From NCBI GenBank assembly GCA_029259115.1, contig JAPDJO010000027.1, positions 1 to 64,000 of the forward strand: a stretch of 64,000 nucleotides of DNA, read 5' to 3'. The notes under the pieces are model-generated. The model was not told the DNA's origin. It saw only the letters and a program-made list of their open reading frames with translations, and ran no database searches. Shown one piece after another: positions 1-64,000 of this stretch. Every line of letters starts with the position of its first letter. The stretch's first letter is position 1. The DNA is from Thermoplasmatota archaeon (GTDB lineage: Archaea; Thermoplasmatota; E2; DHVEG-1; B18-G2). The position numbers and the translations under genes were made by a program.

Positions 1-2
1 CG

Positions 3-884
3 TTTTTACTACCTCTCACAATCCTTGTAGCACCCATAGTGTTTGCTGTCTTGATATTTTACTATTGTAGAATCACACATGGCTGTCCCTCCGTATTTCC
101 TCATATTACAGGTATTCTTATTGCTATCAGCTGGCTCTTCATCTATATTAAAGGTTTTGTTAAATCATCACTTACCAGCAGATACCAACCATACGGATTT
201 AAGTTCTATCGAAATCTCGTCCATCGCTCCTATAAAAAGTTCATCCTGAACAATTTAAGATGCCCTCACTGTAACGGTAGATTTGCTGACTATCGAAAGA
301 TAAGAGATGATGCTATCTGGTTTTGTGATTTTGCCTATATTTGCAGCTCTTGTGGCAGAGAGTATGTCCCTGAGAATGTTATCGAAACTGATCATCCGAG
401 TATAAGAACTCTATGGACATTGAAAGAAGTGAAGAGGAGTGTCTATCTCGATATAAAAGATGTTTATTCAAAGCCAGCAAGATTTGGCAAAGGAAAAACA
501 CTTTATATTCGTATTGTTGTCAAAAACAGATCAAAGTCTAAAGTATGGATATGCTACCCCTACGTAGTTACTGATAAAGGGAAAAAACATACTTGCATCT
601 TTGATAGATACATAGACAGAATGGAAAGCGCAGAGGAAGGATCTCCAATAGACATTCCGCCTAATACAACTATGGATCTAATAGCTCACACTTGTGATAG
701 CGAGGAGATAAGTGATCCTCTTTTGCCAGGTGAAGTGCCTCTTAAGTTTACTTACAGTACGTACTATGATAAAGGTCCAAGTCCTCCACCGGAATATAGC
801 ATCGAGATACCAGAAAAATTGATTAGGAAGTTGGTATGCGGGCGCCGGGATTCGAACCCGGGCAGAGGGCTTGGAAGGCCCTAA
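3..884 (+). CDS. Membrane-anchored zinc-ribbon protein, 5' end outside window
   Basis: The reading frame is open to the left edge, so the true start probably lies upstream; the first internal start is a GTG at 39. Two hydrophobic segments come first (about residues 1-20 and 35-52 of the visible part), then a zinc ribbon with CPHC and CSSC knuckles, then a beta-rich region of about 150 residues resembling an extracytoplasmic-type Ig-like domain. The last 15 or so residues (CGRRDSNPG...) are read from the antisense strand of the tRNA-Gly gene, and the stop codon lies inside that tRNA. This tail is a hallmark of read-through into a tRNA, so the natural C-terminus may be lost. I do not recognise the family; function unknown. 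Confidence 0.6.
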   Translation, partial: FLLPLTILVAPIVFAVLIFYYCRITHGCPSVFPHITGILIAISWLFIYIKGFVKSSLTSRYQPYGFKFYRNLVHRSYKKFILNNLRCPHCNGRFADYRKIRDDAIWFCDFAYICSSCGREYVPENVIETDHPSIRTLWTLKEVKRSVYLDIKDVYSKPARFGKGKTLYIRIVVKNRSKSKVWICYPYVVTDKGKKHTCIFDRYIDRMESAEEGSPIDIPPNTTMDLIAHTCDSEEISDPLLPGEVPLKFTYSTYYDKGPSPPPEYSIEIPEKLIRKLVCGRRDSNPGRGLGRP

Positions 885-907
885 TCATACCCCTAGATCA
901 CGCCCGC
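837..907 (-). tRNA. tRNA-Gly (anticodon UCC)
   Basis: Reverse complement folds as a cloverleaf: acceptor GCGGGCG pairs with CGCCCGC, the D stem is ATC/GAT, the anticodon stem AGGGC/GCCCT holds loop CTTCCAA with anticodon TCC, and the T arm is CCGGG-TTCGAAT-CCCGG. The discriminator is A and CCA is not encoded. The 3' end abuts and overlaps the C-terminal codons of the convergent upstream reading frame. Confidence 0.96.
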
Positions 908-965
908 TTTTTATCATATTATCATAATTACTTCTAATTAAGGTTTCGTTTTCTATCTCTAAGCG

Positions 966-2081
966 TTACAAACTCCTTTCCAAAATATCTCTCAACATCT
1001 CTCTCCTAAAATCAAAATCTATCCTCTTGAGGAAATAGTTTAACTCTTCAAAAACTATCCTTTCCACCTCTCTAAAATCATCCTTACCAAAACCGTAATC
1101 GCTCAATTTTTCATCAAATCCAACCTTTTCTAAAAACTCTTCAAATGCTTTTTCTGCGATTTCAGCTGATCTTACTTTTTTGCCTGTCAGTTCTTCTATA
1201 ATCCTTTGAGAATTACTGGAATGTTTATGTATCCAATATATACTCCTTGCTCCAACTATTGCTAAACCACATCCATGAGGCAAATCTGGATTTATCCCAC
1301 TTAATGCATGCTCTATCGCATGTACTATATGAGCTGGACTCATGTCTAGAGAAATCCCGGCTATCATTGAAGCATAAAGCAAATTATACTTTTCCTCTAA
1401 GCTCTGATCTTTCGGAAGATTTTCTCCTATCAATCTAGCGGATTCGAATGATAAGGTTTCAACGAATGGATTTGTAGATTTTGCGGTTACCGCTTCATAT
1501 GCGTGGAAAAATGCATCTATTGAAGTATAGATGGATTGTTTCTCTGGTAGAGTTGATAAATATCTTGGATCATCAAAACTAACATTTGGATATCTTGCAG
1601 ATATACCTACCTTGCTTTTATTCTCTGTAAGCACGGCATACCTATCTATCTCGCTCCCTGTGCCGTGAGTTAAATTTATTACAAATAGAGGCAGATACCT
1701 TTTGATTTCCATGCCTTTCAGATAATCGCTTGCGCATCCACCGTTCAAAGCTATTATAGAAGATACTTTCGCCACATCTATCGTGCTTCCTCCACCGATA
1801 GCAATTATACAATCACTACTCTCCCTCCATACCATCTCTGCAAGATCGTCAGCGACATCAACGGTTGGGTTTGGCTTAACCCTGTCAAAGATTTTATAAT
1901 CTATTCCAGCTTTCTTCAATAATTTCTCAACATCATCCAAGGCGCCACTCAACCTAGCGGAATTTCTTCCAGTTGCTATGATGGCTTGTCTAATTCCTCC
2001 AAGATGCCTCGTCAAATTCCTGATAACATCTCTACCAAAGTAGAGTTTAGTACCACCGTATCTCAATTCGAAGTTTTTCAT
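966..2081 (-). CDS. Iron-containing (group III) alcohol dehydrogenase
   Basis: A 371-residue NAD(P)-dependent group III dehydrogenase, likely acting on an alcohol, aldehyde or polyol. The nucleotide-binding GGGST is at residues 97-100. The expected metal ligands are present: D189 and H193 in IDAFFHAYEA, H254 in HAIEH, and H269 in LPHG. Length fits the family (370-400). It could also be annotated as a maleylacetate-reductase or glycerol-dehydrogenase-type enzyme; substrate cannot be read from sequence. It is transcribed alone and divergently from the spermidine synthase gene across about 120 bp. Confidence 0.88.
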   Translation of the reverse strand: MKNFELRYGGTKLYFGRDVIRNLTRHLGGIRQAIIATGRNSARLSGALDDVEKLLKKAGIDYKIFDRVKPNPTVDVADDLAEMVWRESSDCIIAIGGGSTIDVAKVSSIIALNGGCASDYLKGMEIKRYLPLFVINLTHGTGSEIDRYAVLTENKSKVGISARYPNVSFDDPRYLSTLPEKQSIYTSIDAFFHAYEAVTAKSTNPFVETLSFESARLIGENLPKDQSLEEKYNLLYASMIAGISLDMSPAHIVHAIEHALSGINPDLPHGCGLAIVGARSIYWIHKHSSNSQRIIEELTGKKVRSAEIAEKAFEEFLEKVGFDEKLSDYGFGKDDFREVERIVFEELNYFLKRIDFDFRREMLRDILERSL

Positions 2082-2204
2082 AGTTCGAATCTCCTCCCTT
2101 GCAGAGGATATAGATCCCTATTTTAAATGTTGTCCTGATAATCCGAGTTATACAATAAAACCTTTTATATTACGATTTATTTCCCCAGATAAGGCGTGGT
2201 GTAG

Positions 2205-3035
2205 ATGGTGGCATTTACAGAATGGTACGAGGGCGGATACGGTGTGAGTTTTAGAATAAAAGGTAAGGTTTTTGAGAAGAAATCAAAGTATCAAAAGATA
2301 GAGGTATACGAAACCGAGGGATTTGGAAGAATGCTTGTTATAGATGGTGCTATCCAGTTTATAGAAAAATGGGAAAAGATGTATCATGAGATCCTGGTTC
2401 ATCCAGTAATGTTGGCGCATCCAAATCCAGAAAATGTGTTGATAATAGGCGGTGGTGATGGTGGAGCATTAAGAGAGGTTCTGTTACATGAAACCGTTAA
2501 AAAAGCAAAGGTTGTGGAGATAGATAAAGAGGTTGTTGATACAGTTAAGAAATACATACCTATAGATAATGGTGCGTTTGACAACGGTAGGAGTGAGTTG
2601 ATCATTGATGATGGGATAAAGTTTGTCAAAGAAAGCAAAGATAAGTACGATGTGATCATCATAGATTCTACGGATCCAAAAGGACCTGCTGAGGAACTCT
2701 TCAATGTTCCTTTTTATAAAGATTGTTATAGAATATTGAAGGATAAAGGTCTAGTAGTAACTCAATCTGGCGGAGCATATTTCGATACCAAAGTGAGCAT
2801 AAGGGTTGCAAAGAACATGAAGGAGGTTTTTGACAAGGTGCATCCCTTCTTTTTCTCTGTGATAGGTTATGCTCCGTCTTGGGGATTCTCTGTAGGAGTT
2901 AAAGGAGATATAGATTTCTTGAAGATAGACGAGAAAAGAGGAAGCAGTATAAAAACAGAATATTATGACCCAGAATATCATGAAAGGATGCTGTTTCTTC
3001 CTAGGAAGATGAGAGAAACTATAGAGAGCCTATAA
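2205..3035 (+). CDS. speE: Spermidine synthase (polyamine aminopropyltransferase)
   Basis: Transfers the aminopropyl group from decarboxylated SAM to putrescine or a related amine. The SAM-binding GGGDGG is at residues 82-87, the acidic EIDKEVVD follows, and DSTDP near 154-158 matches the catalytic/gatekeeping region. Length 276 is normal. The active-site stretch that usually reads EKDExxYHE appears here as EKWEKMYHE, a possible acceptor-specificity change. A TATA-like TTTTATATTA at about 2163-2172 precedes the ATG by about 35 nt. The 3' end overlaps the convergent endonuclease gene by 17 bp. Confidence 0.93.
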   Translation: MVAFTEWYEGGYGVSFRIKGKVFEKKSKYQKIEVYETEGFGRMLVIDGAIQFIEKWEKMYHEILVHPVMLAHPNPENVLIIGGGDGGALREVLLHETVKKAKVVEIDKEVVDTVKKYIPIDNGAFDNGRSELIIDDGIKFVKESKDKYDVIIIDSTDPKGPAEELFNVPFYKDCYRILKDKGLVVTQSGGAYFDTKVSIRVAKNMKEVFDKVHPFFFSVIGYAPSWGFSVGVKGDIDFLKIDEKRGSSIKTEYYDPEYHERMLFLPRKMRETIESL

Positions 3036-3858
3036 GAGATTTGACAACATCCAGATTTTCCTTATCACTTCTTTTACCATCCATAGGCGTTTCAAGTATC
3101 ATTGGCTTATCCTTAAGATGTCTATGATTAACTACTCTTCTAAACCCCTCCAAACCTATTCTTCCTAGACCTATATGCTCATGTCGATCTATATTCGATC
3201 CCAATTCCCCTTTAGAATCATTGAGATGTATAAGCTTCAATTTTTTGATTCCAATCATAGAATCAAAACTCCTCAATGTATCTTCGAGTCCCTCTTCACT
3301 ACTGACATCATATCCTGCTGAGTATAAATGACAAGTATCGAAGGCTACTCCGCATGCAACAACTGAATTTTCTATGATATAGGTTAGATGTTCAAACCTT
3401 GATCCTATTATATTTCGGGCGCCTGCCGTCGTCTCTAATAAGATTTCAAGACCATCGAGATGATCAGATAAGGAATCCAAGGCGTTAACAATATTCTTTA
3501 AGCCAAGTTTCTCGCCTTTACCAAGATGAGAACCGGGATGTATGACTATGTACCTTAGTCCAAGTAATTTAGCAAACTCAGCCTCTCTCTTTATAGATTC
3601 TAGACTTCTCTGATAGACTTCTTTATTTGGAGATGCGAGATTTACAAGATACGACTGGTGGATAAATATTGGCCTAATGTCCTCTGATCTATACCTTCTT
3701 CTAAATTCCTTGACTTCCTCCTCTGTAGGTATCGGAAATTTCCAACTTCTTGGGGAATGGGAAAATATCTGAGTACAATTGCAGCCTAGAGATTTAGCGA
3801 GATCAAATATCCTTGATATCCCTTTTGCGATGGAAAGGTGGACACCTAATCTATGCAT
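3019..3858 (-). CDS. nfo: Endonuclease IV (AP endonuclease, base-excision repair)
   Basis: A TIM-barrel, zinc-dependent apurinic/apyrimidinic endonuclease that incises DNA 5' of abasic sites. The metal-ligand motifs are all visible in order: HLSIAKG near the N-terminus, FIHQSY, VIHPGSH, LLETTAG, FDTCHLYSAGYD, HLNDSKGELGSNIDRHEHIG and LETP near the end. Length 279 matches the family. It follows an AhpD-like gene with an 8-bp overlap, so the two are probably co-transcribed, linking repair with peroxide or redox defence. Confidence 0.95.
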   Translation of the reverse strand: MHRLGVHLSIAKGISRIFDLAKSLGCNCTQIFSHSPRSWKFPIPTEEEVKEFRRRYRSEDIRPIFIHQSYLVNLASPNKEVYQRSLESIKREAEFAKLLGLRYIVIHPGSHLGKGEKLGLKNIVNALDSLSDHLDGLEILLETTAGARNIIGSRFEHLTYIIENSVVACGVAFDTCHLYSAGYDVSSEEGLEDTLRSFDSMIGIKKLKLIHLNDSKGELGSNIDRHEHIGLGRIGLEGFRRVVNHRHLKDKPMILETPMDGKRSDKENLDVVKSLIGSL

Positions 3859-4195
3859 CTCCTAGGAATTCTTCCAATGCCTTCTTCACCTCTACAACAT
3901 AAGTCATTGCTGGGCCGCCGCCCATAAGTATAGCTACAGATGCAGCCTCAAGTATCTCTTCTTTTGTCGCCCCAGCTTTTAGAGCTTTCTCAACATGTAT
4001 GGCTATACAATATTTGCATCTCGCTGTGATGGCTGTTCCAATTGCTATCAATTCTTTGGTCTTTGTGTCGAGTTTTCCCTCTTTAAGCACAGAGCCCATG
4101 AACTCCTTAAAGCACCTTATCGTCTCTGGCTGCTCCTTTGACATTAGCTTGAGCATATCCATTACCTGCTCTACGGCTTCTTTCATCTCTCCCAT
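3851..4195 (-). CDS. AhpD-like / carboxymuconolactone decarboxylase family protein
   Basis: A 114-residue all-helical protein of the AhpD/CMD fold with the redox motif CKYCIAIH (C60, C63, H67), typical of members with alkylhydroperoxidase or disulfide reductase activity. The adjacent GATKEEILEA segment is also family-typical. It is the first gene of a two-gene unit with endonuclease IV, and an oxidative-stress role is inferred from this pairing. Members of the family without the CxxCxxxH motif act as decarboxylases; here the motif favours a redox role. Confidence 0.88.
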   Translation of the reverse strand: MGEMKEAVEQVMDMLKLMSKEQPETIRCFKEFMGSVLKEGKLDTKTKELIAIGTAITARCKYCIAIHVEKALKAGATKEEILEAASVAILMGGGPAMTYVVEVKKALEEFLGDA

Positions 4196-4265
4196 TTAGA
4201 TCACCTCTCTTTGTCTTAACATGAAAATAGATGACGCTTATTAGTGCTTTGGATTTTTATTAACA

Positions 4266-4273
4266 TTTATATA
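4266..4273 (+). promoter_or_regulatory. TATA-like box of the hydrolase gene
   Basis: TTTATATA ends 26 nt before the ATG at 4300. No ribosome site precedes that ATG, so a leaderless transcript starting at or next to the start codon is expected. Confidence 0.5.
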
Positions 4274-4299
4274 GCAAATTGATTAATATTAAAAATGTG

Positions 4300-5343
4300 A
4301 TGAAATCTATCCTGGCATTAACTATTGCCTCAATTTTCATACTCGCTGCAGTATCACATGGATGCGAGAAAGGAGATAATGGAACATTATATCATGTAAG
4401 AACTCCAGATGGAGTGTACATAAATCTCTACAGATATGAAAATAATGGTACACCTCTTCTTCTCATACCGGGTATGTTTGAAAACCATCTCATCTTTGAT
4501 TTTCCTGGCAAAAGCTTTGCGAGATTCTTGTATAGTAAGGGTTTTGATGTATGGATATTAGATCTAAGATCTCATGATGGAGACGGAGATCCCTTGTTTG
4601 ATAGAGAACGCATAGAGAAAAATTGGGACTTTGATAACACCTATCTCAAGAAAGATCTGGTGACGGCTATAAGCTTTGTAAAGAATGAAACAGGAAGAAA
4701 AATTGTAATCATTGGTCATAGCATGGGAGGATATCTAGGTTATGCTTATCTGGAGATTTATGGTGATGAAAACATTTCTGCTCTAGTTACGATAGCTTCA
4801 TCTGGTGTAGCTTACAGAATAGATCTTATTACAAAACTCTTAAGACTTCCTTATGGAATGAAGGTTGGAAACAGAGTATTTGTATCCAGATTTTCTCCAG
4901 CCTATCTCGATTTAAATAACAACCCTCTATTCAGATGTGGCGTAAGATCTGAATGTTTCCATAATTTCAAAACATCCTTCAAGATATCAAGAAGATTTAT
5001 ATTAGCACTGGATAGAGAGCCGGCAGGCGTAGTAGTGGATATGATGTATGGATTTGACAAGAACTTGAAGAATGGCCATTGGGTTGATCCACAAACTTTT
5101 TATGACTACACTGAAAATCTATCAAAAATAAACGTTCCTGTTCTTCTTATAGCAGGCTCCAAGGATCTGTCAGATTCGGCAGAGAATATACAAAAGACTT
5201 TTGATATGATAGGTAGTAGAAATAAGACTCTTTATATAATTCCAGATTATGGACATGTTGATCTTCTTTTGGGCAAAAATGCGGAAGTAGACGTATACAT
5301 TAAGATAAAAGACTGGCTAGATAGTCTAATCCTTCCTGAATGA
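4300..5343 (+). CDS. Secreted alpha/beta hydrolase (lipase/esterase-like)
   Basis: I chose ATG 4300 over the in-frame TTG at 4279 because of the TATA spacing and because it starts a clean signal sequence (MKSILALTIASIFILAAVSHGC); the Cys after it might be a lipid anchor. Numbering from the TTG, the nucleophile elbow GHSMGG has S148, the acid is probably D296 in AGSKDLSD, and the base is H326 in DYGHVD. The oxyanion-side motif LIPGMFEN and the DLRSHDGDG stretch resemble acid lipase/esterase relatives. It probably hydrolyses esters outside the cell. It overlaps the convergent 7TM gene by 18 bp. Confidence 0.8.
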   Translation: MKSILALTIASIFILAAVSHGCEKGDNGTLYHVRTPDGVYINLYRYENNGTPLLLIPGMFENHLIFDFPGKSFARFLYSKGFDVWILDLRSHDGDGDPLFDRERIEKNWDFDNTYLKKDLVTAISFVKNETGRKIVIIGHSMGGYLGYAYLEIYGDENISALVTIASSGVAYRIDLITKLLRLPYGMKVGNRVFVSRFSPAYLDLNNNPLFRCGVRSECFHNFKTSFKISRRFILALDREPAGVVVDMMYGFDKNLKNGHWVDPQTFYDYTENLSKINVPVLLIAGSKDLSDSAENIQKTFDMIGSRNKTLYIIPDYGHVDLLLGKNAEVDVYIKIKDWLDSLILPE

Positions 5344-6003
5344 TAGACTGGCTATTCCTATACCAACAGATATTGCTATAGAAGCAACAGGTGGTGTGTG
5401 ATAAATAACTTCACTTGTTCCGAGTATATAGCTTGAAATGACGGCAAAAAGCATACCTACAGTGAAATATATAGCTTTTTTTCTCAAATCAGGTTCTTCC
5501 AATTTTTCTAAGCTTTTCATCAAGAATATGAAACCAAAAAGGAGTGGGAAGAATAATATTAACACACTAACAACATATAAAACATCATTGTAAACAATAT
5601 GGATATATCTAATTCCATCGAATGTCCTCTCTTCAGTACCAACGAATATTTCTATAAAGAGAGATGAAACGAGACCTAGAAATATGGGAATAAGAAGAAG
5701 TAGGGAAAGCATCTTTTCCGAGAGGGGGTTCATCAGAGAATATGAAAAATATAAAAAAATAAAAGCGACGATGAAAGATACAAAAAGGACACCATATTGC
5801 AAGGATAGGGCTACATCACCATGTGTAAGCTGAGTTAAACCATCGAGCAAACTCCAGCAGCCAGCAGAAAACACAAGATAACTTAACATCTTCCTATTGA
5901 TATTTTTACTCCTATACAAGTAAAAGGTTTCGATGTAACAGAATGCAGAAGCGAGAAAATACGACAGTACCCATACTTGAAACTGCATCGAAGATGAAAT
6001 CAC
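5326..6003 (-). CDS. Seven-helix membrane protein of the signalling operon
   Basis: A 225-residue protein with about seven hydrophobic helices and short loops ending in a charged RKD tail. The layout resembles the detached 7TM sensor region often found at the N-terminus of archaeal histidine kinases, but no kinase or other soluble domain is attached. It lies 9 bp downstream of the histidine kinase gene, so it is probably the last gene of the receiver / RecA-like / kinase / 7TM operon. A sensing or partner role is inference from position. Confidence 0.6.
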   Translation of the reverse strand: MISSSMQFQVWVLSYFLASAFCYIETFYLYRSKNINRKMLSYLVFSAGCWSLLDGLTQLTHGDVALSLQYGVLFVSFIVAFIFLYFSYSLMNPLSEKMLSLLLLIPIFLGLVSSLFIEIFVGTEERTFDGIRYIHIVYNDVLYVVSVLILFFPLLFGFIFLMKSLEKLEEPDLRKKAIYFTVGMLFAVISSYILGTSEVIYHTPPVASIAISVGIGIASLSFRKD

Positions 6004-6012
6004 AAAAGCTCT

Positions 6013-7125
6013 TTAAGTGCTTTCCTCAAAAAATGTTTTGACTCTCTCTCTAACCTCCTCTTCATGCGTTAGCTTTATCTCTTCTCCAGGTTTTGGAGGA
6101 AGAACGAAGTAAAAAGTTGATCCTTTATTTGGTTTGCTCTCACACCACATCTTACCGCCGTGGGCTTCGATTATACCCTTAGATATTGCCAAACCCAAGC
6201 CAACGCCGCCTGTTTTTCTTGATCTCCAACTATCGGCTTGGAAAAAAGGCTTGAAAACATTCTTCTGTTCTTCTTCACTCATACCCACGCCTGTATCTTT
6301 TACAGAGACCATCGCACCATCACCGTATCTTTTGAGATTCACTTCTATTTCCCCAGAATCCGTGAATTTTATCGCGTTGGTTATCAGGTTCTGAATCACT
6401 TGCGTTATTTTATCCTTATCAAACTCTATCTCTACATCCTCTAAGTTCGATCTCAAAGTTAAGCCTTTTTCCTCTATATATGGCTTTAGGAAATCGAGAG
6501 TATTCTTTATTATCTCAGATAGATTCTCTTTAGATGGCGAAAGTTTCAGTCTTCCAGACTGTATCCTGGATATCTCCAAAAGTTCCTGAAGTAAGCGATT
6601 CAATCTGTCGGTATTTCTCTCTATCATTTGTAAGCTTTTAATCTGTTTATCGTTTAATTTTCCAAGATAGCCTTTGAGGAGGAGCTGAAGTTGAGACTTA
6701 ATAGGGGTTAGGGGCGTCCTCAACTCATGAGATGTTATACTAAGAAATTGAGTTTTTGCCTCATCAAGCTCTTTTAATTCTTTTATCACTCTGCTAACTT
6801 CTCTCCCCATGCTGTTAAAAGCTCTTCCAAGAACCTCCAAGTCATCTCCTGTATTAATTTCTACAGGTTCAAATTCACCTTGCTCCATCTTCCTCACAGC
6901 ATTTACCAGCTTATCTATGGGCTCGGTAATATGTAAAGATAAGAACTTGGCTATCAGAAGAGAGGTTAGGATAGTTGAAATGAGTATCATTGCTACACTA
7001 AATGCGAGTTTTGGTGTCAGATCTCTGCCTATAGCAGGTACGAGTAAAGCGGATAGTATAACTAGTGGCAGGATCGCGGAGAATACCAGAGAGATGTATA
7101 ATTTCTTTGATATCGTAAGTGCCAT
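6013..7125 (-). CDS. Sensor histidine kinase with HAMP domain
   Basis: Two transmembrane helices (about residues 9-31 and 42-63) separated by only about ten residues, so there is almost no extracellular sensor. A HAMP domain (about 63-118) follows, then HisKA with the phospho-acceptor H133 in SITSHELRTP and a HATPase domain. The N box is NLITNAIKF, G1 is DTGVGM, the F box is VFKPFF and G2 is GVGLGLAIS. All catalytic boxes are intact. It is 3 bp downstream of the RecA-like gene and next to the 7TM gene, which may supply the missing sensor. Confidence 0.93.
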   Translation of the reverse strand: MALTISKKLYISLVFSAILPLVILSALLVPAIGRDLTPKLAFSVAMILISTILTSLLIAKFLSLHITEPIDKLVNAVRKMEQGEFEPVEINTGDDLEVLGRAFNSMGREVSRVIKELKELDEAKTQFLSITSHELRTPLTPIKSQLQLLLKGYLGKLNDKQIKSLQMIERNTDRLNRLLQELLEISRIQSGRLKLSPSKENLSEIIKNTLDFLKPYIEEKGLTLRSNLEDVEIEFDKDKITQVIQNLITNAIKFTDSGEIEVNLKRYGDGAMVSVKDTGVGMSEEEQKNVFKPFFQADSWRSRKTGGVGLGLAISKGIIEAHGGKMWCESKPNKGSTFYFVLPPKPGEEIKLTHEEEVRERVKTFFEEST

Positions 7126-7128
7126 GGA

Positions 7129-7653
7129 TCAACCCTTTACTACCTTATCAACAAATATACCTATCTCTTTCAGGAAATCTTTATGCTCGTTAACATCTGC
7201 AGCAAATATCAACGACTTAAATCTCGATTCTCTTATCTTGTTGGCCATATTCAGTATAAATCTAGCAACAATGGGCTTATCCTGATAAACTAGAAGAGTA
7301 GTTAGGGAATCTAAAATGATGTAACCTTTTTTTCTCTTACTGAGTATACCGCTAAGAACGAAAGAGAGATCTGACAATGCTTTAGGTGAATCTATGTAGA
7401 TGATATCATCTTTATCCCTGACATCTCTTATTGTTCTTGTTATACAATCAACTATAATCAAGTTCTTAAATTCTATCGATTTATCCTTGAGAAAGTTCTC
7501 CAATGAGGATGCCGTCTTGTTTAATGTTATATAAACCAGATTTCCATCGTTAGGTAACGATTTGAGAGCCTCTATCACTGCATCATTGTATCTTGAACTA
7601 TCTATTATGAAAAGAATAACTTTATTTTCTTCCAAGTGTTTCAAGATGTCCAT
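7129..7653 (-). CDS. Degenerate RecA/KaiC-like protein of the signalling operon
   Basis: A 174-residue alpha/beta protein with the strand order of a KaiC/RAD55-like core: VYITLNKT, NLIIVDCIT, a SP-x-ALSDLS helix, then GYIILDSLTTLLVYQ, which resembles a Walker B strand. There is no Walker A (GxxxxGKT) sequence near the N-terminus, so ATP hydrolysis is doubtful. Similar degenerate RecA-like proteins accompany archaeal two-component genes. It sits between the receiver gene (1-bp gap) and the kinase gene, which suggests an adaptor or regulatory role. Confidence 0.55.
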   Translation of the reverse strand: MDILKHLEENKVILFIIDSSRYNDAVIEALKSLPNDGNLVYITLNKTASSLENFLKDKSIEFKNLIIVDCITRTIRDVRDKDDIIYIDSPKALSDLSFVLSGILSKRKKGYIILDSLTTLLVYQDKPIVARFILNMANKIRESRFKSLIFAADVNEHKDFLKEIGIFVDKVVKG

Positions 7654-7654
7654 A

Positions 7655-8029
7655 CTACCTCAACACCGCCTTTATCTTAGAAAGGAGTTCATCCAATTCA
7701 AACGGTTTTTGGATAAAGTCAACCACTTTTTCCCTAGAAAGTAATTCTTCCTTTTCTGCTTCGGTCATTCCTACGGCTGTTATGAATATTATCTTTGTAT
7801 CCTTGAGTCTCTCGTCCTGCTCGATTTGATCCAAAATCTCTTTTGTTGTTAAACCTGGCATCATTATATCCAGAAGTATGATATCTGGAATGATGTCATC
7901 GAGTTTCTCTAAGCATTCATTCCCATTTCTAGCTGTGAATACTGTATACCCTTCAAGGTTTAATATTTCTGAAATCGTTTCTAGAATATCGGGTTCATCG
8001 TCAACAACTAGTATTATCTTCTTATCCAT
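7655..8029 (-). CDS. CheY-like response regulator receiver
   Basis: A stand-alone 124-residue receiver domain. The acidic pocket DDEPD (D10, D11), phospho-acceptor D54 in LLDIMMPG, T84 in FITA and K108 in QKPF are all present. There is no output domain, so it must act through protein contacts. It is the first gene of the operon with the RecA-like protein, the histidine kinase and the 7TM protein, and the kinase is its obvious partner. Confidence 0.93.
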   Translation of the reverse strand: MDKKIILVVDDEPDILETISEILNLEGYTVFTARNGNECLEKLDDIIPDIILLDIMMPGLTTKEILDQIEQDERLKDTKIIFITAVGMTEAEKEELLSREKVVDFIQKPFELDELLSKIKAVLR

Positions 8030-8071
8030 AGTCGCCCCTCCTGATTTTACATATGTCTCTGACTTAAATAA

Positions 8072-8506
8072 TTATCTTTTACCAAATCGTGTTACGAGTT
8101 CAGTCCTTTCTATCACGTGACCTCTCATCTCTTTTTTGATTTTCCTTATACTTGCTCCTTCTTTGAGATTAAGAAACTTATCAATTGCATAAACTTCAAA
8201 CACATACCTATGCACACCGCAAGGAGGGCACGGAGGAAAATATTCCTTCTTAAATAGAGAGTTTCTCCCTTTCTTGAATCTTTGTTCATTCTCCCTTATC
8301 TTCCCGGTACTCGCTGGTATATCATACAAGATCCAATGTATGAATGTCTTAAGAGGAGCATCTGGATCGAACATTATCAAGACCAAACTTTTTGCATCTT
8401 TCGGAACATCTTTTATTTCTAGAGGCGGAGAAAATCCTTCTCCTCTACAAGTGTATCTCTCTGGCAAAATGTTTCCATTTTTAAGTGTAGGACAGATTAA
8501 TATCAT
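8072..8506 (-). CDS. PEBP / Raf-kinase-inhibitor-like (YbhB/YbcL) protein
   Basis: A phosphatidylethanolamine-binding-protein fold protein of 144 residues. Ligand-pocket motifs are visible: MFDPDAPLKTFIHWILYDIP and PPCPPCGVHRYVFEVYA. I start it at ATG 8506, not at the upstream start at 8539, because this ATG overlaps the stop of a small zinc-ribbon gene in an ATGA arrangement and yields the family-typical N-terminus. Function in archaea is not established; it is probably a small-molecule or phospho-ligand binder. Confidence 0.9.
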   Translation of the reverse strand: MILICPTLKNGNILPERYTCRGEGFSPPLEIKDVPKDAKSLVLIMFDPDAPLKTFIHWILYDIPASTGKIRENEQRFKKGRNSLFKKEYFPPCPPCGVHRYVFEVYAIDKFLNLKEGASIRKIKKEMRGHVIERTELVTRFGKR

Positions 8507-8658
8507 TTGCCTCCACCGATATCTATAATATAGCCACAATCCTCACATTTTAAAAATAACTTTCGCCTTGGGATTAAACCATCTGTTGACCATGGAAGCA
8601 TGGCAACTATAACCAAATTTTCACTTTTACATCTTGGGCATCTGTTTAATTTTTCCAC
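8503..8658 (-). CDS. 51-residue zinc-ribbon protein, coupled to the PEBP gene
   Basis: A short gene with a GTG start at 8658. The product has two knuckles, CPRC near residue 7 and CEDC near residue 41, separated by a hydrophobic and charged stretch with LPWSTDGLIPRR, and ends in IIDIGGGK. The stop TGA overlaps the ATG of the PEBP gene (ATGA), a sign of translational coupling and of a real gene. A treble-clef or ribbon fold is likely. I do not recognise the family; nucleic-acid or protein binding is possible. Confidence 0.7.
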   Translation of the reverse strand: MEKLNRCPRCKSENLVIVAMLPWSTDGLIPRRKLFLKCEDCGYIIDIGGGK

Positions 8659-8700
8659 TATACCAGAAAAGTTTTATCCATTAATTTACTTTGTCTAGAG

Positions 8701-9795
8701 ATGAGAGAAATCCAAGATAAAGATATAAAGAGATTAGCCAACATATATGATCCAGAGAGCAAGGATACATTTGTCAGTGTCTACATAAATCTCAATACAA
8801 ACTTCAGAAATTTTTTGAACAAGAGGATAAATGCATGCAGAAATCTACTCAAAAAAGATAGCTATCTTCTGGAAAATTTCAACAGGGCTATCGAGATCAT
8901 AGAAGAATCTATAGAGAATAACAGAAAACAAGAATCCCTGATTATCTTTGCATCCCATGTGAGAGATTTCTTTGAGATATATTACTCATCGAAGGATGTA
9001 GAAAATCTACTGGTAGTTGACACATCTCCATACATACGACCTGCCATCGAAATCTTGGAAAACTACAGAAAGATTGGTCTAATTCTAATGAATACTAACA
9101 GAGTAAAAATGTTTGTCCTTTACCAAGAAAAATTGATACCGAGAAAGAAATTGTCAGAAGATATACTAAATAGGCACAAGAAAGGTGGCTGGTCGCAGGC
9201 CAGGTTTCAAAGAATCAGGAAGGAAGAAATAAAGAGTTTTATGAAAGAGGTTATAGAATCTTGCAACAGTATATTTCACAATGTTGATAGTATTGTTCTA
9301 GCTGGACCTGGAAACGGAAAGAAGATTTTTCTAGATATGGCTCCAAGTAACTTGAAAGAAAAGATTGTGGATGTTGTCGATCTTGATTTTGATGAAGATG
9401 AGAAGGAGCTGATCAGGATTTTGAATAAAATAGAAGAAAGGGAAGAGGAAGCAGAAGAGGGTATTTTGATAGAAAAGATCAGGAAGGAGATTCTCAGGGA
9501 TGGTTTGGCAGTATATGGAGTAAAAGAGGTTTTGAATGAGGTAATGAAGGGAAAGGTGGATATCATAATGGTGGAGAAAGGTCTTAGAATAAAAGGATGG
9601 ATATGCGAAAGATGTCAGGCAGTAGGAATAGGTAGCAAGAAACTCTGTCCCAATTGCAAAGAAGAAGTATCTGAAGTTGATGTTATTGAAGAGATACTGG
9701 AGTTTTGTGAGAGATTTAATACCAGGATTGTTTTTGTCGAGAAGAGTGAAGCAGAAGATTTAGGAGGTATAGCTGGACTATTGAGATACAAGTGA
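8701..9795 (+). CDS. Vms1/eRF1-like peptidyl-tRNA hydrolase family protein
   Basis: A 364-residue relative of archaeal/eukaryotic release factor 1 and Vms1/ANKZF1. The segment HKKGGWSQARFQRIR (around residues 160-173) carries the GxxQ-type catalytic loop that in Vms1 cleaves peptidyl-tRNA on stalled large subunits. A long acidic helical region follows, then a zinc ribbon with CERC and CPNC (about residues 301-320) in an L7Ae-like C-terminal domain. Rescue of stalled ribosomes is the likely role. It is transcribed divergently from the zinc-ribbon/PEBP pair with only 42 bp between starts. Confidence 0.8.
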   Translation: MREIQDKDIKRLANIYDPESKDTFVSVYINLNTNFRNFLNKRINACRNLLKKDSYLLENFNRAIEIIEESIENNRKQESLIIFASHVRDFFEIYYSSKDVENLLVVDTSPYIRPAIEILENYRKIGLILMNTNRVKMFVLYQEKLIPRKKLSEDILNRHKKGGWSQARFQRIRKEEIKSFMKEVIESCNSIFHNVDSIVLAGPGNGKKIFLDMAPSNLKEKIVDVVDLDFDEDEKELIRILNKIEEREEEAEEGILIEKIRKEILRDGLAVYGVKEVLNEVMKGKVDIIMVEKGLRIKGWICERCQAVGIGSKKLCPNCKEEVSEVDVIEEILEFCERFNTRIVFVEKSEAEDLGGIAGLLRYK

Positions 9796-9878
9796 TCGAA
9801 TCTTCAAATTCGATTATTATATCTCAGAAAACTATTTAAATGCCTTATGTTTAGGAAGATTGCAAAGTTGGGGGAGTT

Positions 9879-10832
9879 ATGGAAACAGATAGAAAATTTG
9901 AGGATTTCTTCAGAAGGGTTCAAAAAGAGGTGCAGAGAGAGATTGAGAAGAGCATAAGGGATGAAAATATAAGATATGCTTTGCAAGGTGGAAAGCTTTT
10001 GAGACCGGTTATGCTGATGCTCTCATTCAAAGTCTGCGATGGTAAAAATTACAGAAAAGCTTTGGAGTCTGCGCTCGGTATAGAACTTGCTCATTCCGCG
10101 TCTCTCGTTCACGACGATATAATAGATAAAGATAATGAGAGAAGAGGAAGACCTTCCCTTCATGTAGAGAAGGGTCTTGAAGTAGCTATTCTGACTGGTC
10201 ATAGAATGATAAATGAGGCTTTCAGAATTGCTCTCAAACATGGAAAAAGAAATGCCTTTATCTTTCTTGACACATGGAATGAAACACTAGAGGGAGAATT
10301 GAAAGATGTGGAGATAACCTCTAAGCTAATGGATCATATAAAACGAGGAGATCTCCGCGAGTTGTCTGAGGAATATTTTAAAATAATAGATCTTAAAACC
10401 GCATCCCTGTTTTCGGCAGCCTGCAGGGCGGGAGCGATAGAGGCTAATGCATCTGAAGATTTAACAGAGTTGTTAGCAAGATATGGGAGAGAAGTTGGCA
10501 TATCGTATCAGCTTGCGGATGATCTTGTAGACATAATAAGTGGAAAATTTGATGAAGGTTTGGTTTTGCCTCTTGTTAGACTTTACAGAGGAAAAGAAAT
10601 TGAGATTGTAAAGATTGCTGAGGAAAACAACAAAATTTTATCAAATCTCATAATCAACAGAAAAGAGGATTTGAAGGAAATATATTTGGAGGAAATAAGA
10701 AAACATGTAAAAAACGCTGAAAAGTTAGCGTCTTCTGAAAAGATAAAAGATGGTCCATTCAAGGATATGTTGAGAGAAGCGCCTAGATATATAGTCAATA
10801 AAATGCTTGAAAACGTTGGTGTTGTAATATGA
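9879..10832 (+). CDS. Polyprenyl diphosphate synthase (GGPP-synthase-like)
   Basis: An all-helical E-isoprenyl diphosphate synthase, 317 residues, condensing IPP with allylic diphosphates. The first Asp-rich motif DDIID (79-83) is followed by RRGRPSLH, and the second is DDLVD (about 214-218). The normally conserved AGD after GxExAIL is TGH here (residues 106-108), an unusual substitution. A TATA-like CTATTTAAA lies at 9832-9840 and GGGGGA precedes the ATG. It overlaps the next, UbiA-like gene by 4 bp, so the product may feed that enzyme. Chain length is unknown. Confidence 0.88.
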   Translation: METDRKFEDFFRRVQKEVQREIEKSIRDENIRYALQGGKLLRPVMLMLSFKVCDGKNYRKALESALGIELAHSASLVHDDIIDKDNERRGRPSLHVEKGLEVAILTGHRMINEAFRIALKHGKRNAFIFLDTWNETLEGELKDVEITSKLMDHIKRGDLRELSEEYFKIIDLKTASLFSAACRAGAIEANASEDLTELLARYGREVGISYQLADDLVDIISGKFDEGLVLPLVRLYRGKEIEIVKIAEENNKILSNLIINRKEDLKEIYLEEIRKHVKNAEKLASSEKIKDGPFKDMLREAPRYIVNKMLENVGVVI

Positions 10833-11497
10833 TAGAAATAGAGAAAAAAGGGATGTTATCTCCTTTCACGATACTCACATCCATATTAACTGGCGGTTTC
10901 TTCCCTTTGCTTGGCTCCTTCTTTGCCTCTATCTTTATCCATAGAGTATATTGGGAAGGGATCATATTAACATCTGTAGGAGGATTCGTGGCTCATTACT
11001 TCTTGGCTCATTCCATACATGACCTTTATCATTACAAGATAGAGAAAAGGGCTACGTTGAGTAAGAAATCTCTGAAGGTCATTTTTGCTATGTCTGTGAT
11101 TTTTCTCTTACTTATTGCCATATATCTAACCCTAAAATGTGGGTGGCCAGTTCTGATTTTCTCGATTATAGGAGCAATAGTTTGTATGTATGCAGAAGGT
11201 TTGTTACATCATGAATCTCAAATGGCATTCGGAGCCATGTTTCTAGTTATAGGATCCTTCTATGTTCAAGTTGGATATCCACATGGTATAAATGGAGCAA
11301 TAACTATAGGGTTTAAACCTTGGCTCGAGGCTATGCTTTTGTCCTTTTTTGCTTTCTTTAGCCAGTATGGTTGGCTTATGTTCTATCGCCTAGATGATTA
11401 TGAGTGGAACAGGGCGACAATAAACAAAAGCATAATATTAACCAAAACAGGTCTTGTCTTTCTAGTGCTTGTTTTTATGGTTCACGCCTTGCTGTAA
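10829..11497 (+). CDS. UbiA-like prenyltransferase family membrane protein
   Basis: A 222-residue protein with seven or more hydrophobic helices. HSIHDLYHYKIEKR (about residues 62-75) occupies the place of the first Asp-rich UbiA motif (NDxxDxxxD) and YRLDDYEWNRATINKS (about 189-204) that of the second, but several Asp residues are replaced, so activity or substrate may differ. It is translationally coupled (ATGA) to the polyprenyl diphosphate synthase. Together they suggest transfer of a polyprenyl chain in lipid, quinone or carotenoid metabolism; this is inference. Confidence 0.6.
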   Translation: MIEIEKKGMLSPFTILTSILTGGFFPLLGSFFASIFIHRVYWEGIILTSVGGFVAHYFLAHSIHDLYHYKIEKRATLSKKSLKVIFAMSVIFLLLIAIYLTLKCGWPVLIFSIIGAIVCMYAEGLLHHESQMAFGAMFLVIGSFYVQVGYPHGINGAITIGFKPWLEAMLLSFFAFFSQYGWLMFYRLDDYEWNRATINKSIILTKTGLVFLVLVFMVHALL

Positions 11498-11501
11498 GAT
11501 T

Positions 11502-11924
11502 TTAAATTCGATGATAGAGGTGGTTAGTCACTCTTTTCATATAATCTGGATCGTCTTCCTTCTTCAACCTCCCTCCGAAGTATTTCTTATTAAGAGATTT
11601 AATTGTCCCAGATGTCCCTATGGTTTCGATCTTTACACGTTGATTTCCTATCCTCTCTATAGATTTGAGTAGACCTATCACATCATCTTTGTAAAGATGG
11701 TAACAATGGACTATACCCTCCCTCCCGTTGAATCTGGTCAATCTCAAACCAACCTCTTTAGATCTATTACCGAAAATCTCTAGAGATTTATTTCTAATGG
11801 CTTTCTTTACTTCTTCTCTGCTAAGCGCTCTATCTGGCTCTCTTATAACGAAACCAATGTATCGATGCCTTTTCTTTCTATTCTGACTCAATGCGGGGTG
11901 CAAGAAGATAAGTGGCGCGAGCAT
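11502..11924 (-). CDS. rnp2: RNase P protein component 2 (Pop5)
   Basis: An archaeal RNase P protein subunit that aids 5' maturation of tRNAs. RKKRHRYIGFVI matches the family N-terminal strand and IGTSGTIKSLNKKYFGG matches the conserved C-terminal motif. The preceding HPALS resembles the PPTLR that precedes KKRY in other archaeal Pop5 proteins, so I start it at ATG 11924, overlapping the pcna end by 47 bp; a TTG at 11936 is also possible. It ends 4 bp from the convergent UbiA-like gene. Confidence 0.85.
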   Translation of the reverse strand: MLAPLIFLHPALSQNRKKRHRYIGFVIREPDRALSREEVKKAIRNKSLEIFGNRSKEVGLRLTRFNGREGIVHCYHLYKDDVIGLLKSIERIGNQRVKIETIGTSGTIKSLNKKYFGGRLKKEDDPDYMKRVTNHLYHRI

Positions 11925-12615
11925 TCTTATCAGCAAATTCGAACTCCAGTTTAACCGGGTTATCGTTACCCAGGTATATCGTTAAAGGCTCATCTCCTTT
12001 GACAGGTTTTATCATACTACTGAAATAGTCTATGGAAAACAAACTTCTGCATTTTTCTGGAGCGTTTAGATCTATCAATAGATCCTTTGGCAGCTTTAAG
12101 TTAACTGTGTCTGTGTCTCCCTCAGCAAAAAGTTCAAATGCATCTTGAGTAGCAAGTAGTGCTATATGATCTGAAACTGCCTCAGAGGCTTTTACCCCCT
12201 GATGTAGCTCAGATGCTTTTAAGGTTATCTTAGCTGGAAGGTTGAGACTCGGAACCTTTGGCTCGGTCATTCCAGTTGTATCTATCAATCCTATCTTTCT
12301 AACCAAGTTACCAATCCTGACGATCAACTTGTTTGATATTTCATCGAATTCTAGAGATACTGTATCATTAGAGCTTGCAAGCTTCATGATGCTGCCAAGC
12401 TTGTCTAGATCTATCCCTATCTCCATCTCGTCAGCTTTGTATTCTTCGAATGCAGAAGCTCTTATCTCTAGATCTACCATAGCTACGTGAGCAGGATCTA
12501 CAGCTCTCAGACTAATACCATTTGGCGTTACATTCAGTTTCACTTCATTAACAAGTGGAGACACTATATCTATCATCTTTTTTAGGGTTTCTGCCTTTAT
12601 TTTTGCTTGAAACAT
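11878..12615 (-). CDS. pcn: DNA polymerase sliding clamp (PCNA)
   Basis: A 245-residue ring-forming processivity factor. MFQAKIKAETLKKMIDIV at the N-terminus, the central-channel helix residues, the inter-domain connector and the C-terminal LAPRIESE are typical. The start at 12615 is set by GAGGAG immediately upstream; the frame stays open to 12693, but those residues are not PCNA-like. The promoter contains a 19-bp element also found before the upstream nuclease gene. It is co-directional with the nuclease gene and overlaps pop5, so replication and tRNA-processing genes share an operon here. Confidence 0.97.
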   Translation of the reverse strand: MFQAKIKAETLKKMIDIVSPLVNEVKLNVTPNGISLRAVDPAHVAMVDLEIRASAFEEYKADEMEIGIDLDKLGSIMKLASSNDTVSLEFDEISNKLIVRIGNLVRKIGLIDTTGMTEPKVPSLNLPAKITLKASELHQGVKASEAVSDHIALLATQDAFELFAEGDTDTVNLKLPKDLLIDLNAPEKCRSLFSIDYFSSMIKPVKGDEPLTIYLGNDNPVKLEFEFADKNARATYLLAPRIESE

Positions 12616-12674
12616 CTTCTCCTCCTCGCAAAAACCTAATTTGCTGAGAATAATACAATCTCTGTTTATAATGA

Positions 12675-12693
12675 TGACGGTCTTTTGACTCAA
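12675..12693 (-). promoter_or_regulatory. 19-bp shared promoter element, copy 1 (pcna)
   Basis: Reads TGACGGTCTTTTGACTCAA on the + strand and is identical to the copy at 13635-13653. It contains the near-palindrome TTGACTCAA. It lies 60-78 bp upstream of the pcna ATG, just upstream of a TATA-like ATTATAAAC, the usual place for an archaeal activator or upstream operator. Confidence 0.6.
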
Positions 12694-12694
12694 C

Positions 12695-13588
12695 TTACCT
12701 TAAAACTATTTTTCTTCCGCTTCGATGAATAATTATCTCCTGAGTACGACCTTTACGTCTGATGTGTGCCGGAATTACAATAACTGTAGCACCCAACAGC
12801 CTGAGTTGTTTTTTGAAAAAATCTAGATCAATGTTCTTACCCACATCGAACAAAACAGCTATAACCTTTTTAAAGTAAAGTATATCTGTCTGGACTTCAC
12901 CCAGTAAATTTTTCAAAATACCCTTATTTTCGGCTACTTTAATCTCTATAGCGATCTCATCATTTACCACAACATCTGCCTTACCATGCTCAAAAGGATA
13001 TTCAAGCCTTACCGCATTTCTTCCAATCTTCCCAGCAATCCACCGCGCCAACTGATCTCTAAGATTTTTCTCCTCTTTGACCACACCCAATGGTTCAAAC
13101 TCCATTATGATTTGCACTAATTTATCAGAGTCTCTATCAACTTTAAGATCGTCTTCGTCTGCCTCTTCTGCTCTCTTTATTATATCATGATACTGCCTTT
13201 TCTCCTTTCCTCTTTTTTCCTCTGTCTTGAAAAGCTCTTCTCTATATTTTTCTAATTCTTCCAACACATCTCGGTATCGTACTTTGTATCTTCTAGCTAA
13301 ATTCAGAATTTCTCTAAAGCTAAGATTAGATGCCATGGCATCCACGATCTCACCTTTTGTTCTAAAATAATATCTTTCCTCAGTAAGGGGATCTTCATCA
13401 TACAATTCTATACTTCTAGAAATTGCTATTGATTTAAGTTGATTAACTGTAAATCTTGACAAAATTTCTGCTTTAGCCTCTTTAACTTTAATGCGCCATT
13501 TTATTTCCTTAGCAACTCTACTAACAGCTTTTCTGGCGGCCTGTCCCATTTTTTTAAAAGCACCGATGAAACTTATCTTTTGCTTCAT
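12695..13588 (-). CDS. PD-(D/E)XK nuclease-like protein with N-terminal SAP-like region
   Basis: 297 residues. The C-terminal half has a PD-(D/E)XK core: D205 in GKADVVV and E215-x-K217 in IAIEIKV, followed by a basic alpha/beta tail. The N-terminal part has a basic helix (residues 11-40) and a helix-extension-helix stretch FTVNQLKSIAISR...TKGEIVDAMA that looks SAP- or Rho-N-like and may bind DNA. The middle (115-160) is a highly charged coiled region. It shares a promoter element with pcna, which suggests a replication or repair role, but the family is not one I can name. Confidence 0.6.
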   Translation of the reverse strand: MKQKISFIGAFKKMGQAARKAVSRVAKEIKWRIKVKEAKAEILSRFTVNQLKSIAISRSIELYDEDPLTEERYYFRTKGEIVDAMASNLSFREILNLARRYKVRYRDVLEELEKYREELFKTEEKRGKEKRQYHDIIKRAEEADEDDLKVDRDSDKLVQIIMEFEPLGVVKEEKNLRDQLARWIAGKIGRNAVRLEYPFEHGKADVVVNDEIAIEIKVAENKGILKNLLGEVQTDILYFKKVIAVLFDVGKNIDLDFFKKQLRLLGATVIVIPAHIRRKGRTQEIIIHRSGRKIVLR

Positions 13589-13634
13589 ACGGTAATTAAT
13601 ATATTCTATGATTTATTTTAAACTTTTTAAGATT

Positions 13635-13653
13635 TGACGGTCTTTTGACTCAA
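13635..13653 (-). promoter_or_regulatory. 19-bp shared promoter element, copy 2 (nuclease gene)
   Basis: Perfect copy of the element at 12675-12693. It lies 47-65 bp upstream of the nuclease ATG at 13588, again upstream of an A/T-rich TATA-like region (TTAAAAAGTTTAAAATAA on the minus strand). Confidence 0.6.
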
Positions 13654-13756
13654 ATGCAATTGATTGATGATTCCTTACTAACTATCTTTCAGAAAATACT
13701 TAATACAAGAAATCGATGCGATATAGCAAACCGTGGGTGGAGGTGGTGATGGTAAG

Positions 13757-15535
13757 ATGAAACTATTAGATAAATTTGTAGTAGTTACGCTTTTGTTGAC
13801 CGCTGTCTATCCAGTTGCACTCGGAACAACTGTCTTTATTGGAGGATGTCATGCAGATGTAGATATAGACAAAACGGTATGGGATGGAAGTAATTGGGTT
13901 GACAGCATTAATATATGCTTGGATGAGAATGTAGAATTTAAAATAGTTGTCACCAATAGTGGAGATGGGAGTCTAAGTAATCTACATATAACCGATGATC
14001 TACCAGACTTTTTGACTTATAATAATGATGCGTCAATGGTACCGAGCTCGTACTCAGATCACTATATCGAATGGCATGTAGATGAGCTTGCAGAAGGAGA
14101 AAATATAGTAATAACATTTAGCGCCAGAGCTACATCAACTGGCGAAGGTGACAATATTGCATCTGTTGAAGGTTCAGGAGGAGGGTTTGAGGGGTTAAGT
14201 CCTGGCTTCTGGAAAAATCACCCTGATGATTGGTATGGGTACTCCCCATCAACTACAATCGGAGAGGTTTTTGATCTCCCAGATGAACTTAGTGAGCTTT
14301 CATCAAAAACATTCATGGAGGCTTTGAACTTCCATGGCGGTCCCGATGTGGTTGATAAGGCGAAGCTTCTTTTACGACAAGCTGTAGCAGCACTACTCAA
14401 TGCAGCACATCCAGGTATAAACTATCCTCTCTCACAGAATGAAATAATTAGCCAAGTTAATGATGCTTTAGCTACACTAGACCCGGACACTATTCTCGAT
14501 CTTAAAGATACTCTAGAGGATTACAACAACCTTGGTGGCGATTTTGATGACGATGAAGTATCTGATTCCGACAGTGCTCACGTAAAGGTAGAGCAGTGCG
14601 GAAACCCTGATGTGGAGATTGTTAAGAAGGTGTGGGATGGAAGTAATTGGGTTGACAGTGTAACTGTTAATGTTGGAGAGGATGTGAAGTTCAAGATAAC
14701 TGTTACAAATACTGGGGATGTTCCTCTAGATACATATGTCAAGGTGTCTGATGATCTGCCAGATTTCTTGACTTACAACAATGATGCAAATCCAACACCT
14801 ACATCTTCATCTGCACATCATATTGAGTGGAATAATCTTGCACCACTTGGTGTTGGAGAGAGTGTTACAATAACGTTTTCTGCACATGCTGACTCTACAG
14901 GTGAAGCAGATAATGTTGCATCTGTTAGAGCTAAATACGACTGTAATCCAGAGGTGACTGATTCTGATACTGCTCATGTGAAAGTCAGATGTAAAGATAA
15001 TTCTCCTCCAAACAAACCTGCAAAACCTTGTGGTCCGACATGTGGACGGGTTAACATAGAATACACCTACATTGTCGTGACAACAGATCCTGATGGAGAT
15101 ATGGTATATTACTTTGTAGACTGGGGAGATGGAACAAACAGTGGATGGATAGGACCATATGAAAGCGGTAAGATGGTAAAAGTTAAACATAGATGGACTC
15201 AACAAGGCTACTATCAAATAAAGGTAAAAGCCAAAGACATATATGGCGAGGAAAGCGAGTGGTCTGATCCCTTGCCAATAACAATGCCAAAAAGCAAAGA
15301 TGACCAAAAAGATGATGATCAAGCAGATGGAAAAACAAAACGTTTCGGTATCATAACAAATATTCTCAAGAATATACAGCGGTTCTCGTCGAATAGAAAC
15401 GCCAAGACCTTCAACACAGTGATCTCAAAATTAATAGAACGCTTCCAAAATATGCACAATGTAAACCAAGAAAAGGAATTTGTTTCACCGCGGAATAGCA
15501 TCCGTAAAATCTACAGTTCTTTTATCAACGATTGA
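13757..15535 (+). CDS. Secreted DUF11-repeat / PKD-like surface protein
   Basis: The start ATG 13757 follows GGAGGTGGTGA; the frame also has a GTG at 13733. A signal peptide (MKLLDKFVVVTLLLTAVYPVALG) is followed by two DUF11-type repeats that each contain WDGSNWVDS and DDLPDFLTYNNDA. Between them is a helical insert of about 110 residues opening with SPGFWKNHP. After the second repeat comes a PKD/Ig-like domain (DWGDGTNSGW, YGEESEWS) and a Ser/Lys/Asp-rich tail with no clear transmembrane anchor. It is probably part of the cell envelope. Confidence 0.8.
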   Translation: MKLLDKFVVVTLLLTAVYPVALGTTVFIGGCHADVDIDKTVWDGSNWVDSINICLDENVEFKIVVTNSGDGSLSNLHITDDLPDFLTYNNDASMVPSSYSDHYIEWHVDELAEGENIVITFSARATSTGEGDNIASVEGSGGGFEGLSPGFWKNHPDDWYGYSPSTTIGEVFDLPDELSELSSKTFMEALNFHGGPDVVDKAKLLLRQAVAALLNAAHPGINYPLSQNEIISQVNDALATLDPDTILDLKDTLEDYNNLGGDFDDDEVSDSDSAHVKVEQCGNPDVEIVKKVWDGSNWVDSVTVNVGEDVKFKITVTNTGDVPLDTYVKVSDDLPDFLTYNNDANPTPTSSSAHHIEWNNLAPLGVGESVTITFSAHADSTGEADNVASVRAKYDCNPEVTDSDTAHVKVRCKDNSPPNKPAKPCGPTCGRVNIEYTYIVVTTDPDGDMVYYFVDWGDGTNSGWIGPYESGKMVKVKHRWTQQGYYQIKVKAKDIYGEESEWSDPLPITMPKSKDDQKDDDQADGKTKRFGIITNILKNIQRFSSNRNAKTFNTVISKLIERFQNMHNVNQEKEFVSPRNSIRKIYSSFIND

Positions 15536-15567
15536 TAGAGATTTGATCAACAGTGTTTCCAGCAAGA

Positions 15568-15640
15568 TGGGCTCGGCCGGATTCGAACCGGCGACCTCCG
15601 CCTCGTCAAGGCGACGTCATAACCCCTAGACTACGAGCCC
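15568..15640 (-). tRNA. tRNA-Val (anticodon GAC)
   Basis: The reverse complement has acceptor GGGCTCG/CGAGCCC, D arm GTCTAGGGGTTATGAC, anticodon stem TCGCC/GGCGG with loop TTGACGA (anticodon GAC), and T arm GCCGG-TTCGAAT-CCGGC. The discriminator is A and no CCA is encoded. Confidence 0.95.
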
Positions 15641-15717
15641 GACAAATCAAAGATAGGATTTTTCCTTTTAAATTTAGTGATGAAAAGTTAATTAAGGTTT
15701 AAATTTTTACAGATTCG

Positions 15718-16272
15718 ATGGTTGGGGAGGAGTACAAGGAAAGCACTATATATAAACTTGTTAAACTCCTTAAAGAGAATGTTTTGAGGATCCTCATCAT
15801 TCTAAGAGAGGAAGAAAAGTTGAGATGGAAAGAAATACAAGAGAAAACAGATCTACCTGTAGCTACTCTGAATAGATCTCTAGCAGCTTTGAAGGACTTG
15901 CACTTTATAATGAAGGAAGGCGAATTTTACAGATTAACATGGACTGGGAGGCTTGCCTTAGATGGATTATTCCTATTAGGTTTGAGGATAGGGGAATTTC
16001 CATCCAGCGAAAAGATTGAGGATATAGTTGCTGAGAGATTGTTGGCTAGAGACGTGGTCCTCGCTATCCTCATAATACTATTTGCGAGTTTGAAGATAAG
16101 AGGAAGATTAGATATCAAAGAGTTTGAGAATGCCCTCGATGAAGAAAGAAAAGTTATTTACAAGATAATTGGCGATTTCGAGAAGGAAGGTTTATTAAAG
16201 TTTGATGGAAAAGTCGTAGAGGCTACGGATAAACTCAAAGAGATGGGATTAGTAGATATTCTATCACTCTAG
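15718..16272 (+). CDS. Winged helix-turn-helix transcriptional regulator
   Basis: 184 residues. A winged HTH spans about residues 22-75 (ILIILREEEKLRWKEIQ, then the recognition helix LPVATLNRSLAALKD and wing GEFYRLTWTGR). A second HTH-like module seems to occupy the C-terminus (ARDVVLAIL...DEERKVIYKIIGDFEKEGLLKF), so two tandem wHTH domains are possible. A TATA-like TTTAAATTT sits about 25 bp before the ATG, so the mRNA is probably leaderless. It converges with the ligase operon (9-bp overlap). Targets are unknown. Confidence 0.75.
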   Translation: MVGEEYKESTIYKLVKLLKENVLRILIILREEEKLRWKEIQEKTDLPVATLNRSLAALKDLHFIMKEGEFYRLTWTGRLALDGLFLLGLRIGEFPSSEKIEDIVAERLLARDVVLAILIILFASLKIRGRLDIKEFENALDEERKVIYKIIGDFEKEGLLKFDGKVVEATDKLKEMGLVDILSL

Positions 16273-17613
16273 CCTAACCCTAGATATTACCGTCGGTGGA
16301 AGAGAGGGACCAGAGGGATTCTCTATCTTCTCTACTTCCTTTACTTCCACTCTTATACCTTTCCCAAACAGTTTCCTGTATCCTTCCTCTATATCTTTGA
16401 GTAATTTTTCTTTTTCTCTAGTTTCTCCCCTAAACTTGAGTCTTATCTCTACCCTATCCATCTTCTCCTGATAGAATTGAAACCTTTCCAGATTTGTGAC
16501 ATTGAATTTCTCTAAGGATTCTATCAATGGTAAAGGTGCACTAGCTGGGGGTATAACCCTTCTATCTGGCAGAACTATCGATTCTCTTTTCCTTCCCTCC
16601 AAACTTTTGATTATGGGGGTATTGATCCCACATTCGCAATCTTCATCCGATAAGGATACCATATCGGCTAAACCAGAATATCTGATTATGGGAACACCCA
16701 CCGGTAAAAGTTTAGTTATAACTGCATTACCAATCTTACCTTCTTCATCAACGGTTTCAAGATATATAAGATCCGCATTTACATGCATCTTTCCCTCTAG
16801 GCATTCAAATGCTGTGATTGCACCTTCCGTTGATGCATACAAATTTTTTACCTCTGCATCAAAAGCATCCTCGATAAGTTTTCTAGAGTATTTATCTAGA
16901 ATCTCCCCACTCGATATGATGTATTTTGGCCTAATATCTTCTCCTAGACCTTCTTTCCTAAGAAATGCAAGGTTTACTAGCACACTTGTATAGCCTATTA
17001 TAACATCTGGCTTGAATTCACTCAGTCTTTTGATTAAAATCTCCCCACTCTCATTCACAGATAGCATTTGGTGCTCTCCTAGCAATTTCATGGACATTGC
17101 TTTTTCAGCAAGATCTCTATATATTTCTTCGTCACTCGATCCAGGTATAGAAAAATCACCTATGTTCGATACTCTAGCTTTCCTCCAATTAAGACCGTAA
17201 GCCTTGAGGATTCTTAATCCGTAGATCGAGTTTATCGTACTCTCATAAAGAGGGAAGAAAAGGATTATAGGTTTTCCAGATGAACCTGATGTACTTACCT
17301 TGTATCCCATTTTGTCTCTGTACTTCCTTGGAAGGATTTCTTCAAGAGATTTGCTGGCTAATTCCTCTTTACTTACAAGAGGAAGATTTTTGGAGTCTTC
17401 TAACCCCCTAATTTTCTCTATATCCACCCCTGCAGCGTCATACTTCTTCCTGTAAAATATAGTTTTGTGATAGGCGTATCTCAATACCTTTAAAAACATC
17501 TTTTCTTGGTATCTCTTCATCTCGTCTTTATTCAACTTCCATATTCTACCCATTATGCTAAAATAATTCCAAGCTAGTTTAGATAGTAGTATTGGATTAA
17601 GCAAAGGATTCAC
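16264..17613 (-). CDS. PaaK/CapK-like adenylate-forming ligase A
   Basis: A 449-residue member of the phenylacetate-CoA ligase/CapK branch of the AMP-binding superfamily. STSGSSGKPI (about residues 107-116) is the P-loop-like ATP motif and YASTEG is the adenylate-binding motif. NTPIIKSLEGR and a small C-terminal lid domain (VEIRLKFRG) follow. It would activate a carboxylate as acyl-AMP and pass it to CoA, an amine or another acceptor. It is the last gene of a four-gene operon and is paralogous to the first gene; both start MNPLLNP and end PP-x-VIS-x-VR. Confidence 0.85.
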   Translation of the reverse strand: MNPLLNPILLSKLAWNYFSIMGRIWKLNKDEMKRYQEKMFLKVLRYAYHKTIFYRKKYDAAGVDIEKIRGLEDSKNLPLVSKEELASKSLEEILPRKYRDKMGYKVSTSGSSGKPIILFFPLYESTINSIYGLRILKAYGLNWRKARVSNIGDFSIPGSSDEEIYRDLAEKAMSMKLLGEHQMLSVNESGEILIKRLSEFKPDVIIGYTSVLVNLAFLRKEGLGEDIRPKYIISSGEILDKYSRKLIEDAFDAEVKNLYASTEGAITAFECLEGKMHVNADLIYLETVDEEGKIGNAVITKLLPVGVPIIRYSGLADMVSLSDEDCECGINTPIIKSLEGRKRESIVLPDRRVIPPASAPLPLIESLEKFNVTNLERFQFYQEKMDRVEIRLKFRGETREKEKLLKDIEEGYRKLFGKGIRVEVKEVEKIENPSGPSLPPTVISRVRLE

Positions 17614-17617
17614 AATA

Positions 17618-18175
17618 TCACCTCTTGATTAGAATTACAGATTCAGTCCCATCCTTTCTCTTTTTTCTATCCAAGATTTCTAAATTCCTTACATTCAGCT
17701 CCTCTTTACCAAATACTAGAGAAAATGATCCTGCCGTCCTACAGACTATATAGGTTCCTTTTTTTGCATCCTTAGAGATCTTTTCGAGGATTTCTTTTTT
17801 GGGTTCTGTTCCAAGAGCAACGACTATAAGATTAAAATTCTCAAGATCTGTATCTTTACCATCTGCGTGTTTTATTTCCACATTTCTTAGTTGATATCTC
17901 TCAATAATTTTTTTAGCTGCATCAGCAGCATCTTTGTCTCTATCTATGCCGACTATATTCCATTTTTTTATCTTAGCTAAACTTACAACTGTATTAGGTA
18001 TAGATCCACATCCTATAACCAGAACATTGGATTCATCTTTGATTGGGATTGACGAAAATTCATCTATAATTATCTTGTCCTGGATTGTGATATACAGTTT
18101 TGTTAGCAACCAAGATCTAGAGAATATCTTTTCGAGAACTCTAAGATACTTATTGTGAAGGGATTGCAGTGCCAT
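17618..18175 (-). CDS. Nicotianamine-synthase-like SAM-dependent enzyme
   Basis: 185 residues with a class I Rossmann SAM site: VLVIGCGSIPNTVVSLAK (about 50-67) and GIDRD. The SIPNT after GCG, the LIVVALGTEPKKEILEKI stretch and YIVCRTAGSFSLVF resemble nicotianamine synthases, which transfer aminocarboxypropyl groups from SAM rather than methyl. It overlaps the radical SAM gene by 26 bp and is 4 bp from ligase A, so translation is probably coupled. A plain methyltransferase is the alternative reading. Confidence 0.6.
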   Translation of the reverse strand: MALQSLHNKYLRVLEKIFSRSWLLTKLYITIQDKIIIDEFSSIPIKDESNVLVIGCGSIPNTVVSLAKIKKWNIVGIDRDKDAADAAKKIIERYQLRNVEIKHADGKDTDLENFNLIVVALGTEPKKEILEKISKDAKKGTYIVCRTAGSFSLVFGKEELNVRNLEILDRKKRKDGTESVILIKR

Positions 18176-19517
18176 TTTCCAGTTCCCTCTTTATCCTCTT
18201 TCTCTCTATCTTGTAATATCTCCTCATAGCAAAATTCAAGGTTGGCAAAGATAATAGGGCAGGGGATTTTTCATACTCTTTTGCATAACCAATGTAATGC
18301 AGTATCCTTTTCAGCACTTTATCCATAGAATAAAACTTCTTCGTGATCCACATATAACCTTCCAATAATTCCTCTGGCGTCATCTTTTTTGGTCTGAATA
18401 CTACATGAGCCTGACTGTATTTGGACCAGTCCTTGGTCAGGATTCTACCTTCCTTCTCGAATCTATAATATATGGCTGTTCCAGGATAAGGAGTTAAGAT
18501 GTTAAATTCGATACCATCAACTTGCCACTCCTCTAAAGATTTATACGTAGTCTCAAATACATCAGGTGTATCTTCATCGAATCCAAAAATCATTCCACCA
18601 ACAACAGCTATACCATGTTTCTGTATCTTTCTAACGTATTCTCCATACTTCTCAACAACGTTCACATTTGTCAGCTTATGTATCTTTCTTAACGTTTCCT
18701 TTGAAATAGATTCAAATCCAACGAACCACTGGATACAGCCTGCCTCTCTTGATAGTTTCAGAAACTCCTCGTCTTTACCTAACACATTTATATTGCCGTT
18801 TGCAATCCACTTCTTACCCAATCCTCTCATGGCTTTGAAGAGAGCTTTAGAATAATCGAGATCCAAAGTTAGACTGGCGTCTCTGAATATTATAACTTTG
18901 TTGGGGATTGATTTTATATCTTCAATAACATCCCTTATAGGTCTTTTCCTAACCTTCTTCCCTAGAAGTTGAGAAGTTGGACAAAACTCACATCCAACTG
19001 GGCAGCCTCTCGTAGCTTGGACAGCTCCAGACATAAAGTTATAGTAAAGATCTCTTCTCGGATTTGGTATCTTTGATAGATCCGGTTTTTCTTCAGATGA
19101 ATAGACTTTTTTGAGCTTACCCTTTTCTAGATCATCTAAAAGCTTTGGCCATAGATTCTCTGCTTCGCCTATAACTATGGCATCTGCATGCTGTTTAGCC
19201 TCTTCAGGAAGAGCAGATACGTGATATCCGCCAAGCACAACTTTAACTCCCAACTCTCTGAATTTATCAGCTATCTCATAGGCTCTGTAAGCTGTTATGG
19301 TCAATACAGATATTCCAACGAGATCCCACTCATCTGTTATCTTCAATTTTTCGTAATTTTCGTTTATTATCCTCACTTCGTGTTTTTTTGGAGTTACCGC
19401 AGCAACCATGGGCAGAGTTAAAGATGGATTTCCATAAATTATGGATACAGGTTTGAGTCTATCTCTATACGTGGTTATTCCATGTTCTAGTCTAGGCTCT
19501 ATCAGCAATATTCTCAT
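18150..19517 (-). CDS. B12-binding-domain radical SAM enzyme
   Basis: 455 residues. The N-terminal about 140 residues form a cobalamin-binding-type Rossmann domain (MRILLIEPR, LVGISVLTITAY, VLGGYHVSALPEE, IVIGEAE). The radical SAM core begins at ATRGCPVGCEFCPTSQ with the CxxxCxxC cluster motif. A C-terminal helical extension of about 80 residues follows. Members of this architecture methylate or rearrange unactivated carbons (BchE/HpnP-like families). It sits 1 bp after ligase B in the operon. The substrate is unknown. Confidence 0.87.
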   Translation of the reverse strand: MRILLIEPRLEHGITTYRDRLKPVSIIYGNPSLTLPMVAAVTPKKHEVRIINENYEKLKITDEWDLVGISVLTITAYRAYEIADKFRELGVKVVLGGYHVSALPEEAKQHADAIVIGEAENLWPKLLDDLEKGKLKKVYSSEEKPDLSKIPNPRRDLYYNFMSGAVQATRGCPVGCEFCPTSQLLGKKVRKRPIRDVIEDIKSIPNKVIIFRDASLTLDLDYSKALFKAMRGLGKKWIANGNINVLGKDEEFLKLSREAGCIQWFVGFESISKETLRKIHKLTNVNVVEKYGEYVRKIQKHGIAVVGGMIFGFDEDTPDVFETTYKSLEEWQVDGIEFNILTPYPGTAIYYRFEKEGRILTKDWSKYSQAHVVFRPKKMTPEELLEGYMWITKKFYSMDKVLKRILHYIGYAKEYEKSPALLSLPTLNFAMRRYYKIERKRIKRELENGTAIPSQ

Positions 19518-19518
19518 A

Positions 19519-20886
19519 TCAATCCTTCCTCACTTTAGAAATAACCACAGGCGGCGGTGTTGCTATTCCTTCCCTTCTGTTGGTTTTTATTTCTTTCACT
19601 TCCTTGACATTTATATCTACATCTCCCAGAGCTTCCACGAAAGCTTCTTTGAGTTTGGTTTTTACTGTATTCTTCTCTTTATCATCACACTCCTTGAACA
19701 CCACCAGTATATCTATCTTATCGTATCTCTCCTGGACTATCTGAAACTGCTCTATTATTCTAGAGCCTACATCAGACATGACCTGATATGGTATACCTGT
19801 TATAGCCAAAGGTGGTATCATTCTACCATCTGGGAGAACAATCGTGTCTATTTTTCTCCCTTCTATCCTTTCGATTATCGGTGTGTTCATTCCACAGCTA
19901 CATTCTCTATCAGACGGGACAAGCAAGTCGCTCACTCCATTGTACCTTATAACAGGCGTACCTCCCTCTATGAGGGATGTAATGACGATCTCTGATAACT
20001 CTCCAGGAGAAGCTTTTTCTCCCCTTCCATTCCAAAATTCTATATTTACTATATCAGCCTGTATATGCATATTTCCCTCTTTGCATTCAAAAGCCATGGG
20101 GCTACATTCTGTAGCTCCATACGTCTCAAAAACTCTAGCATTGAATGTCTCTTCCAGATATTCCCTGGAGTACCTATCTAAGATAGCACCAGATGATGCT
20201 ATATATCTAGGATTTACGTTCTCTCCTTTGCCCCTATTTTTCAGAGTGGCTAAGATCTTCATTATGTCAGGGTATCCTCCTATTATCTCTGGTTTGAATT
20301 TGTTTAAATCTTCCATTATCCTTTCTGGATCATCTCCCACGTGATAAACCCGGATATTTTTTAGTGGAATAACTCTATCAATACTAGGAATAGCAGATCT
20401 GCTGAAGAATTCCTCCTCGCCGCTCCCCGGGGATAGATCTATCAGAAGAGCTATCCTATTTTTCCTCCAGCTGAGATCGTATTCCTTAAGTACTCGAGTA
20501 TAGAATATCAGTGTTTTGTACATGAAAAGTGGTTCAACAAATATTGAAACAGGTTTACCAGTTGATCCCGATGTGCTTATCACCGAATACCTGTCTTTTT
20601 TTGCCTTATCCGGAAGTAGTTTATCAGGAAAAGCATTCCTAAAATCATCCTTTGTAGTAATTGGAAGTTTCTCTATATCACCTATACCTTTTATCTTGCC
20701 AATGTCTATGTCTTTATATTTTTCCCGATACATGGGAATTTTTGTTGCGTTTTTCAAAATCCTTCTAAACGCTTTATCCCTGTACCTTTCCAATTTCTCC
20801 TTGGAGTATCTCCATATCCTGTCTGCATCTGTTAAGTAGCTTTTTATAACCTTAGACAGCGTTACGGGATTTAGTAAAGGATTCAT
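19519..20886 (-). CDS. PaaK/CapK-like adenylate-forming ligase B (first gene of operon)
   Basis: 455 residues and paralogous to the 16264-17613 product. The ATP motif STSGSTGKPVSIF, the adenylate motif YGATECSPMAF, the Cys-containing CSCGMNTPIIERIEG and a C-terminal lid ending PPPVVISKVRKD are present. It is the promoter-proximal gene of the operon ligase B / radical SAM / NAS-like / ligase A, whose junctions are 1 bp, -26 bp and 4 bp. Two ligases in one pathway suggest two activation steps, for example of an acid precursor and of a later intermediate; this is inference. Confidence 0.85.
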   Translation of the reverse strand: MNPLLNPVTLSKVIKSYLTDADRIWRYSKEKLERYRDKAFRRILKNATKIPMYREKYKDIDIGKIKGIGDIEKLPITTKDDFRNAFPDKLLPDKAKKDRYSVISTSGSTGKPVSIFVEPLFMYKTLIFYTRVLKEYDLSWRKNRIALLIDLSPGSGEEEFFSRSAIPSIDRVIPLKNIRVYHVGDDPERIMEDLNKFKPEIIGGYPDIMKILATLKNRGKGENVNPRYIASSGAILDRYSREYLEETFNARVFETYGATECSPMAFECKEGNMHIQADIVNIEFWNGRGEKASPGELSEIVITSLIEGGTPVIRYNGVSDLLVPSDRECSCGMNTPIIERIEGRKIDTIVLPDGRMIPPLAITGIPYQVMSDVGSRIIEQFQIVQERYDKIDILVVFKECDDKEKNTVKTKLKEAFVEALGDVDINVKEVKEIKTNRREGIATPPPVVISKVRKD

Positions 20887-20989
20887 CTATTGAAAGATGG
20901 TATTAAGTTTATTATAAAGTTTCGAAAACCTTAAAAATCCAAAAATTGGATGTTCTTTATGGACTATTAAATCTTGATCAGGTGAAAAG

Positions 20990-21748
20990 ATGTTCAGATT
21001 TAGCGAAAAATCACATATGTTTAAACCCCATAGATCAACCATCGTATTGATTCTCGTCATGATTTTTGCGTTTTCTGTGTTGATAATCGTATCAAAATTT
21101 GCATATACCCCTTCTCCTGCAGAAGAAACTTTTGGGATAGACAATTGGATTTTTTTACATATATTCGAGATATTGGGCTTCCTTGCATTAGTATTATCTA
21201 TCATCCATAGCTTGAGAGTTTACGGAAGAGATTATACTTTGATCTTCTTCCCTTCTTGTTTCTTATATGGATTGATACTTGAACTCCCCTTCGACTCTTA
21301 TAATCAGAATGCTTGGTTAAAGGTTGGACCCTATGGGAGTATGCTATCTGTAGTGGCAGGATGGTGTGTGATTAACTACATCCTATTATCAATCTCGAGG
21401 GGAATGAGTTGTAATCTATCGGTTATTGATAGAGGGATACTATGTGGGTTGCTTGGTGTTTCTATAGACATACCATTAGATCCTATCGCATATGCATATG
21501 GCTTATGGTACTGGGATGGTACGTTTTTTGGTTTTCCTGTAATAACATTTTTTGGTGTCCCTGTTATAAATTTCATGAACTGGTTTTACACAATATTTGT
21601 ATTTGTTGTGTTTCAGGAATATCTAAGAAAATCGGATTTCAGCCCAAAAATGAAGTTTTTGGTCTCTTTACTTACAATCCCTTTGCTTGTAATGATTGTT
21701 TTTCTACTAGCCTATACGACTCTACATCTGCTCTTGATAATGGGGTGA
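20990..21748 (+). CDS. CruF-like carotenoid biosynthesis membrane protein
   Basis: 252 residues with about seven transmembrane helices. DIPLDPIAYAYGLWYWDG and FFGVPVINFMNWF are characteristic of the DUF422/CruF carotenoid family (bisanhydrobacterioruberin hydratase, 2'-hydroxylation type). It is divergent from the ligase operon across about 100 bp. The polyprenyl synthase at 9879 might supply its carotenoid precursor, but no phytoene synthase or desaturase is in the window. A 59-residue membrane ORF begins 5 bp after the stop. Confidence 0.7.
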   Translation: MFRFSEKSHMFKPHRSTIVLILVMIFAFSVLIIVSKFAYTPSPAEETFGIDNWIFLHIFEILGFLALVLSIIHSLRVYGRDYTLIFFPSCFLYGLILELPFDSYNQNAWLKVGPYGSMLSVVAGWCVINYILLSISRGMSCNLSVIDRGILCGLLGVSIDIPLDPIAYAYGLWYWDGTFFGFPVITFFGVPVINFMNWFYTIFVFVVFQEYLRKSDFSPKMKFLVSLLTIPLLVMIVFLLAYTTLHLLLIMG

Positions 21749-21753
21749 TATAG

Positions 21754-21933
21754 ATGATAAAAATGCTCCTCAAGGTGTTTGATGATGCATTTCCTCTGTT
21801 TACATTATGTGGAGTGTATATCTTTTCTTTGATTATCGCTGCTTTAGTAGGAAGATTTGATTTATTTTTGCTCGATCTTGCAGTTGCATACGTTGTATTA
21901 TCGATAACCTTCATACTGTACAAAAAATCTTGA
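21754..21933 (+). CDS. 59-residue hydrophobic protein downstream of the CruF-like gene
   Basis: ATG 21754 lies 5 bp after the CruF-like stop and follows GGGTGATA. The product has two hydrophobic helices (about residues 14-33 and 37-55) joined by GRFDLF and ends in YKKS. RFDLFLLDLAVAYVVLSI faintly recalls the last helix of MrpF-type antiporter subunits, but the protein is too short for that family and no other Mrp gene is nearby. It is probably a small membrane partner co-transcribed with its neighbour. Confidence 0.45.
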   Translation: MIKMLLKVFDDAFPLFTLCGVYIFSLIIAALVGRFDLFLLDLAVAYVVLSITFILYKKS

Positions 21934-21978
21934 TTTATGCAAAACTTTTAATCCATATACAGCCTTTCCTTATCCGAT

Positions 21979-23307
21979 ATGGTACTCGAGAATCTGAAAG
22001 AATCGTTGAGGGGAACTATACAGAAGATAGCCAGCGCTGTCACTGTAGATTCTAAACTGATAAAGGAAGTTGTTAGAGATATACAGAGAGCTCTGCTTCA
22101 AGCCGATGTTAACGTCAAGCTTGTTTTGGAACTGTCAAAAAACATAGAGAAAAGGGCTCTTCAGGAAAAACCTCCCGCAGGGATGAGCGCAAGGGAACAT
22201 GTAATAAGGATAGTTTATGATGAACTGGTAAAAATCCTAGGAACAGGAAAAACTCTACCTCTTAAGAAACAGATAATTCTCATGGTTGGATTATATGGAC
22301 AGGGTAAAACAACAACATGTGGAAAGTTGGCTAGATACTTCAAAAGAAAGGGTCTAAGACCTGCTCTCATAGCTGGAGATGTACACAGGCCTGCGGCTTA
22401 CGATCAGTTGAAGCAGATAGCTGAGAAGGCTGAGGTTCCATTTTATGGAGATAAAAATGCAAAAGATGCGGTCGAGGTTGTCAAAAAAGGTGTCGATCAT
22501 TTCAAAAGATCAGCAGATGTTATCATAGTTGATACCGCAGGCAGGCACAAGCTGGAGGAGGATCTCATAAACGAGATAAGAGATATTGAGAGAGAGATAA
22601 AAGCGGATGAGAAAATCCTCGTTATTGATGCAACCATTGGACAACAAGCAAGGGATCAGGCAAAGGCATTCCATGATGCTGTCGGAATAACGGGTATAAT
22701 TCTAACTAAGATGGATGGTACTGCAAAGGGAGGTGGAGCTCTATCTGCAGCAGCCGAGGTTGGTGCTCCAATAGTATTTATAGGAACTGGCGAACACCTA
22801 TCGGATCTAGAATCTTTTGATCCAAAGGGATTCGTATCTAGGTTGTTGGGAATGGGGGATATCAGGGCTCTTCTGGAAAAGGCAGAGGAAGCTATGAAGG
22901 AAAAGGAAGCAGAAAAGGCTATCGAGAGAATAGTTTCAGGAAAATTTACTTTAAAGGATATGTACCAGCAGATAGAGATGATGAAAGGCATGGGTCCTTT
23001 ACAGAAATTATCTGAGCTTTTACCGTTCGGATTCTCTGGAAAGGTCAAAGATGTTGATATGGAAGAGACTCAAAGAAAACTCAGAAAGTTCAAATACATA
23101 ATGGACTCGATGACTGAAGAAGAACTAGAGAATCCAGAGATAATAAAAGGCTCTAGAATAAGGAGGATTGCAAGAGGAGCGGGGGTAGAAAGTAAAGATG
23201 TGAAAGAGCTGTTAAAATACTACCACATGACAAAAAGCATGATGAAAGGATTCGCGAGCAATAGAAAGTTAAGAAAAAGTCTTATGAAACAGCTTAAGTT
23301 TACTTGA
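21979..23307 (+). CDS. srp54: Signal recognition particle GTPase SRP54
   Basis: 442 residues with the N, G and M domains in order. The G1 P-loop is [16 protein letters not shown]3 is DTAGRH, G4 is [10 protein letters not shown], and the methionine-rich M domain (about residues 300-440) contains [20 protein letters not shown] and the RNA-binding [11 protein letters not shown]. It binds signal sequences and 7S RNA and delivers ribosomes to FtsY, whose gene is also in this window (47589). It ends 3 bp from the convergent beta-helix gene. Confidence 0.97.
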
Positions 23308-23310
23308 TCT

Positions 23311-25383
23311 CTACTCTAATGGACTTCTCAACCAAGGGTAGAAAAGAAATCTTATGCCTGTTGATCTCAACTTTATCAACCTAAAACCTCTCATCCAAAC
23401 TCTGTCACCGAAAATCGGTATCAACCAACTTGGACCAAACATCGATCCCCACCAATTGTTCTTGATATTAGGTAAAAAGTTGATGGATGATAAACCTCTT
23501 CCTTCAATTTCTATTAAAACACCGTATTTCTTATTTCCACAGATATTGTTGTATTCTATATCTGGATAGATCGCGTTTGCAAGAGAGATACCGATCTTAT
23601 TATCTGCTATTCTATTGTTTCTCAACGTATTGTAATGAGACCATTCTATTCTAACCCCAACACAATTTGCAGTTATGGAATTATTGTCTATCCTGTTCCA
23701 GTTCGATCCGTATATAAGAGAAAGTCCCTTATGGTTTGATGAGATGGTGTTATGAGATAGGGTGTTGTGATAGGATCTTGTCATATTTATACCCACCAAA
23801 TTATCTGATATGACATTTTGCTCTATTTCATTCCTATCTGTCTCGCTCATGTTTATTCCTAAAGAGTTTTCTGTAACAAGGTTATGTCTTATGGAGCAAC
23901 AAAAAGCATCCACCACATAATCTGGTCTTCCTATTTGAATACCAGCCTTTCCTTCAGAACTGTTTTTGATCGTAAAGTTCGAGATGCTAACAAAAGGTGC
24001 GAAGATAAACACAACATCTCCTCTTTTGCAACCATCTATTACTGTAGTGTTTCGATTTTCTCCAACAATTTTAAGATAGGGTTTGTTAATGGATATAGTC
24101 TCATAATATGTTCCGTTCTTGACATATATGGTATATCCAGGCTTAGAGAGATTAATAGCATCCTGGATGGTTGTATTTGCATCGACTGAAACAGTTATAT
24201 AGCCGTTGTGGAGTCTTAGAACGTGTACCTGTCGAGTGAACGTATTGTTTTTTGTTTCATTTGTAACACAAAGCGTAACATTGTACCATCCCTCCCTTCG
24301 ATACATGTGTTTTACTTTGCATCCTGTACTAAAGTTACCGTCTCCGAAATCCCAGAGGTAAAAGCTATTTCCTGAAACGAAAGATAATGTCCCATCAAAG
24401 AATATCTCTTGATCAACCAAAGGTAGAACTGGCTCATAATAGAAAAAGGGTAGGAAAGGTTCATTTTTAAAAGGCTCCGCCAGAGGGTAATGATCTATAT
24501 TGTTTCCTGCACCACGGATATAATAGGGTATCGAAGAATCGTGACCCTCCCAGTAATTCCCTCCAAACTCAGAACCACTATCCCACACATTTCTGCAATT
24601 ATCCTTGGCATGGATATCATTTTTCCAGAATACATTATTGGAGATTAGATTGTGACTCGAAGCAGATATCACCTCTATGCCAACATCATTATTTGAGATG
24701 TTACATTTTGTAATCAACGTATAATGTATGCAATGATCTAGAACTATACCTCTTCTATTGTAAGATATATGGCATCCGCGTATCTTGTTGTTACGTGAGG
24801 ATGGCAAGCAACAAAAATAGATTCCATCCTTGCATTTTGTTATTCCACAGTTTTTTATAGTATTGTTGTTTGATCGAGCTGAGTAACCGTGAGGGCAACC
24901 ATTGATAGAAATACCTATATCATCTTTTTTGAAATCACAGTTTTCTATAACGTTGTCAGATGATGAAACTAATAGTACACCAAATCCACACCCTCTAAAG
25001 CTACAATTTACAACCCTTCCATTTGTAACATTGTAGAAAAAGACACCATTTGGACGTATTGAAGCAAATCTACAACCATTGATTTGACAATTCTCTATGA
25101 TAAAATGCGCCCTTGTATTCTTGATTGTAATCCCGCTTTTGCCTATCGCTATAATCTTCCAGTTTGATATTATATATGGATTAAGAGATGTACCATTACC
25201 CTCTCTGACTCCATTTTCTGGAGTAAAATCATCGTCACCATCTATAAAGATTGGTCTGTGAAAGCAAGATGAATCACAACTTTTAGATTTACCCAACTCA
25301 AGAACCATGGGAGGGGATACGAGAGAGAAAATGATAATGAATGCTGAGGAGATTGTTATGAATATCTTGAGAGTCTTTTTCAC
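23311..25383 (-). CDS. Secreted NosD-like beta-helix protein with PKD domain
   Basis: 690 residues. A signal peptide is at residues 1-30 (MKKTLKIFITISSAFIIIFSLVSPP). The first right-handed beta-helix (about 60-300) is built of NNTI-, NVIENC- and HNLISNN-type turns. A PKD domain follows (SFYLWDFGDGNFSTGCKVKHMYRREGWYNVTL, about 340-390), then a second beta-helix (about 410-640) with repeated N-x-I/V and NRI turns. Cys is unusually frequent in the first helix. Many NxS/T sequons suggest glycosylation. It probably binds or cleaves polysaccharide at the surface; no catalytic triad could be assigned. Confidence 0.8.
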   Translation of the reverse strand: MKKTLKIFITISSAFIIIFSLVSPPMVLELGKSKSCDSSCFHRPIFIDGDDDFTPENGVREGNGTSLNPYIISNWKIIAIGKSGITIKNTRAHFIIENCQINGCRFASIRPNGVFFYNVTNGRVVNCSFRGCGFGVLLVSSSDNVIENCDFKKDDIGISINGCPHGYSARSNNNTIKNCGITKCKDGIYFCCLPSSRNNKIRGCHISYNRRGIVLDHCIHYTLITKCNISNNDVGIEVISASSHNLISNNVFWKNDIHAKDNCRNVWDSGSEFGGNYWEGHDSSIPYYIRGAGNNIDHYPLAEPFKNEPFLPFFYYEPVLPLVDQEIFFDGTLSFVSGNSFYLWDFGDGNFSTGCKVKHMYRREGWYNVTLCVTNETKNNTFTRQVHVLRLHNGYITVSVDANTTIQDAINLSKPGYTIYVKNGTYYETISINKPYLKIVGENRNTTVIDGCKRGDVVFIFAPFVSISNFTIKNSSEGKAGIQIGRPDYVVDAFCCSIRHNLVTENSLGINMSETDRNEIEQNVISDNLVGINMTRSYHNTLSHNTISSNHKGLSLIYGSNWNRIDNNSITANCVGVRIEWSHYNTLRNNRIADNKIGISLANAIYPDIEYNNICGNKKYGVLIEIEGRGLSSINFLPNIKNNWWGSMFGPSWLIPIFGDRVWMRGFRLIKLRSTGIRFLFYPWLRSPLE

Positions 25384-25430
25384 ACATAAATGTATTTAAA
25401 TATATTGATATAAATCTTCCTAAAGAATTA

Positions 25431-26777
25431 ATGCAAAATTATATTACGTTATCTTTTCTTTTTATCATCATGCTATTCAAAAATGCAAAACAAATTATCG
25501 AAAACGGGAAAGATAGAAGAACAAAACTAGCACGAAAAGACATTCTTTCAATCTTATCTGAAATTGTCAAATCTGTGGATCCATACAGAGTAACTCACAA
25601 ATACTTAGAAGAAAATATAGAGCTCTCCAGTTACAAATCCATATATATGGTTGCTTTTGGAAAAGCGAGCATAAGGATGGCGCAAGCAGCAAGTGATCTT
25701 TTGCCTGTTAAAGAAGGAGTAGTTATAACAAATGAAGACAAGATTGTGAAAGCGAAAAATGTTCACACATTTACTGGAGATCATCCGATACCAACATTAA
25801 GGAATATAAAGGCAACAGAAAAAGCTATAGAAGTTGTAGAGAAATGCAAAGAGGAGGATCTTCTTTTAGTTTTGATATCTGGTGGGGGATCCGCTTTACT
25901 GTGCAAGCCCAGAGTGCCTCTAGAAGATATGCAAATTTTAACAGATCTGCTACTTAAAAGCGGAGCGGACATAACCGAGTTAAATACCATCAGAAAGCAT
26001 CTATCTTTTGTAAAAGGTGGACAGCTTGCAAAACTTGCAGATTGCGAAATTATATCCTGTATAATATCTGACGTTGTTGGAGATCCGATAGAATTTATAG
26101 CTTCTGGACCTACAGCACCTGATACAACAACATTCGAAGATGCAAAAAACATCCTGATTAAGTATGACTTGTGGAACAAGGTTCCAGAATCTGTGAAAAG
26201 AATCATAAACATGGGATTAAAAGGTGAATTATCTGAAACTCTAAAACCAGGAGATGAAGTCTTTAACAGAGTGAAAAATGTTATCGTTGCAAATAACTCT
26301 TTAGCATGTGAATCTGCCAAGAGAAAAGCAGAAAAGTTAGGCTATAAAGCAAAAATATTCTCTACCACCCTGACTGGGAAAGCAAGAGAAGTTGGTAAAT
26401 TTCTGGTTAAAAAAGCAATGGATGAATTAACAGAAAAGGAAATCATGATTGCTGGTGGAGAAACGACTGTTAGGGTTAGAGGTAAAGGAAAAGGGGGTAG
26501 AAATCAGGAAATGGTGCTAAGCACTGTAGAAATGCTCAAAGATTTACCTTTAGTCTTTGCCTCTTTTGCTACCGATGGAGTAGATGGAAACTCGGATGCG
26601 GCTGGTGCTATTGCTGATAGCTATACTTTAGAAAGATCTAGAGGTAAAGGCATGGGATATGAAGAGTATCTAGAAAACAATGATTCTTACCACTTCTTCA
26701 AAAATTTAAACGATTTGCTTATAACTGGACCAACCGGAACGAATGTGATGGATGTTCAGATATTGTTACACTGTTAA
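25431..26777 (+). CDS. Glycerate 2-kinase (MOFRL/GckA family)
   Basis: Phosphorylates D-glycerate to 2-phosphoglycerate with ATP, as in modified Entner-Doudoroff metabolism. Motifs include FGKASIRMAQAA, FTGDHPIPT, LISGGGSALLCKPR, DVVGDPIEFIASGPTAPD and, in the MOFRL half, IAGGETTVRVRGKGKGGRNQEM and ATDGVDGNSDAAGAI. The TATA-like TATTTAAATATA at about 25391-25402 fits a leaderless start at 25431, but an internal ATG at 25470 gives a more family-like N-terminus and drops a hydrophobic stretch. Confidence 0.92.
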   Translation: MQNYITLSFLFIIMLFKNAKQIIENGKDRRTKLARKDILSILSEIVKSVDPYRVTHKYLEENIELSSYKSIYMVAFGKASIRMAQAASDLLPVKEGVVITNEDKIVKAKNVHTFTGDHPIPTLRNIKATEKAIEVVEKCKEEDLLLVLISGGGSALLCKPRVPLEDMQILTDLLLKSGADITELNTIRKHLSFVKGGQLAKLADCEIISCIISDVVGDPIEFIASGPTAPDTTTFEDAKNILIKYDLWNKVPESVKRIINMGLKGELSETLKPGDEVFNRVKNVIVANNSLACESAKRKAEKLGYKAKIFSTTLTGKAREVGKFLVKKAMDELTEKEIMIAGGETTVRVRGKGKGGRNQEMVLSTVEMLKDLPLVFASFATDGVDGNSDAAGAIADSYTLERSRGKGMGYEEYLENNDSYHFFKNLNDLLITGPTGTNVMDVQILLHC

Positions 26778-26787
26778 AAATTGGAAA

Positions 26788-26796
26788 TTTTATATA
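26788..26796 (+). promoter_or_regulatory. TATA-like box of the giant surface gene
   Basis: TTTTATATA, centred about 33 nt before the ATG at 26825. No ribosome site is seen, so the transcript is likely leaderless or has a very short leader. Confidence 0.5.
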
Positions 26797-26824
26797 GTGA
26801 CAAACTTATTCACTCTCACTCAGG

Positions 26825-29800
26825 ATGGGTGGGATGCACAAGAATCGATCATCAGTAAGAATTCATTCTAGGGTACATCAGGTTAGAATATTTTATACTA
26901 AAAAAGGAAAATTGCGAAAGGATAAAAGAGGGACATCTAAAATCCTGACAATCCTATCCTTAATCATAATTGTTGCATCATCCATATTTACACCAATTCT
27001 GGTCGCAGAACAAGCTGGTGTTTTTAGAAATGATACAAATTCGACGGTAGCTAATTCAGATTTCAATGACGAAACATTAAAGAAGATTAATGGCAGTCAA
27101 GTACCTGGCAAGGATTCTCTCTGTGGGAATGCAACTGAAAAAAATCAGATATCTAGTGAAGATAGCAGTGTAGAATCTAATACAGCAGATAGACCTGATA
27201 ATGGATCAGCGGATGGGAATGCATATCCATCAGATTCTCAGCAGATTAACAATACCAGCAACATTAACGCTACAGGTGGTAAAAATAGCTCAGCAGAAGA
27301 GAATCGCGATAGAAACGAAACTGATATCACGATTTTCAATACTAGTATAAATACAGATGGTTTGATTCTAGGTCGAGTAGAAAGTCAAAGCTCCGATGAA
27401 AATAAATCTATAGAGACTTTTAGTAACTATAGCTGTAGTACAAACAACCAGAGCGATAATCAAACATATGGTAACAGATATGATGAGACAAATCAATCTA
27501 ATATGGGAAAAGATTCCATGTTTTCAAACCTTACCGTTGTTAATGCAACTGATGTTTACAATTATCTCTTTGCAAATTCATCTGATCGAAATGGAACAGT
27601 ATGTACAAATCATATCCACGACATTTCCATTCACACAAACGTTTCCACAAATGGTTCAGCATGCCCACAGAATAAAACCAACATCTCTTTAGACAATATC
27701 TCTTTTGTAGGGAATTTTTCTTCACGAAATGAAGATAGTGATGAAAATGCCACAGAAGATCTCTATAGGGCGGAGAGTAGCGAGGATCTTTTAACTTCTC
27801 AAAATGTATCGTACTCGGATGGTAAAGAGAATCCATCATATCGAGAAAATGAAACGATAAATGTTGCGAGTTGCTCGGAAAAAGAAAAAATTCTCCAGAA
27901 AGTAAATGAATCTCTTTCCGAAGGAAAACCAGTTTTTCTTATTTTTTTAGATGATAACACAAACCCCTATTCTAACCTAGAGAACAAATACGGAGATAAG
28001 ATTACTTTCCTAAGAGTTAAAATAGATGATGCTGTAAGATTCTGCTTTAACTTATCATCTTCTCCGATGCTGTTTCTTATCAAAAATAGGAATGAATCGG
28101 GCTATCTTTATCTAGAAATCAACCCCGAGATAGAAATTGAGAAATTAGACTCCATATTATACTTTGCAGCGAACAATATATTTACGCCTACAAGTTATGG
28201 AACATGGTATAGAGATAAGAGGATTTACCATAGAATATATCATAATATAGATCCTGAGTTTCAACATTTTGATGTAAGAAAAGTTATCCAACCTGCTATA
28301 AACAAGGCTTGGAAATATCTCGATCCCTACGAGTATATAGGTACGAAAAAGATGGATGCCACTATGTTTTCCGCTTTCAAAGTGCTGTACTCTAATTTTA
28401 GAAAGGATCCCAAGATTCTGAAAGCATACAAGGAAAGAGTCTTTGATGGAAAAAAGAGAATTGCAGATAGATACCTATTTCAACTTAACTTCTTTTTTAA
28501 TCTGAATCTAAGCGAGGATAGGTTCGCTAGGAAGGTTATAGAATCTGATTTTCTACAATCTGGAATGCTCACCATAAATGAATTGATACTGAGGGCTTTC
28601 TATAGTGATGAAGTACCATACACAGATGAGATGTTCAGCTGGGTTCTCAATAATTTCTCAAAGAGGGGAGGGTATGATTTAACACATTCTATAATGGTCT
28701 ATGCAATACTGAGAGAAAGGGGAGGATATGATGCTGAAAAGATTGAGCAGGCATTGGATGAGCTCTGCGAACTTGTAGTTGAAGAACAAGAAGAGGATCA
28801 CTCCCGTGGTTCAATTACAGATTTTGACTTATATGCCGAAAGGGTCGGCTTTTTGATCATAGCAAACAGATGTGATCTAATCAAGGAGGAATGGATAGAA
28901 AAGATAATATCCTTTCAAAATGAAGATGGAGGTTTTCCTTTAGGGAAATATGGTGAAGAATCCCACGCTCACTCTACATATGTTGCTCTCCTAGCTCTGA
29001 TGGGGTACAAGAAATATGTTCTTGAGCATAGGGAATTCGATTTTAGTTTCACCAAACCGATACCTGTCAAGAAACCCTACATAGATAGTAGATTTTCCAC
29101 AAAGTTTCTGGAAGAATTAGATAAAAAGGGGAAAGTTAAGAGTCTGATTAAGCTGAAGGAGTCAGTAATTCCTCCTTGGATGGTAGATGTTTTTGGTAAG
29201 AATATAACAGTAATAGATACGAGCAGAGGGAAGTATGCAGTTGTAGAGATAACCAAAGATATCCTCGACTTGTTAAGAAGTAGAGAGGATATCAGCAAAG
29301 TCCTGCTTGACGAACGTATTGGTTGTTCTTTAAGTGAAGCTTTACCATTGATTGAATATGATAAAGCATCTTCTCAATTCAACTACTCTGGCAGAGGAAT
29401 AAGGATTTGCATACTTGATACAGGGTTAAACAAAGCATATGTTGATTTTAGTCAAGGATACGATTTCGTAAATGATGATCCCTATCCAGAGGATAATAAT
29501 GGACATGGAACTCAAATAGCCTTGATAATAAAGTCAATGGCACCTAACACAACTATTATACCAATAAAGGTTCTAAGTGATGACGGTAAAGGGTATGTAT
29601 CTACTGCTCTAGAGGGATTAGAATATGCCATCAGTCTCCATCCCGACATAATAGTTATGGCATTTGGGGGTGGAAGTTATAGTGGATTTTGTAATGATGA
29701 TCCACTAGCAAATTTAAGTAATTATGCGGTAGAACAGGGTATATTTGTAATTGCATCTACAGGGAATGACGGTAGTAAAAATATTACATCCCCTGCTTGT

Positions 29801-32800
29801 GGAGTGAAAGTGTTTAGAGTGTCAGCAACAGATGATAATGATAACATAGCTCCTTTTGCTAATGTTAATCCAACTGTGGATATCTTTGCTCCAGGTGTTG
29901 AAATAACAACACAACTTGGAACTTATTCTGGAACGTCTATGTCGGTCGGCTTCGTAGCAGGTGCAGCAGCACTGCTCATGGAGAAAGAAAAGGGAATTTC
30001 TGTTTATGAGGTCAAGTATAGACTAAGAAGCACAGGTAAACCTATACATTATGTGTACAACTCCTCCATATCGTGTGATATTGCTAGACTGGATGTGTAC
30101 AACGCTTTAATCAATAATCAAACAATGACTCCATATGACTACCACTGGTGGCATGAAGATGTCCCGCAAGAATATGAGGTTATAGGATCCCATGCCACAG
30201 TTATATCCAGCACGACTGACATTGAAGGGGGAGGAGATGTAAATGCAGCCCCTTCTGCATCGTACTATGGCGGAGCATGCGATATCTACGCAGGTAAAAA
30301 GGTAACCACGATACAGACTGATCATACCGATATGGACGGAGCTAAAGATGTTGATGATTGCAGGATAAGAATAGGCACATCTGATGGAAATTACTTTACG
30401 CTTCAATGGAATGTTGATAGTGATAGTTACTCTATAGTTGATGGATCTGGCTATGTTTCGATAGATGGATGTACCGTGACAGAAACGAGTATAACTAATG
30501 GTTATCGTCTCACTTGGGAGTTTATCGTTGATTGGGATTTCCCTTTTGATGATCAAGATTATGATGTTGCTGCATGGACTGATGATGAATCTGGAGCAAA
30601 CTCTGATTATCAATGGGACGAAGCTGGAACTTATACATTTGAAAACGATCTTGAAGTTGTTTCCTTTGAGGTATCAATTGATAGCAATTATGATGAGGAT
30701 CATGATGGAAAGATAGAGGATGATGAGTGGTTTGCTGGAGGGTATCAAGTAACAGCGTCTGGAACTGTGGAATACCAAGGGTCATCGGTAAAATTTGATT
30801 CAAGTTATGCATCGTCAGTTGAAGTTCAACTATTTTATGATACAGATGGAGATGGTGCTCCAGATGATCTTGGAGATACGTATGCTGATACCTCCATAGA
30901 TAATGGTGAGTTTTCCATAACCTACACTCCTGGAACATCTCCAGCCCTTCAACCAAATGCTCATTTTGATGTAGCAATACAGGGAATTCCTACAGGTGGT
31001 TCTGATGTTACTCAAGACAGTATAGAAATAACTTCAAAGAGAGACAATGAGGATCCATCGTCATCTGTAGATCAAATCTCTCCGTATTGGCAGACATCGT
31101 CTCCTATAACTATTACCGCAACTGCAAGTGATGGTTCTGGAAGTGGTATTAATAGCGTGATTTTGTATTATAGATATAGCTCTGATAACTCAACATGGGG
31201 ATCTTGGCAGAGTTTTGGAACAGATACAGCTTCACCATGGGAATGGAGTTTTGACTTTCCGAATGGAACTGGATACTATCAGTTCTATTCTATAGCTGAA
31301 GACAATGCTGGTAACGTGGAATCAGCACCAGCGAGTGCTGATGCTGAATGTTATTACAATCCATCAACAAACACTCCACCCACTATAGGCAACGAATATC
31401 CGGCAAATGACTCCACCAGAGTATCCATCCAACCAACATGTAGAATACAAGTAAATGATTCAGACGGTGATACACTAACAGTATATTGGTATGAAAATAC
31501 AACAGGTGATTGGGTTTTAAGGAATGTGAACAATAGCGTGCCAGCAAACTCTACAGTTAGCTTTAAATTCGCTCAATTCAATGATTATGGTACAACATAT
31601 TACTGGAAAGTAGCAGTCAATGATGGGACAGATAATGTTACTGCTATATATCATTTCACAACGAATCATCTCCCATCCGTAAGCAATGTTATAATAACTG
31701 CATCTCATAACTTCACTCTAGATAACCTAATAGGTAACGGCACATACTATGATGCTGATGGCGATCCTGAATCTGGTTCTTTATATCAATGGTGGACAAA
31801 CGAATCCGGTGCATGGCAGAAAATACCAGGCGCAACCTCTAAGATATTAGATGCAAATCTTACCAAAGAAGGATGCTGGTACAAGTTTGAGTACACGCCT
31901 TGCGATGGTACCAATTACGGCAATCCTGTCAACTCTACACCCTTCCAAGTTAGACCTCTCACAGAAACAGCAACATACTCAGGAAAATTCAATATATCTG
32001 GCAATTTAACTGTAGCAAATGGTGGTACCCTCTATCTAGGTACTTCAACATTAACCGTGGAAAACACAGTAAAGATACTGGATGGTGGTATCTTCAATGG
32101 CGGCTCAGGAACGCATACATTTGGCTCACTTACTGTAGAGAGTGGTGGTATATTCAATGCCACGACCGGGATAACTTATCTGAATAATAAAGACTCCAAT
32201 GGCTATGTTCTTGATATCGATGGAACCATAATCAATAATTCCGGAACAGTAGAAATAGACTCCTCCGGATCTGTCTATATGGATGCAAATCCGTCATCTG
32301 GAAGTTTATTTGATCTCGTAATAAAACTAGGATCTCAAACCTCAAAAGTACTACTTCAGGATGCATGTATAGTAGGAGGAAATTTGACTATCGATGATGG
32401 CATACTTGATACAAACAATAACATCCTAAGTGTTGAAGATAGATTGTACATACTTTCCGGTGGCGAACTCAACTGCACCGGAGACAATGTAGATCATAAG
32501 GTTGGATCTCTTTACTTAGATACCTTTAGTTCTTTCAAAGGTTCTTCCCAAAGTAGACTTATAGTCACATCCCAATACGGTGGTCTCTCATTAAATATAT
32601 TAGGAGATTTTATCTCGAATGGTGAATCTATCGAATTGAGAACCTCCGAATCGTCTCGAATAAACGTCAAATCTTCTTCTGGTGGATTGTATAATCTGAT
32701 TATCAATTCGAGTTCAATCGTGGAGTGGGAAGGTAGCTTAAACATTTTGAATAACCTTACCATCATATCAGGTACACTCAGACCATTTGTTGGAAGTAAT

Positions 32801-34558
32801 GATATAACTGTTGGTAATACCGTCAATATTAATGACGGAACCCTAGGTAGTAACTCCGCGTCTGGAATATGGACTTTCGGCTCAATTATTCAAAGTTCTG
32901 GAACAATATATGCAACTTCTAAATTCATAAACATAACCGGAAAATCGAATACTGGATATGCTGTAGATTTAGATGGGATCTTCATTAATAATTCTTGTGT
33001 AATTAGGATAAAAAGCAGTAGTGAAGCAAGTATAGATATATCTCCCTCATCTGGAAATCTCTATGATCTTGTTATAGACACTGGCAGCTATAAAATCACA
33101 AGTATCGAATCTTCCGTGATTTCTAATAACCTAAGCATATTATCCGGAACATTTGATTTGAAAAGTGATCTGGATGTTGGTAATGTTAATATAGGAACTA
33201 ACTGTGTATTCAATATAACAAATGATGCAACCCTCTCAATGGATGGTACCCTAACACTAAATGGTGATTTCAATATTATTGATGGTAATGCAACTGGCAT
33301 CAATCTTGGAGGAACGCTATTTGATCTTCTCAACGCTGTGAATATCTCTATCCAAAATGTCGTAGGTGTACCCTCTGATCCGCCTAATCTCAGAAACATA
33401 GGCAAGTATGTGAATATAACAAGTTGCGGGTCATCTTCAATTGTGGATATCAATATAACTTACAGCGACTTAGACCTGGGTACAGTAGATGAGAGCAGTT
33501 TAAGAATGTATGAATACAACTCTTCAACATCTACTTGGTCAATTGCTCCAAATACTGGAGTGAATGTCTCTACTAATCATGTCTGGGCTATTGGTGTAAC
33601 CAACTTCAGTGTATATGCTCCTTTAGGGGAAACTCAAAACAATCCACCCACCATTAATAGCATAGATCTAAGAAATGATACAGGATCCAAGTTGAATAGC
33701 GACCAGATGATAGATGTAAATAAAGAGTATTACTTCTTGATAAATGTTACAGATCCTGATGGATGGCAAGATGTAGAATACATCAACATAACAGCATGGT
33801 ATGATAACGGAAATGAAAGTAGTTATTATAATCAGACGCTTGGCGGGAATTTGAATATGTTCTTACAGTACAAAAACACGACAGGAACTGCGGAGTATAG
33901 GTTAATTTGGCCAAAGGATGAGGTTGAATTGATTGTAGCAAATTGTAGCGAAACAATAATCAATTCGACTACGAGAGAGATAAAGATTGCATTTAAGCCA
34001 AAGTCCCAGTTCAGATATGCGCCAGGCGACGGCACATGGAACTCAACTGTAAATGCAACCGATGATCCATACTCCTGGAATGTGAATGTATCTGTAGAAG
34101 ACAACAGTAGCGCAGGATCTTGGGAAAAGAGTGAGTTCGGAGTTTATAGATACGTAAATATAGAAGTCCCATCGAACTGGATAGGTGTCTCTGCCCTACC
34201 AGGCCATTACGATGATTCTAACGTCGTTACAATAACGTTTTCATCAAACTACGATTATAAATTATCGATATGGTTCTCTACAAATCTCGTAAATCAATCA
34301 ACAGGATCTGTGATTCCAATAGCAAATAACGTTTATGCCCTAGCGAATGCAGATCCCAATGATGACATAACAACAGATACAGTGTTCTCTGGAACTGGGG
34401 AGGGTAATGCTGTTGAGATAATAAATGCATCTGGAACATTCAATCCAAATGGAACCTATCAGACTGTAAACGTTCAATTCAGGGTTTACATTCCATTCGG
34501 CACCTTATCTGGAGAGTACAGAGCAAATACCCACGCTAAAATAGAACAAAAGACTTAA
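26825..34558 (+). CDS. Giant multidomain secreted subtilase (2577 residues)
   Basis: A long basic N-region precedes a signal helix (about 40-62). Residues 65-350 are an Asn/Ser-rich stretch with dozens of NxS/T sequons. A degenerate thioredoxin-like segment (about 352-455) has no CxxC. An alpha/alpha-barrel-like region with GGYD and DGGFPLGKYGEESHAHSTYVAL (about 600-735) resembles terpene-cyclase/alpha-2-macroglobulin repeats. The S8 peptidase (about 856-1095) has D near 865 (CILDTGLN), H near 895 (GHGTQ) and S near 1038 (GTSMSVGF). Ig-like domains (1400-1700) follow, then beta-solenoid repeats (about 1712-2160). The last 300 residues form a module repeated in the next two genes. There is no C-terminal membrane helix. 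Confidence 0.85.
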   Translation: MGGMHKNRSSVRIHSRVHQVRIFYTKKGKLRKDKRGTSKILTILSLIIIVASSIFTPILVAEQAGVFRNDTNSTVANSDFNDETLKKINGSQVPGKDSLCGNATEKNQISSEDSSVESNTADRPDNGSADGNAYPSDSQQINNTSNINATGGKNSSAEENRDRNETDITIFNTSINTDGLILGRVESQSSDENKSIETFSNYSCSTNNQSDNQTYGNRYDETNQSNMGKDSMFSNLTVVNATDVYNYLFANSSDRNGTVCTNHIHDISIHTNVSTNGSACPQNKTNISLDNISFVGNFSSRNEDSDENATEDLYRAESSEDLLTSQNVSYSDGKENPSYRENETINVASCSEKEKILQKVNESLSEGKPVFLIFLDDNTNPYSNLENKYGDKITFLRVKIDDAVRFCFNLSSSPMLFLIKNRNESGYLYLEINPEIEIEKLDSILYFAANNIFTPTSYGTWYRDKRIYHRIYHNIDPEFQHFDVRKVIQPAINKAWKYLDPYEYIGTKKMDATMFSAFKVLYSNFRKDPKILKAYKERVFDGKKRIADRYLFQLNFFFNLNLSEDRFARKVIESDFLQSGMLTINELILRAFYSDEVPYTDEMFSWVLNNFSKRGGYDLTHSIMVYAILRERGGYDAEKIEQALDELCELVVEEQEEDHSRGSITDFDLYAERVGFLIIANRCDLIKEEWIEKIISFQNEDGGFPLGKYGEESHAHSTYVALLALMGYKKYVLEHREFDFSFTKPIPVKKPYIDSRFSTKFLEELDKKGKVKSLIKLKESVIPPWMVDVFGKNITVIDTSRGKYAVVEITKDILDLLRSREDISKVLLDERIGCSLSEALPLIEYDKASSQFNYSGRGIRICILDTGLNKAYVDFSQGYDFVNDDPYPEDNNGHGTQIALIIKSMAPNTTIIPIKVLSDDGKGYVSTALEGLEYAISLHPDIIVMAFGGGSYSGFCNDDPLANLSNYAVEQGIFVIASTGNDGSKNITSPACGVKVFRVSATDDNDNIAPFANVNPTVDIFAPGVEITTQLGTYSGTSMSVGFVAGAAALLMEKEKGISVYEVKYRLRSTGKPIHYVYNSSISCDIARLDVYNALINNQTMTPYDYHWWHEDVPQEYEVIGSHATVISSTTDIEGGGDVNAAPSASYYGGACDIYAGKKVTTIQTDHTDMDGAKDVDDCRIRIGTSDGNYFTLQWNVDSDSYSIVDGSGYVSIDGCTVTETSITNGYRLTWEFIVDWDFPFDDQDYDVAAWTDDESGANSDYQWDEAGTYTFENDLEVVSFEVSIDSNYDEDHDGKIEDDEWFAGGYQVTASGTVEYQGSSVKFDSSYASSVEVQLFYDTDGDGAPDDLGDTYADTSIDNGEFSITYTPGTSPALQPNAHFDVAIQGIPTGGSDVTQDSIEITSKRDNEDPSSSVDQISPYWQTSSPITITATASDGSGSGINSVILYYRYSSDNSTWGSWQSFGTDTASPWEWSFDFPNGTGYYQFYSIAEDNAGNVESAPASADAECYYNPSTNTPPTIGNEYPANDSTRVSIQPTCRIQVNDSDGDTLTVYWYENTTGDWVLRNVNNSVPANSTVSFKFAQFNDYGTTYYWKVAVNDGTDNVTAIYHFTTNHLPSVSNVIITASHNFTLDNLIGNGTYYDADGDPESGSLYQWWTNESGAWQKIPGATSKILDANLTKEGCWYKFEYTPCDGTNYGNPVNSTPFQVRPLTETATYSGKFNISGNLTVANGGTLYLGTSTLTVENTVKILDGGIFNGGSGTHTFGSLTVESGGIFNATTGITYLNNKDSNGYVLDIDGTIINNSGTVEIDSSGSVYMDANPSSGSLFDLVIKLGSQTSKVLLQDACIVGGNLTIDDGILDTNNNILSVEDRLYILSGGELNCTGDNVDHKVGSLYLDTFSSFKGSSQSRLIVTSQYGGLSLNILGDFISNGESIELRTSESSRINVKSSSGGLYNLIINSSSIVEWEGSLNILNNLTIISGTLRPFVGSNDITVGNTVNINDGTLGSNSASGIWTFGSIIQSSGTIYATSKFINITGKSNTGYAVDLDGIFINNSCVIRIKSSSEASIDISPSSGNLYDLVIDTGSYKITSIESSVISNNLSILSGTFDLKSDLDVGNVNIGTNCVFNITNDATLSMDGTLTLNGDFNIIDGNATGINLGGTLFDLLNAVNISIQNVVGVPSDPPNLRNIGKYVNITSCGSSSIVDINITYSDLDLGTVDESSLRMYEYNSSTSTWSIAPNTGVNVSTNHVWAIGVTNFSVYAPLGETQNNPPTINSIDLRNDTGSKLNSDQMIDVNKEYYFLINVTDPDGWQDVEYINITAWYDNGNESSYYNQTLGGNLNMFLQYKNTTGTAEYRLIWPKDEVELIVANCSETIINSTTREIKIAFKPKSQFRYAPGDGTWNSTVNATDDPYSWNVNVSVEDNSSAGSWEKSEFGVYRYVNIEVPSNWIGVSALPGHYDDSNVVTITFSSNYDYKLSIWFSTNLVNQSTGSVIPIANNVYALANADPNDDITTDTVFSGTGEGNAVEIINASGTFNPNGTYQTVNVQFRVYIPFGTLSGEYRANTHAKIEQKT

Positions 34559-34604
34559 ATATGAAAGTTAAGTTTAATGTAGCTCGGCACTAGGAGGGGA
34601 TGAA

Positions 34605-35666
34605 GTGAAGAAAAAAATTGCACTCATAGCTATAGCAATATTAATCATAGCTACAACATTTGTCGGTACTCCTTTTGTGAAAATCGTTTTTGGAGATATT
34701 GGAAACATATCAGAGGTTTGGCACAATACCAGCACGCTAACCATAGAGGTCTACCATGCGCCAGCGGTGATAAATTGGTATGATCTGCAAAACTCTACGG
34801 GAGTATCTCAGCTAAACAAACAGATAGATGTTGATCAAGCTTATTGCTTCATTATAAATGTAACATGTCCAAACAATTGGACCGAGATTGAGTATATCAA
34901 CATAACCGCATGGTATGATCAGGGGAATGAGAGTAGCTATTACAATGAGACTCCTGGAGGGAATCTCAATCTGTTTTTACAATACAAGAACATAACAGTA
35001 GGCGGAACCGGAGGGACAGCAGAGTATAACATGTTATGGCCAACTGGCGGAGAGGTGATTAAAGGCAGTATGGAGGAAGAGGTTATCAACGAATCCTGCC
35101 ATAACATAACATTATGGTTCACTCCAAAGTATCAATTCAGGTATGCGCCAGGCGATGGTTTGTGGGATAGCACAAGAAATGCGACGAATGATCTGAAATC
35201 ATGGAATTTCAAGATAGAGGTTGTCACAGAAGGAGGAAATACTACCTGGGTTATGGATGAGTTTGGGGTTTATCATTACTGTTCAATAGTTAGCGTTGGT
35301 AATCCAACAGCTGCTGGCTTACCTGGGCATAATGCAACCGCAGATCCTATAACTTTAATACATAGAGCAAATGCAAACTTTTCGTTATCTGTGGATATAG
35401 ACGATCTTCAAGAGACGAATGGATATGACACGATTCCAGAGACAGCATGTGGTTTGAAAGGTGGAGACAAAACATCGGCAAGCAACTTCGATGGCACTAA
35501 TCCAATATATATCTATGGAAGTGCATCCACATACCACAATCATGATGTAAGTGGAACCGAACATACTACAAGTGACATAATATTCCACTGTAACATTCCA
35601 TATGGTACGTTGGCTGGAGTTTATGAGACTAATGTTTACTATCATCTTGTGTTAGATCCTTCCTAA
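34605..35666 (+). CDS. Secreted surface paralogue 1, shares C-terminal module of giant
   Basis: GTG start at 34605, set by AGGAGGGG a few bases upstream. A signal peptide (MKKKIALIAIAILIIATTFVG) precedes a single beta-rich module of about 300 residues. Landmarks are EYINITAWYDQGNESSYYN, GGNLNLFLQYKN, TAEYNMLWPTGGE, YQFRYAPGDGLWDS and the terminal IPYGTLAGVYETNVYYHL. These recur in the last 300 residues of the upstream giant and in the next gene. The protein is probably extracellular and glycosylated (many NxS/T). A structural or polymerising role is inferred. There is no transmembrane anchor. Confidence 0.7.
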   Translation: MKKKIALIAIAILIIATTFVGTPFVKIVFGDIGNISEVWHNTSTLTIEVYHAPAVINWYDLQNSTGVSQLNKQIDVDQAYCFIINVTCPNNWTEIEYINITAWYDQGNESSYYNETPGGNLNLFLQYKNITVGGTGGTAEYNMLWPTGGEVIKGSMEEEVINESCHNITLWFTPKYQFRYAPGDGLWDSTRNATNDLKSWNFKIEVVTEGGNTTWVMDEFGVYHYCSIVSVGNPTAAGLPGHNATADPITLIHRANANFSLSVDIDDLQETNGYDTIPETACGLKGGDKTSASNFDGTNPIYIYGSASTYHNHDVSGTEHTTSDIIFHCNIPYGTLAGVYETNVYYHLVLDPS

Positions 35667-35680
35667 AAAGGTGAGATAAA

Positions 35681-36739
35681 ATGAGAAGGTATGTGTTGGT
35701 ATGGTTCTTGGCGCTTTTGGTCGTCTCTGCTGTTAGTGCTATAACAGAAAAAGATTTTATAATAATCAGTGCAAATCCTGGACATATAGATGTTGCTTAC
35801 GAAAATGATACCTACCTCAATGTAACCGTAATTGCTGGTCCAGCAACTATAAACTCCTATGATTTGCAGGTAGCATCTACTGGAGTGTCAAAAAAGAATG
35901 ATATGATCGATGTTGGAACAGAGTACAAGTTTGTTGTAAACGTAACATGTCCGAACACTTGGCAGGAAATTGATTATATCAATATAACGGCATGGTATGA
36001 TCAGGGAGATGAAAACAGCGTTTACAATGGAACCGCTGGTGGCAATCTTAACATGTTTCTGCAGTACAAAAACACGACAGGAACTGCAGAGTACAACATG
36101 TTATGGCCAACTGGCGGAGAGGTAACGAAAGGAACAATGACTGAAACTGTAATAAACGAAACAACCCATGTCGTGGAACTTAGATTCACTCCTCAACATC
36201 AGTTCAGGAGTGCGCCTGGCGATGGTTTGTGGAGCAACGCAGCGAATACAACAGATGACTTAAGATCCTGGAATTTCAAAATAGAAGTGACTACGAGTTC
36301 TGGAAATATTACATGGGTTAAAGATGAATTTGGAGTTTACAGATACTGTGAGTTGTCTGTATCCTCAAGTGTGACAGCATCTGCTTTACCAGGGCATAGA
36401 GCGAGTACTCAACTGGGTGCCTTAACTATAACATACAAAGTGAATGCCCCTTACAAATTGAATGTCACTACAAATGAAACTTTGCAGAGGGTTGGAGGAG
36501 GAGATTCGATAAGCAGAGACTTTATAAATGTTACAGGTGGAGACATAGTTGGGGAAGACAGTCTAAATGATGGCGTAGCATACATAAAAGGTAATGCAAG
36601 CAGTTATCATGCAATTCATGCAAGTGGAACTCAAGAAAGCATAAATGATGTGCAATATCATTGTGACATTCCATTCGGTACACTATCTGGAGTGTACTCA
36701 TCAAGACTCTATTATACATTATCTCTGGATACAAGCTAA
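35681..36739 (+). CDS. Secreted surface paralogue 2
   Basis: 352 residues, 14 bp after paralogue 1, with a GGTGAG ribosome site. The signal peptide is MRRYVLVWFLALLVVSAVSA. It has the same module: DYINITAWYDQGDENS, GGNLNMFLQYKN, AEYNMLWPTGGEV, HQFRSAPGDGLWS and the terminal IPFGTLSGVYSSRLYYTL. DNA identity with paralogue 1 is high in the segment around AEYNMLWPTGGEV, suggesting recent duplication or gene conversion. The terminal strand pattern IP-x-GT-x-xG-x-Y is reminiscent of surface-fibre or WxL-type modules, a resemblance only. Confidence 0.7.
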   Translation: MRRYVLVWFLALLVVSAVSAITEKDFIIISANPGHIDVAYENDTYLNVTVIAGPATINSYDLQVASTGVSKKNDMIDVGTEYKFVVNVTCPNTWQEIDYINITAWYDQGDENSVYNGTAGGNLNMFLQYKNTTGTAEYNMLWPTGGEVTKGTMTETVINETTHVVELRFTPQHQFRSAPGDGLWSNAANTTDDLRSWNFKIEVTTSSGNITWVKDEFGVYRYCELSVSSSVTASALPGHRASTQLGALTITYKVNAPYKLNVTTNETLQRVGGGDSISRDFINVTGGDIVGEDSLNDGVAYIKGNASSYHAIHASGTQESINDVQYHCDIPFGTLSGVYSSRLYYTLSLDTS

Positions 36740-36787
36740 AAATAAAATGGAAAATTTTATACAATAATACACAATAACGTAGAAACG

Positions 36788-38125
36788 GTGGTGAGGATCA
36801 GAGTAAACAAGAAAGTAGTGATAGTGATACCTGTTTTTATTTTGTGGCTTTTAACTTTATTACCTCTATACTCTCTTGCAGAAAATGGAGTGGACGTTAC
36901 GATCAGTATCTTAAAAAACAAAGAATTAGAAAAATATGGAAGGAAAGTTTTTGTAACAGGCGTCTGGAACTGGATAAACATCAGCTTTGATAAAAATGTC
37001 AGCAGAGTTAATATAACTCTATATAAAGGCGATAATCTTCCTTTAACAAAAAATGAAGAAAATTTCTATGCATGGTCTTATGATGGTGACTGGAAAGCTA
37101 TTACTGCTTATGATGGAAATGAGTATATAGATAAAGGGAACAGCAAAAAGATAGGAAATGAAATCTGTTTCAGGGTTTCAACAGAAAATATCGTAGAAGA
37201 TGATTTCGAGAATTGGACTTTATCTATTAAATACGATGAGAACGAAATAACCATCCCAATAATACTAGAGAAACCTCTAAGATCTCTCGCGGTAACAGGA
37301 GGCATAACTGTAAATGTCGAGCCTTTCCAGACTGTGACTGCATATGGTGATCATTATTTCACAACCATAAACAATGGAAATCTTCCCATGATCATAAATG
37401 TAAGTTACGACAAACTAAATGATAGGATAGTAACATCCAATACAGATACGATATTATGCCCGGGTGACAGTTTAAAACATAGCGTGGAAATAAAGACACA
37501 AGCATGGAAACCAGGCATAATAACGATTGGTGGAACTGTAACAGGGGTAGTTCCAGATGATATAATACCAACATTCATTACATCTCAGCCCACGATCCAA
37601 CTCAATACTGCCTTTATGCTCTCTCCAGGATCTCTCATAAAAATAATAGTAGGTCACAGCACTTACGAGTTAGAAGAGATAGAAGGAGGAAATCTAACTT
37701 TTCAATATAAAAAAGAGGTGGAGATACATCGCGATGAAGAGAGAAACGTGACCTCATTCCTCTGTGGAGGAGGAAATGTTACCCTCTCTATACATGTTCA
37801 AAACCTTAGTATTGTAGGTGTGTGGCTTGATGGGGATAAAATATCAAATTATGAAAATATAACAATTCAGCTGAATCCTTTACAGGAGAATCAGATTGAT
37901 GTTAGAATAAAAGCTTTACCAGAGGTAGAGGCTGGTAAAATCATTTACAAACTAACTACTGAGGACAGGGAATACAGTTACGAGACGACAATCAAGATAA
38001 AGGAACCAGAAGAAAATCCAGTAATAGAAAAAAGAGAGGACATTCTGCCAAAGATCCTTGTTGGATTAGGGATTATCTTTGCGATATCATACATTGCTGT
38101 AACGTATATTAGAGGGAGAAAATGA
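36788..38125 (+). CDS. Membrane-anchored surface protein, 445 residues
   Basis: The start is one of two consecutive GTG codons (36788 or 36791), about 30 nt after a TATA-like TTTTATACA, so leaderless. An N-terminal signal helix (VVIVIPVFILWLLTLLPLYSLA) leads an extracellular beta-rich region of about 370 residues with several CARDB/COG1361-like strands (GGITVNVEPFQTVTAYG, FTTINNGNLPMIINVSYD). A C-terminal helix (ILVGLGIIFAISYIAVTYI) and RGRK stop-transfer tail anchor it. The layout, with a surface-binding part tethered next to two secreted paralogues, suggests an anchor or assembly factor. The family is not recognised. Confidence 0.65.
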   Translation: MVRIRVNKKVVIVIPVFILWLLTLLPLYSLAENGVDVTISILKNKELEKYGRKVFVTGVWNWINISFDKNVSRVNITLYKGDNLPLTKNEENFYAWSYDGDWKAITAYDGNEYIDKGNSKKIGNEICFRVSTENIVEDDFENWTLSIKYDENEITIPIILEKPLRSLAVTGGITVNVEPFQTVTAYGDHYFTTINNGNLPMIINVSYDKLNDRIVTSNTDTILCPGDSLKHSVEIKTQAWKPGIITIGGTVTGVVPDDIIPTFITSQPTIQLNTAFMLSPGSLIKIIVGHSTYELEEIEGGNLTFQYKKEVEIHRDEERNVTSFLCGGGNVTLSIHVQNLSIVGVWLDGDKISNYENITIQLNPLQENQIDVRIKALPEVEAGKIIYKLTTEDREYSYETTIKIKEPEENPVIEKREDILPKILVGLGIIFAISYIAVTYIRGRK

Positions 38126-38760
38126 AAAGGGGATTCCTCATAGTTACTTTCATCGTATCTCTCCTTCTGATAAATACTGCCAAAGCAAGTAAGGCAGGCG
38201 TTGGTGTCATTAATGTAACACCAACGTACAAATCAATAATTCTTTCAAATGGAGAAAACGCTGTAGAGGTTAAACTCTCCATCTCAGACTATAACTCTTG
38301 GAAGGATATATACAAAGTTGAGATTTTAGCAGAGAGTGGAAACAAAGAGTGTGCCCATTTTGTTTTTATGCACTACGAAAGTAAGGATTCTTTCAACGAA
38401 ATTAATTTGTTCAAAGAAATTGAAGGAAATGATTATCTAATACCTGAGTTGTGTGACGTGAAAAGGTCTCTTGTAGAAAAAACCATAGATGATAGATGTT
38501 TGATAAACGTAACCTTTGTATTTAAGCCTATACCCTATTGTACAAAACTATACATAATAGCCTATGATAGAGAGGATGAGAAAGCTACATTAAATATTCA
38601 ATACGATTTTTATCAGGATCAAAGGAATGAAGAAATAATTGTTCCCTTCTGGTCTGGTGAACCAGTGAAAATATCTCCTGATTTACCAAATGCATTTGCT
38701 GGCTCTCTTTCCTTGACTTTTGCTGCCTTCATACTATTTAAAAGGAGGGGTAGAAGGTGA
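38122..38760 (+). CDS. Membrane-anchored surface protein, 212 residues
   Basis: Overlaps the previous gene by 4 bp (ATGA). It has a signal peptide (MKRGFLIVTFIVSLLLINTAKA), a beta-sandwich ectodomain of about 160 residues (VGVINVTPTYKSIILSNGENAVEVKLSISDYN...), a C-terminal helix (AFAGSLSLTFAAFILF) and a KRRGRR tail. Four Cys occur in the ectodomain. It appears to be co-expressed and probably interacts with the 445-residue anchor and the next membrane protein. Function is unknown. Confidence 0.65.
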   Translation: MKRGFLIVTFIVSLLLINTAKASKAGVGVINVTPTYKSIILSNGENAVEVKLSISDYNSWKDIYKVEILAESGNKECAHFVFMHYESKDSFNEINLFKEIEGNDYLIPELCDVKRSLVEKTIDDRCLINVTFVFKPIPYCTKLYIIAYDREDEKATLNIQYDFYQDQRNEEIIVPFWSGEPVKISPDLPNAFAGSLSLTFAAFILFKRRGRR

Positions 38761-39497
38761 AGGGTAAAGAAATGCTAGCAGATTTGCCCAAGCTTTTCTT
38801 GATTTTTCTAACCAGTTTTGTGACGATAAAGACCGTATTTATAATATTCTTTAACACGCCATATGATCCTCCTTTCATACTTCATTTATCTCCACTACAT
38901 ATATTAGATTCCGTCACAAATCTTCAACTTCTTCTAGTATCTCTCTTCCTGACGGTCGTCAATTTATATCTTCATATCAAGGAAGATGATAGAAGTAGAG
39001 TTTATTCTATAGCGATTACGTTTCTGATGGTGCTGGGTGTCTCTATCTCGGTAGCCTATAGCAAAGTTGGCATGGAAATGGCCGTCGAATACATTATATT
39101 CCTCCTTTTGCTTGTTCTACTGGTATCGGATGTAAAGCCATTTATAGCAAAGCAAAGGATGATACCTCATCCAACTCTATCGAGAGATTTCTCCAAATCA
39201 GGTAGAAGAAAAGATGTTTCCGGTCATAACCTAAAATCGAGTTACTACCGAGTTTCGAGTGATCTGGTACTGATAGATGATATGGATAAAGAACATATAG
39301 AGATTCTTAACGACATCGGAATAAGGAGTGTCGATGATCTGGCAAATTTGGATGCATCGAAACTAGTGAAAGACTTCAGAAATTATATACAAGAACTGGA
39401 AAATGCAGTTTCTAATCTGACAGAAGATAAGATAGAGGGTTGGATAGAAACTGCAAAAAGTTTAATAAATGAAAGAGATAGATTCCGAAATGCTTAA
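38757..39497 (+). CDS. Four-helix membrane protein with C-terminal helix-hairpin-helix
   Basis: GTG start overlapping the previous stop (GTGA). Four transmembrane helices occupy about residues 10-127. The cytoplasmic tail (about 150-246) ends with a helix-hairpin-helix-like unit: MDKEHIEILNDIGIRSVDDLANLDASKLVK, then a coiled helix, like DUF4332-type domains. It would link the surface island to the cytoplasm. The last of three tightly overlapping genes (36788-39497), it looks like part of one membrane complex. Confidence 0.6.
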   Translation: MKGKEMLADLPKLFLIFLTSFVTIKTVFIIFFNTPYDPPFILHLSPLHILDSVTNLQLLLVSLFLTVVNLYLHIKEDDRSRVYSIAITFLMVLGVSISVAYSKVGMEMAVEYIIFLLLLVLLVSDVKPFIAKQRMIPHPTLSRDFSKSGRRKDVSGHNLKSSYYRVSSDLVLIDDMDKEHIEILNDIGIRSVDDLANLDASKLVKDFRNYIQELENAVSNLTEDKIEGWIETAKSLINERDRFRNA

Positions 39498-39536
39498 ATA
39501 TAATTTAAATTTAACTCAAGAAATAAAAATATAGGG

Positions 39537-42323
39537 ATGGATATGATCAGAAGATGGTTAATCATAATGATAGTGCTCTTTCTGATCGGAGTTTCACACA
39601 TGAGTTTCCTATCCACATCTATATACAAGAGTGATGAGCTGGGTATATTCTTTGATTCGCTTGATGATGACTCTTTCATTGATGCATCCAAAAGTTATGG
39701 ATACAAGATAGAAAACGGATACGCAACCATAGACTTTGCAGAAACTTCTTATATATATGATTGCGCAAGTCAGGCTGATAAAATAGAGGTTTCCTACAGG
39801 AATAATACCCAGCCTTTGTTTATACTTAATTCTCTATTTGGTCCAGAAATCTTTGGCGAGAGGAATTTTTCGAATCTAGACAGTTTAAAAACCGTTGATG
39901 ATATATATTTCAAAACAGAGAGTAGCATACTTAATATAACTACTCCACTACAACACTACCGATTCAAAATAGATCAGGACTCGCAAAACGTATCCTCTTT
40001 GATTTTTGAATGGTTTGGTAGGTTTAGCGGGTATTCACTTCGCGTTTATGCGTGGGATTACTATGCTTTTAATGGAAAGGGTGCATGGAGATTCCAAGAA
40101 CAGATCTTTGAGGATTCTGACTATATTGGTATAGGAGATATGAACCCTTGTAGATTTGTCAGCAAAGATGGTTATGTAGATATAGTTCTCACGCCATGGC
40201 CCTACACCGAAAACAATACTTATCTTTGGACCGACTACATATCGCTTGAAGTAAGAGAAGTTACGAGAAAAAATGCGACCATTGTAACGAAACCTATAGA
40301 TCCTAGCAAGGTATGGATGTGGGAATACGTAGTGTGGGAAGAGAATCTGAGTGATGACACCTCCATAAAGGTTCAAGTTCTAGATGACAATGGTGAAATT
40401 TTAAGTGATGAAATTCTCGAAGGCAATAGCATTGGTTTCAAGGATAAGGTCATACCATTATATGGAATAGGTGGAAGAGATAGGATTCGTCTAAAATTTA
40501 TACTAGAAACAACAAATCCCGCATCGAATCCCAAATTACTATCATACATGGTTTTATGGCAAACAGACAGTAAAAAGTGGAAGGATGATCTATCTACTAA
40601 CTATAGATTGGAAAAGAAGACTGATACAAAAGTAGTGTCTAAATTAATCTACCTTCCAAAGGGATACTGGTGGAAGGAATTTCAAGCTAAAGTAAATCTT
40701 TCTGGTGGAGGAAAAGTTACCTTTGATATATTGAATGATAAGGGAGAAAATATCATTGGTGGCATAGAGGGTAAAAGCTCGATAGAGTATAATATTTCCA
40801 CGATATGTACAAGGAGTATAAAGTTACAAGCCAAGATTGAAAAAAACGGTAGTTTTATACCAAAAATTGAGGAATGGAGTATAACTTTCTCCAGAGAAAA
40901 GAACGAACCTATACTTAAGTATCCATCGATAATATATCTCAATAAAGGAGATTTAGAAAGAGGGAAAGTTGACATAGGGATATCTGCAAAAGATGATTTT
41001 CCCGGAATATGTCCAAGATCTGCCAAATTTAGATTAGAGTACATAGATAACCTAACTGGAATTAGATCATACTGGAGCGATTGGATTTCTGCAGAAGTAG
41101 ATGGGAAGGACTGTTCAAAAGATTGGGTAAACATTATAGCAAGAAATATACCTATTTTTTATGATGATTCTTTAAAAGATGTACTAAGCCTTGATGAAGA
41201 GTTAAATCTTACACTTTCCAGAGTACAGTTCAAAATCGAAGATATGGCAAGAAATGTCGCAGAAAGCGATGAGATAAAGATAGAAATAGATACAAATCCA
41301 CCCGACTCATGGATAACTACAAGCGTTGATCAATTGGGTTTCGAACATGGTTACGAAGATATAGAGATATCCGCGGATGCAGTCGATGACATATCGAATG
41401 TCAAAAGCGTAACCCTTTACTATCGGATATCTAAAAATAACACCAGCTTTTCAGATCTCAGAGAATACTCCTCTCTTCATGAGCCGCCGTGGACCTGGAC
41501 ATTTGTACCACCAGAGAGTGGTTATTACAAGTTCTTCACAGTGGCTGAAGATAATGCCGGAAATGTAGAGAGTATAAAAGATGGAGAACTGACTTTGCTT
41601 ATAGATATTAATGCTCCTGATAAACCAGATTTCGAAGATAAGATATATTGGATGAACAACTCAAAGATAGATTTTGTTGTGTTCTCTGATGATCTGAGTA
41701 TAGATAGTATAGAGTATAGAATAGGTGGTGAAGAATACTTTGAGTGGAAGGAAATAGCAGGATATGTTGATTCAGATATTTATGCTGAAGAATGGCAGAT
41801 TGACACTTGGGATTGGGAACAAATGGAGAATGGCAGGGTTTATCCTATCTATTTCAGAATAAGAGATATAGTTGGAAATGAGTATGTAACACCAAATGAT
41901 GGAGAAGCTCTCAAGATAGCTAAAGATACTCTTCCACCATATCCATCAATAGAGACCTTAAAGTTATGGCAGTCAAAGATACCTGTGGAGATATCTACTT
42001 ATATTTCCAACCCCAATGGTAGCGAGATATCCAAAGCTATACTCCTGTATAGATACTCGCCAGATAAAAAGGATTGGAGTGAATGGAAGGAATACAATGA
42101 AACCGTATTTTCAGGATGGCACACTTGGCTATTTGATCCAGAGGAAGGAGATGGATATTATGAAGTAAGATTGAGAGCTTATGATTCAGCTGGGAACTTT
42201 GCTGACTCTGATATTATCAGCTTCGGTCTGACTGTGTTTCCAGAGAAGGAGATGATTTCTCTGGTATCAATATTTGTGATCTTCTTAATAGTTTCAGCAT
42301 TCGTTACTAGAAAATGGGACTAG
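39537..42323 (+). CDS. Large Ig-like surface protein with C-terminal membrane anchor
   Basis: 928 residues. It has a signal helix at 4-26, an ectodomain of about 870 residues and a C-terminal helix (MISLVSIFVIFLIVSAFV) with RKWD. Ig-like repeats near 590-690 and 820-900 contain VTLYYRISKNNTSF...PPWTWTFVPPESGYYKFFTVAEDNAGNVE. The same motif occurs in the giant subtilase near residues 1440-1500 (ASPWEWSFDF...YYQFYSIAEDNAGNVE), linking the two products. It probably spans the envelope or binds the giant. Its stop is interlocked with that of the convergent PAC2 gene. Confidence 0.72.
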   Translation: MDMIRRWLIIMIVLFLIGVSHMSFLSTSIYKSDELGIFFDSLDDDSFIDASKSYGYKIENGYATIDFAETSYIYDCASQADKIEVSYRNNTQPLFILNSLFGPEIFGERNFSNLDSLKTVDDIYFKTESSILNITTPLQHYRFKIDQDSQNVSSLIFEWFGRFSGYSLRVYAWDYYAFNGKGAWRFQEQIFEDSDYIGIGDMNPCRFVSKDGYVDIVLTPWPYTENNTYLWTDYISLEVREVTRKNATIVTKPIDPSKVWMWEYVVWEENLSDDTSIKVQVLDDNGEILSDEILEGNSIGFKDKVIPLYGIGGRDRIRLKFILETTNPASNPKLLSYMVLWQTDSKKWKDDLSTNYRLEKKTDTKVVSKLIYLPKGYWWKEFQAKVNLSGGGKVTFDILNDKGENIIGGIEGKSSIEYNISTICTRSIKLQAKIEKNGSFIPKIEEWSITFSREKNEPILKYPSIIYLNKGDLERGKVDIGISAKDDFPGICPRSAKFRLEYIDNLTGIRSYWSDWISAEVDGKDCSKDWVNIIARNIPIFYDDSLKDVLSLDEELNLTLSRVQFKIEDMARNVAESDEIKIEIDTNPPDSWITTSVDQLGFEHGYEDIEISADAVDDISNVKSVTLYYRISKNNTSFSDLREYSSLHEPPWTWTFVPPESGYYKFFTVAEDNAGNVESIKDGELTLLIDINAPDKPDFEDKIYWMNNSKIDFVVFSDDLSIDSIEYRIGGEEYFEWKEIAGYVDSDIYAEEWQIDTWDWEQMENGRVYPIYFRIRDIVGNEYVTPNDGEALKIAKDTLPPYPSIETLKLWQSKIPVEISTYISNPNGSEISKAILLYRYSPDKKDWSEWKEYNETVFSGWHTWLFDPEEGDGYYEVRLRAYDSAGNFADSDIISFGLTVFPEKEMISLVSIFVIFLIVSAFVTRKWD

Positions 42324-43084
42324 CCTATATAACTGAGATCTTCTTTGCTTTTTCTCAAACCCTCTTCTAGACTTCTCAATTGTTGAGCTATCAGCTCTAT
42401 CTCTTTAGCTTTCCTTTCTAACTCTGTAAGATCAACGTCGATGTTTAACGCTTTACTAAGCACAACCAAAACAGCCTTTGCGCTTTTTGGATCCACAAGA
42501 TAACCAGGAGTTTCTCCCATTAAACAAACCCCTTCAATTCCATACAGTTTACCTAGACCGAGCAACAAACCACTGGCACCTATGATTCCTCCGCCTGGCT
42601 CATTCTCTCTGAATACAACTCCATATTTTTTCATTTTACTTACTAGTTTTTTGGAGGTAGCAGCCCCAAGTACGTGAGGTTCCTTTACTTCTCTTCCCAA
42701 TCCATATCCTCCCAGAGTGAAGATCTGTTTCACATTGTAGTCTCTTGCTATCTTTAATATAGAATCTGCCAGTTCGTATTGACCACTTGAAGATAATCCC
42801 TGATAGTCTCCAGTTAATAATATCAGGTCTCTTTGGTTTCTAGATTTTGCCTTCCAGTAATAGAGTTCGTTGTTTACTAACTTAATAGTTCCATCAGAAT
42901 TTATGAAGACCTGCGGAGGAAAGTCTTTACTATAAATCTCCACAAATTTTTTTGCACCTATATTCTCTATTAAGTGTTCAACGGCAAGTTTGCCAACATT
43001 ACCTATTCCAGGTAAGCCTTCGATCAGTATAGGATTTTTCAACGAGGGTTTTCTCCCCACGAACTTGATAACTATCTCCTCCAT
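42320..43084 (-). CDS. PAC2-family proteasome assembly chaperone
   Basis: 254 residues of the archaeal PbaB/PAC2 family, which helps assemble proteasome core particles or acts as a ring-forming ATP-independent partner. The N-terminal PILIEGLPGIGNVGKLAVEHLI, central ILLTGDYQGLSSSGQYELAD and LGGYGLG, and C-terminal GETPGYLVDPKSAKAVLVVLS are typical. It follows Nop10 with its ATG abutting the nop10 stop, in the conserved order L44e / S27e / aIF2 alpha / Nop10 / PAC2. Confidence 0.9.
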   Translation of the reverse strand: MEEIVIKFVGRKPSLKNPILIEGLPGIGNVGKLAVEHLIENIGAKKFVEIYSKDFPPQVFINSDGTIKLVNNELYYWKAKSRNQRDLILLTGDYQGLSSSGQYELADSILKIARDYNVKQIFTLGGYGLGREVKEPHVLGAATSKKLVSKMKKYGVVFRENEPGGGIIGASGLLLGLGKLYGIEGVCLMGETPGYLVDPKSAKAVLVVLSKALNIDVDLTELERKAKEIELIAQQLRSLEEGLRKSKEDLSYIG

Positions 43085-43255
43085 TTAGATCAAACCTCTT
43101 TCCATCTTTTTGAGATACCTCCTGTATTTCCCATATCTATCCTGAGGAGAGAACTTCGGCGGTTTTTTAATTATAGTTTCTTTTCCGCAGATTCTGCATT
43201 TCTCCTTCATAGTATATATTTTACAATAATTACAGTATCTAATTGTTGATCTCAT
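43085..43255 (-). CDS. nop10: rRNA pseudouridylation RNP protein Nop10
   Basis: A 56-residue H/ACA snoRNP subunit with the zinc-binding CNYC and CRIC pairs, then KPPKFSPQDRYGKYRR. The start is set at 43255 by the ATGA overlap with the aIF2 alpha stop; the upstream start at 43285 would overlap aIF2 alpha too far. It works with Cbf5, L7Ae and guide RNA in rRNA pseudouridylation. Confidence 0.95.
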   Translation of the reverse strand: MRSTIRYCNYCKIYTMKEKCRICGKETIIKKPPKFSPQDRYGKYRRYLKKMERGLI

Positions 43256-44046
43256 TTCTTCTCCAGCTCTCTCATAAACTCGCATTCACCCTCATGATTC
43301 TTGATATATTTCTCTGCCCTCTCAATAGCTTTCTTCAGTTCTTCCTCAGCCACTTTATAATCTGGAGCTTTAACAACTATATTGTAGATGGGAGCTCCCC
43401 TATAGGTAACTTCTATATTAACATCCTCGTACTCGCTCTTTTCAGCCAACTGCAAGGCTTTTCTAACATGTTCAACCCCATCGGGTTTAAGGGATTTTAT
43501 CTTGATATAACCTCTTATAGTAACGAATGGTATCTGTATATTTTCTCTTGCAACTTCCTCAAAGTATTTGAACCATTCTCCAGAGAATCCATCCTTCTTT
43601 AGAGTTTCTGGATCATAAGCACATTCCTCAAATGCTGCATAAAGAGAACCATACTTTTCTATTAATCTTTCAGCAAAATCCTTGTAACAATCCTCGACCT
43701 TCTTACCCATCTTCTCAGCAACTATTTCTAATAATTTTCTAGCCTTCTGCTCGTTTTTCCATTCCTGTATCTTTTCTCTTCTCTGATGTTCATTTACTCT
43801 TTTCAATGAAACGTCAATATGTCCTCTGGATCTATCAACATGCATAACTTTGCAAACAATCCTTTGATTTTCCTTTATGTGATCTCTTATTCTTTTTATC
43901 CAACCAGGTGCCACCTCAGATATATGAATAAAAGCTTCCTTACCAGGATATTCCTCAAGCTCAACGAATGCACCAAAATTCTGGATATTCTTCACTCTAC
44001 ATACAACAAGATCTCCCTCTTCTGGAAACTCATCTTTTTTAAACAT
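43252..44046 (-). CDS. eif2a: Translation initiation factor aIF2 subunit alpha
   Basis: 264 residues. An N-terminal S1/OB domain (EGDLVVCRVKNIQNFGAFVELEEYPGKEAFIHISEV) is followed by a helical domain and a C-terminal alpha/beta domain (VTIRGYIKIKSLKPDGVEHVRKAL). It is part of the initiator tRNA-GTP ternary complex; gamma and beta are encoded at 49011 and 50995. It sits 2 bp after S27e in the operon. Confidence 0.96.
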   Translation of the reverse strand: MFKKDEFPEEGDLVVCRVKNIQNFGAFVELEEYPGKEAFIHISEVAPGWIKRIRDHIKENQRIVCKVMHVDRSRGHIDVSLKRVNEHQRREKIQEWKNEQKARKLLEIVAEKMGKKVEDCYKDFAERLIEKYGSLYAAFEECAYDPETLKKDGFSGEWFKYFEEVARENIQIPFVTIRGYIKIKSLKPDGVEHVRKALQLAEKSEYEDVNIEVTYRGAPIYNIVVKAPDYKVAEEELKKAIERAEKYIKNHEGECEFMRELEKK

Positions 44047-44048
44047 AA

Positions 44049-44222
44049 TTACTCTAATATCTCCAAAATTTCCCCTTTTATTTCTGCTTTGCCTCCTCTG
44101 GGTTCAGCAAGGGTTGCACCACATATATGACAAGTAACAACTCTAGATGCCCTATCAAATAGCACCTGCTCATTTCCGCAATCTTTACATCTGACCCTTA
44201 TAAATTTGCTTCTCGTCTCCAT
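44049..44222 (-). CDS. rps27e: Ribosomal protein S27e
   Basis: 57 residues starting METRSKFIRVRCKDCGNEQVLF. The zinc ribbon pairs are CKDC and CHIC, and the tail PRGGKAEIKGEILEILE is family-typical. The ATG at 44222 is 3 bp after the L44e stop and has GGAGG upstream, within the L44e gene end. Confidence 0.95.
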   Translation of the reverse strand: METRSKFIRVRCKDCGNEQVLFDRASRVVTCHICGATLAEPRGGKAEIKGEILEILE

Positions 44223-44225
44223 GAT

Positions 44226-44507
44226 CTAAGCCTCCTCCAACTCCAATTTCTTCGCTCTCACGGTTGGCGCATGATGTCTTTTTCCACATTCTGTACATTT
44301 ATATCTTATGGCTAATCTCCTCGTAGGCTTCTCTCTATCCTTAGGCTTTGGTCTCGGAAATCCTCCATAACCTCTGGTTACTCTTCTGAATCTTCTCTGA
44401 CCTGCCTTGAGTTCGCTGGCCTTACTCTTCTTCACCTTTTCTATCTCGTGAATCGTATGTTTCTTACAGTATGGGCAATATCTCTTTATCTTCTTTGGTA
44501 ATTTCAT
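44226..44507 (-). CDS. rpl44e: Ribosomal protein L44e
   Basis: 93 residues, zinc-binding large-subunit protein near the E site. [20 protein letters not shown] at the N-terminus, [33 protein letters not shown] in the body. It is the first gene of the L44e / S27e / aIF2 alpha / Nop10 / PAC2 operon. A TATA-like TTTTTATACC (minus strand, about 44553-44562) lies about 50 bp upstream, and GGGAAGG precedes the ATG. Confidence 0.96.
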
Positions 44508-44762
44508 ATCGATCCTTCCCTTAAATCGTAAAGGGGTAAATATTGATTAGGTATAAAAAGGTAGTTGTTGGATTAGATGGTGAAAGTTATATAGTTTTGT
44601 GGAGTATTCTCTTAATCCACCAGATTAATCCAGAGATTAGGTAATCGTATAGAGAAAAGATGAAAGATGATCTGCCTTGGACAAGAGCGGAAGTTTTTAT
44701 TATTCGAAAGATCTGCCCCATACAAGGTTGGTATGATGCTTTTTCAATCGAACGATTGCTCT
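44508..44762. other. Longest gene-poor gap (about 255 bp)
   Basis: Holds the promoter of the L44e operon at its left end and the short inverted repeat CAATCG-AA-CGATTG (44745-44758) next to the end of the membrane-protein gene. A 64-codon minus-strand frame crosses it but has no protein-like composition or start signal. I saw no convincing RNA gene. Confidence 0.5.
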
Positions 44763-45200
44763 CTACTTTTTGATGTGACAATAAAAGTGGAAGAGAATTA
44801 AAACTAAACCCATGGATCCAAGCAATAACCCTCCTATAACTTCACGTAGGTAGAGCGGATGATAACTTCCAATGGAGATTTTACCAATAACAAAATATAG
44901 CTGGTAAAGAAAAATCCCTACAAGTATAAAACTTCCCACCAAACCAGTGTAGATCGAAGCTTTATTTGTTCTGAATTTCAAGAAGGTGTAGACGAGTAGC
45001 AATCCCCCCATCATCAGGAAAATGGAACCAATCCACATAGAATTCACATCGATTACATAAGTGACAATTGTTCCATCTGTAGAGTTAATGTTAGGATAAA
45101 TAGAAAGAAATATCAAAAAGATTACATTTCTTGTAGCACGATACAACATGATTGATCCCACAATTAGACAGAGATTCCTCAGGATGCTCCACCTATTCAT
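44763..45200 (-). CDS. Four-helix membrane protein of unknown family
   Basis: About 145 residues with four hydrophobic helices (near residues 8-28, 47-67, 77-98, 114-138) and short loops with few charges. The start is either GTG 45209 or ATG 45200; I prefer the ATG, which overlaps the end of a 36-codon leaderless frame so that translation may be coupled. No family could be recognised. It lies alone between the ribosomal operon and the GINS/primase pair. Confidence 0.55.
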   Translation of the reverse strand: MNRWSILRNLCLIVGSIMLYRATRNVIFLIFLSIYPNINSTDGTIVTYVIDVNSMWIGSIFLMMGGLLLVYTFLKFRTNKASIYTGLVGSFILVGIFLYQLYFVIGKISIGSYHPLYLREVIGGLLLGSMGLVLILFHFYCHIKK

Positions 45201-45303
45201 TTTTAACACATCTCCGCTTTAATGATAGCAAACAGTTTCCTTCTTCCAATTTCAAAATACTTTTTCTAGGTAGTCTGACCATCTGCATATATGGACCAAT
45301 CAT
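45193..45303 (-). CDS. Possible 36-residue leaderless small protein
   Basis: MIGPYMQMVRLPRKSILKLE... begins about 30 bp after a strong TATA box (CTCTATATAGG on the minus strand), ideal for leaderless translation. The composition (basic, amphipathic, ending LLSLKRRCVKNE) is protein-like. The stop overlaps the start of the four-helix membrane protein. It could alternatively be a leader region of that gene. Confidence 0.35.
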   Translation of the reverse strand: MIGPYMQMVRLPRKSILKLEEGNCLLSLKRRCVKNE

Positions 45304-45330
45304 GCCGACACCCTCTTGCCATCTTTCTTC

Positions 45331-45338
45331 CTATATAG
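45331..45338 (-). promoter_or_regulatory. TATA box, minus strand
   Basis: CTATATAG within CTCTATATAGGAAG. It is the best promoter in this stretch and drives the small leaderless frame and the membrane protein. It also lies just after the 3' end of the GINS gene. Confidence 0.5.
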
Positions 45339-45358
45339 AGGGGTGATGCTGAATAAGC

Positions 45359-45928
45359 CTAAACCACTCTCTCAACCACGCCCTTCCTTTCTAGGATGTT
45401 AAATAGTTCTTCAGATAAGGATATGAGATCGTCCTTTCTGAGATGATATTTTTTCATATCAGGACCAACAAATCTAGGTATATCTTCTTTTACTAACGCA
45501 AGGATTCTCTTCTCTTTCTTCTCCTGCACTATTGCTTCCTCTTTTTCCTTACCTTCTAAGATAATTTTTCTATAACTCTCCAAGCACTTCAATATATCAT
45601 CAAACAACTTCCTCTCATTATCTAAGAACAATCTAGTATCAGGTTTTCCTCCTCTTATCTTGGAGAGAGCTGCAAGAACAACCTTTTTCTCTCTAATTTC
45701 ATAGATCTCTTTGAGAATCTGTTTTGCGCTTCTTAGCTCATCCTCCACGAGTTTTCTTTTATGCTCATCTCCCTCTGAGTTCATTTTTTTCTCTAGTTTT
45801 TCTACGTATTCTTTGGCCTTCTTATAGAAATCTGGATTTATTTCCGTTATACTTGGGCTCTTTTTCTCAGTTTGATGCGCAACCCTAAGATCTCTGTAAC
45901 TTATCTCATCATCCAAAGTGCTCCCCAT
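45359..45928 (-). CDS. gins51: GINS complex subunit Gins51
   Basis: 189 residues. The alpha-helical A domain comes first and the small beta-rich B domain last (VKEDIPRFVGPDMKKYHLRKDDLISLSEELFNILERKGVVERV), the Sld5/Psf1-type (A then B) order of archaeal Gins51. It connects MCM helicase with primase and RecJ-like proteins at forks. It is 14 bp downstream of the small primase subunit gene, the usual archaeal pairing. Confidence 0.93.
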   Translation of the reverse strand: MGSTLDDEISYRDLRVAHQTEKKSPSITEINPDFYKKAKEYVEKLEKKMNSEGDEHKRKLVEDELRSAKQILKEIYEIREKKVVLAALSKIRGGKPDTRLFLDNERKLFDDILKCLESYRKIILEGKEKEEAIVQEKKEKRILALVKEDIPRFVGPDMKKYHLRKDDLISLSEELFNILERKGVVERVV

Positions 45929-45942
45929 TTTAAAATTCTATC

Positions 45943-47112
45943 TCAGTTGATAATCTTTGCTATATCCCTTCCGACTAAGAATACAGCAAGGTATTCAGGA
46001 ACTTTACTTAATCCCCTATCTAGGTTAAACTCTTCTCCTTTCATTTTTATTCTGAATTTTTCTCTTAACTTAACTTTCACAATATCATCAGAAAAGACAA
46101 CAGCATCATATAGAGGGTCAAAATCCTCTAGTTTATCAATATCTATCTGGCAAACCTTCAAACCCGTTTTTCCATGCAGAGAAGAAGGTAATCTTATCAA
46201 TCTTTTGATATCACACGTTACAGGTTCATCTGTTTCTCCAGATACAGACGATATAGCTATTTTCCTAACTGCTGCCCTAAGAAAAAATCTTCTTATGAAT
46301 TTGGATTGATCTATCAAACCTTTTTCTATACGTCGTATCCTATCTCTTGTCAACTCTCTCCTTAATCTCTCTATATCCTTTCTCTTTATACCTAAATTGA
46401 TAAGAGATTCAACAAAATCTTCATCCTCTATCTTTTTCACCAACTCCATGATACCTCTTCCCACCCTACCGCGCCAGCCTGGCTCACTTGGTTTAGGTAT
46501 CTCGAGCCTAGTTACTCCTCTAGATCTAACACTGGATGTTTCAACTATCCTCTTTACGAATATGCTATCCTCATCGAGATCATTTCCTATGATATAATCT
46601 ACGATTTCTCTTCTCTGAGAGCTGTCCAAGAATAAAACTTTTGGATCCAGCACATGACAATGATAGCCTCTTCCTCCACTAAAGTAAAGTTTGATATACT
46701 TCTTTTCAAAGCCAAAATCGTCCATGAGGAATTCATAGACTAATCTTGAAAATTCCTCTTTAACTGCCTCTAATCCTTCTTCGTAACTTTTGATTTTTTT
46801 CTTTTCTAGATGATCTAAATCTAGATCAAAGATGAGTTCGGCTCCCATCCACCCTTTTTCTTCCATGGTTGGTGCCCCTGGATTTTGGTAGAAAGCAGAA
46901 GAATAATATGCATGAGCGGGAACCATATCTAAGATGAATTTCAAAAAATCCTCTCTTTTCTTGAAGGATAAATGTCTCTTCATCAGCTTAGCGCCAAACG
47001 GCATGAATGCAAATTCCCTCTTCCCAAACCTTTCTGGGAGTTCGATCTTTTCTTTACTGTAGTATTCTCTGAATTTTTCCTTTAGAAACGATATAGAATT
47101 GTCAAACTCCAT
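45943..47112 (-). CDS. priS: DNA primase small (catalytic) subunit PriS
   Basis: 389 residues. The catalytic carboxylates lie in AELIFDLDLDHL (D96, D98), the nucleotide-binding loop is YFSGGRGYHCHV, and the later basic motif SLHGKTGLKV matches the third conserved region. It synthesises RNA/DNA primers with PriL, whose gene is not in the window. Transcribed divergently from prefoldin alpha, and upstream of gins51 in an operon. Confidence 0.95.
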   Translation of the reverse strand: MEFDNSISFLKEKFREYYSKEKIELPERFGKREFAFMPFGAKLMKRHLSFKKREDFLKFILDMVPAHAYYSSAFYQNPGAPTMEEKGWMGAELIFDLDLDHLEKKKIKSYEEGLEAVKEEFSRLVYEFLMDDFGFEKKYIKLYFSGGRGYHCHVLDPKVLFLDSSQRREIVDYIIGNDLDEDSIFVKRIVETSSVRSRGVTRLEIPKPSEPGWRGRVGRGIMELVKKIEDEDFVESLINLGIKRKDIERLRRELTRDRIRRIEKGLIDQSKFIRRFFLRAAVRKIAISSVSGETDEPVTCDIKRLIRLPSSLHGKTGLKVCQIDIDKLEDFDPLYDAVVFSDDIVKVKLREKFRIKMKGEEFNLDRGLSKVPEYLAVFLVGRDIAKIIN

Positions 47113-47177
47113 TTGAGATGTATTAACACTAACAAAAATTTATAAGTTTGGACTAGATAAACCAGCGAGGGATAAGA

Positions 47178-47585
47178 ATGGAAGAAGACGCAGGCACATA
47201 CCTAGCTATAATCGATGCATATAGAGAACAGCTGGAAGCCATTGAAGCGCAGAGCGCATACATACAGGCTCTGATAAATGACTATCTAAAGGCTAAACTA
47301 ACCATAGAGAATCTAGAAAAACAGGGAAAGGGAGAAGTTCTGTTACCTATAGGTGGAGGTGTTTTTGTTCCTGCAAAGTGTGATAAGATATCGGAAGTTC
47401 TGGTTTCTGAGGGAGCTGATATAGTAATAAAGAAAGACTTGAAAGGTGCAAAGGATAGTCTGGACAAAAGAATAAAGGATCTCCAAGATAGTTTAACAAA
47501 GTTGGGAGAAACTTATCAAAAGATACAGAGCAAGATAGAGGAACTTTCTCAGAAAGTTAGAGAGGCTATGGAGAAGAAGGGTTAG
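47178..47585 (+). CDS. pfdA: Prefoldin subunit alpha
   Basis: 135 residues forming two long coiled-coil helices around a beta hairpin (EVLLPIGGGVFVPAKCDKISEVLVSEGADIVIKKDLKGAKD). It is a hexameric chaperone subunit that passes unfolded proteins to the thermosome. The start ATG 47178 is preceded by GAGGGATAAG. ftsY follows 3 bp downstream; archaea commonly keep pfdA and ftsY adjacent. Confidence 0.95.
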   Translation: MEEDAGTYLAIIDAYREQLEAIEAQSAYIQALINDYLKAKLTIENLEKQGKGEVLLPIGGGVFVPAKCDKISEVLVSEGADIVIKKDLKGAKDSLDKRIKDLQDSLTKLGETYQKIQSKIEELSQKVREAMEKKG

Positions 47586-47588
47586 AGT

Positions 47589-48638
47589 ATGTTCAAGTTT
47601 CTGAAAAGAAGTCTGAAAAAGATAGAGGAGGAGATAGAGGAGGAAATTGAAAAGGAATTAGAAAAGGAGATTTCTGAGGAGAGAGCAGAAGAAGAGAAAG
47701 AGATTGAAGAAAAGATAGAGGAGGAGATAAAAAGAGTTGTTGAAACAAGAAAGGAAATAGTAAAATCTGTGAAGATTGAAAAGCCAACAAAGAAGATAAC
47801 TATAAGCGATGAGAAAATAGATGAGATTCTGTGGGACTTGGAGATGAGTTTATTAGAAGCTGATGTAGCCTTGTCTGTTGCAGAATCTATAAAGGAACAT
47901 GTAAAAGAAGAACTAAAATCCTTACCTCTTGATAAATCCAAGCTTAGTGAAAACATAAGAGATGCTCTGAAGAGTGCAATTTCTCACATACTCAAATCGA
48001 GCTCTGGAGATTTCTCCCGAGTGATAAACACAGAGAAAAAGCCCTTTGTTATAATGTTTGTTGGAGTGAATGGATCTGGAAAAACAACAGCTATAGCAAA
48101 ACTTGCTCATTATCTTAAGAAACATGGAAAAAGCGTAGTCATAGCGGCTGCAGACACATTCAGAGCTGGAGCAATAGAACAGCTAGAGGAGCATGCAAAG
48201 AGATTGGATGTAAAACTGATAAAACATGGATTTGGAGCTGATCCTGCAGCTGTAGCTTACGATGCAATAGAGCATGCCAAGGCAAAACACAAGGATTTTG
48301 TTTTAATCGATACCGCAGGTAGAATGCAGACTAATGTTAATCTGATGGATGAGATGGCAAAGATAAAAAGAGTTGCAAAACCGGATTTGGTGATATTTGT
48401 CGGGGATGCCCTTGCTGGAAATGATGCTGTAGAACAAGCTAAAAAGTTCGATGAGGTTGTGGGTGTAGATGGAATAATTCTAACCAAGGTGGATGCCGAT
48501 GCAAAAGGAGGTTCGGCATTATCCATAGCATATACTATAGGTAAGCCCCTCCTGTTTATAGGAGTAGGACAAGGTTATGATGACCAAATACCTTTTGACC
48601 CAGATTGGATGATAGAGAAGATATTTGGAGAAGATTAG
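47589..48638 (+). CDS. ftsY: SRP receptor GTPase FtsY
   Basis: 349 residues. A strongly acidic, Glu-rich N-terminal coiled region (about 1-65) precedes the N domain and the G domain. The P-loop is [16 protein letters not shown]2-like region [17 protein letters not shown]3 DTAGRMQ, G4 [10 protein letters not shown]. It docks SRP54-ribosome complexes at the membrane. The stop TAG interlocks with the stop of the convergent PIN gene. Confidence 0.97.
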
Positions 48639-49030
48639 ACTAGTTTGAATCTCTTATTTTTCCATGTTATGATCTCGATACCTTCCTTTCTTAGTTTATT
48701 TATAAGTTCTTTATCAAGGGTTGCAACAGCTGCATCAAATTTTTTAGCCAACATTATTAGATCTTTATCCACATTTTCTTCGTCTTCACTTTCTATGATT
48801 TTAAAACCTATACTGTCAATATAATCTATCGCTGCCTTTGCTAACCTTCGCTTTGAACCTTTAGATAAAGAATATAATTTTCCCAACTCCCTCAACACAG
48901 ATCTCGGCACAAGGAGCTCTGCTTTGCCTATTTCTGCGGATATCTCATCGCGAATATCAATTTTTTTCTCGAAAATCGATATCAAAACACTCGTATCTAA
49001 AATAACTATTCTATTTCTCGATGATTCCAT
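48635..49030 (-). CDS. PIN-domain (FCF1/Utp24-like) endonuclease
   Basis: 131 residues. Acidic PIN residues are visible: D in VILDTSVL near residue 11, E in the ELGKLY helix, D in [13 protein letters not shown] and D in [10 protein letters not shown]. This FCF1-like family is regularly located after aIF2 gamma in euryarchaea and is linked to rRNA processing. It overlaps the aIF2 gamma gene end by 20 bp. Confidence 0.85.
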
Positions 49031-50276
49031 AACCTATTAGTCTCCATCTTCCTTCCACTCTTCTGCTTATAGCTACCTGCTGACCATCGAAGCAACAGAC
49101 AGGTATCTTTAAATCTATGACAGCTACATCAGAGTATGCCTCTTTAGTTATACCAACAGTAGTAGCAGTACCAACCGTTAACATTAGAGGTTCTTGAGCT
49201 TTCAGTGGTTCTACTTTCTTTTCATCAATAGTACCTACAGCCTTCTCAAGTAGATGTACTTTCAATTTCAATCTCTCACTCGGCTCAGGAAGAGAATCTG
49301 GTTTTCCAACGACCTTTCCAACGAATGCGTCCGATTTTGTCATAGCTGGATCGAGTTTTGTGCCTATAGCCAATAGCCCTCCCGGTCCAGCTTCATCTAC
49401 AAATCTACCACCGGTCATTATCGATGTTATCTCTGTTGTTATCCTTCTCCACTCCTTTCTACCATGCGATTCCACTATTCTTCCTGGAGAAACTTCTATT
49501 TCTTCACCAACCTTGAATCTTCCCTGAAGTAGAGATCCTCCAATTACTCCGCCTTTTAGATCCTTAGGTCGAGAGCCTGGCTTATTGATATCAAAACTTC
49601 TAGCAACATACATCAAAGGATCTTTTGATAGATCTCTCTCTGGAGTAGGTATTTTCTCCTCTATAGCCTTTATCAAGACATCTATATTAATATCATGATG
49701 AGCGCTTATTGGAATGATTGGTGCATCCTCTGCACATGTTCCTTTTACAAACTCCTTTATTTGTTCATAATGCTTTAGAGCCTGCTTCTCGGAAACCAGA
49801 TCTATCTTATTCTGAACTATAACTATATTCTTTATTCCAGCTATCTCCATAGCCATAAGGTGCTCTCTTGTCTGAGGTTGTGGACAAGGTTCATTTGCCG
49901 CTATAAGGAGAACGGCTCCATCCATCAAAGAAGCTCCAGATAACATCACTGCCATGAGAGTTTCATGACCTGGGGCATCAAGAAAAGATACAGCTCTGAG
50001 GAGTTCTGTTTTGCTACCGCAGTAAGGACATGTCTCTTTAGTTGTGTAGCATTGGGGCTCTGGACAACTTGGACATTTGTAGAATGCAGTATCTGCGTAA
50101 CCTAGTTTTATGGATATTCCTCTCTTTATTTCTTCAGAGTGTTCATCTGTCCATTTTCCTGTTAATCTCTGTGTTAAAGTGGTTTTCCCATGATCGACAT
50201 GACCTATCATTCCTATGTTAACTTCTGGTTGCTTAGGAAGAGGTTTGCTCACTCTTCTCCTCACCCCTCTTCTCAA
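49011..50276 (-). CDS. eif2g: Translation initiation factor aIF2 subunit gamma
   Basis: About 415 residues, the GTPase of the initiator tRNA complex. [15 protein letters not shown] (G1), DAPGHE (G3), NKIDL (G4) and SAHHD (G5) are intact, with a zinc knuckle CPSC...CPYC inserted in the G domain as in other aIF2 gamma. Domains II and III follow. The ATG at 50276 overlaps the S6e end by 44 bp; an in-frame GTG at 50252 after GTGAGGAG is an alternative start. Confidence 0.96.
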
Positions 50277-50655
50277 CTAAAGATAACAGCTCCTCAATAG
50301 GTTTTGAACCATACTTAACAATCTTCATATTTATCTGAACAATATCAGCAGAGATTGTGTTTCCTCTAACCATCTTCTTCTTCCTTTTACCCTTTCTATC
50401 TGGGTTATAACCAACTCCTCCACTTAAAAGTAGTCTTCTTTTTCCCATTCCTGGAAAATCTGGTCTCATTGGAAATCCATCTTTATCGGTACCTCCCGTT
50501 ATTTGTAATTTATATCCTGGTAAAGATACGAATATACCATCTACCTCTTCTCCTATCTTTTTGCCAATCAGTGAGTTGGCATGAGCTCCTGACACTGGTA
50601 TTTGGTAGGATTTTCCGTTTTTTACATCGTTCACTACAACCTTGAACTCGACCAT
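50233..50655 (-). CDS. rps6e: Ribosomal protein S6e
   Basis: 140 residues of the small-subunit protein. [20 protein letters not shown], then [21 protein letters not shown] and [11 protein letters not shown] are diagnostic. It starts an operon S6e / aIF2 gamma / PIN nuclease, the usual euryarchaeal order, and is divergent from the 47-residue small gene. Confidence 0.96.
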
Positions 50656-50809
50656 TCCATCACCTTTAGGTTTTGATGTAATAAGCTAATGTTTTAATAA
50701 ATTTCTCTTGAATGGGTTATATCATAGAGTTTTTCGAAGATTTTTGAACAAAAAGAAATGTTTAAATAATGTTAAATTATCGTGCTCTGCTCAAGCATGG
50801 GGTGAGGAG

Positions 50810-50953
50810 ATGGCTGAGTTTCTGTGGTATTGGGAGAGGGGAAATATCAGAGTATATACCAAAAACAAAAACTTGGCTGAAGAAGCTATGAGAAAAGGCT
50901 TTTTGATTTTTGGTAAAAGAGTAAAACCAAAGGTTTTCTTTGGCAGAAAATAG
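50810..50953 (+). CDS. Conserved-looking 47-residue basic protein
   Basis: The start ATG 50810 follows GGGGTGAGGAG and a TATA-like TTTAAATAATG about 45 bp upstream; the frame stays open further upstream but with no protein-like sequence. The product MAEFLWYWERGNIRVYTKNK... is basic and aromatic-rich and ends KPKVFFGRK. It lies between S6e (divergent) and aIF2 beta, so a translation-linked role is conceivable. The family is not recognised. Confidence 0.6.
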   Translation: MAEFLWYWERGNIRVYTKNKNLAEEAMRKGFLIFGKRVKPKVFFGRK

Positions 50954-50994
50954 CATCGGAACATTTTTACACTTAATTATATTACCCTACCTGA

Positions 50995-51621
50995 ATGGAC
51001 ATATATGACTATAAGAATCTGTTGAAAAGAGTGCATGAAGACGAGAGTTTGAAAAGACTGGAAGATACAGAAAGGTTCACTGTGCCAAAAGTTGACGTCA
51101 TATATGAAGGAAGGACCACTATCCTAAGAAATTTTGAAAAGATATTGTCAGCCCTAAACAGAGATGCTGATCATCTTTTGAAATTTTTCTTGAAGGAACT
51201 TGGTACAGCCGGAGAAAAAGATGGCACAAGAGCAATATTCCAAGGTAAGATACCTGCACAGCAGATACAGAATAAACTTGAGGAGTATGTAGAAACTTTT
51301 GTTTTATGCCAGGAGTGCGGAAGGCCTGATACGCAGCTAATAAAGAAGGACAGACTGCTACTTCTGAGATGCGATGCATGTGGGGCTGTCAGAAGTGTCA
51401 CAACCAGAAAGAAGAAAGGTATTTTAGAAAAGAGTGGAGAAATTCTTGAGGAAGGGAAGATATACGAAGTAACGATAAGCGATATAGGCAAAAAAGGAGA
51501 TGGCGTTGCTCACTATGGAAAGTACACAATTTACATACCTTATGCTGTAAAGGGGGCAAAAGTTAAGGTTAGGATAGAGAAGATATCTGGAACTCTGGCT
51601 TTTGCGAAATTAGTTCAATAA
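50995..51621 (+). CDS. eif2b: aIF2 subunit beta with fused C-terminal TRAM domain
   Basis: 208 residues. The aIF2 beta part (1-145) has FTVPKVDVIYEGRTTILRNFEKI, the helical core and the zinc ribbon CQEC...CDAC. Residues about 150-207 are a TRAM domain (GKIYEVTISDIGKKGDGVAHYGKYTIYIPYAVKG...), a small RNA-binding beta barrel. The fusion occurs in some euryarchaeal lineages. A TATA-like TTAATTATATTA lies about 20 bp before the ATG, so leaderless. Confidence 0.93.
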   Translation: MDIYDYKNLLKRVHEDESLKRLEDTERFTVPKVDVIYEGRTTILRNFEKILSALNRDADHLLKFFLKELGTAGEKDGTRAIFQGKIPAQQIQNKLEEYVETFVLCQECGRPDTQLIKKDRLLLLRCDACGAVRSVTTRKKKGILEKSGEILEEGKIYEVTISDIGKKGDGVAHYGKYTIYIPYAVKGAKVKVRIEKISGTLAFAKLVQ

Positions 51622-51676
51622 ACTTTTCAAATAAAATCGAAAGATATTTAAATCCAGTTGTGTATTCAAGTCTACA

Positions 51677-51739
51677 TTTGTCTGACAAAAGATGACGTTT
51701 GTCCTAAAAAAGCATGACACTCGTTGGACAAACGTCATC
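51677..51739 (+). promoter_or_regulatory. Operator/hairpin cluster before the cdrS-like gene
   Basis: TTTGTC-T-GACAAA is a 13-bp palindrome (51677-51689). GATGACGTTTGTCC (51691-51704) and GGACAAACGTCATC (51726-51739) form a perfect 14-bp inverted repeat with a 21-nt loop. Four TTTGTC/GACAAA half-sites result. The cluster starts about 25 bp after a TATA-like ATATTTAAA (51644-51652), so it lies at or just after the transcription start. It could be an operator for the RHH protein encoded next, or an mRNA leader hairpin. Confidence 0.65.
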
Positions 51740-51766
51740 TGTTTGGAGGACAGGTGAGGAGAGAAA

Positions 51767-51994
51767 ATGGAGACCGTCCGCATAACCGTCCGCCTTCCCC
51801 TGCACCTTGTTAATGCAATAGATGCCCTAACAGGGATAGGCGCATACACAACAAGATCTGAGGTTGTTAGACATGCGTTAGTAGATTTCATCGACAAACA
51901 CTCAGAGGAAATCAAGCAGATGGTTGAGAAGATAAAGAAGGTGCAGGAAATAAAAGCGGCGGTTTCCGAAGTAGAAGAATACGCAAAAAAGTAG
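51767..51994 (+). CDS. CdrS-like ribbon-helix-helix regulator upstream of ftsZ
   Basis: 75 residues. The RHH fold is METVRITVRLPLHLVNAIDAL (strand and helix 1), then TRSEVVRHALVDFIDKH (helix 2), with a C-terminal coiled tail. In haloarchaea the RHH protein CdrS is encoded directly before ftsZ2 and regulates division genes; the same gene order here supports homology. The palindromes upstream may be its own operator. A GGTGAGGAG ribosome site precedes the ATG. Confidence 0.82.
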   Translation: METVRITVRLPLHLVNAIDALTGIGAYTTRSEVVRHALVDFIDKHSEEIKQMVEKIKKVQEIKAAVSEVEEYAKK

Positions 51995-52005
51995 AATTAC
52001 CCGCT

Positions 52006-52075
52006 AGGAGGGATGGGATGCCCGAAGGGTGCTTCCAAGGCACCCTTCACCAACTACCAGGAGGGGTTAAAAAGT
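52006..52075 (+). promoter_or_regulatory. ftsZ leader: hairpin, two ribosome sites, possible short uORF
   Basis: Between the RHH stop and the ftsZ ATG. AGGAGGG (52006-52012) precedes ATG 52018, which opens a 30-codon frame out of frame with ftsZ. GAAGGGTGC / GCACCCTTC (52024-52032 and 52040-52048) form a perfect 9-bp hairpin with a 7-nt loop inside it. AGGAGGGG (52059-52066) then serves ftsZ. Confidence 0.55.
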
Positions 52076-53170
52076 ATGGTTGGAGAAGGTATGAGTCAAT
52101 CTTTGATTGAAAATGCCATAGCCCACATGAAGCAAGAGAAGACAAAAATTGAAGGAAGAGGAGACCTATTTGGTGAACCGCAAATAGTTATCGTAGGTTG
52201 CGGCGGCGCCGGAGGGAATACCATAACTAGGTTGCACAGACTTGGAGTGAAAGGCGCAAGAACCATAGCAATAAACACAGATAAACAAGATCTAGATCTG
52301 GTAGATGCGGATGAAAAGCTTCTGATAGGTAAGAGCATAACAAGAGGATTGGGAGCTGGAGGATATCCTGAGGTCGGAGAGAGATGTGCAAGAGAATCAT
52401 CTAGAGAAATAGAAGAACTTCTACAGGGAGCTGATCTCGTATTCATAACCGCTGGTATGGGAGGAGGTACGGGAACGGGAGCATCTCCTGTTGTGGCTGA
52501 GATAGCAAAGAAGCAGAATGCAATAGTTGTCGGTATGGTTTCTACACCTTTCAATGTCGAGAGAGCTAGATTAGTCAAAGCTGATGAAGGGTTGGACAAA
52601 TTAAGGAAAAAGGCAGATAGTGTTGTTGTTCTGGACAATAATAGATTATTGGAATTCGTTCCCAATCTTCCAATAGATCAGGCTTTCTCTGTTATGGATC
52701 AGCTTATAGCTGAGACGGTAAAAGGAATAACAGAGACAATAACCCTTCCATCTCTAATAAATCTAGACTATGCAGACATGAGAACAATAATGGAATCTGG
52801 AGGTTTATCAGTAATGCTCTGGGGAGAAGCTGATATGGATGCAGGCGTAGATGCTGTTGTGAAGGAAGCTCTGAATCATCCTCTACTCAACGTAGATTAC
52901 ACTGGAGCAAACGGAGCTTTGATACACATAACTGGAGGACCAAACATGACATTGAAATATGTGCAAGAAGTGGCAGAGAAACTTACGGCTGATTTAGATA
53001 CTCATGCAAATGTCATACTAGGAGCTAGGGTTCTGCCAGAGTTTGAGAACAAATGCAGGGTAATGGCAATAATGACCGGTGTACAATCTCCAAACATCCT
53101 CGGTCCATCTGTAGATGCACAACCCAGAGTGATCTCAGATAAGAAGCTCAATATAGACTTTATCCGCTAA
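52076..53170 (+). CDS. ftsZ: Cell division GTPase FtsZ
   Basis: 364 residues from ATG 52076, chosen because AGGAGGGG ends 9 bp upstream and the residues before it are not FtsZ-like. The nucleotide-binding [16 protein letters not shown], the tubulin signature [20 protein letters not shown] and the T7-loop region near [15 protein letters not shown] are intact. It forms the division ring. It follows the CdrS-like regulator gene. Its stop interlocks with the stop of the convergent pyrH. Confidence 0.96.
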
Positions 53171-53832
53171 CCCTCTCTCTTTATTTTTGTTCCGATAAAA
53201 TCTTCTTTTAGTAGAGCTCTTTTTAAATTATCGAGTTTTTTCCCATTCACCACTATAATATCATATCTAGATCTTTTTGCAATCTTTAGAGCTGGACCAT
53301 CTATTGCAACGCTTTCCCCAGCTCTTTTCCATTCTGTTCCACACATCTCGATTAACTTATCTATGCTTATCTCTCTGAAAAGTTTAGCATCCTGGTATTT
53401 CTTCGGATCTTTATCATAGATACCGTCGACATCTGTGGCTATAACTAATAGATCTGCATCTATCTTCTCTGCAAGCTCTGCAGCAACAGCATCTGTACTA
53501 TGACCAGGTGTAGTACCTCCCATAACAACTATTTTGGATTTTACATTTCTAGCTTCATCAGTTGTTTTTGGTATCTCTCTGTTAGCTTTCAAGATATGTG
53601 ATATGAGTCTTGCATTCAGCCTAGTTGCCTCTATACCTATCTCATCAAGCTCTTCCTCACTAAGGTTCATCTCTCTACCAAACCTTATATACTCTCTAGC
53701 GACACGCCCGCCGCCGACGACTATGAACAATCTATGTTCCTTTGATATTTCCTCTATCATCCTTTTAAACTTTTGAAAGTAATCTTTGTCAAAATCTATC
53801 AGCGAACCACCAAATGCTATGACTACATTCAT
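53167..53832 (-). CDS. pyrH: UMP kinase (archaeal PyrH)
   Basis: 221 residues of the amino-acid-kinase fold; converts UMP to UDP with [51 protein letters not shown] and [15 protein letters not shown] are diagnostic. Length fits archaeal UMP kinase (about 225). The next upstream gene (53842) is 9 bp away and in the same direction, so they probably share a transcript. Confidence 0.95.
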
Positions 53833-53841
53833 ATTATCTCC

Positions 53842-54261
53842 TCACGCGATTTCTGGTCCCTCTCTCTTTGGTGGTTTTCCTATCTTTATTTGTGGAAGAG
53901 GAATAGGTGGAGGTAGATTAAGATCTCGAGCTATGAATACTGCCTCGGTTAGGCAAGCATGTATTATTGCATTATGCACAGTCGTAGCGACATTGTCCGG
54001 CATCTTTCTGGATGTCTTCCATGCGTCTACCAAGTCTTTGATGTTTTTATCTTCAAATATTAAGTTTCCTTCCATTCTTATTATACCAACAGATCCATAG
54101 TTTGCCGCATATTGAAACTCTATGTTTGAGGTGTTTTCGTCATTTAGAGAGATATTTACCACTGTAACGTTGTGATCTATCCTGAGGGGTCTAGGAATCT
54201 GATTTGGCTCCGTATATCTCCTTGCCTCTATAGATCTCAATCTTATCGTCCTTACGGGCAT
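53842..54261 (-). CDS. Conserved archaeal protein of unknown function
   Basis: 139 residues. A beta-rich N-terminal half (IEARRYTEPNQIPRPLRIDHNVTVVNIS, EFQYAANYGSVGIIRMEGNLIF) leads to a helix (DLVDAWKTSRKMPDNVATTVHNAIIHACLTEAVFIARDL) and a proline-rich tail LNLPPPIPLPQIKIGKPP. The beta-sheet-then-helix shape with an NYGSVG turn loosely recalls SecB-type chaperones, but I cannot assign it. It is upstream of pyrH in a probable two-gene operon. Confidence 0.6.
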   Translation of the reverse strand: MPVRTIRLRSIEARRYTEPNQIPRPLRIDHNVTVVNISLNDENTSNIEFQYAANYGSVGIIRMEGNLIFEDKNIKDLVDAWKTSRKMPDNVATTVHNAIIHACLTEAVFIARDLNLPPPIPLPQIKIGKPPKREGPEIA

Positions 54262-54343
54262 GCCAGCTTAAATGATTTTACAGGTTTTTAACTCTTTACA
54301 GAAAAATAGATAAAGAGAGTTTCAATAAAAGCTTTGGAGAGAC

Positions 54344-55078
54344 ATGAGGTCTATAGTGTTTGTAGGAATATTGACATTCATATTGCTGCTGACCTTTCAG
54401 AGCTACGCTTTAGAGATAAAGAGCTATGATATATCTATAGAACGGGAGAATAATGGCTATAGAGTTAGCGAGCAAGTATCTATTGAAAAAGACAATGATA
54501 CAAACATTCTTATCTGGTTGCAAAAAGAGGCAAAAGATATAGACATAAAGATAAACGGAAGCAAGGCAAACTTCTCTGCATCAGGAACCCTTTACATTAT
54601 TAATCTCACAAACTCTAAAGAGTTAGAGATTTCCGTAAATTATAATCTTCCCGGATCTACAGGGAAATTTATAAAGCAGGTGTTGTACAAGTGTAAAGAA
54701 TTCTCCGCAAAGCTTGATGGCGAAATAGTCTATCAAGGTATGAATCTCAGTGAAGGAAACTACATATCGTTCTCGATAAAAGAAAAGATTATAGAGAAAG
54801 AGAACTACTACATGTATACGACTCTGATTCTACTCTTGATATTAATAATAGTCTTTGCGTACTCCGTTAAAGGTAAGAAGAGGAAAGAGAAAGAACTCTC
54901 AGCATCTCCTGAATTGTTAAGAGCTAAAAAAGATCTGCTTATGAATGCCCTGAAAGAGATTGAAAAGAGATACAGAGCAAAAGAGTTGAGTGAAGAAATT
55001 TACAGTAAGTTAAAAGAAGATTTCAAGAGAGAGGCTGTCAACGTTGTAAGGAGACTAGAGGAGATTGAAAAGGATTAA
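54344..55078 (+). CDS. Membrane protein with ectodomain and cytoplasmic coiled tail
   Basis: 244 residues. A signal peptide (MRSIVFVGILTFILLLTFQSYA) precedes a beta-rich ectodomain of about 130 residues with several NxS/T sites. A transmembrane helix follows (about 157-174, YTTLILLLILIIVFAYSV), then a basic stop (KGKKRK), then a helical tail PELLRAKKDLLMNALKEIEKRYRAKELSEEIYSKLKEDF similar to SHOCT-like or coiled oligomerisation units. The fold of the ectodomain is unknown. The stop interlocks with that of the convergent RFC gene. Confidence 0.65.
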   Translation: MRSIVFVGILTFILLLTFQSYALEIKSYDISIERENNGYRVSEQVSIEKDNDTNILIWLQKEAKDIDIKINGSKANFSASGTLYIINLTNSKELEISVNYNLPGSTGKFIKQVLYKCKEFSAKLDGEIVYQGMNLSEGNYISFSIKEKIIEKENYYMYTTLILLLILIIVFAYSVKGKKRKEKELSASPELLRAKKDLLMNALKEIEKRYRAKELSEEIYSKLKEDFKREAVNVVRRLEEIEKD

Positions 55079-56457
55079 AATAAGCTCTTCTGCTCTATTT
55101 TTCTCTCCTTCTGCATCTCCCCTTCCTTCTTTTCTTCAGCTTTATAAAGCTTCTCCACAACGGTTTCATCTTGAAGTATATAAAGCATCTCTTCTTTGCT
55201 CAAATCTAGCACAAACATCAAACTTCTGGCAAGATTTTCGTCTTTTCTCATCATTTTACAAATCATGTCGAAAAACTCATTTGCTTTCCTTTTGGAACAG
55301 TGAATGAATTTTGATATCTTTCCAAGAATGCTACTTCTCAGATCCCTACTTTCTTTGCTAGACTTCATCTCTATAAGCCATGATGGAAAATTGTATCTCG
55401 GCTGAACTGGGTAAAACCTCCTTTTAGCAACTGCAACGCCGCCTGCCATAAGATCTTGAGCGTATCCCCAGAGTACAAATGATCTAGTTCTTCTCGCTCG
55501 ACCAAGAAAAACATCAGCCCTTGATAAATTCTCGTAAGCATTTGCCAAATCGCTTGCATCTAAATACTCATATGGAACATTCTCAGCGATCCATAAGATC
55601 AGACTTTCTGGATCCTCATCCGAGCTTTGTATGGATCTATGTATGCTGGAGATATTTCTGGTTTTGAATATTTCTCTTAGCACATCAAAGATGTTTTGCT
55701 CCCTATCTCTGTAGCCCAAAATTCTTAGCATCTCTTTACTGATGTTTTTTCTTCCGGCAGATATTACCTGGAGATCTCTCACTGCTGACCTTATATCTCC
55801 TCTGCACCTCTCTGCTATATAAACTAAAACCTCACTATCAACATTTAATCCCTCAGATCTAGATATTCTCCTGAGATAATTAACTATCTCTCCAATCTTT
55901 ATTTTCCTTTCATCAAATCTTATTATCTCGCATAGGGTTCTGAGGGGTTCGCCTCCACCTTTTAAAAGTTCATAGATATCATTGACAATCAGTATTATGG
56001 GTTGCTTTGTCTCTTTTATGGTATCAACTATAGCTCTCTTTCCCCCTTTATCCAAAAGATTACCAGAAGTATCTTCGCTTGATCTTCTCTCATAAAGATT
56101 ATCCGCCTCATCCAAGATTATGAGTTTTCTTCTACCCCTTGTTGATTTTAGAAATTCTCCAGAATCTGAAAAGGTTTCATGGATAGCTCCATGGGTTGCT
56201 ATCTTTCTTATATTCTCAGCATTCCTGACATCTGATGCATTCATCTCTACAACTACCCATCCAAAATCGTTTGCTAGAGCCAGAGCTGCACTTGTTTTCC
56301 CTATGCCTGGTCTACCTGCTAGGATTACAGCTCTTTTGAGAGGTATTACTCCTTTATCCCATTCTTCTGCCCACTTTCTTAATCTAGATTTTGCCTGCTC
56401 ATTACCTACGACTTCATCGAGGGTTTTTGGTCTGTATTTCTCTGTCCAGTCTAGCAT
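55075..56457 (-). CDS. rfcL: Replication factor C large subunit
   Basis: 460 residues. The start at ATG 56457 is chosen because MLDWTEKYRPKTLDEVVGN is the family N-terminus. Walker A is GRPGIGKTSAAL and Walker B is LIILDEADNL. Lid, collar domain and a basic/acidic C-tail follow, ending IEQKSLF, a short PIP-box-like peptide for PCNA binding. With the small subunit it loads PCNA (encoded at 11878) onto DNA. Confidence 0.95.
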   Translation of the reverse strand: MLDWTEKYRPKTLDEVVGNEQAKSRLRKWAEEWDKGVIPLKRAVILAGRPGIGKTSAALALANDFGWVVVEMNASDVRNAENIRKIATHGAIHETFSDSGEFLKSTRGRRKLIILDEADNLYERRSSEDTSGNLLDKGGKRAIVDTIKETKQPIILIVNDIYELLKGGGEPLRTLCEIIRFDERKIKIGEIVNYLRRISRSEGLNVDSEVLVYIAERCRGDIRSAVRDLQVISAGRKNISKEMLRILGYRDREQNIFDVLREIFKTRNISSIHRSIQSSDEDPESLILWIAENVPYEYLDASDLANAYENLSRADVFLGRARRTRSFVLWGYAQDLMAGGVAVAKRRFYPVQPRYNFPSWLIEMKSSKESRDLRSSILGKISKFIHCSKRKANEFFDMICKMMRKDENLARSLMFVLDLSKEEMLYILQDETVVEKLYKAEEKKEGEMQKERKIEQKSLF

Positions 56458-56536
56458 TCGTTTTAATCCAAGCACAAACCAACTTTTAACCTTTTTCACG
56501 ATAATATTTTAAATGTCATTCCTCTTTTAAGACCAA

Positions 56537-56620
56537 GCGGGGATGGCCCAGCCAGGTACGGCGCAGGGTTGCTAACCCTGTGGGCGTATGCCCTCGTGGG
56601 TTCAAATCCCACTCCCCGCG
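56537..56620 (+). tRNA. tRNA-Ser (anticodon GCU), class II
   Basis: Acceptor GCGGGGA/TCCCCGC with discriminator G (56620). The anticodon stem is CAGGG/CCCTG with loop TTGCTAA (anticodon GCT). A long variable arm (GGGCGTATGCCC, a hairpin) and T arm GTGGG-TTCAAAT-CCCAC follow. The variable arm marks it as a serine-type class II tRNA. Confidence 0.95.
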
Positions 56621-56724
56621 CTCAGAAGTAAAAGAGTTAAAATTTAGAAAGTCATAAAAAGACTTAATATATTAATAGAAGAATTGAAAGGAACACTCCT
56701 CTATGAGGAGGGATTGGATTGGTT

Positions 56725-57000
56725 GTGAATAGCAGGAGATCTGAGATTGAGATTATTAGAGATATTCTCTCCTTATCTAAAGGAGGGGTAAAGAAAACAC
56801 AGATTCTTTATGGAACAAATTTGAGTTACACACAGTTGCAGGAGTATCTTTCTTTCCTTATAAAATCTGGAGCTATAGAAATTGTCAACTCATCTGATAC
56901 CAAAATATACAAAACAACTACCAAAGGTGTTGAGATACTCGAGGATATAAATAAGTTGATGAAGAACTTATCTACATCCTTATACACAGTAGAAGAATAA
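56725..57000 (+). CDS. Small winged-helix DNA-binding protein
   Basis: About 91 residues. SEIEIIRDILSLSKGGVKKTQILYGTNLSYTQLQEYLSFLIKSGAIEIV is an archaeal wHTH of the small single-domain type with a wing (KIYKTTTKGVEILEDI). The start is GTG 56725 (GAGGAGGGA about 10 bp upstream); TTG 56719 is an alternative. It lies just before the abundant-looking surface-protein gene and may regulate it; this is inference. Confidence 0.78.
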   Translation: MNSRRSEIEIIRDILSLSKGGVKKTQILYGTNLSYTQLQEYLSFLIKSGAIEIVNSSDTKIYKTTTKGVEILEDINKLMKNLSTSLYTVEE

Positions 57001-57092
57001 ACATCTATAGATCTGTTCTATATCTTTATTTCTTAATCATTAATAAGATGTGTAGGCATATGTCTTTAACGCAATTGGATTGGAGGTGGGAG

Positions 57093-57166
57093 GTGCCTTT
57101 TTAGAGGGCACACAACGACCCCTACTAAGTGATAACAGAGAATATGAACGTGGCCTACGGGCCAAA
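57093..57166 (+). promoter_or_regulatory. Structured leader of the surface-protein gene
   Basis: Two hairpins: GTGCC/GGCAC (57093-57097 with 57107-57111) and TGGCC-TACG-GGCCA (57153-57166), whose C(TACG)G loop is a UNCG-type tetraloop, exceptionally stable in RNA. Between the second hairpin and the ATG at 57194 is the ribosome site GGAGGTGA. Such leaders can stabilise highly expressed archaeal mRNAs. Confidence 0.5.
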
Positions 57167-57193
57167 GATAGAAAGTTTGGAGGTGACAGAAAA

Positions 57194-58393
57194 ATGAAAA
57201 CAAGTGTGTGGTTGGCAATAGCGACTTGTGCAATGATGGTAATAACAGCAATTCCTATAGCCTTAGCAAATGGATTTGACGGACCGATAAGCGAAGGTAA
57301 CGAAGCCGAATACCCATATACAACATCTATTGAGACAAGTGTGAATATAGCAGGTGGCGACGATCCTAATGGAAATGAACCACCTATAATAAAATGTAAG
57401 TGGGAATACGATCTTACTGTAGATCCAGATGGATGTGAGGGCATAGTTCCAGAAGGAACCTACGTACACGATGCCGACCCTAATGAAGAAGGGCTGCAAG
57501 TTGCTCCAGTACTCGAGGGTAATGTAAAGATAGGATTTTATGCGGTAGTCACAGATCCTCAGGGAGTAAATACAATAAGTGCAGTGTATGCCGATGTATG
57601 GCATCCTGATGGTACATTTAAATATCAGATAGAATTGGAGCCAGTCGGATTTTGCGACGATATGTATGATAAACAGGTAGCTCTAAGTCTGTGGGAACAC
57701 GTAACAGATGCGCATCCAGATTTAATAAAATTCAATGGATACGATGCCAATGAAATATACGATGAGTTGAACGAGGAGTTGGCATATATATACTATGGTG
57801 AAGCATACATAAGTTACTGTCAGCCTGGTGGATGGTACTATGTTGGAGTAAGAGCCGTTGATACCTATGGCGCATGGTGCGATTACCTCTACAATAAATT
57901 CTGGTATATACCAACAGCAGCAATAAGAGTGGACTTTAACAGCATAGACTATGGTACTGTTGTACTCTCCACTCCAAAGTGGGTTGGTGGAGATCAAGAC
58001 ATGAATACACCACAAAAACCCACGGTCAGGAATATAGGGAACACACCTGTTGAGCTCTATGTATGGCAAGATGACATGGGTTTCGGAAAAACAAACGGCG
58101 AGTGGAATGTTGAATTCGATGCCAGATTAGGTGCAGACGGAGATGTTGTAGTGTACGAACCGGAACAAACAGATGATGGAAAACTAGGTGTAAGAATACC
58201 CGGAGTATTGCCACTATGTACTACAGAGAAACTGGATTTCTCCATCCACGCAAAGAAAGGATTCCCAGATGTTGACTACAGTGGTGAAATGCATCTATAT
58301 GCATACATACATGGAACACCGCCATGGGATACGCCATCAGAGTACATAGAAACTCCACCCAATGGAGTGCCAGAGACATATGAAGGACCATAA
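57194..58393 (+). CDS. Secreted surface (possible S-layer-like) protein, 399 residues
   Basis: The start at ATG 57194 is set by GGAGGTGA 7 bp upstream; the frame stays open to 57080 but that part is leader RNA. A signal peptide (MKTSVWLAIATCAMMVITAIPIALA) precedes an acidic, beta-rich protein with PPIIKCKWEYDLTVDPDGCEG, DDMYDKQVALSLWEHVTD and VRNIGNTPVELYVWQDDMGFGK. It ends TPPNGVPETYEGP without an anchor. Low pI and a strong leader suggest an abundant exported protein. A transcription terminator-like T-run follows. Confidence 0.65.
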   Translation: MKTSVWLAIATCAMMVITAIPIALANGFDGPISEGNEAEYPYTTSIETSVNIAGGDDPNGNEPPIIKCKWEYDLTVDPDGCEGIVPEGTYVHDADPNEEGLQVAPVLEGNVKIGFYAVVTDPQGVNTISAVYADVWHPDGTFKYQIELEPVGFCDDMYDKQVALSLWEHVTDAHPDLIKFNGYDANEIYDELNEELAYIYYGEAYISYCQPGGWYYVGVRAVDTYGAWCDYLYNKFWYIPTAAIRVDFNSIDYGTVVLSTPKWVGGDQDMNTPQKPTVRNIGNTPVELYVWQDDMGFGKTNGEWNVEFDARLGADGDVVVYEPEQTDDGKLGVRIPGVLPLCTTEKLDFSIHAKKGFPDVDYSGEMHLYAYIHGTPPWDTPSEYIETPPNGVPETYEGP

Positions 58394-58431
58394 AGTATAA
58401 TAAGACACTAGGAGAAGCCTTTACCCTCACC

Positions 58432-58446
58432 ATTTTTTTATTTTTG
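58432..58446 (+). terminator. T-rich transcription terminator
   Basis: TTTTTTTATTTTT about 40 bp after the surface-protein stop is a typical archaeal intrinsic terminator tract. Confidence 0.55.
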
Positions 58447-58517
58447 GTTCATTAAATGGCAAAGAATATAAGAGGAGATCAATCATTGGTCTAATGACCG
58501 TAAAAGGGGGGTTTACT

Positions 58518-59741
58518 ATGAAAATAAGATGGTTAGAGTATTTCGCTGTTCCTTTGGTGGTTCTCTTAATTATTATAACGATTGCAAAAGGAGGGGGTCT
58601 TGGAGTTGCTCCCCCCTACATAACAGTAGATGCAGTAAGAGGAGGTATATATCAAAAGACCATTATCATTTACAACCAGAACGATTATAATATTACAGTC
58701 CTACTTAATTCTACAGGAGAGACAGGAAGTTGGGTTTCGTTTTACGAGCCAGACAATCTGAGCAGACCTATAGAGCAGACTTCTATAGAGAAAATGGATA
58801 AAAAGAACGTTATCATCAAAATAACCATTCCTGAAAGTGCATCTAATAAAATGTACGAAGGTACGATAGTCGTATCTTCTCAACCATCGGACGTTAACTT
58901 AAGTGGAAATTACACTTCAGTGAGTCTCAACCTTCCTATTATGCTATATATAAATGTAACAGGAGAGCAGGTGTTAAATATATCAGTACTCTCAATAGAC
59001 ATTGACAATGTTGAAGTTGGATTTCCACTAGAGATAAAGGTTCAACTTAAGAATACGGGAAATGTTGTAGCGACGCCACATATCAAAGCAATTTTTACTA
59101 AAGATAACATTTACATTGACAGTGTCGAGACTTTTTCGGAGCCGATACAACCAGATAGTATATACACTCATATTCTTCTGTTGAACACTACAGGTCTGCC
59201 GGCTGGAGAATATGTAGCTCACCTCAATATAACTTTAGAAGATAAAGTCGTCTACAAAGGGAATATATCTTTCAGCTTGTTTCCCAAAGGTACCTTTACA
59301 CGAAGTGGCGAGCTTATTGCTCTCGAACTAGAAGGGGAAAAGAAAAAGGAGAGTACCGTAAAAATATCTGCCATTTTCAAAAACACCGGCGAGGTAGATA
59401 CTCCAGCAAAATTTGTTGGAGAGATATACATAGATGATAAGTTGACAGATGCTATCGAAAGTGATGAGGTAATTGTGCCAAAACATTCTCAAGAAACATT
59501 GAATGCATACTATAAGATTCCACACCATGGAGAGTACATTGTGAAGGGTTATGTATTGTATGGAGGGAAAAAAACGGAAACTAAGGAGTTGAGATTCACT
59601 GTTGGAGAGACTAGATGGCTACCTAATAACCCAATCCTTTATATTTTGGGTACGATTTCGATGATTATTGCTGTTCCTATTATTTACACGTCATGGAAAA
59701 AAGGATATCTGAAAATCTCAAAGAACAAAAACAGAAAGTGA
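58518..59741 (+). CDS. Membrane-anchored CARDB/COG1470-type surface protein
   Basis: 407 residues from ATG 58518, preceded by GGGGGGTTTACT. The signal helix is YFAVPLVVLLIIITIAKG. The extracellular part has tandem Ig-like/CARDB domains (YITVDAVRGGIYQKTIIIYNQNDYNITVLL, FPLEIKVQLKNTGNVVATPHIKAIF, STVKISAIFKNTGEVDTPAKFVGEIY) as in archaeal COG1470 proteins. A C-terminal helix (PILYILGTISMIIAVPIIYTSW) and basic tail anchor it. First gene of the operon with the BNR protein. Confidence 0.72.
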   Translation: MKIRWLEYFAVPLVVLLIIITIAKGGGLGVAPPYITVDAVRGGIYQKTIIIYNQNDYNITVLLNSTGETGSWVSFYEPDNLSRPIEQTSIEKMDKKNVIIKITIPESASNKMYEGTIVVSSQPSDVNLSGNYTSVSLNLPIMLYINVTGEQVLNISVLSIDIDNVEVGFPLEIKVQLKNTGNVVATPHIKAIFTKDNIYIDSVETFSEPIQPDSIYTHILLLNTTGLPAGEYVAHLNITLEDKVVYKGNISFSLFPKGTFTRSGELIALELEGEKKKESTVKISAIFKNTGEVDTPAKFVGEIYIDDKLTDAIESDEVIVPKHSQETLNAYYKIPHHGEYIVKGYVLYGGKKTETKELRFTVGETRWLPNNPILYILGTISMIIAVPIIYTSWKKGYLKISKNKNRK

Positions 59742-59747
59742 GTCCAC

Positions 59748-61265
59748 ATGAGATTGTATTACCTTAGTTTCCTATCGTTGTTTTTTCTTGCGATAGTTGG
59801 AGTTTATACATACCCCTCTCAAGCAGTAACATACCTAACCCACTCAGATTGGGAGTTAAATGAAGCGCCATCCATCGCTGCAGAAGAAAATATAGTATAT
59901 GTTGTATGGAATTGTTGGCATAGTGAGTTTGAAAGTAAGATATACTGCACATACAGTACAGATCAAGGCAAGACATGGCGTAATGCAACTTGTTTATCCC
60001 CTAATTCACGCATAGCCACTTCTCCGAAAGTTGTTCTTATCAACAAGACTGCTCACATTGTCTGGAAAGAATTTTCGTATGGGTATCCTGAAATATTTTA
60101 TATAAACGGTACTTGGAAAAATTGGAGTAAAGCGTTGCAATTAACCTACGATAATCCTAGGAAGAATAATATATATGATGTAAATATAGGGGTAGCAGAA
60201 AACGATACAATATATCTAGTATGGAAAGATTATAGAACTGGATCTTCTGAAATTTTTTTCAAGAGACGGAATAATTATGTATGGGAGGAGGATAAGAGGT
60301 TAACCTATGACTACACACCTTCATATAATCCATCCGCAAGTTCGTATAAAAACAAGATATTTGTTGTATGGGAAGATTGGGGCCTAGGAACAAGAATATG
60401 TATGATGAAAAGTGAAGATAGTGGCGTAAGTTGGAGTGAGAAAGAATATTTGACTACCGATGGAGATAGCGAAAGACCAGATGTGGCGGTGGAAAAAGAC
60501 AATGTTTATATCACATGGAAAATGAAAATTGATGGTGATTCACGTATATGCTTTATCTCAAGTTACGATGGTGGAAAAACTTGGAATGACATATACACAA
60601 TTGCAAAGGGTAGTAACAATATAAATCCAAAAATCTCAGTCCACAACGATACTGTCGTGGTAGTCTGGCAAAGTAGAAAAGAAGATAGGTATGATATATG
60701 TATGAAGGTGAGTTTTAATAAAGGAAAGAACTGGAGTGATATTATAAACTTGACGAGAGGTTCTATCAATGCATATGATGTCAGTATATACCTCTCCAAC
60801 AACATACTTTATACTGTCTGGCAAGATTACCATGAGGCGAGCTACTCAGATATATGCTACGCGAGTTTTCATTTGGTCCAACTACCCATACCAAGCGTGG
60901 AAATATACATGGAGGATTATGATAGGATAACTGTAGATGTCTTTGCCAACAACATTTCATCCTCAGATGTCTCGACTTTAGGGTGCGTAGTCGAGTACAA
61001 AGATCGTGAGGGGAATTGGATTCCGATTAACGTATCGTTCTGTTCTAACCACTGGACAGGACATGTGAACGTTTCTAGTGAAATGGAAGATCTTGAATTA
61101 TATACATTCAGAGCTAAATTTGTAAACTCTGTAGGGATGGAATCCCCTTGGCAGTACGCAAATGTGCAATTAGAATCCAAAAATAAGGCACCATTCCTAG
61201 AAGTAGGTTTTGTCTTGTTGGTCATGATCTTAGTTTTATTCATCAGGAGTGTGAGAAAATTATGA
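59748..61265 (+). CDS. BNR/Asp-box repeat (sialidase-like beta-propeller) surface protein
   Basis: 505 residues. A signal peptide is present (MRLYYLSFLSLFFLAIVGVYTYPSQA). Asp-box motifs occur as STDQGKTW, SEDSGVSW, SYDGGKTW and SFNKGKNW, separated by VYVVWNCW-, HIVWKEF- and YLVWKDY-type strands, giving a six-bladed propeller like those of sialidases and photosystem-assembly factors. No catalytic Arg triad could be assigned, so ligand binding is safer than hydrolysis. A C-terminal Ig-like part and helix (VGFVLLVMILVLFI) follow. It is 6 bp after the CARDB gene. Confidence 0.75.
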   Translation: MRLYYLSFLSLFFLAIVGVYTYPSQAVTYLTHSDWELNEAPSIAAEENIVYVVWNCWHSEFESKIYCTYSTDQGKTWRNATCLSPNSRIATSPKVVLINKTAHIVWKEFSYGYPEIFYINGTWKNWSKALQLTYDNPRKNNIYDVNIGVAENDTIYLVWKDYRTGSSEIFFKRRNNYVWEEDKRLTYDYTPSYNPSASSYKNKIFVVWEDWGLGTRICMMKSEDSGVSWSEKEYLTTDGDSERPDVAVEKDNVYITWKMKIDGDSRICFISSYDGGKTWNDIYTIAKGSNNINPKISVHNDTVVVVWQSRKEDRYDICMKVSFNKGKNWSDIINLTRGSINAYDVSIYLSNNILYTVWQDYHEASYSDICYASFHLVQLPIPSVEIYMEDYDRITVDVFANNISSSDVSTLGCVVEYKDREGNWIPINVSFCSNHWTGHVNVSSEMEDLELYTFRAKFVNSVGMESPWQYANVQLESKNKAPFLEVGFVLLVMILVLFIRSVRKL

Positions 61266-61876
61266 AAAAGTTCGATTATATCATTATACTGATTTTTAGC
61301 ATCAGTATACTGATCTCCGCATACGTACTTACAAGACCAACGTATGTTCATTTAGTTTTTGAAGTAAAGGCAGCAGATGATGATGCACGAACGTTTATAA
61401 CTGGATTAGGATCCGGAAATGAAGATGGTAAATGGGCGGTGCTTCAGTTAAGTCCATCATACAGCTTTGGTCTTCGGTTCACTAATGTGACTATACCAAA
61501 GAATATCAAAATTAAAGATGTATATATAGAACTTTATAGCATAGGAACACCTGGTCACTCGCATCCAAATTGTAGGATATATGGTGATTTGTCAGAAAAT
61601 GCATCAAATTTTACGGTGAAAGGCGTCCTAGACATATGTGGTAGAAATTACACCAAACATTATGTGAGATGGAATGAAACTGTAGAATACGGTAAGTGGA
61701 TTAGGACGCCATCTATAACACCTGTATTGGAAGAGATTATAAAGAATGAGAGTTGGAATCCTGGAGATCCTATAGTGATACTATTCATAACGGAAGGGGT
61801 AAGAGGTTTTTCTGCCGCATTCCAGAATTTTGAGAATGGTTATCCCGCACGACTTCACATAATTTTTAAAGAATGA
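61262..61876 (+). CDS. Signal-anchored beta-sandwich protein (DNRLRE-like)
   Basis: 204 residues overlapping the BNR gene by 4 bp. An N-terminal hydrophobic helix (IIILIFSISILISAYVL) could be a signal peptide or anchor. The rest resembles DNRLRE/carbohydrate-binding-like beta sandwiches: SFGLRFTNVTIPKNIKIKDVYIELYS, then CRIYGDLSENASNF, VRWNETVEYGKWIRTPSITPVLEEI and VILFITEGVRGFSAAFQNFENGYPARLHIIF. It is probably a surface adhesion or glycan-binding partner of the propeller. Some NxS/T sites are present. Confidence 0.6.
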   Translation: MKKFDYIIILIFSISILISAYVLTRPTYVHLVFEVKAADDDARTFITGLGSGNEDGKWAVLQLSPSYSFGLRFTNVTIPKNIKIKDVYIELYSIGTPGHSHPNCRIYGDLSENASNFTVKGVLDICGRNYTKHYVRWNETVEYGKWIRTPSITPVLEEIIKNESWNPGDPIVILFITEGVRGFSAAFQNFENGYPARLHIIFKE

Positions 61877-61932
61877 ATATTAAGTAAATTATATAAGCTC
61901 CTATATTATTAGTAGCTACTGGGAAAATATAG

Positions 61933-64000
61933 ATGAGGTGGTCTAACTTACTGCTAATCTTAGCTTTTCTTACATTACTGTATACTTGCTTTCTTGTGAT
62001 AGTTAGAGGAGGATATGACAAAGAGTGGAATATGATATACGAGGGTAATGAAGATGATCTGATTTATGATATAGCAATTGACGATCAAGGTAATATAATA
62101 GCAGTGGGATGCACCGAAGTTAATGGGAATTATGATAATCTTATTATCAAATATAATCCTGATGGAGATATACTTTGGGCAAAGAGTTACGGAACTTGGT
62201 CTGGCGAAAAGTTACACGCTGTTGTCATAGATAAAAACAATGACATAGTAATAGGTGGAGAAAAAGGGAGAGATATCTATATTGCAAAGATATCATCAGA
62301 TGGCAGGAATGTATTATGGGAAAAAACAATATCTGGAGAATCTCTAGGCTGTGTATACGATTTGGATATAGATTTTCAAAACAATATCGTGCTTGCGGGA
62401 AAAAAATCCGATAATTTTTACATCGCGAAGATTTCTGAAAATGGTGATTTTCTTTGGAATGCTAGTGTTGACAATGGATACTTGGATTCGGCTACAGGGA
62501 TAAAAGTTGATTCTAATAACAACATAATTGTAGCGGGGTATACATATGTTAATGGCACATACTCATGGTGTATCTCGAAATATTCAGCAAGTGGACATTT
62601 AGTTTGGCTGAAAAGTTATGATATAAATCTACGCGGTAAAGCGTATGGGATAGACATAGATTCTAATGACGATATAGTTATTGTAGGTACATTAAGTGAT
62701 ACTTCTTCTGGTAACGACATATGTATAGTGAAATGCAACGGGGATGGAGAGGTATTGTGGAGTACAATCCATGAAAGAAACGGTAATGATTATGGAACAG
62801 ATGTAACAATTGATCCAAATAGCAATATCATAGTTGTGGGCTATCTATACAGATATGCAGATGACACAGATATTTTTATAGGGAAGTATACCAAAGATGG
62901 TCAGATTGTTTGGTATGAAAATTATGATTCAGGGTATCATGGAAAAGAATACGGCTATAGTGTTGCTGTTAATGGTAAAGGAGATATCTTTATCGGTGGG
63001 ATTGTTGAAGAAAATTCCTCCTCTCTCGGTGATTTTGATGGTTTGATTTTAAAATACGGATTTTCTCCTCTTTCACCACAGGCAAGTTTTTCATACTCTC
63101 CATATACCGTACCTCCCAACGAGAATTTTTCCTTCTATAGCACGTCCACTGATCAGGATGGAGTGATTTTAAATTATGAATGGGACTTTGGGGATGGAAA
63201 CAAAGGGTATGGCGAAACTACAACCCACTCCTATAGCAAACCCGGCGTTTATAAGGTAACACTTACAGTAACAGATAATGATGGTTTGTCGAGCTCAGTA
63301 ATAAAAAACATAACTGTATTGGATATCAATCCCCCAATTGTTACAGATGTAACCAACGCAGATGTTTGTTATACAGGAGATCCTTTTACATTCGTAGCTG
63401 AGGTCGAGGATGATGGGGAGATAAAGGAGGTAGACGTGACATACTGGTTCGATCCCATGGATTCGATCACGGCTCATATGGAAAAAGTTGATGGGAATAT
63501 TTTTAAATACACTATAGTGGTGCCAGAAGATGATCTTAGACCCCTTCACTATTACATTACAGCGGTAGATAGTTTTAACAATGAGGCATCTACTGATGAA
63601 AAGGTAATTCCGGTTATAGATAATGATCCCCCAATCATAAAGGATATCAGGGTTGATCCTAATCCCCAAATAATAGGTGAAAAAGTTAACATAACAATGA
63701 AGATAACAGATAACATAGACCTAGATAGTGTATATCTAGATTTGACTTATCCAAATGGGAATAATCAGACTTTCGATATCTTTGAAAATAGAATAGGAGA
63801 TACATTTTATTTAGAGAAGATCTTCTCATCACCTGGCAGGTATAATTTTAGGATATATGTTAAAGATGTAAATGGAAACGAGAATCGCTCTGACATAGTC
63901 AGCTTCACTGTAATAGATAGCGATGCACCGTTGATTGAAGATTTGACATCAGGTGTTGCATATACTGGAGATGCCTTTGTCTTTTCTGCTAGAGTTGTGG
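61933..64000 (+). CDS. Secreted propeller-PKD protein, 3' end outside window
   Basis: An open frame from ATG 61933 to the right edge (689 codons seen). A signal helix (LLLILAFLTLLYTCFLVIV) leads a beta-propeller of repeated blades such as DLIYDIAIDDQGNIIAVG, LIIKYNPDGDILWAKSYG and AYGIDIDSNDDIVIVG, each a NHL/SBBP-type repeat. A PKD domain follows (LNYEWDFGDGNKGYGETTTHSYSKPGVYKVTLTV, about 415-450), then several Ig-like repeats. It is probably a large adhesin of the same operon region; a TATA-like ATATAAG lies upstream. The C-terminus is unseen. Confidence 0.7.
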   Translation, partial: MRWSNLLLILAFLTLLYTCFLVIVRGGYDKEWNMIYEGNEDDLIYDIAIDDQGNIIAVGCTEVNGNYDNLIIKYNPDGDILWAKSYGTWSGEKLHAVVIDKNNDIVIGGEKGRDIYIAKISSDGRNVLWEKTISGESLGCVYDLDIDFQNNIVLAGKKSDNFYIAKISENGDFLWNASVDNGYLDSATGIKVDSNNNIIVAGYTYVNGTYSWCISKYSASGHLVWLKSYDINLRGKAYGIDIDSNDDIVIVGTLSDTSSGNDICIVKCNGDGEVLWSTIHERNGNDYGTDVTIDPNSNIIVVGYLYRYADDTDIFIGKYTKDGQIVWYENYDSGYHGKEYGYSVAVNGKGDIFIGGIVEENSSSLGDFDGLILKYGFSPLSPQASFSYSPYTVPPNENFSFYSTSTDQDGVILNYEWDFGDGNKGYGETTTHSYSKPGVYKVTLTVTDNDGLSSSVIKNITVLDINPPIVTDVTNADVCYTGDPFTFVAEVEDDGEIKEVDVTYWFDPMDSITAHMEKVDGNIFKYTIVVPEDDLRPLHYYITAVDSFNNEASTDEKVIPVIDNDPPIIKDIRVDPNPQIIGEKVNITMKITDNIDLDSVYLDLTYPNGNNQTFDIFENRIGDTFYLEKIFSSPGRYNFRIYVKDVNGNENRSDIVSFTVIDSDAPLIEDLTSGVAYTGDAFVFSARVV

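Follow-up and report, generated by a model that had tools for sequence, protein, structure and literature searches.

A PaaK-like ligase, a B12-binding radical SAM enzyme and a short nicotianamine-synthase-like protein travel together across an archaeal class and probably serve one pathway

Nicotianamine synthase (NAS) and its relatives transfer the aminocarboxypropyl group of S-adenosylmethionine (SAM) to an acceptor, as in thermonicotianamine synthase (MtNAS) and the staphylopine enzyme CntL. The catalytic pair of MtNAS consists of Glu81 and Tyr107 (PMC10491745), and the equivalents of both residues are essential in AtNAS1 (PMC10248798). A full-text search of non-subscription literature returned no described cluster that joins an enzyme of this type to an adenylate-forming ligase and a B12-binding radical SAM enzyme. 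Here we describe such an operon in an archaeal genome and compare it with these and other characterized systems.

The window, by which we mean the whole 64,000-nucleotide stretch of DNA that was analysed, lies on contig C7 of a 1.4 Mb genome (94 contigs, 98.7% complete), the named relatives of which are uncultured Thermoplasmata metagenome-assembled genomes. A first-pass annotation had proposed a four-gene operon with junctions of 1, -26 and 4 bp, and both its coordinates (16264-20886) and its junctions were reproduced, with four minus-strand open reading frames that we refer to as ligA, rSAM, NASL and ligB. The operon and its relevant neighbours are as follows.

9879-10832, plus strand: polyprenyl synthetase gene, overlapping the F10 gene and 5 kb from the operon
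10829-11497, plus strand: F10, integral membrane protein (family members ~213-222 aa), with a 4-bp overlap with the polyprenyl synthetase gene
15718-16272, plus strand: winged-helix protein, converging on ligB and overlapping its stop by 9 bp
16264-17613, minus strand: ligB, second PaaK-like ligase (449 aa, GTG start), last gene of the operon, outside the conserved set
17618-18175, minus strand: NASL, short NAS-like SAM enzyme (185 aa), conserved core
18150-19517, minus strand: rSAM, B12-binding radical SAM enzyme (455 aa), conserved core
19519-20886, minus strand: ligA, PaaK-like adenylate-forming ligase (455 aa), first gene of the operon, conserved core
20911-20918, minus strand: TATA-like box TTTATAAT, ~29 nt before the ligA ATG, read by eye
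20990-21748, plus strand: CruF-like membrane protein, divergent neighbour of the operon

The ligA and rSAM genes are separated by 1 bp and NASL and ligB by 4 bp, while rSAM and NASL overlap by 26 bp, which places the NASL start codon inside the rSAM gene; an identical overlap is found in G002 (locus L077), a genome of the same genus. The TATA-like box is likely the operon promoter. The convergent winged-helix protein, which matches PF25213 and TrmB/ArsR-type helix-turn-helix models in Pfam, is a possible regulator, and in G002 a gene of the same family (F27) takes this convergent position towards NASL. The divergent CruF-like gene (PF04240, 3.2e-8) was rejected as an operon member, as it is not conserved with the operon: just 13 of the 80 class genomes give a match, and no other genome of the window's own family does. 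The largest open reading frame of the window lies elsewhere (26825-34558, plus strand, 2577 aa).

The two ligases are paralogous, as the first-pass annotation had it: they are 37% identical across their full length, and both begin with MNPLLNP and end with PP-x-VIS-[KR]-VR. LigA passes the AMP-binding model PF00501 (39.1 bits against a cut-off of 29.9) and contains the motifs STSGSTGK (at 104), YGATE (256) and RYNGVSD (314) and a C-terminal ISKVRKD, so that it has both the AMP-binding domain and the A3/A5/A7 motifs of a PaaK-like ligase of the ANL family. LigB has no Pfam match, yet the adenylation motifs are kept along with the identity to ligA; the C-terminal Lys of ligA is Arg in ligB. PaaK chains in the PDB match ligA at 3.7e-25 and ligB at 1.8e-14.

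The second gene likewise bore out its earlier description as a cobalamin-type radical SAM protein. It scores above the Pfam cut-offs for the B12-binding domain (PF02310, 48.4 bits against 32.1), for the Radical_SAM domain (PF04055, 55.4 against 29.5) and for DUF4070 (PF13282), and carries a CX3CX2C motif at residue 172 (CPVGCEFC); the first two domains and the motif are those of B12-binding radical SAM enzymes. Its closest match, at 92% identity, is in Thermoplasmata archaeon AUK133; orthologues are 92, 78 and 68% identical within the window's own family and 48-62% identical across the class. The closest named families in NCBIfam are BchE (1.7e-32; 112.9 bits against a family cut-off of 481) and HpnJ (2.2e-28; 99.4 bits against 578), and the lipid enzymes HpnR and a ladderane-type model are also among the named relatives; rSAM falls below the cut-off of every named equivalog, including BchE, HpnJ and HpnR. 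Assignment as a GMGT synthase was rejected, given that Gms has a SPASM domain and that no B12 domain has been described for it (PMC11186832).

For the 185-residue protein a resemblance to NAS had been noted from the sequence. It passes the Pfam NAS model PF03059 (31.0 bits against a gathering cut-off of 27.1), but generic methyltransferase models score it about equally, so the assignment was settled by structural comparison. In the predicted structure (pLDDT 93), NAS and CntL structures occupy Foldseek ranks 1-7 with TM scores of 0.79-0.84, and the methyltransferases ranked below them score mostly 0.53-0.65. A profile built from 25 family members and compared with the PDB finds CntL at 3e-20 and MtNAS at 1e-14, followed by CbiT at 2e-7. 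By Pfam, PDB profile and predicted fold, the protein is thus nearest to NAS and CntL, and by fold it is not an ordinary methyltransferase. The motif GCGSIPNT (at 55) corresponds to the NAS-type GxGxxPxT, with Pro60 kept in 72 of 73 homologues and Thr62 in 66; Glu39 is kept in 72 of 73.

The match, on the other hand, begins only at position 121 of the 276 in the PF03059 profile, and the model has two helices before the Rossmann domain where a NAS of ~280-300 aa has a full N-terminal helical domain. Because the protein is only 185 aa long and most of that domain is missing, we call it NAS-like (NASL) rather than NAS; nor is it CntL itself (NF033601, 42.8 bits against an equivalog cut-off of 350). 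The column of MtNAS Tyr107 holds Tyr in 33 of 73 homologues and Gln32 in the window protein. An acidic residue stands at position 15 in 72 of 73 homologues, a position that cannot be aligned to MtNAS Glu81, and a plasmid search for a full-length NAS, meant to place Glu81, gave no matches. The mostly missing N-terminal domain, the Gln at the catalytic Tyr position and the near-equal scores of generic models would all suit an ordinary methyltransferase of small molecules, similar to CbiT or PCMT, whose likeness to NAS is limited to the Rossmann core. The wide gaps in profile E-value and TM score and the conserved Pro and Thr of the NAS-type motif argue against that identity, which we regard as unlikely, though it deserves to be kept in view.

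How far the operon is conserved was followed in related genomes, with families given anonymous labels (f1 for the window's own, f2 for its sister). In G002, the nearest relative whose locus could be read, the order ligA, rSAM, NASL is kept (71, 92 and 59% identity, respectively); ligB is not in the operon there, and NASL adjoins the convergent winged-helix gene. The rSAM and NASL genes overlap in G004; ligase, NASL and radical SAM genes form one operon in a different order in G005, from another family; and in G166 (locus L244), which belongs to another order, a gap of 28 bp separates NASL from the rSAM orthologue. These arrangements identify three genes, rather than four, as the conserved unit, and no clear group of ligB orthologues was found. 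The expectation that the four-gene set would co-occur elsewhere therefore held for ligase, rSAM and NASL, which occur together in many genomes, and failed for ligB. Rates of dN/dS for the two closest relatives were unusable, with synonymous sites saturated.

The 80 class genomes show one distribution for strong matches to ligase, rSAM and NASL, which are present in f1-f5 and f39 and absent from f6, f7, f37, f38 and f40, with a few incomplete genomes lacking one or another gene. The genes are also physically linked: NASL and rSAM lie within 5 kb in at least 23 of 65 genomes (1.4 expected under random placement), NASL and ligase in at least 18 of 65 (1.3 expected), and ligase and rSAM in at least 34 of 67 (2.0 expected), at least 14-17 times above random placement, these counts being lower bounds over related, phylogenetically non-independent genomes and not p-values. 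On this evidence we put at roughly 60% the probability that ligA, rSAM and NASL constitute one conserved biosynthetic module, with ligB a lineage-specific addition to the operon. That the three genes might instead be neighbours with no common product, rSAM and NASL each serving a separate core function, is suggested by f4 and f5, where the genes are dispersed (no linkage within 5 kb among the matches listed for the 18 genomes with NASL) and unrelated genes flank the rSAM orthologue. We consider this improbable, since the genes have re-associated repeatedly in differing orders within f1, f2 and f39 and their presence and absence match across families.

Some f4 loci have associations of their own. 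In L217-L220, NASL lies near serine-recombinase-like genes without ligase or rSAM, with a UbiE-like methyltransferase in L217 and L219; at L241:11815-14668 and L243:5549-12775, a further conserved cluster joins a SPASM radical SAM protein, a second radical SAM protein and a 619-626 aa protein to a ligase of the same family.

A ligase–rSAM partnership has a parallel outside the operon. A second ligase clade (n=6, support 100/100) adjoins a matching rSAM clade (n=6, 100/99) in the same six genomes, and this mirroring of the operon supports a working partnership of the two enzymes. In five of the six genomes the second pair stands next to genes for NapH-like and thioredoxin-like proteins. NapH-like ferredoxin and thioredoxin-like proteins adjoin the ligase at L082, L092, L094, L099, L106, L166, L169 and L175, most of which contain the second pair, which points to a redox link.

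Because the three families travel together across the class, their probable output is a single small molecule or lipid modification not yet described, and we place moderate confidence in their forming one pathway. Its steps can be proposed from the families to which the enzymes belong. LigA, and perhaps ligB, would adenylate a carboxylic acid and pass it to CoA or an amine; rSAM would modify an unactivated carbon, with methylation as the simplest case; and NASL is predicted to act like MtNAS and CntL, transferring the aminocarboxypropyl group of SAM to an acceptor. Judging from the ligase family, the product may contain an amide or thioester linkage.

The gene neighbourhoods of NASL in f2 give some indication of the product. 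There, the genes belong to larger clusters in which NASL is repeatedly found beside UbiA prenyltransferases (PF01040, 3e-32). Its other recurrent neighbours are a glycosyltransferase and a sulfotransferase, O-methyltransferases, a protein of 435 aa (F4) and either an OleD/HpnA-like SDR or a ketopantoate-reductase-like protein. The predicted structure of F4 (pLDDT 76) has a double-lipocalin fold nearest to AttH and kievitone hydratase, the latter an enzyme that hydrates a prenyl side chain, and 3 of 11 members give a weak match to Pfam CrtC (5e-7 at best). In G003, NASL stands beside a geranylgeranyl-reductase-like protein (TIGR02032, 4e-19). These clusters suggest a prenylated or lipid-like product in those genomes, and the combination of the module with prenyltransferases and a prenyl-hydratase-like protein makes an isoprenoid- or lipid-linked product the leading guess for f2. 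A large expansion of UbiA was seen in the f2 genomes checked, which have 8-16 copies against one in the window genome. Because the window genome has a single UbiA, prenylation cannot everywhere depend on a dedicated UbiA, and UbiA was rejected as a required partner there. The product class of lipid or cofactor named in the first-pass annotation thus gains indirect backing, and this only from neighbouring genes in the sister family. The F10 gene, 56-58% identical across families, has relatives that adjoin the ligase in the sister family (L069, L092, L100); it has no match in Pfam or NCBIfam, and an identity as UbiA was not supported (hhalign probability 0.3%).

A specific form of such a product would be a tailored membrane lipid, with rSAM acting on tetraether or other isoprenoid lipids as HpnJ or HpnR acts on hopanoids and NASL adding a homoserine-type head group in the form of aminocarboxypropyl. 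This reading is consistent with the presence of HpnJ, HpnR and the ladderane-type model among the closest named relatives of rSAM, with the isoprenoid genes around NASL in f2 and with a conservation of the module across the clade that resembles that of a core trait. However, the named relative of rSAM that scores highest, BchE, does not belong to the lipid enzymes, it is hard to see what an acid-activating ligase would do on ether lipids, and the lipid genes near the window operon amount to the non-conserved CruF-like neighbour and the polyprenyl synthetase 5 kb away; we therefore hold lipid tailoring to be possible but doubtful. Narrower still, and a long shot, is the idea that NASL founds an archaeal enzyme family, spread across the clade, by which isoprenoid or lipid acceptors receive the aminocarboxypropyl (homoserine) group of SAM, in one pathway with a B12 radical SAM enzyme. 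If true, archaea would have a lipid of the homoserine or betaine type whose synthesis relies on an enzyme with no relation to BtaA.

The nearness of NASL to CntL and MtNAS raises a further option, and one that had been put forward from the sequence, a staphylopine- or thermonicotianamine-like metallophore for which NASL would form a chelator of the aminocarboxypropyl amino acid type and the ligase would extend it. The gene contexts spoke against it: the cluster copies examined had no recognisable opine dehydrogenase, metal transporter or metal regulator nearby, the reductase that adjoins NASL in some of them resembles ketopantoate reductase rather than an opine dehydrogenase, and the neighbours are prenyl-, glycosyl- and sulfotransferases. 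As neither an opine dehydrogenase nor transport genes were recognised in these clusters, a metallophore is very unlikely.

The module of ligase, rSAM and NASL occurs in nearly every genome sampled from a large uncultured sediment and vent archaeal group, and its product is therefore probably a defining molecule of that group. NASL would represent a new, short branch of NAS-like enzymes tied to radical chemistry and acid activation.

LigA and ligB belong to the ANL family by sequence and keep its adenylation motifs, as do PaaK-type phenylacetate-CoA ligases, F390 synthetase, FlxY and the DVU_1553 family, but they score far below every family cut-off, and the operon stands apart from genes of phenylacetate catabolism. 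Similarly, rSAM shares the N-terminal B12-binding domain and radical SAM core of BchE, HpnJ and HpnR, but scores far below their family cut-offs and has a different gene context. NASL shares with MtNAS and CntL the SAM-binding Rossmann domain, the GxGxxPxT motif and the top profile and fold matches, whereas those proteins, of ~280-300 aa, are much longer than the 185-aa NASL with its two N-terminal helices, the catalytic Tyr is not kept in the window protein, and NASL is linked to a radical SAM enzyme and a ligase in place of metallophore genes.
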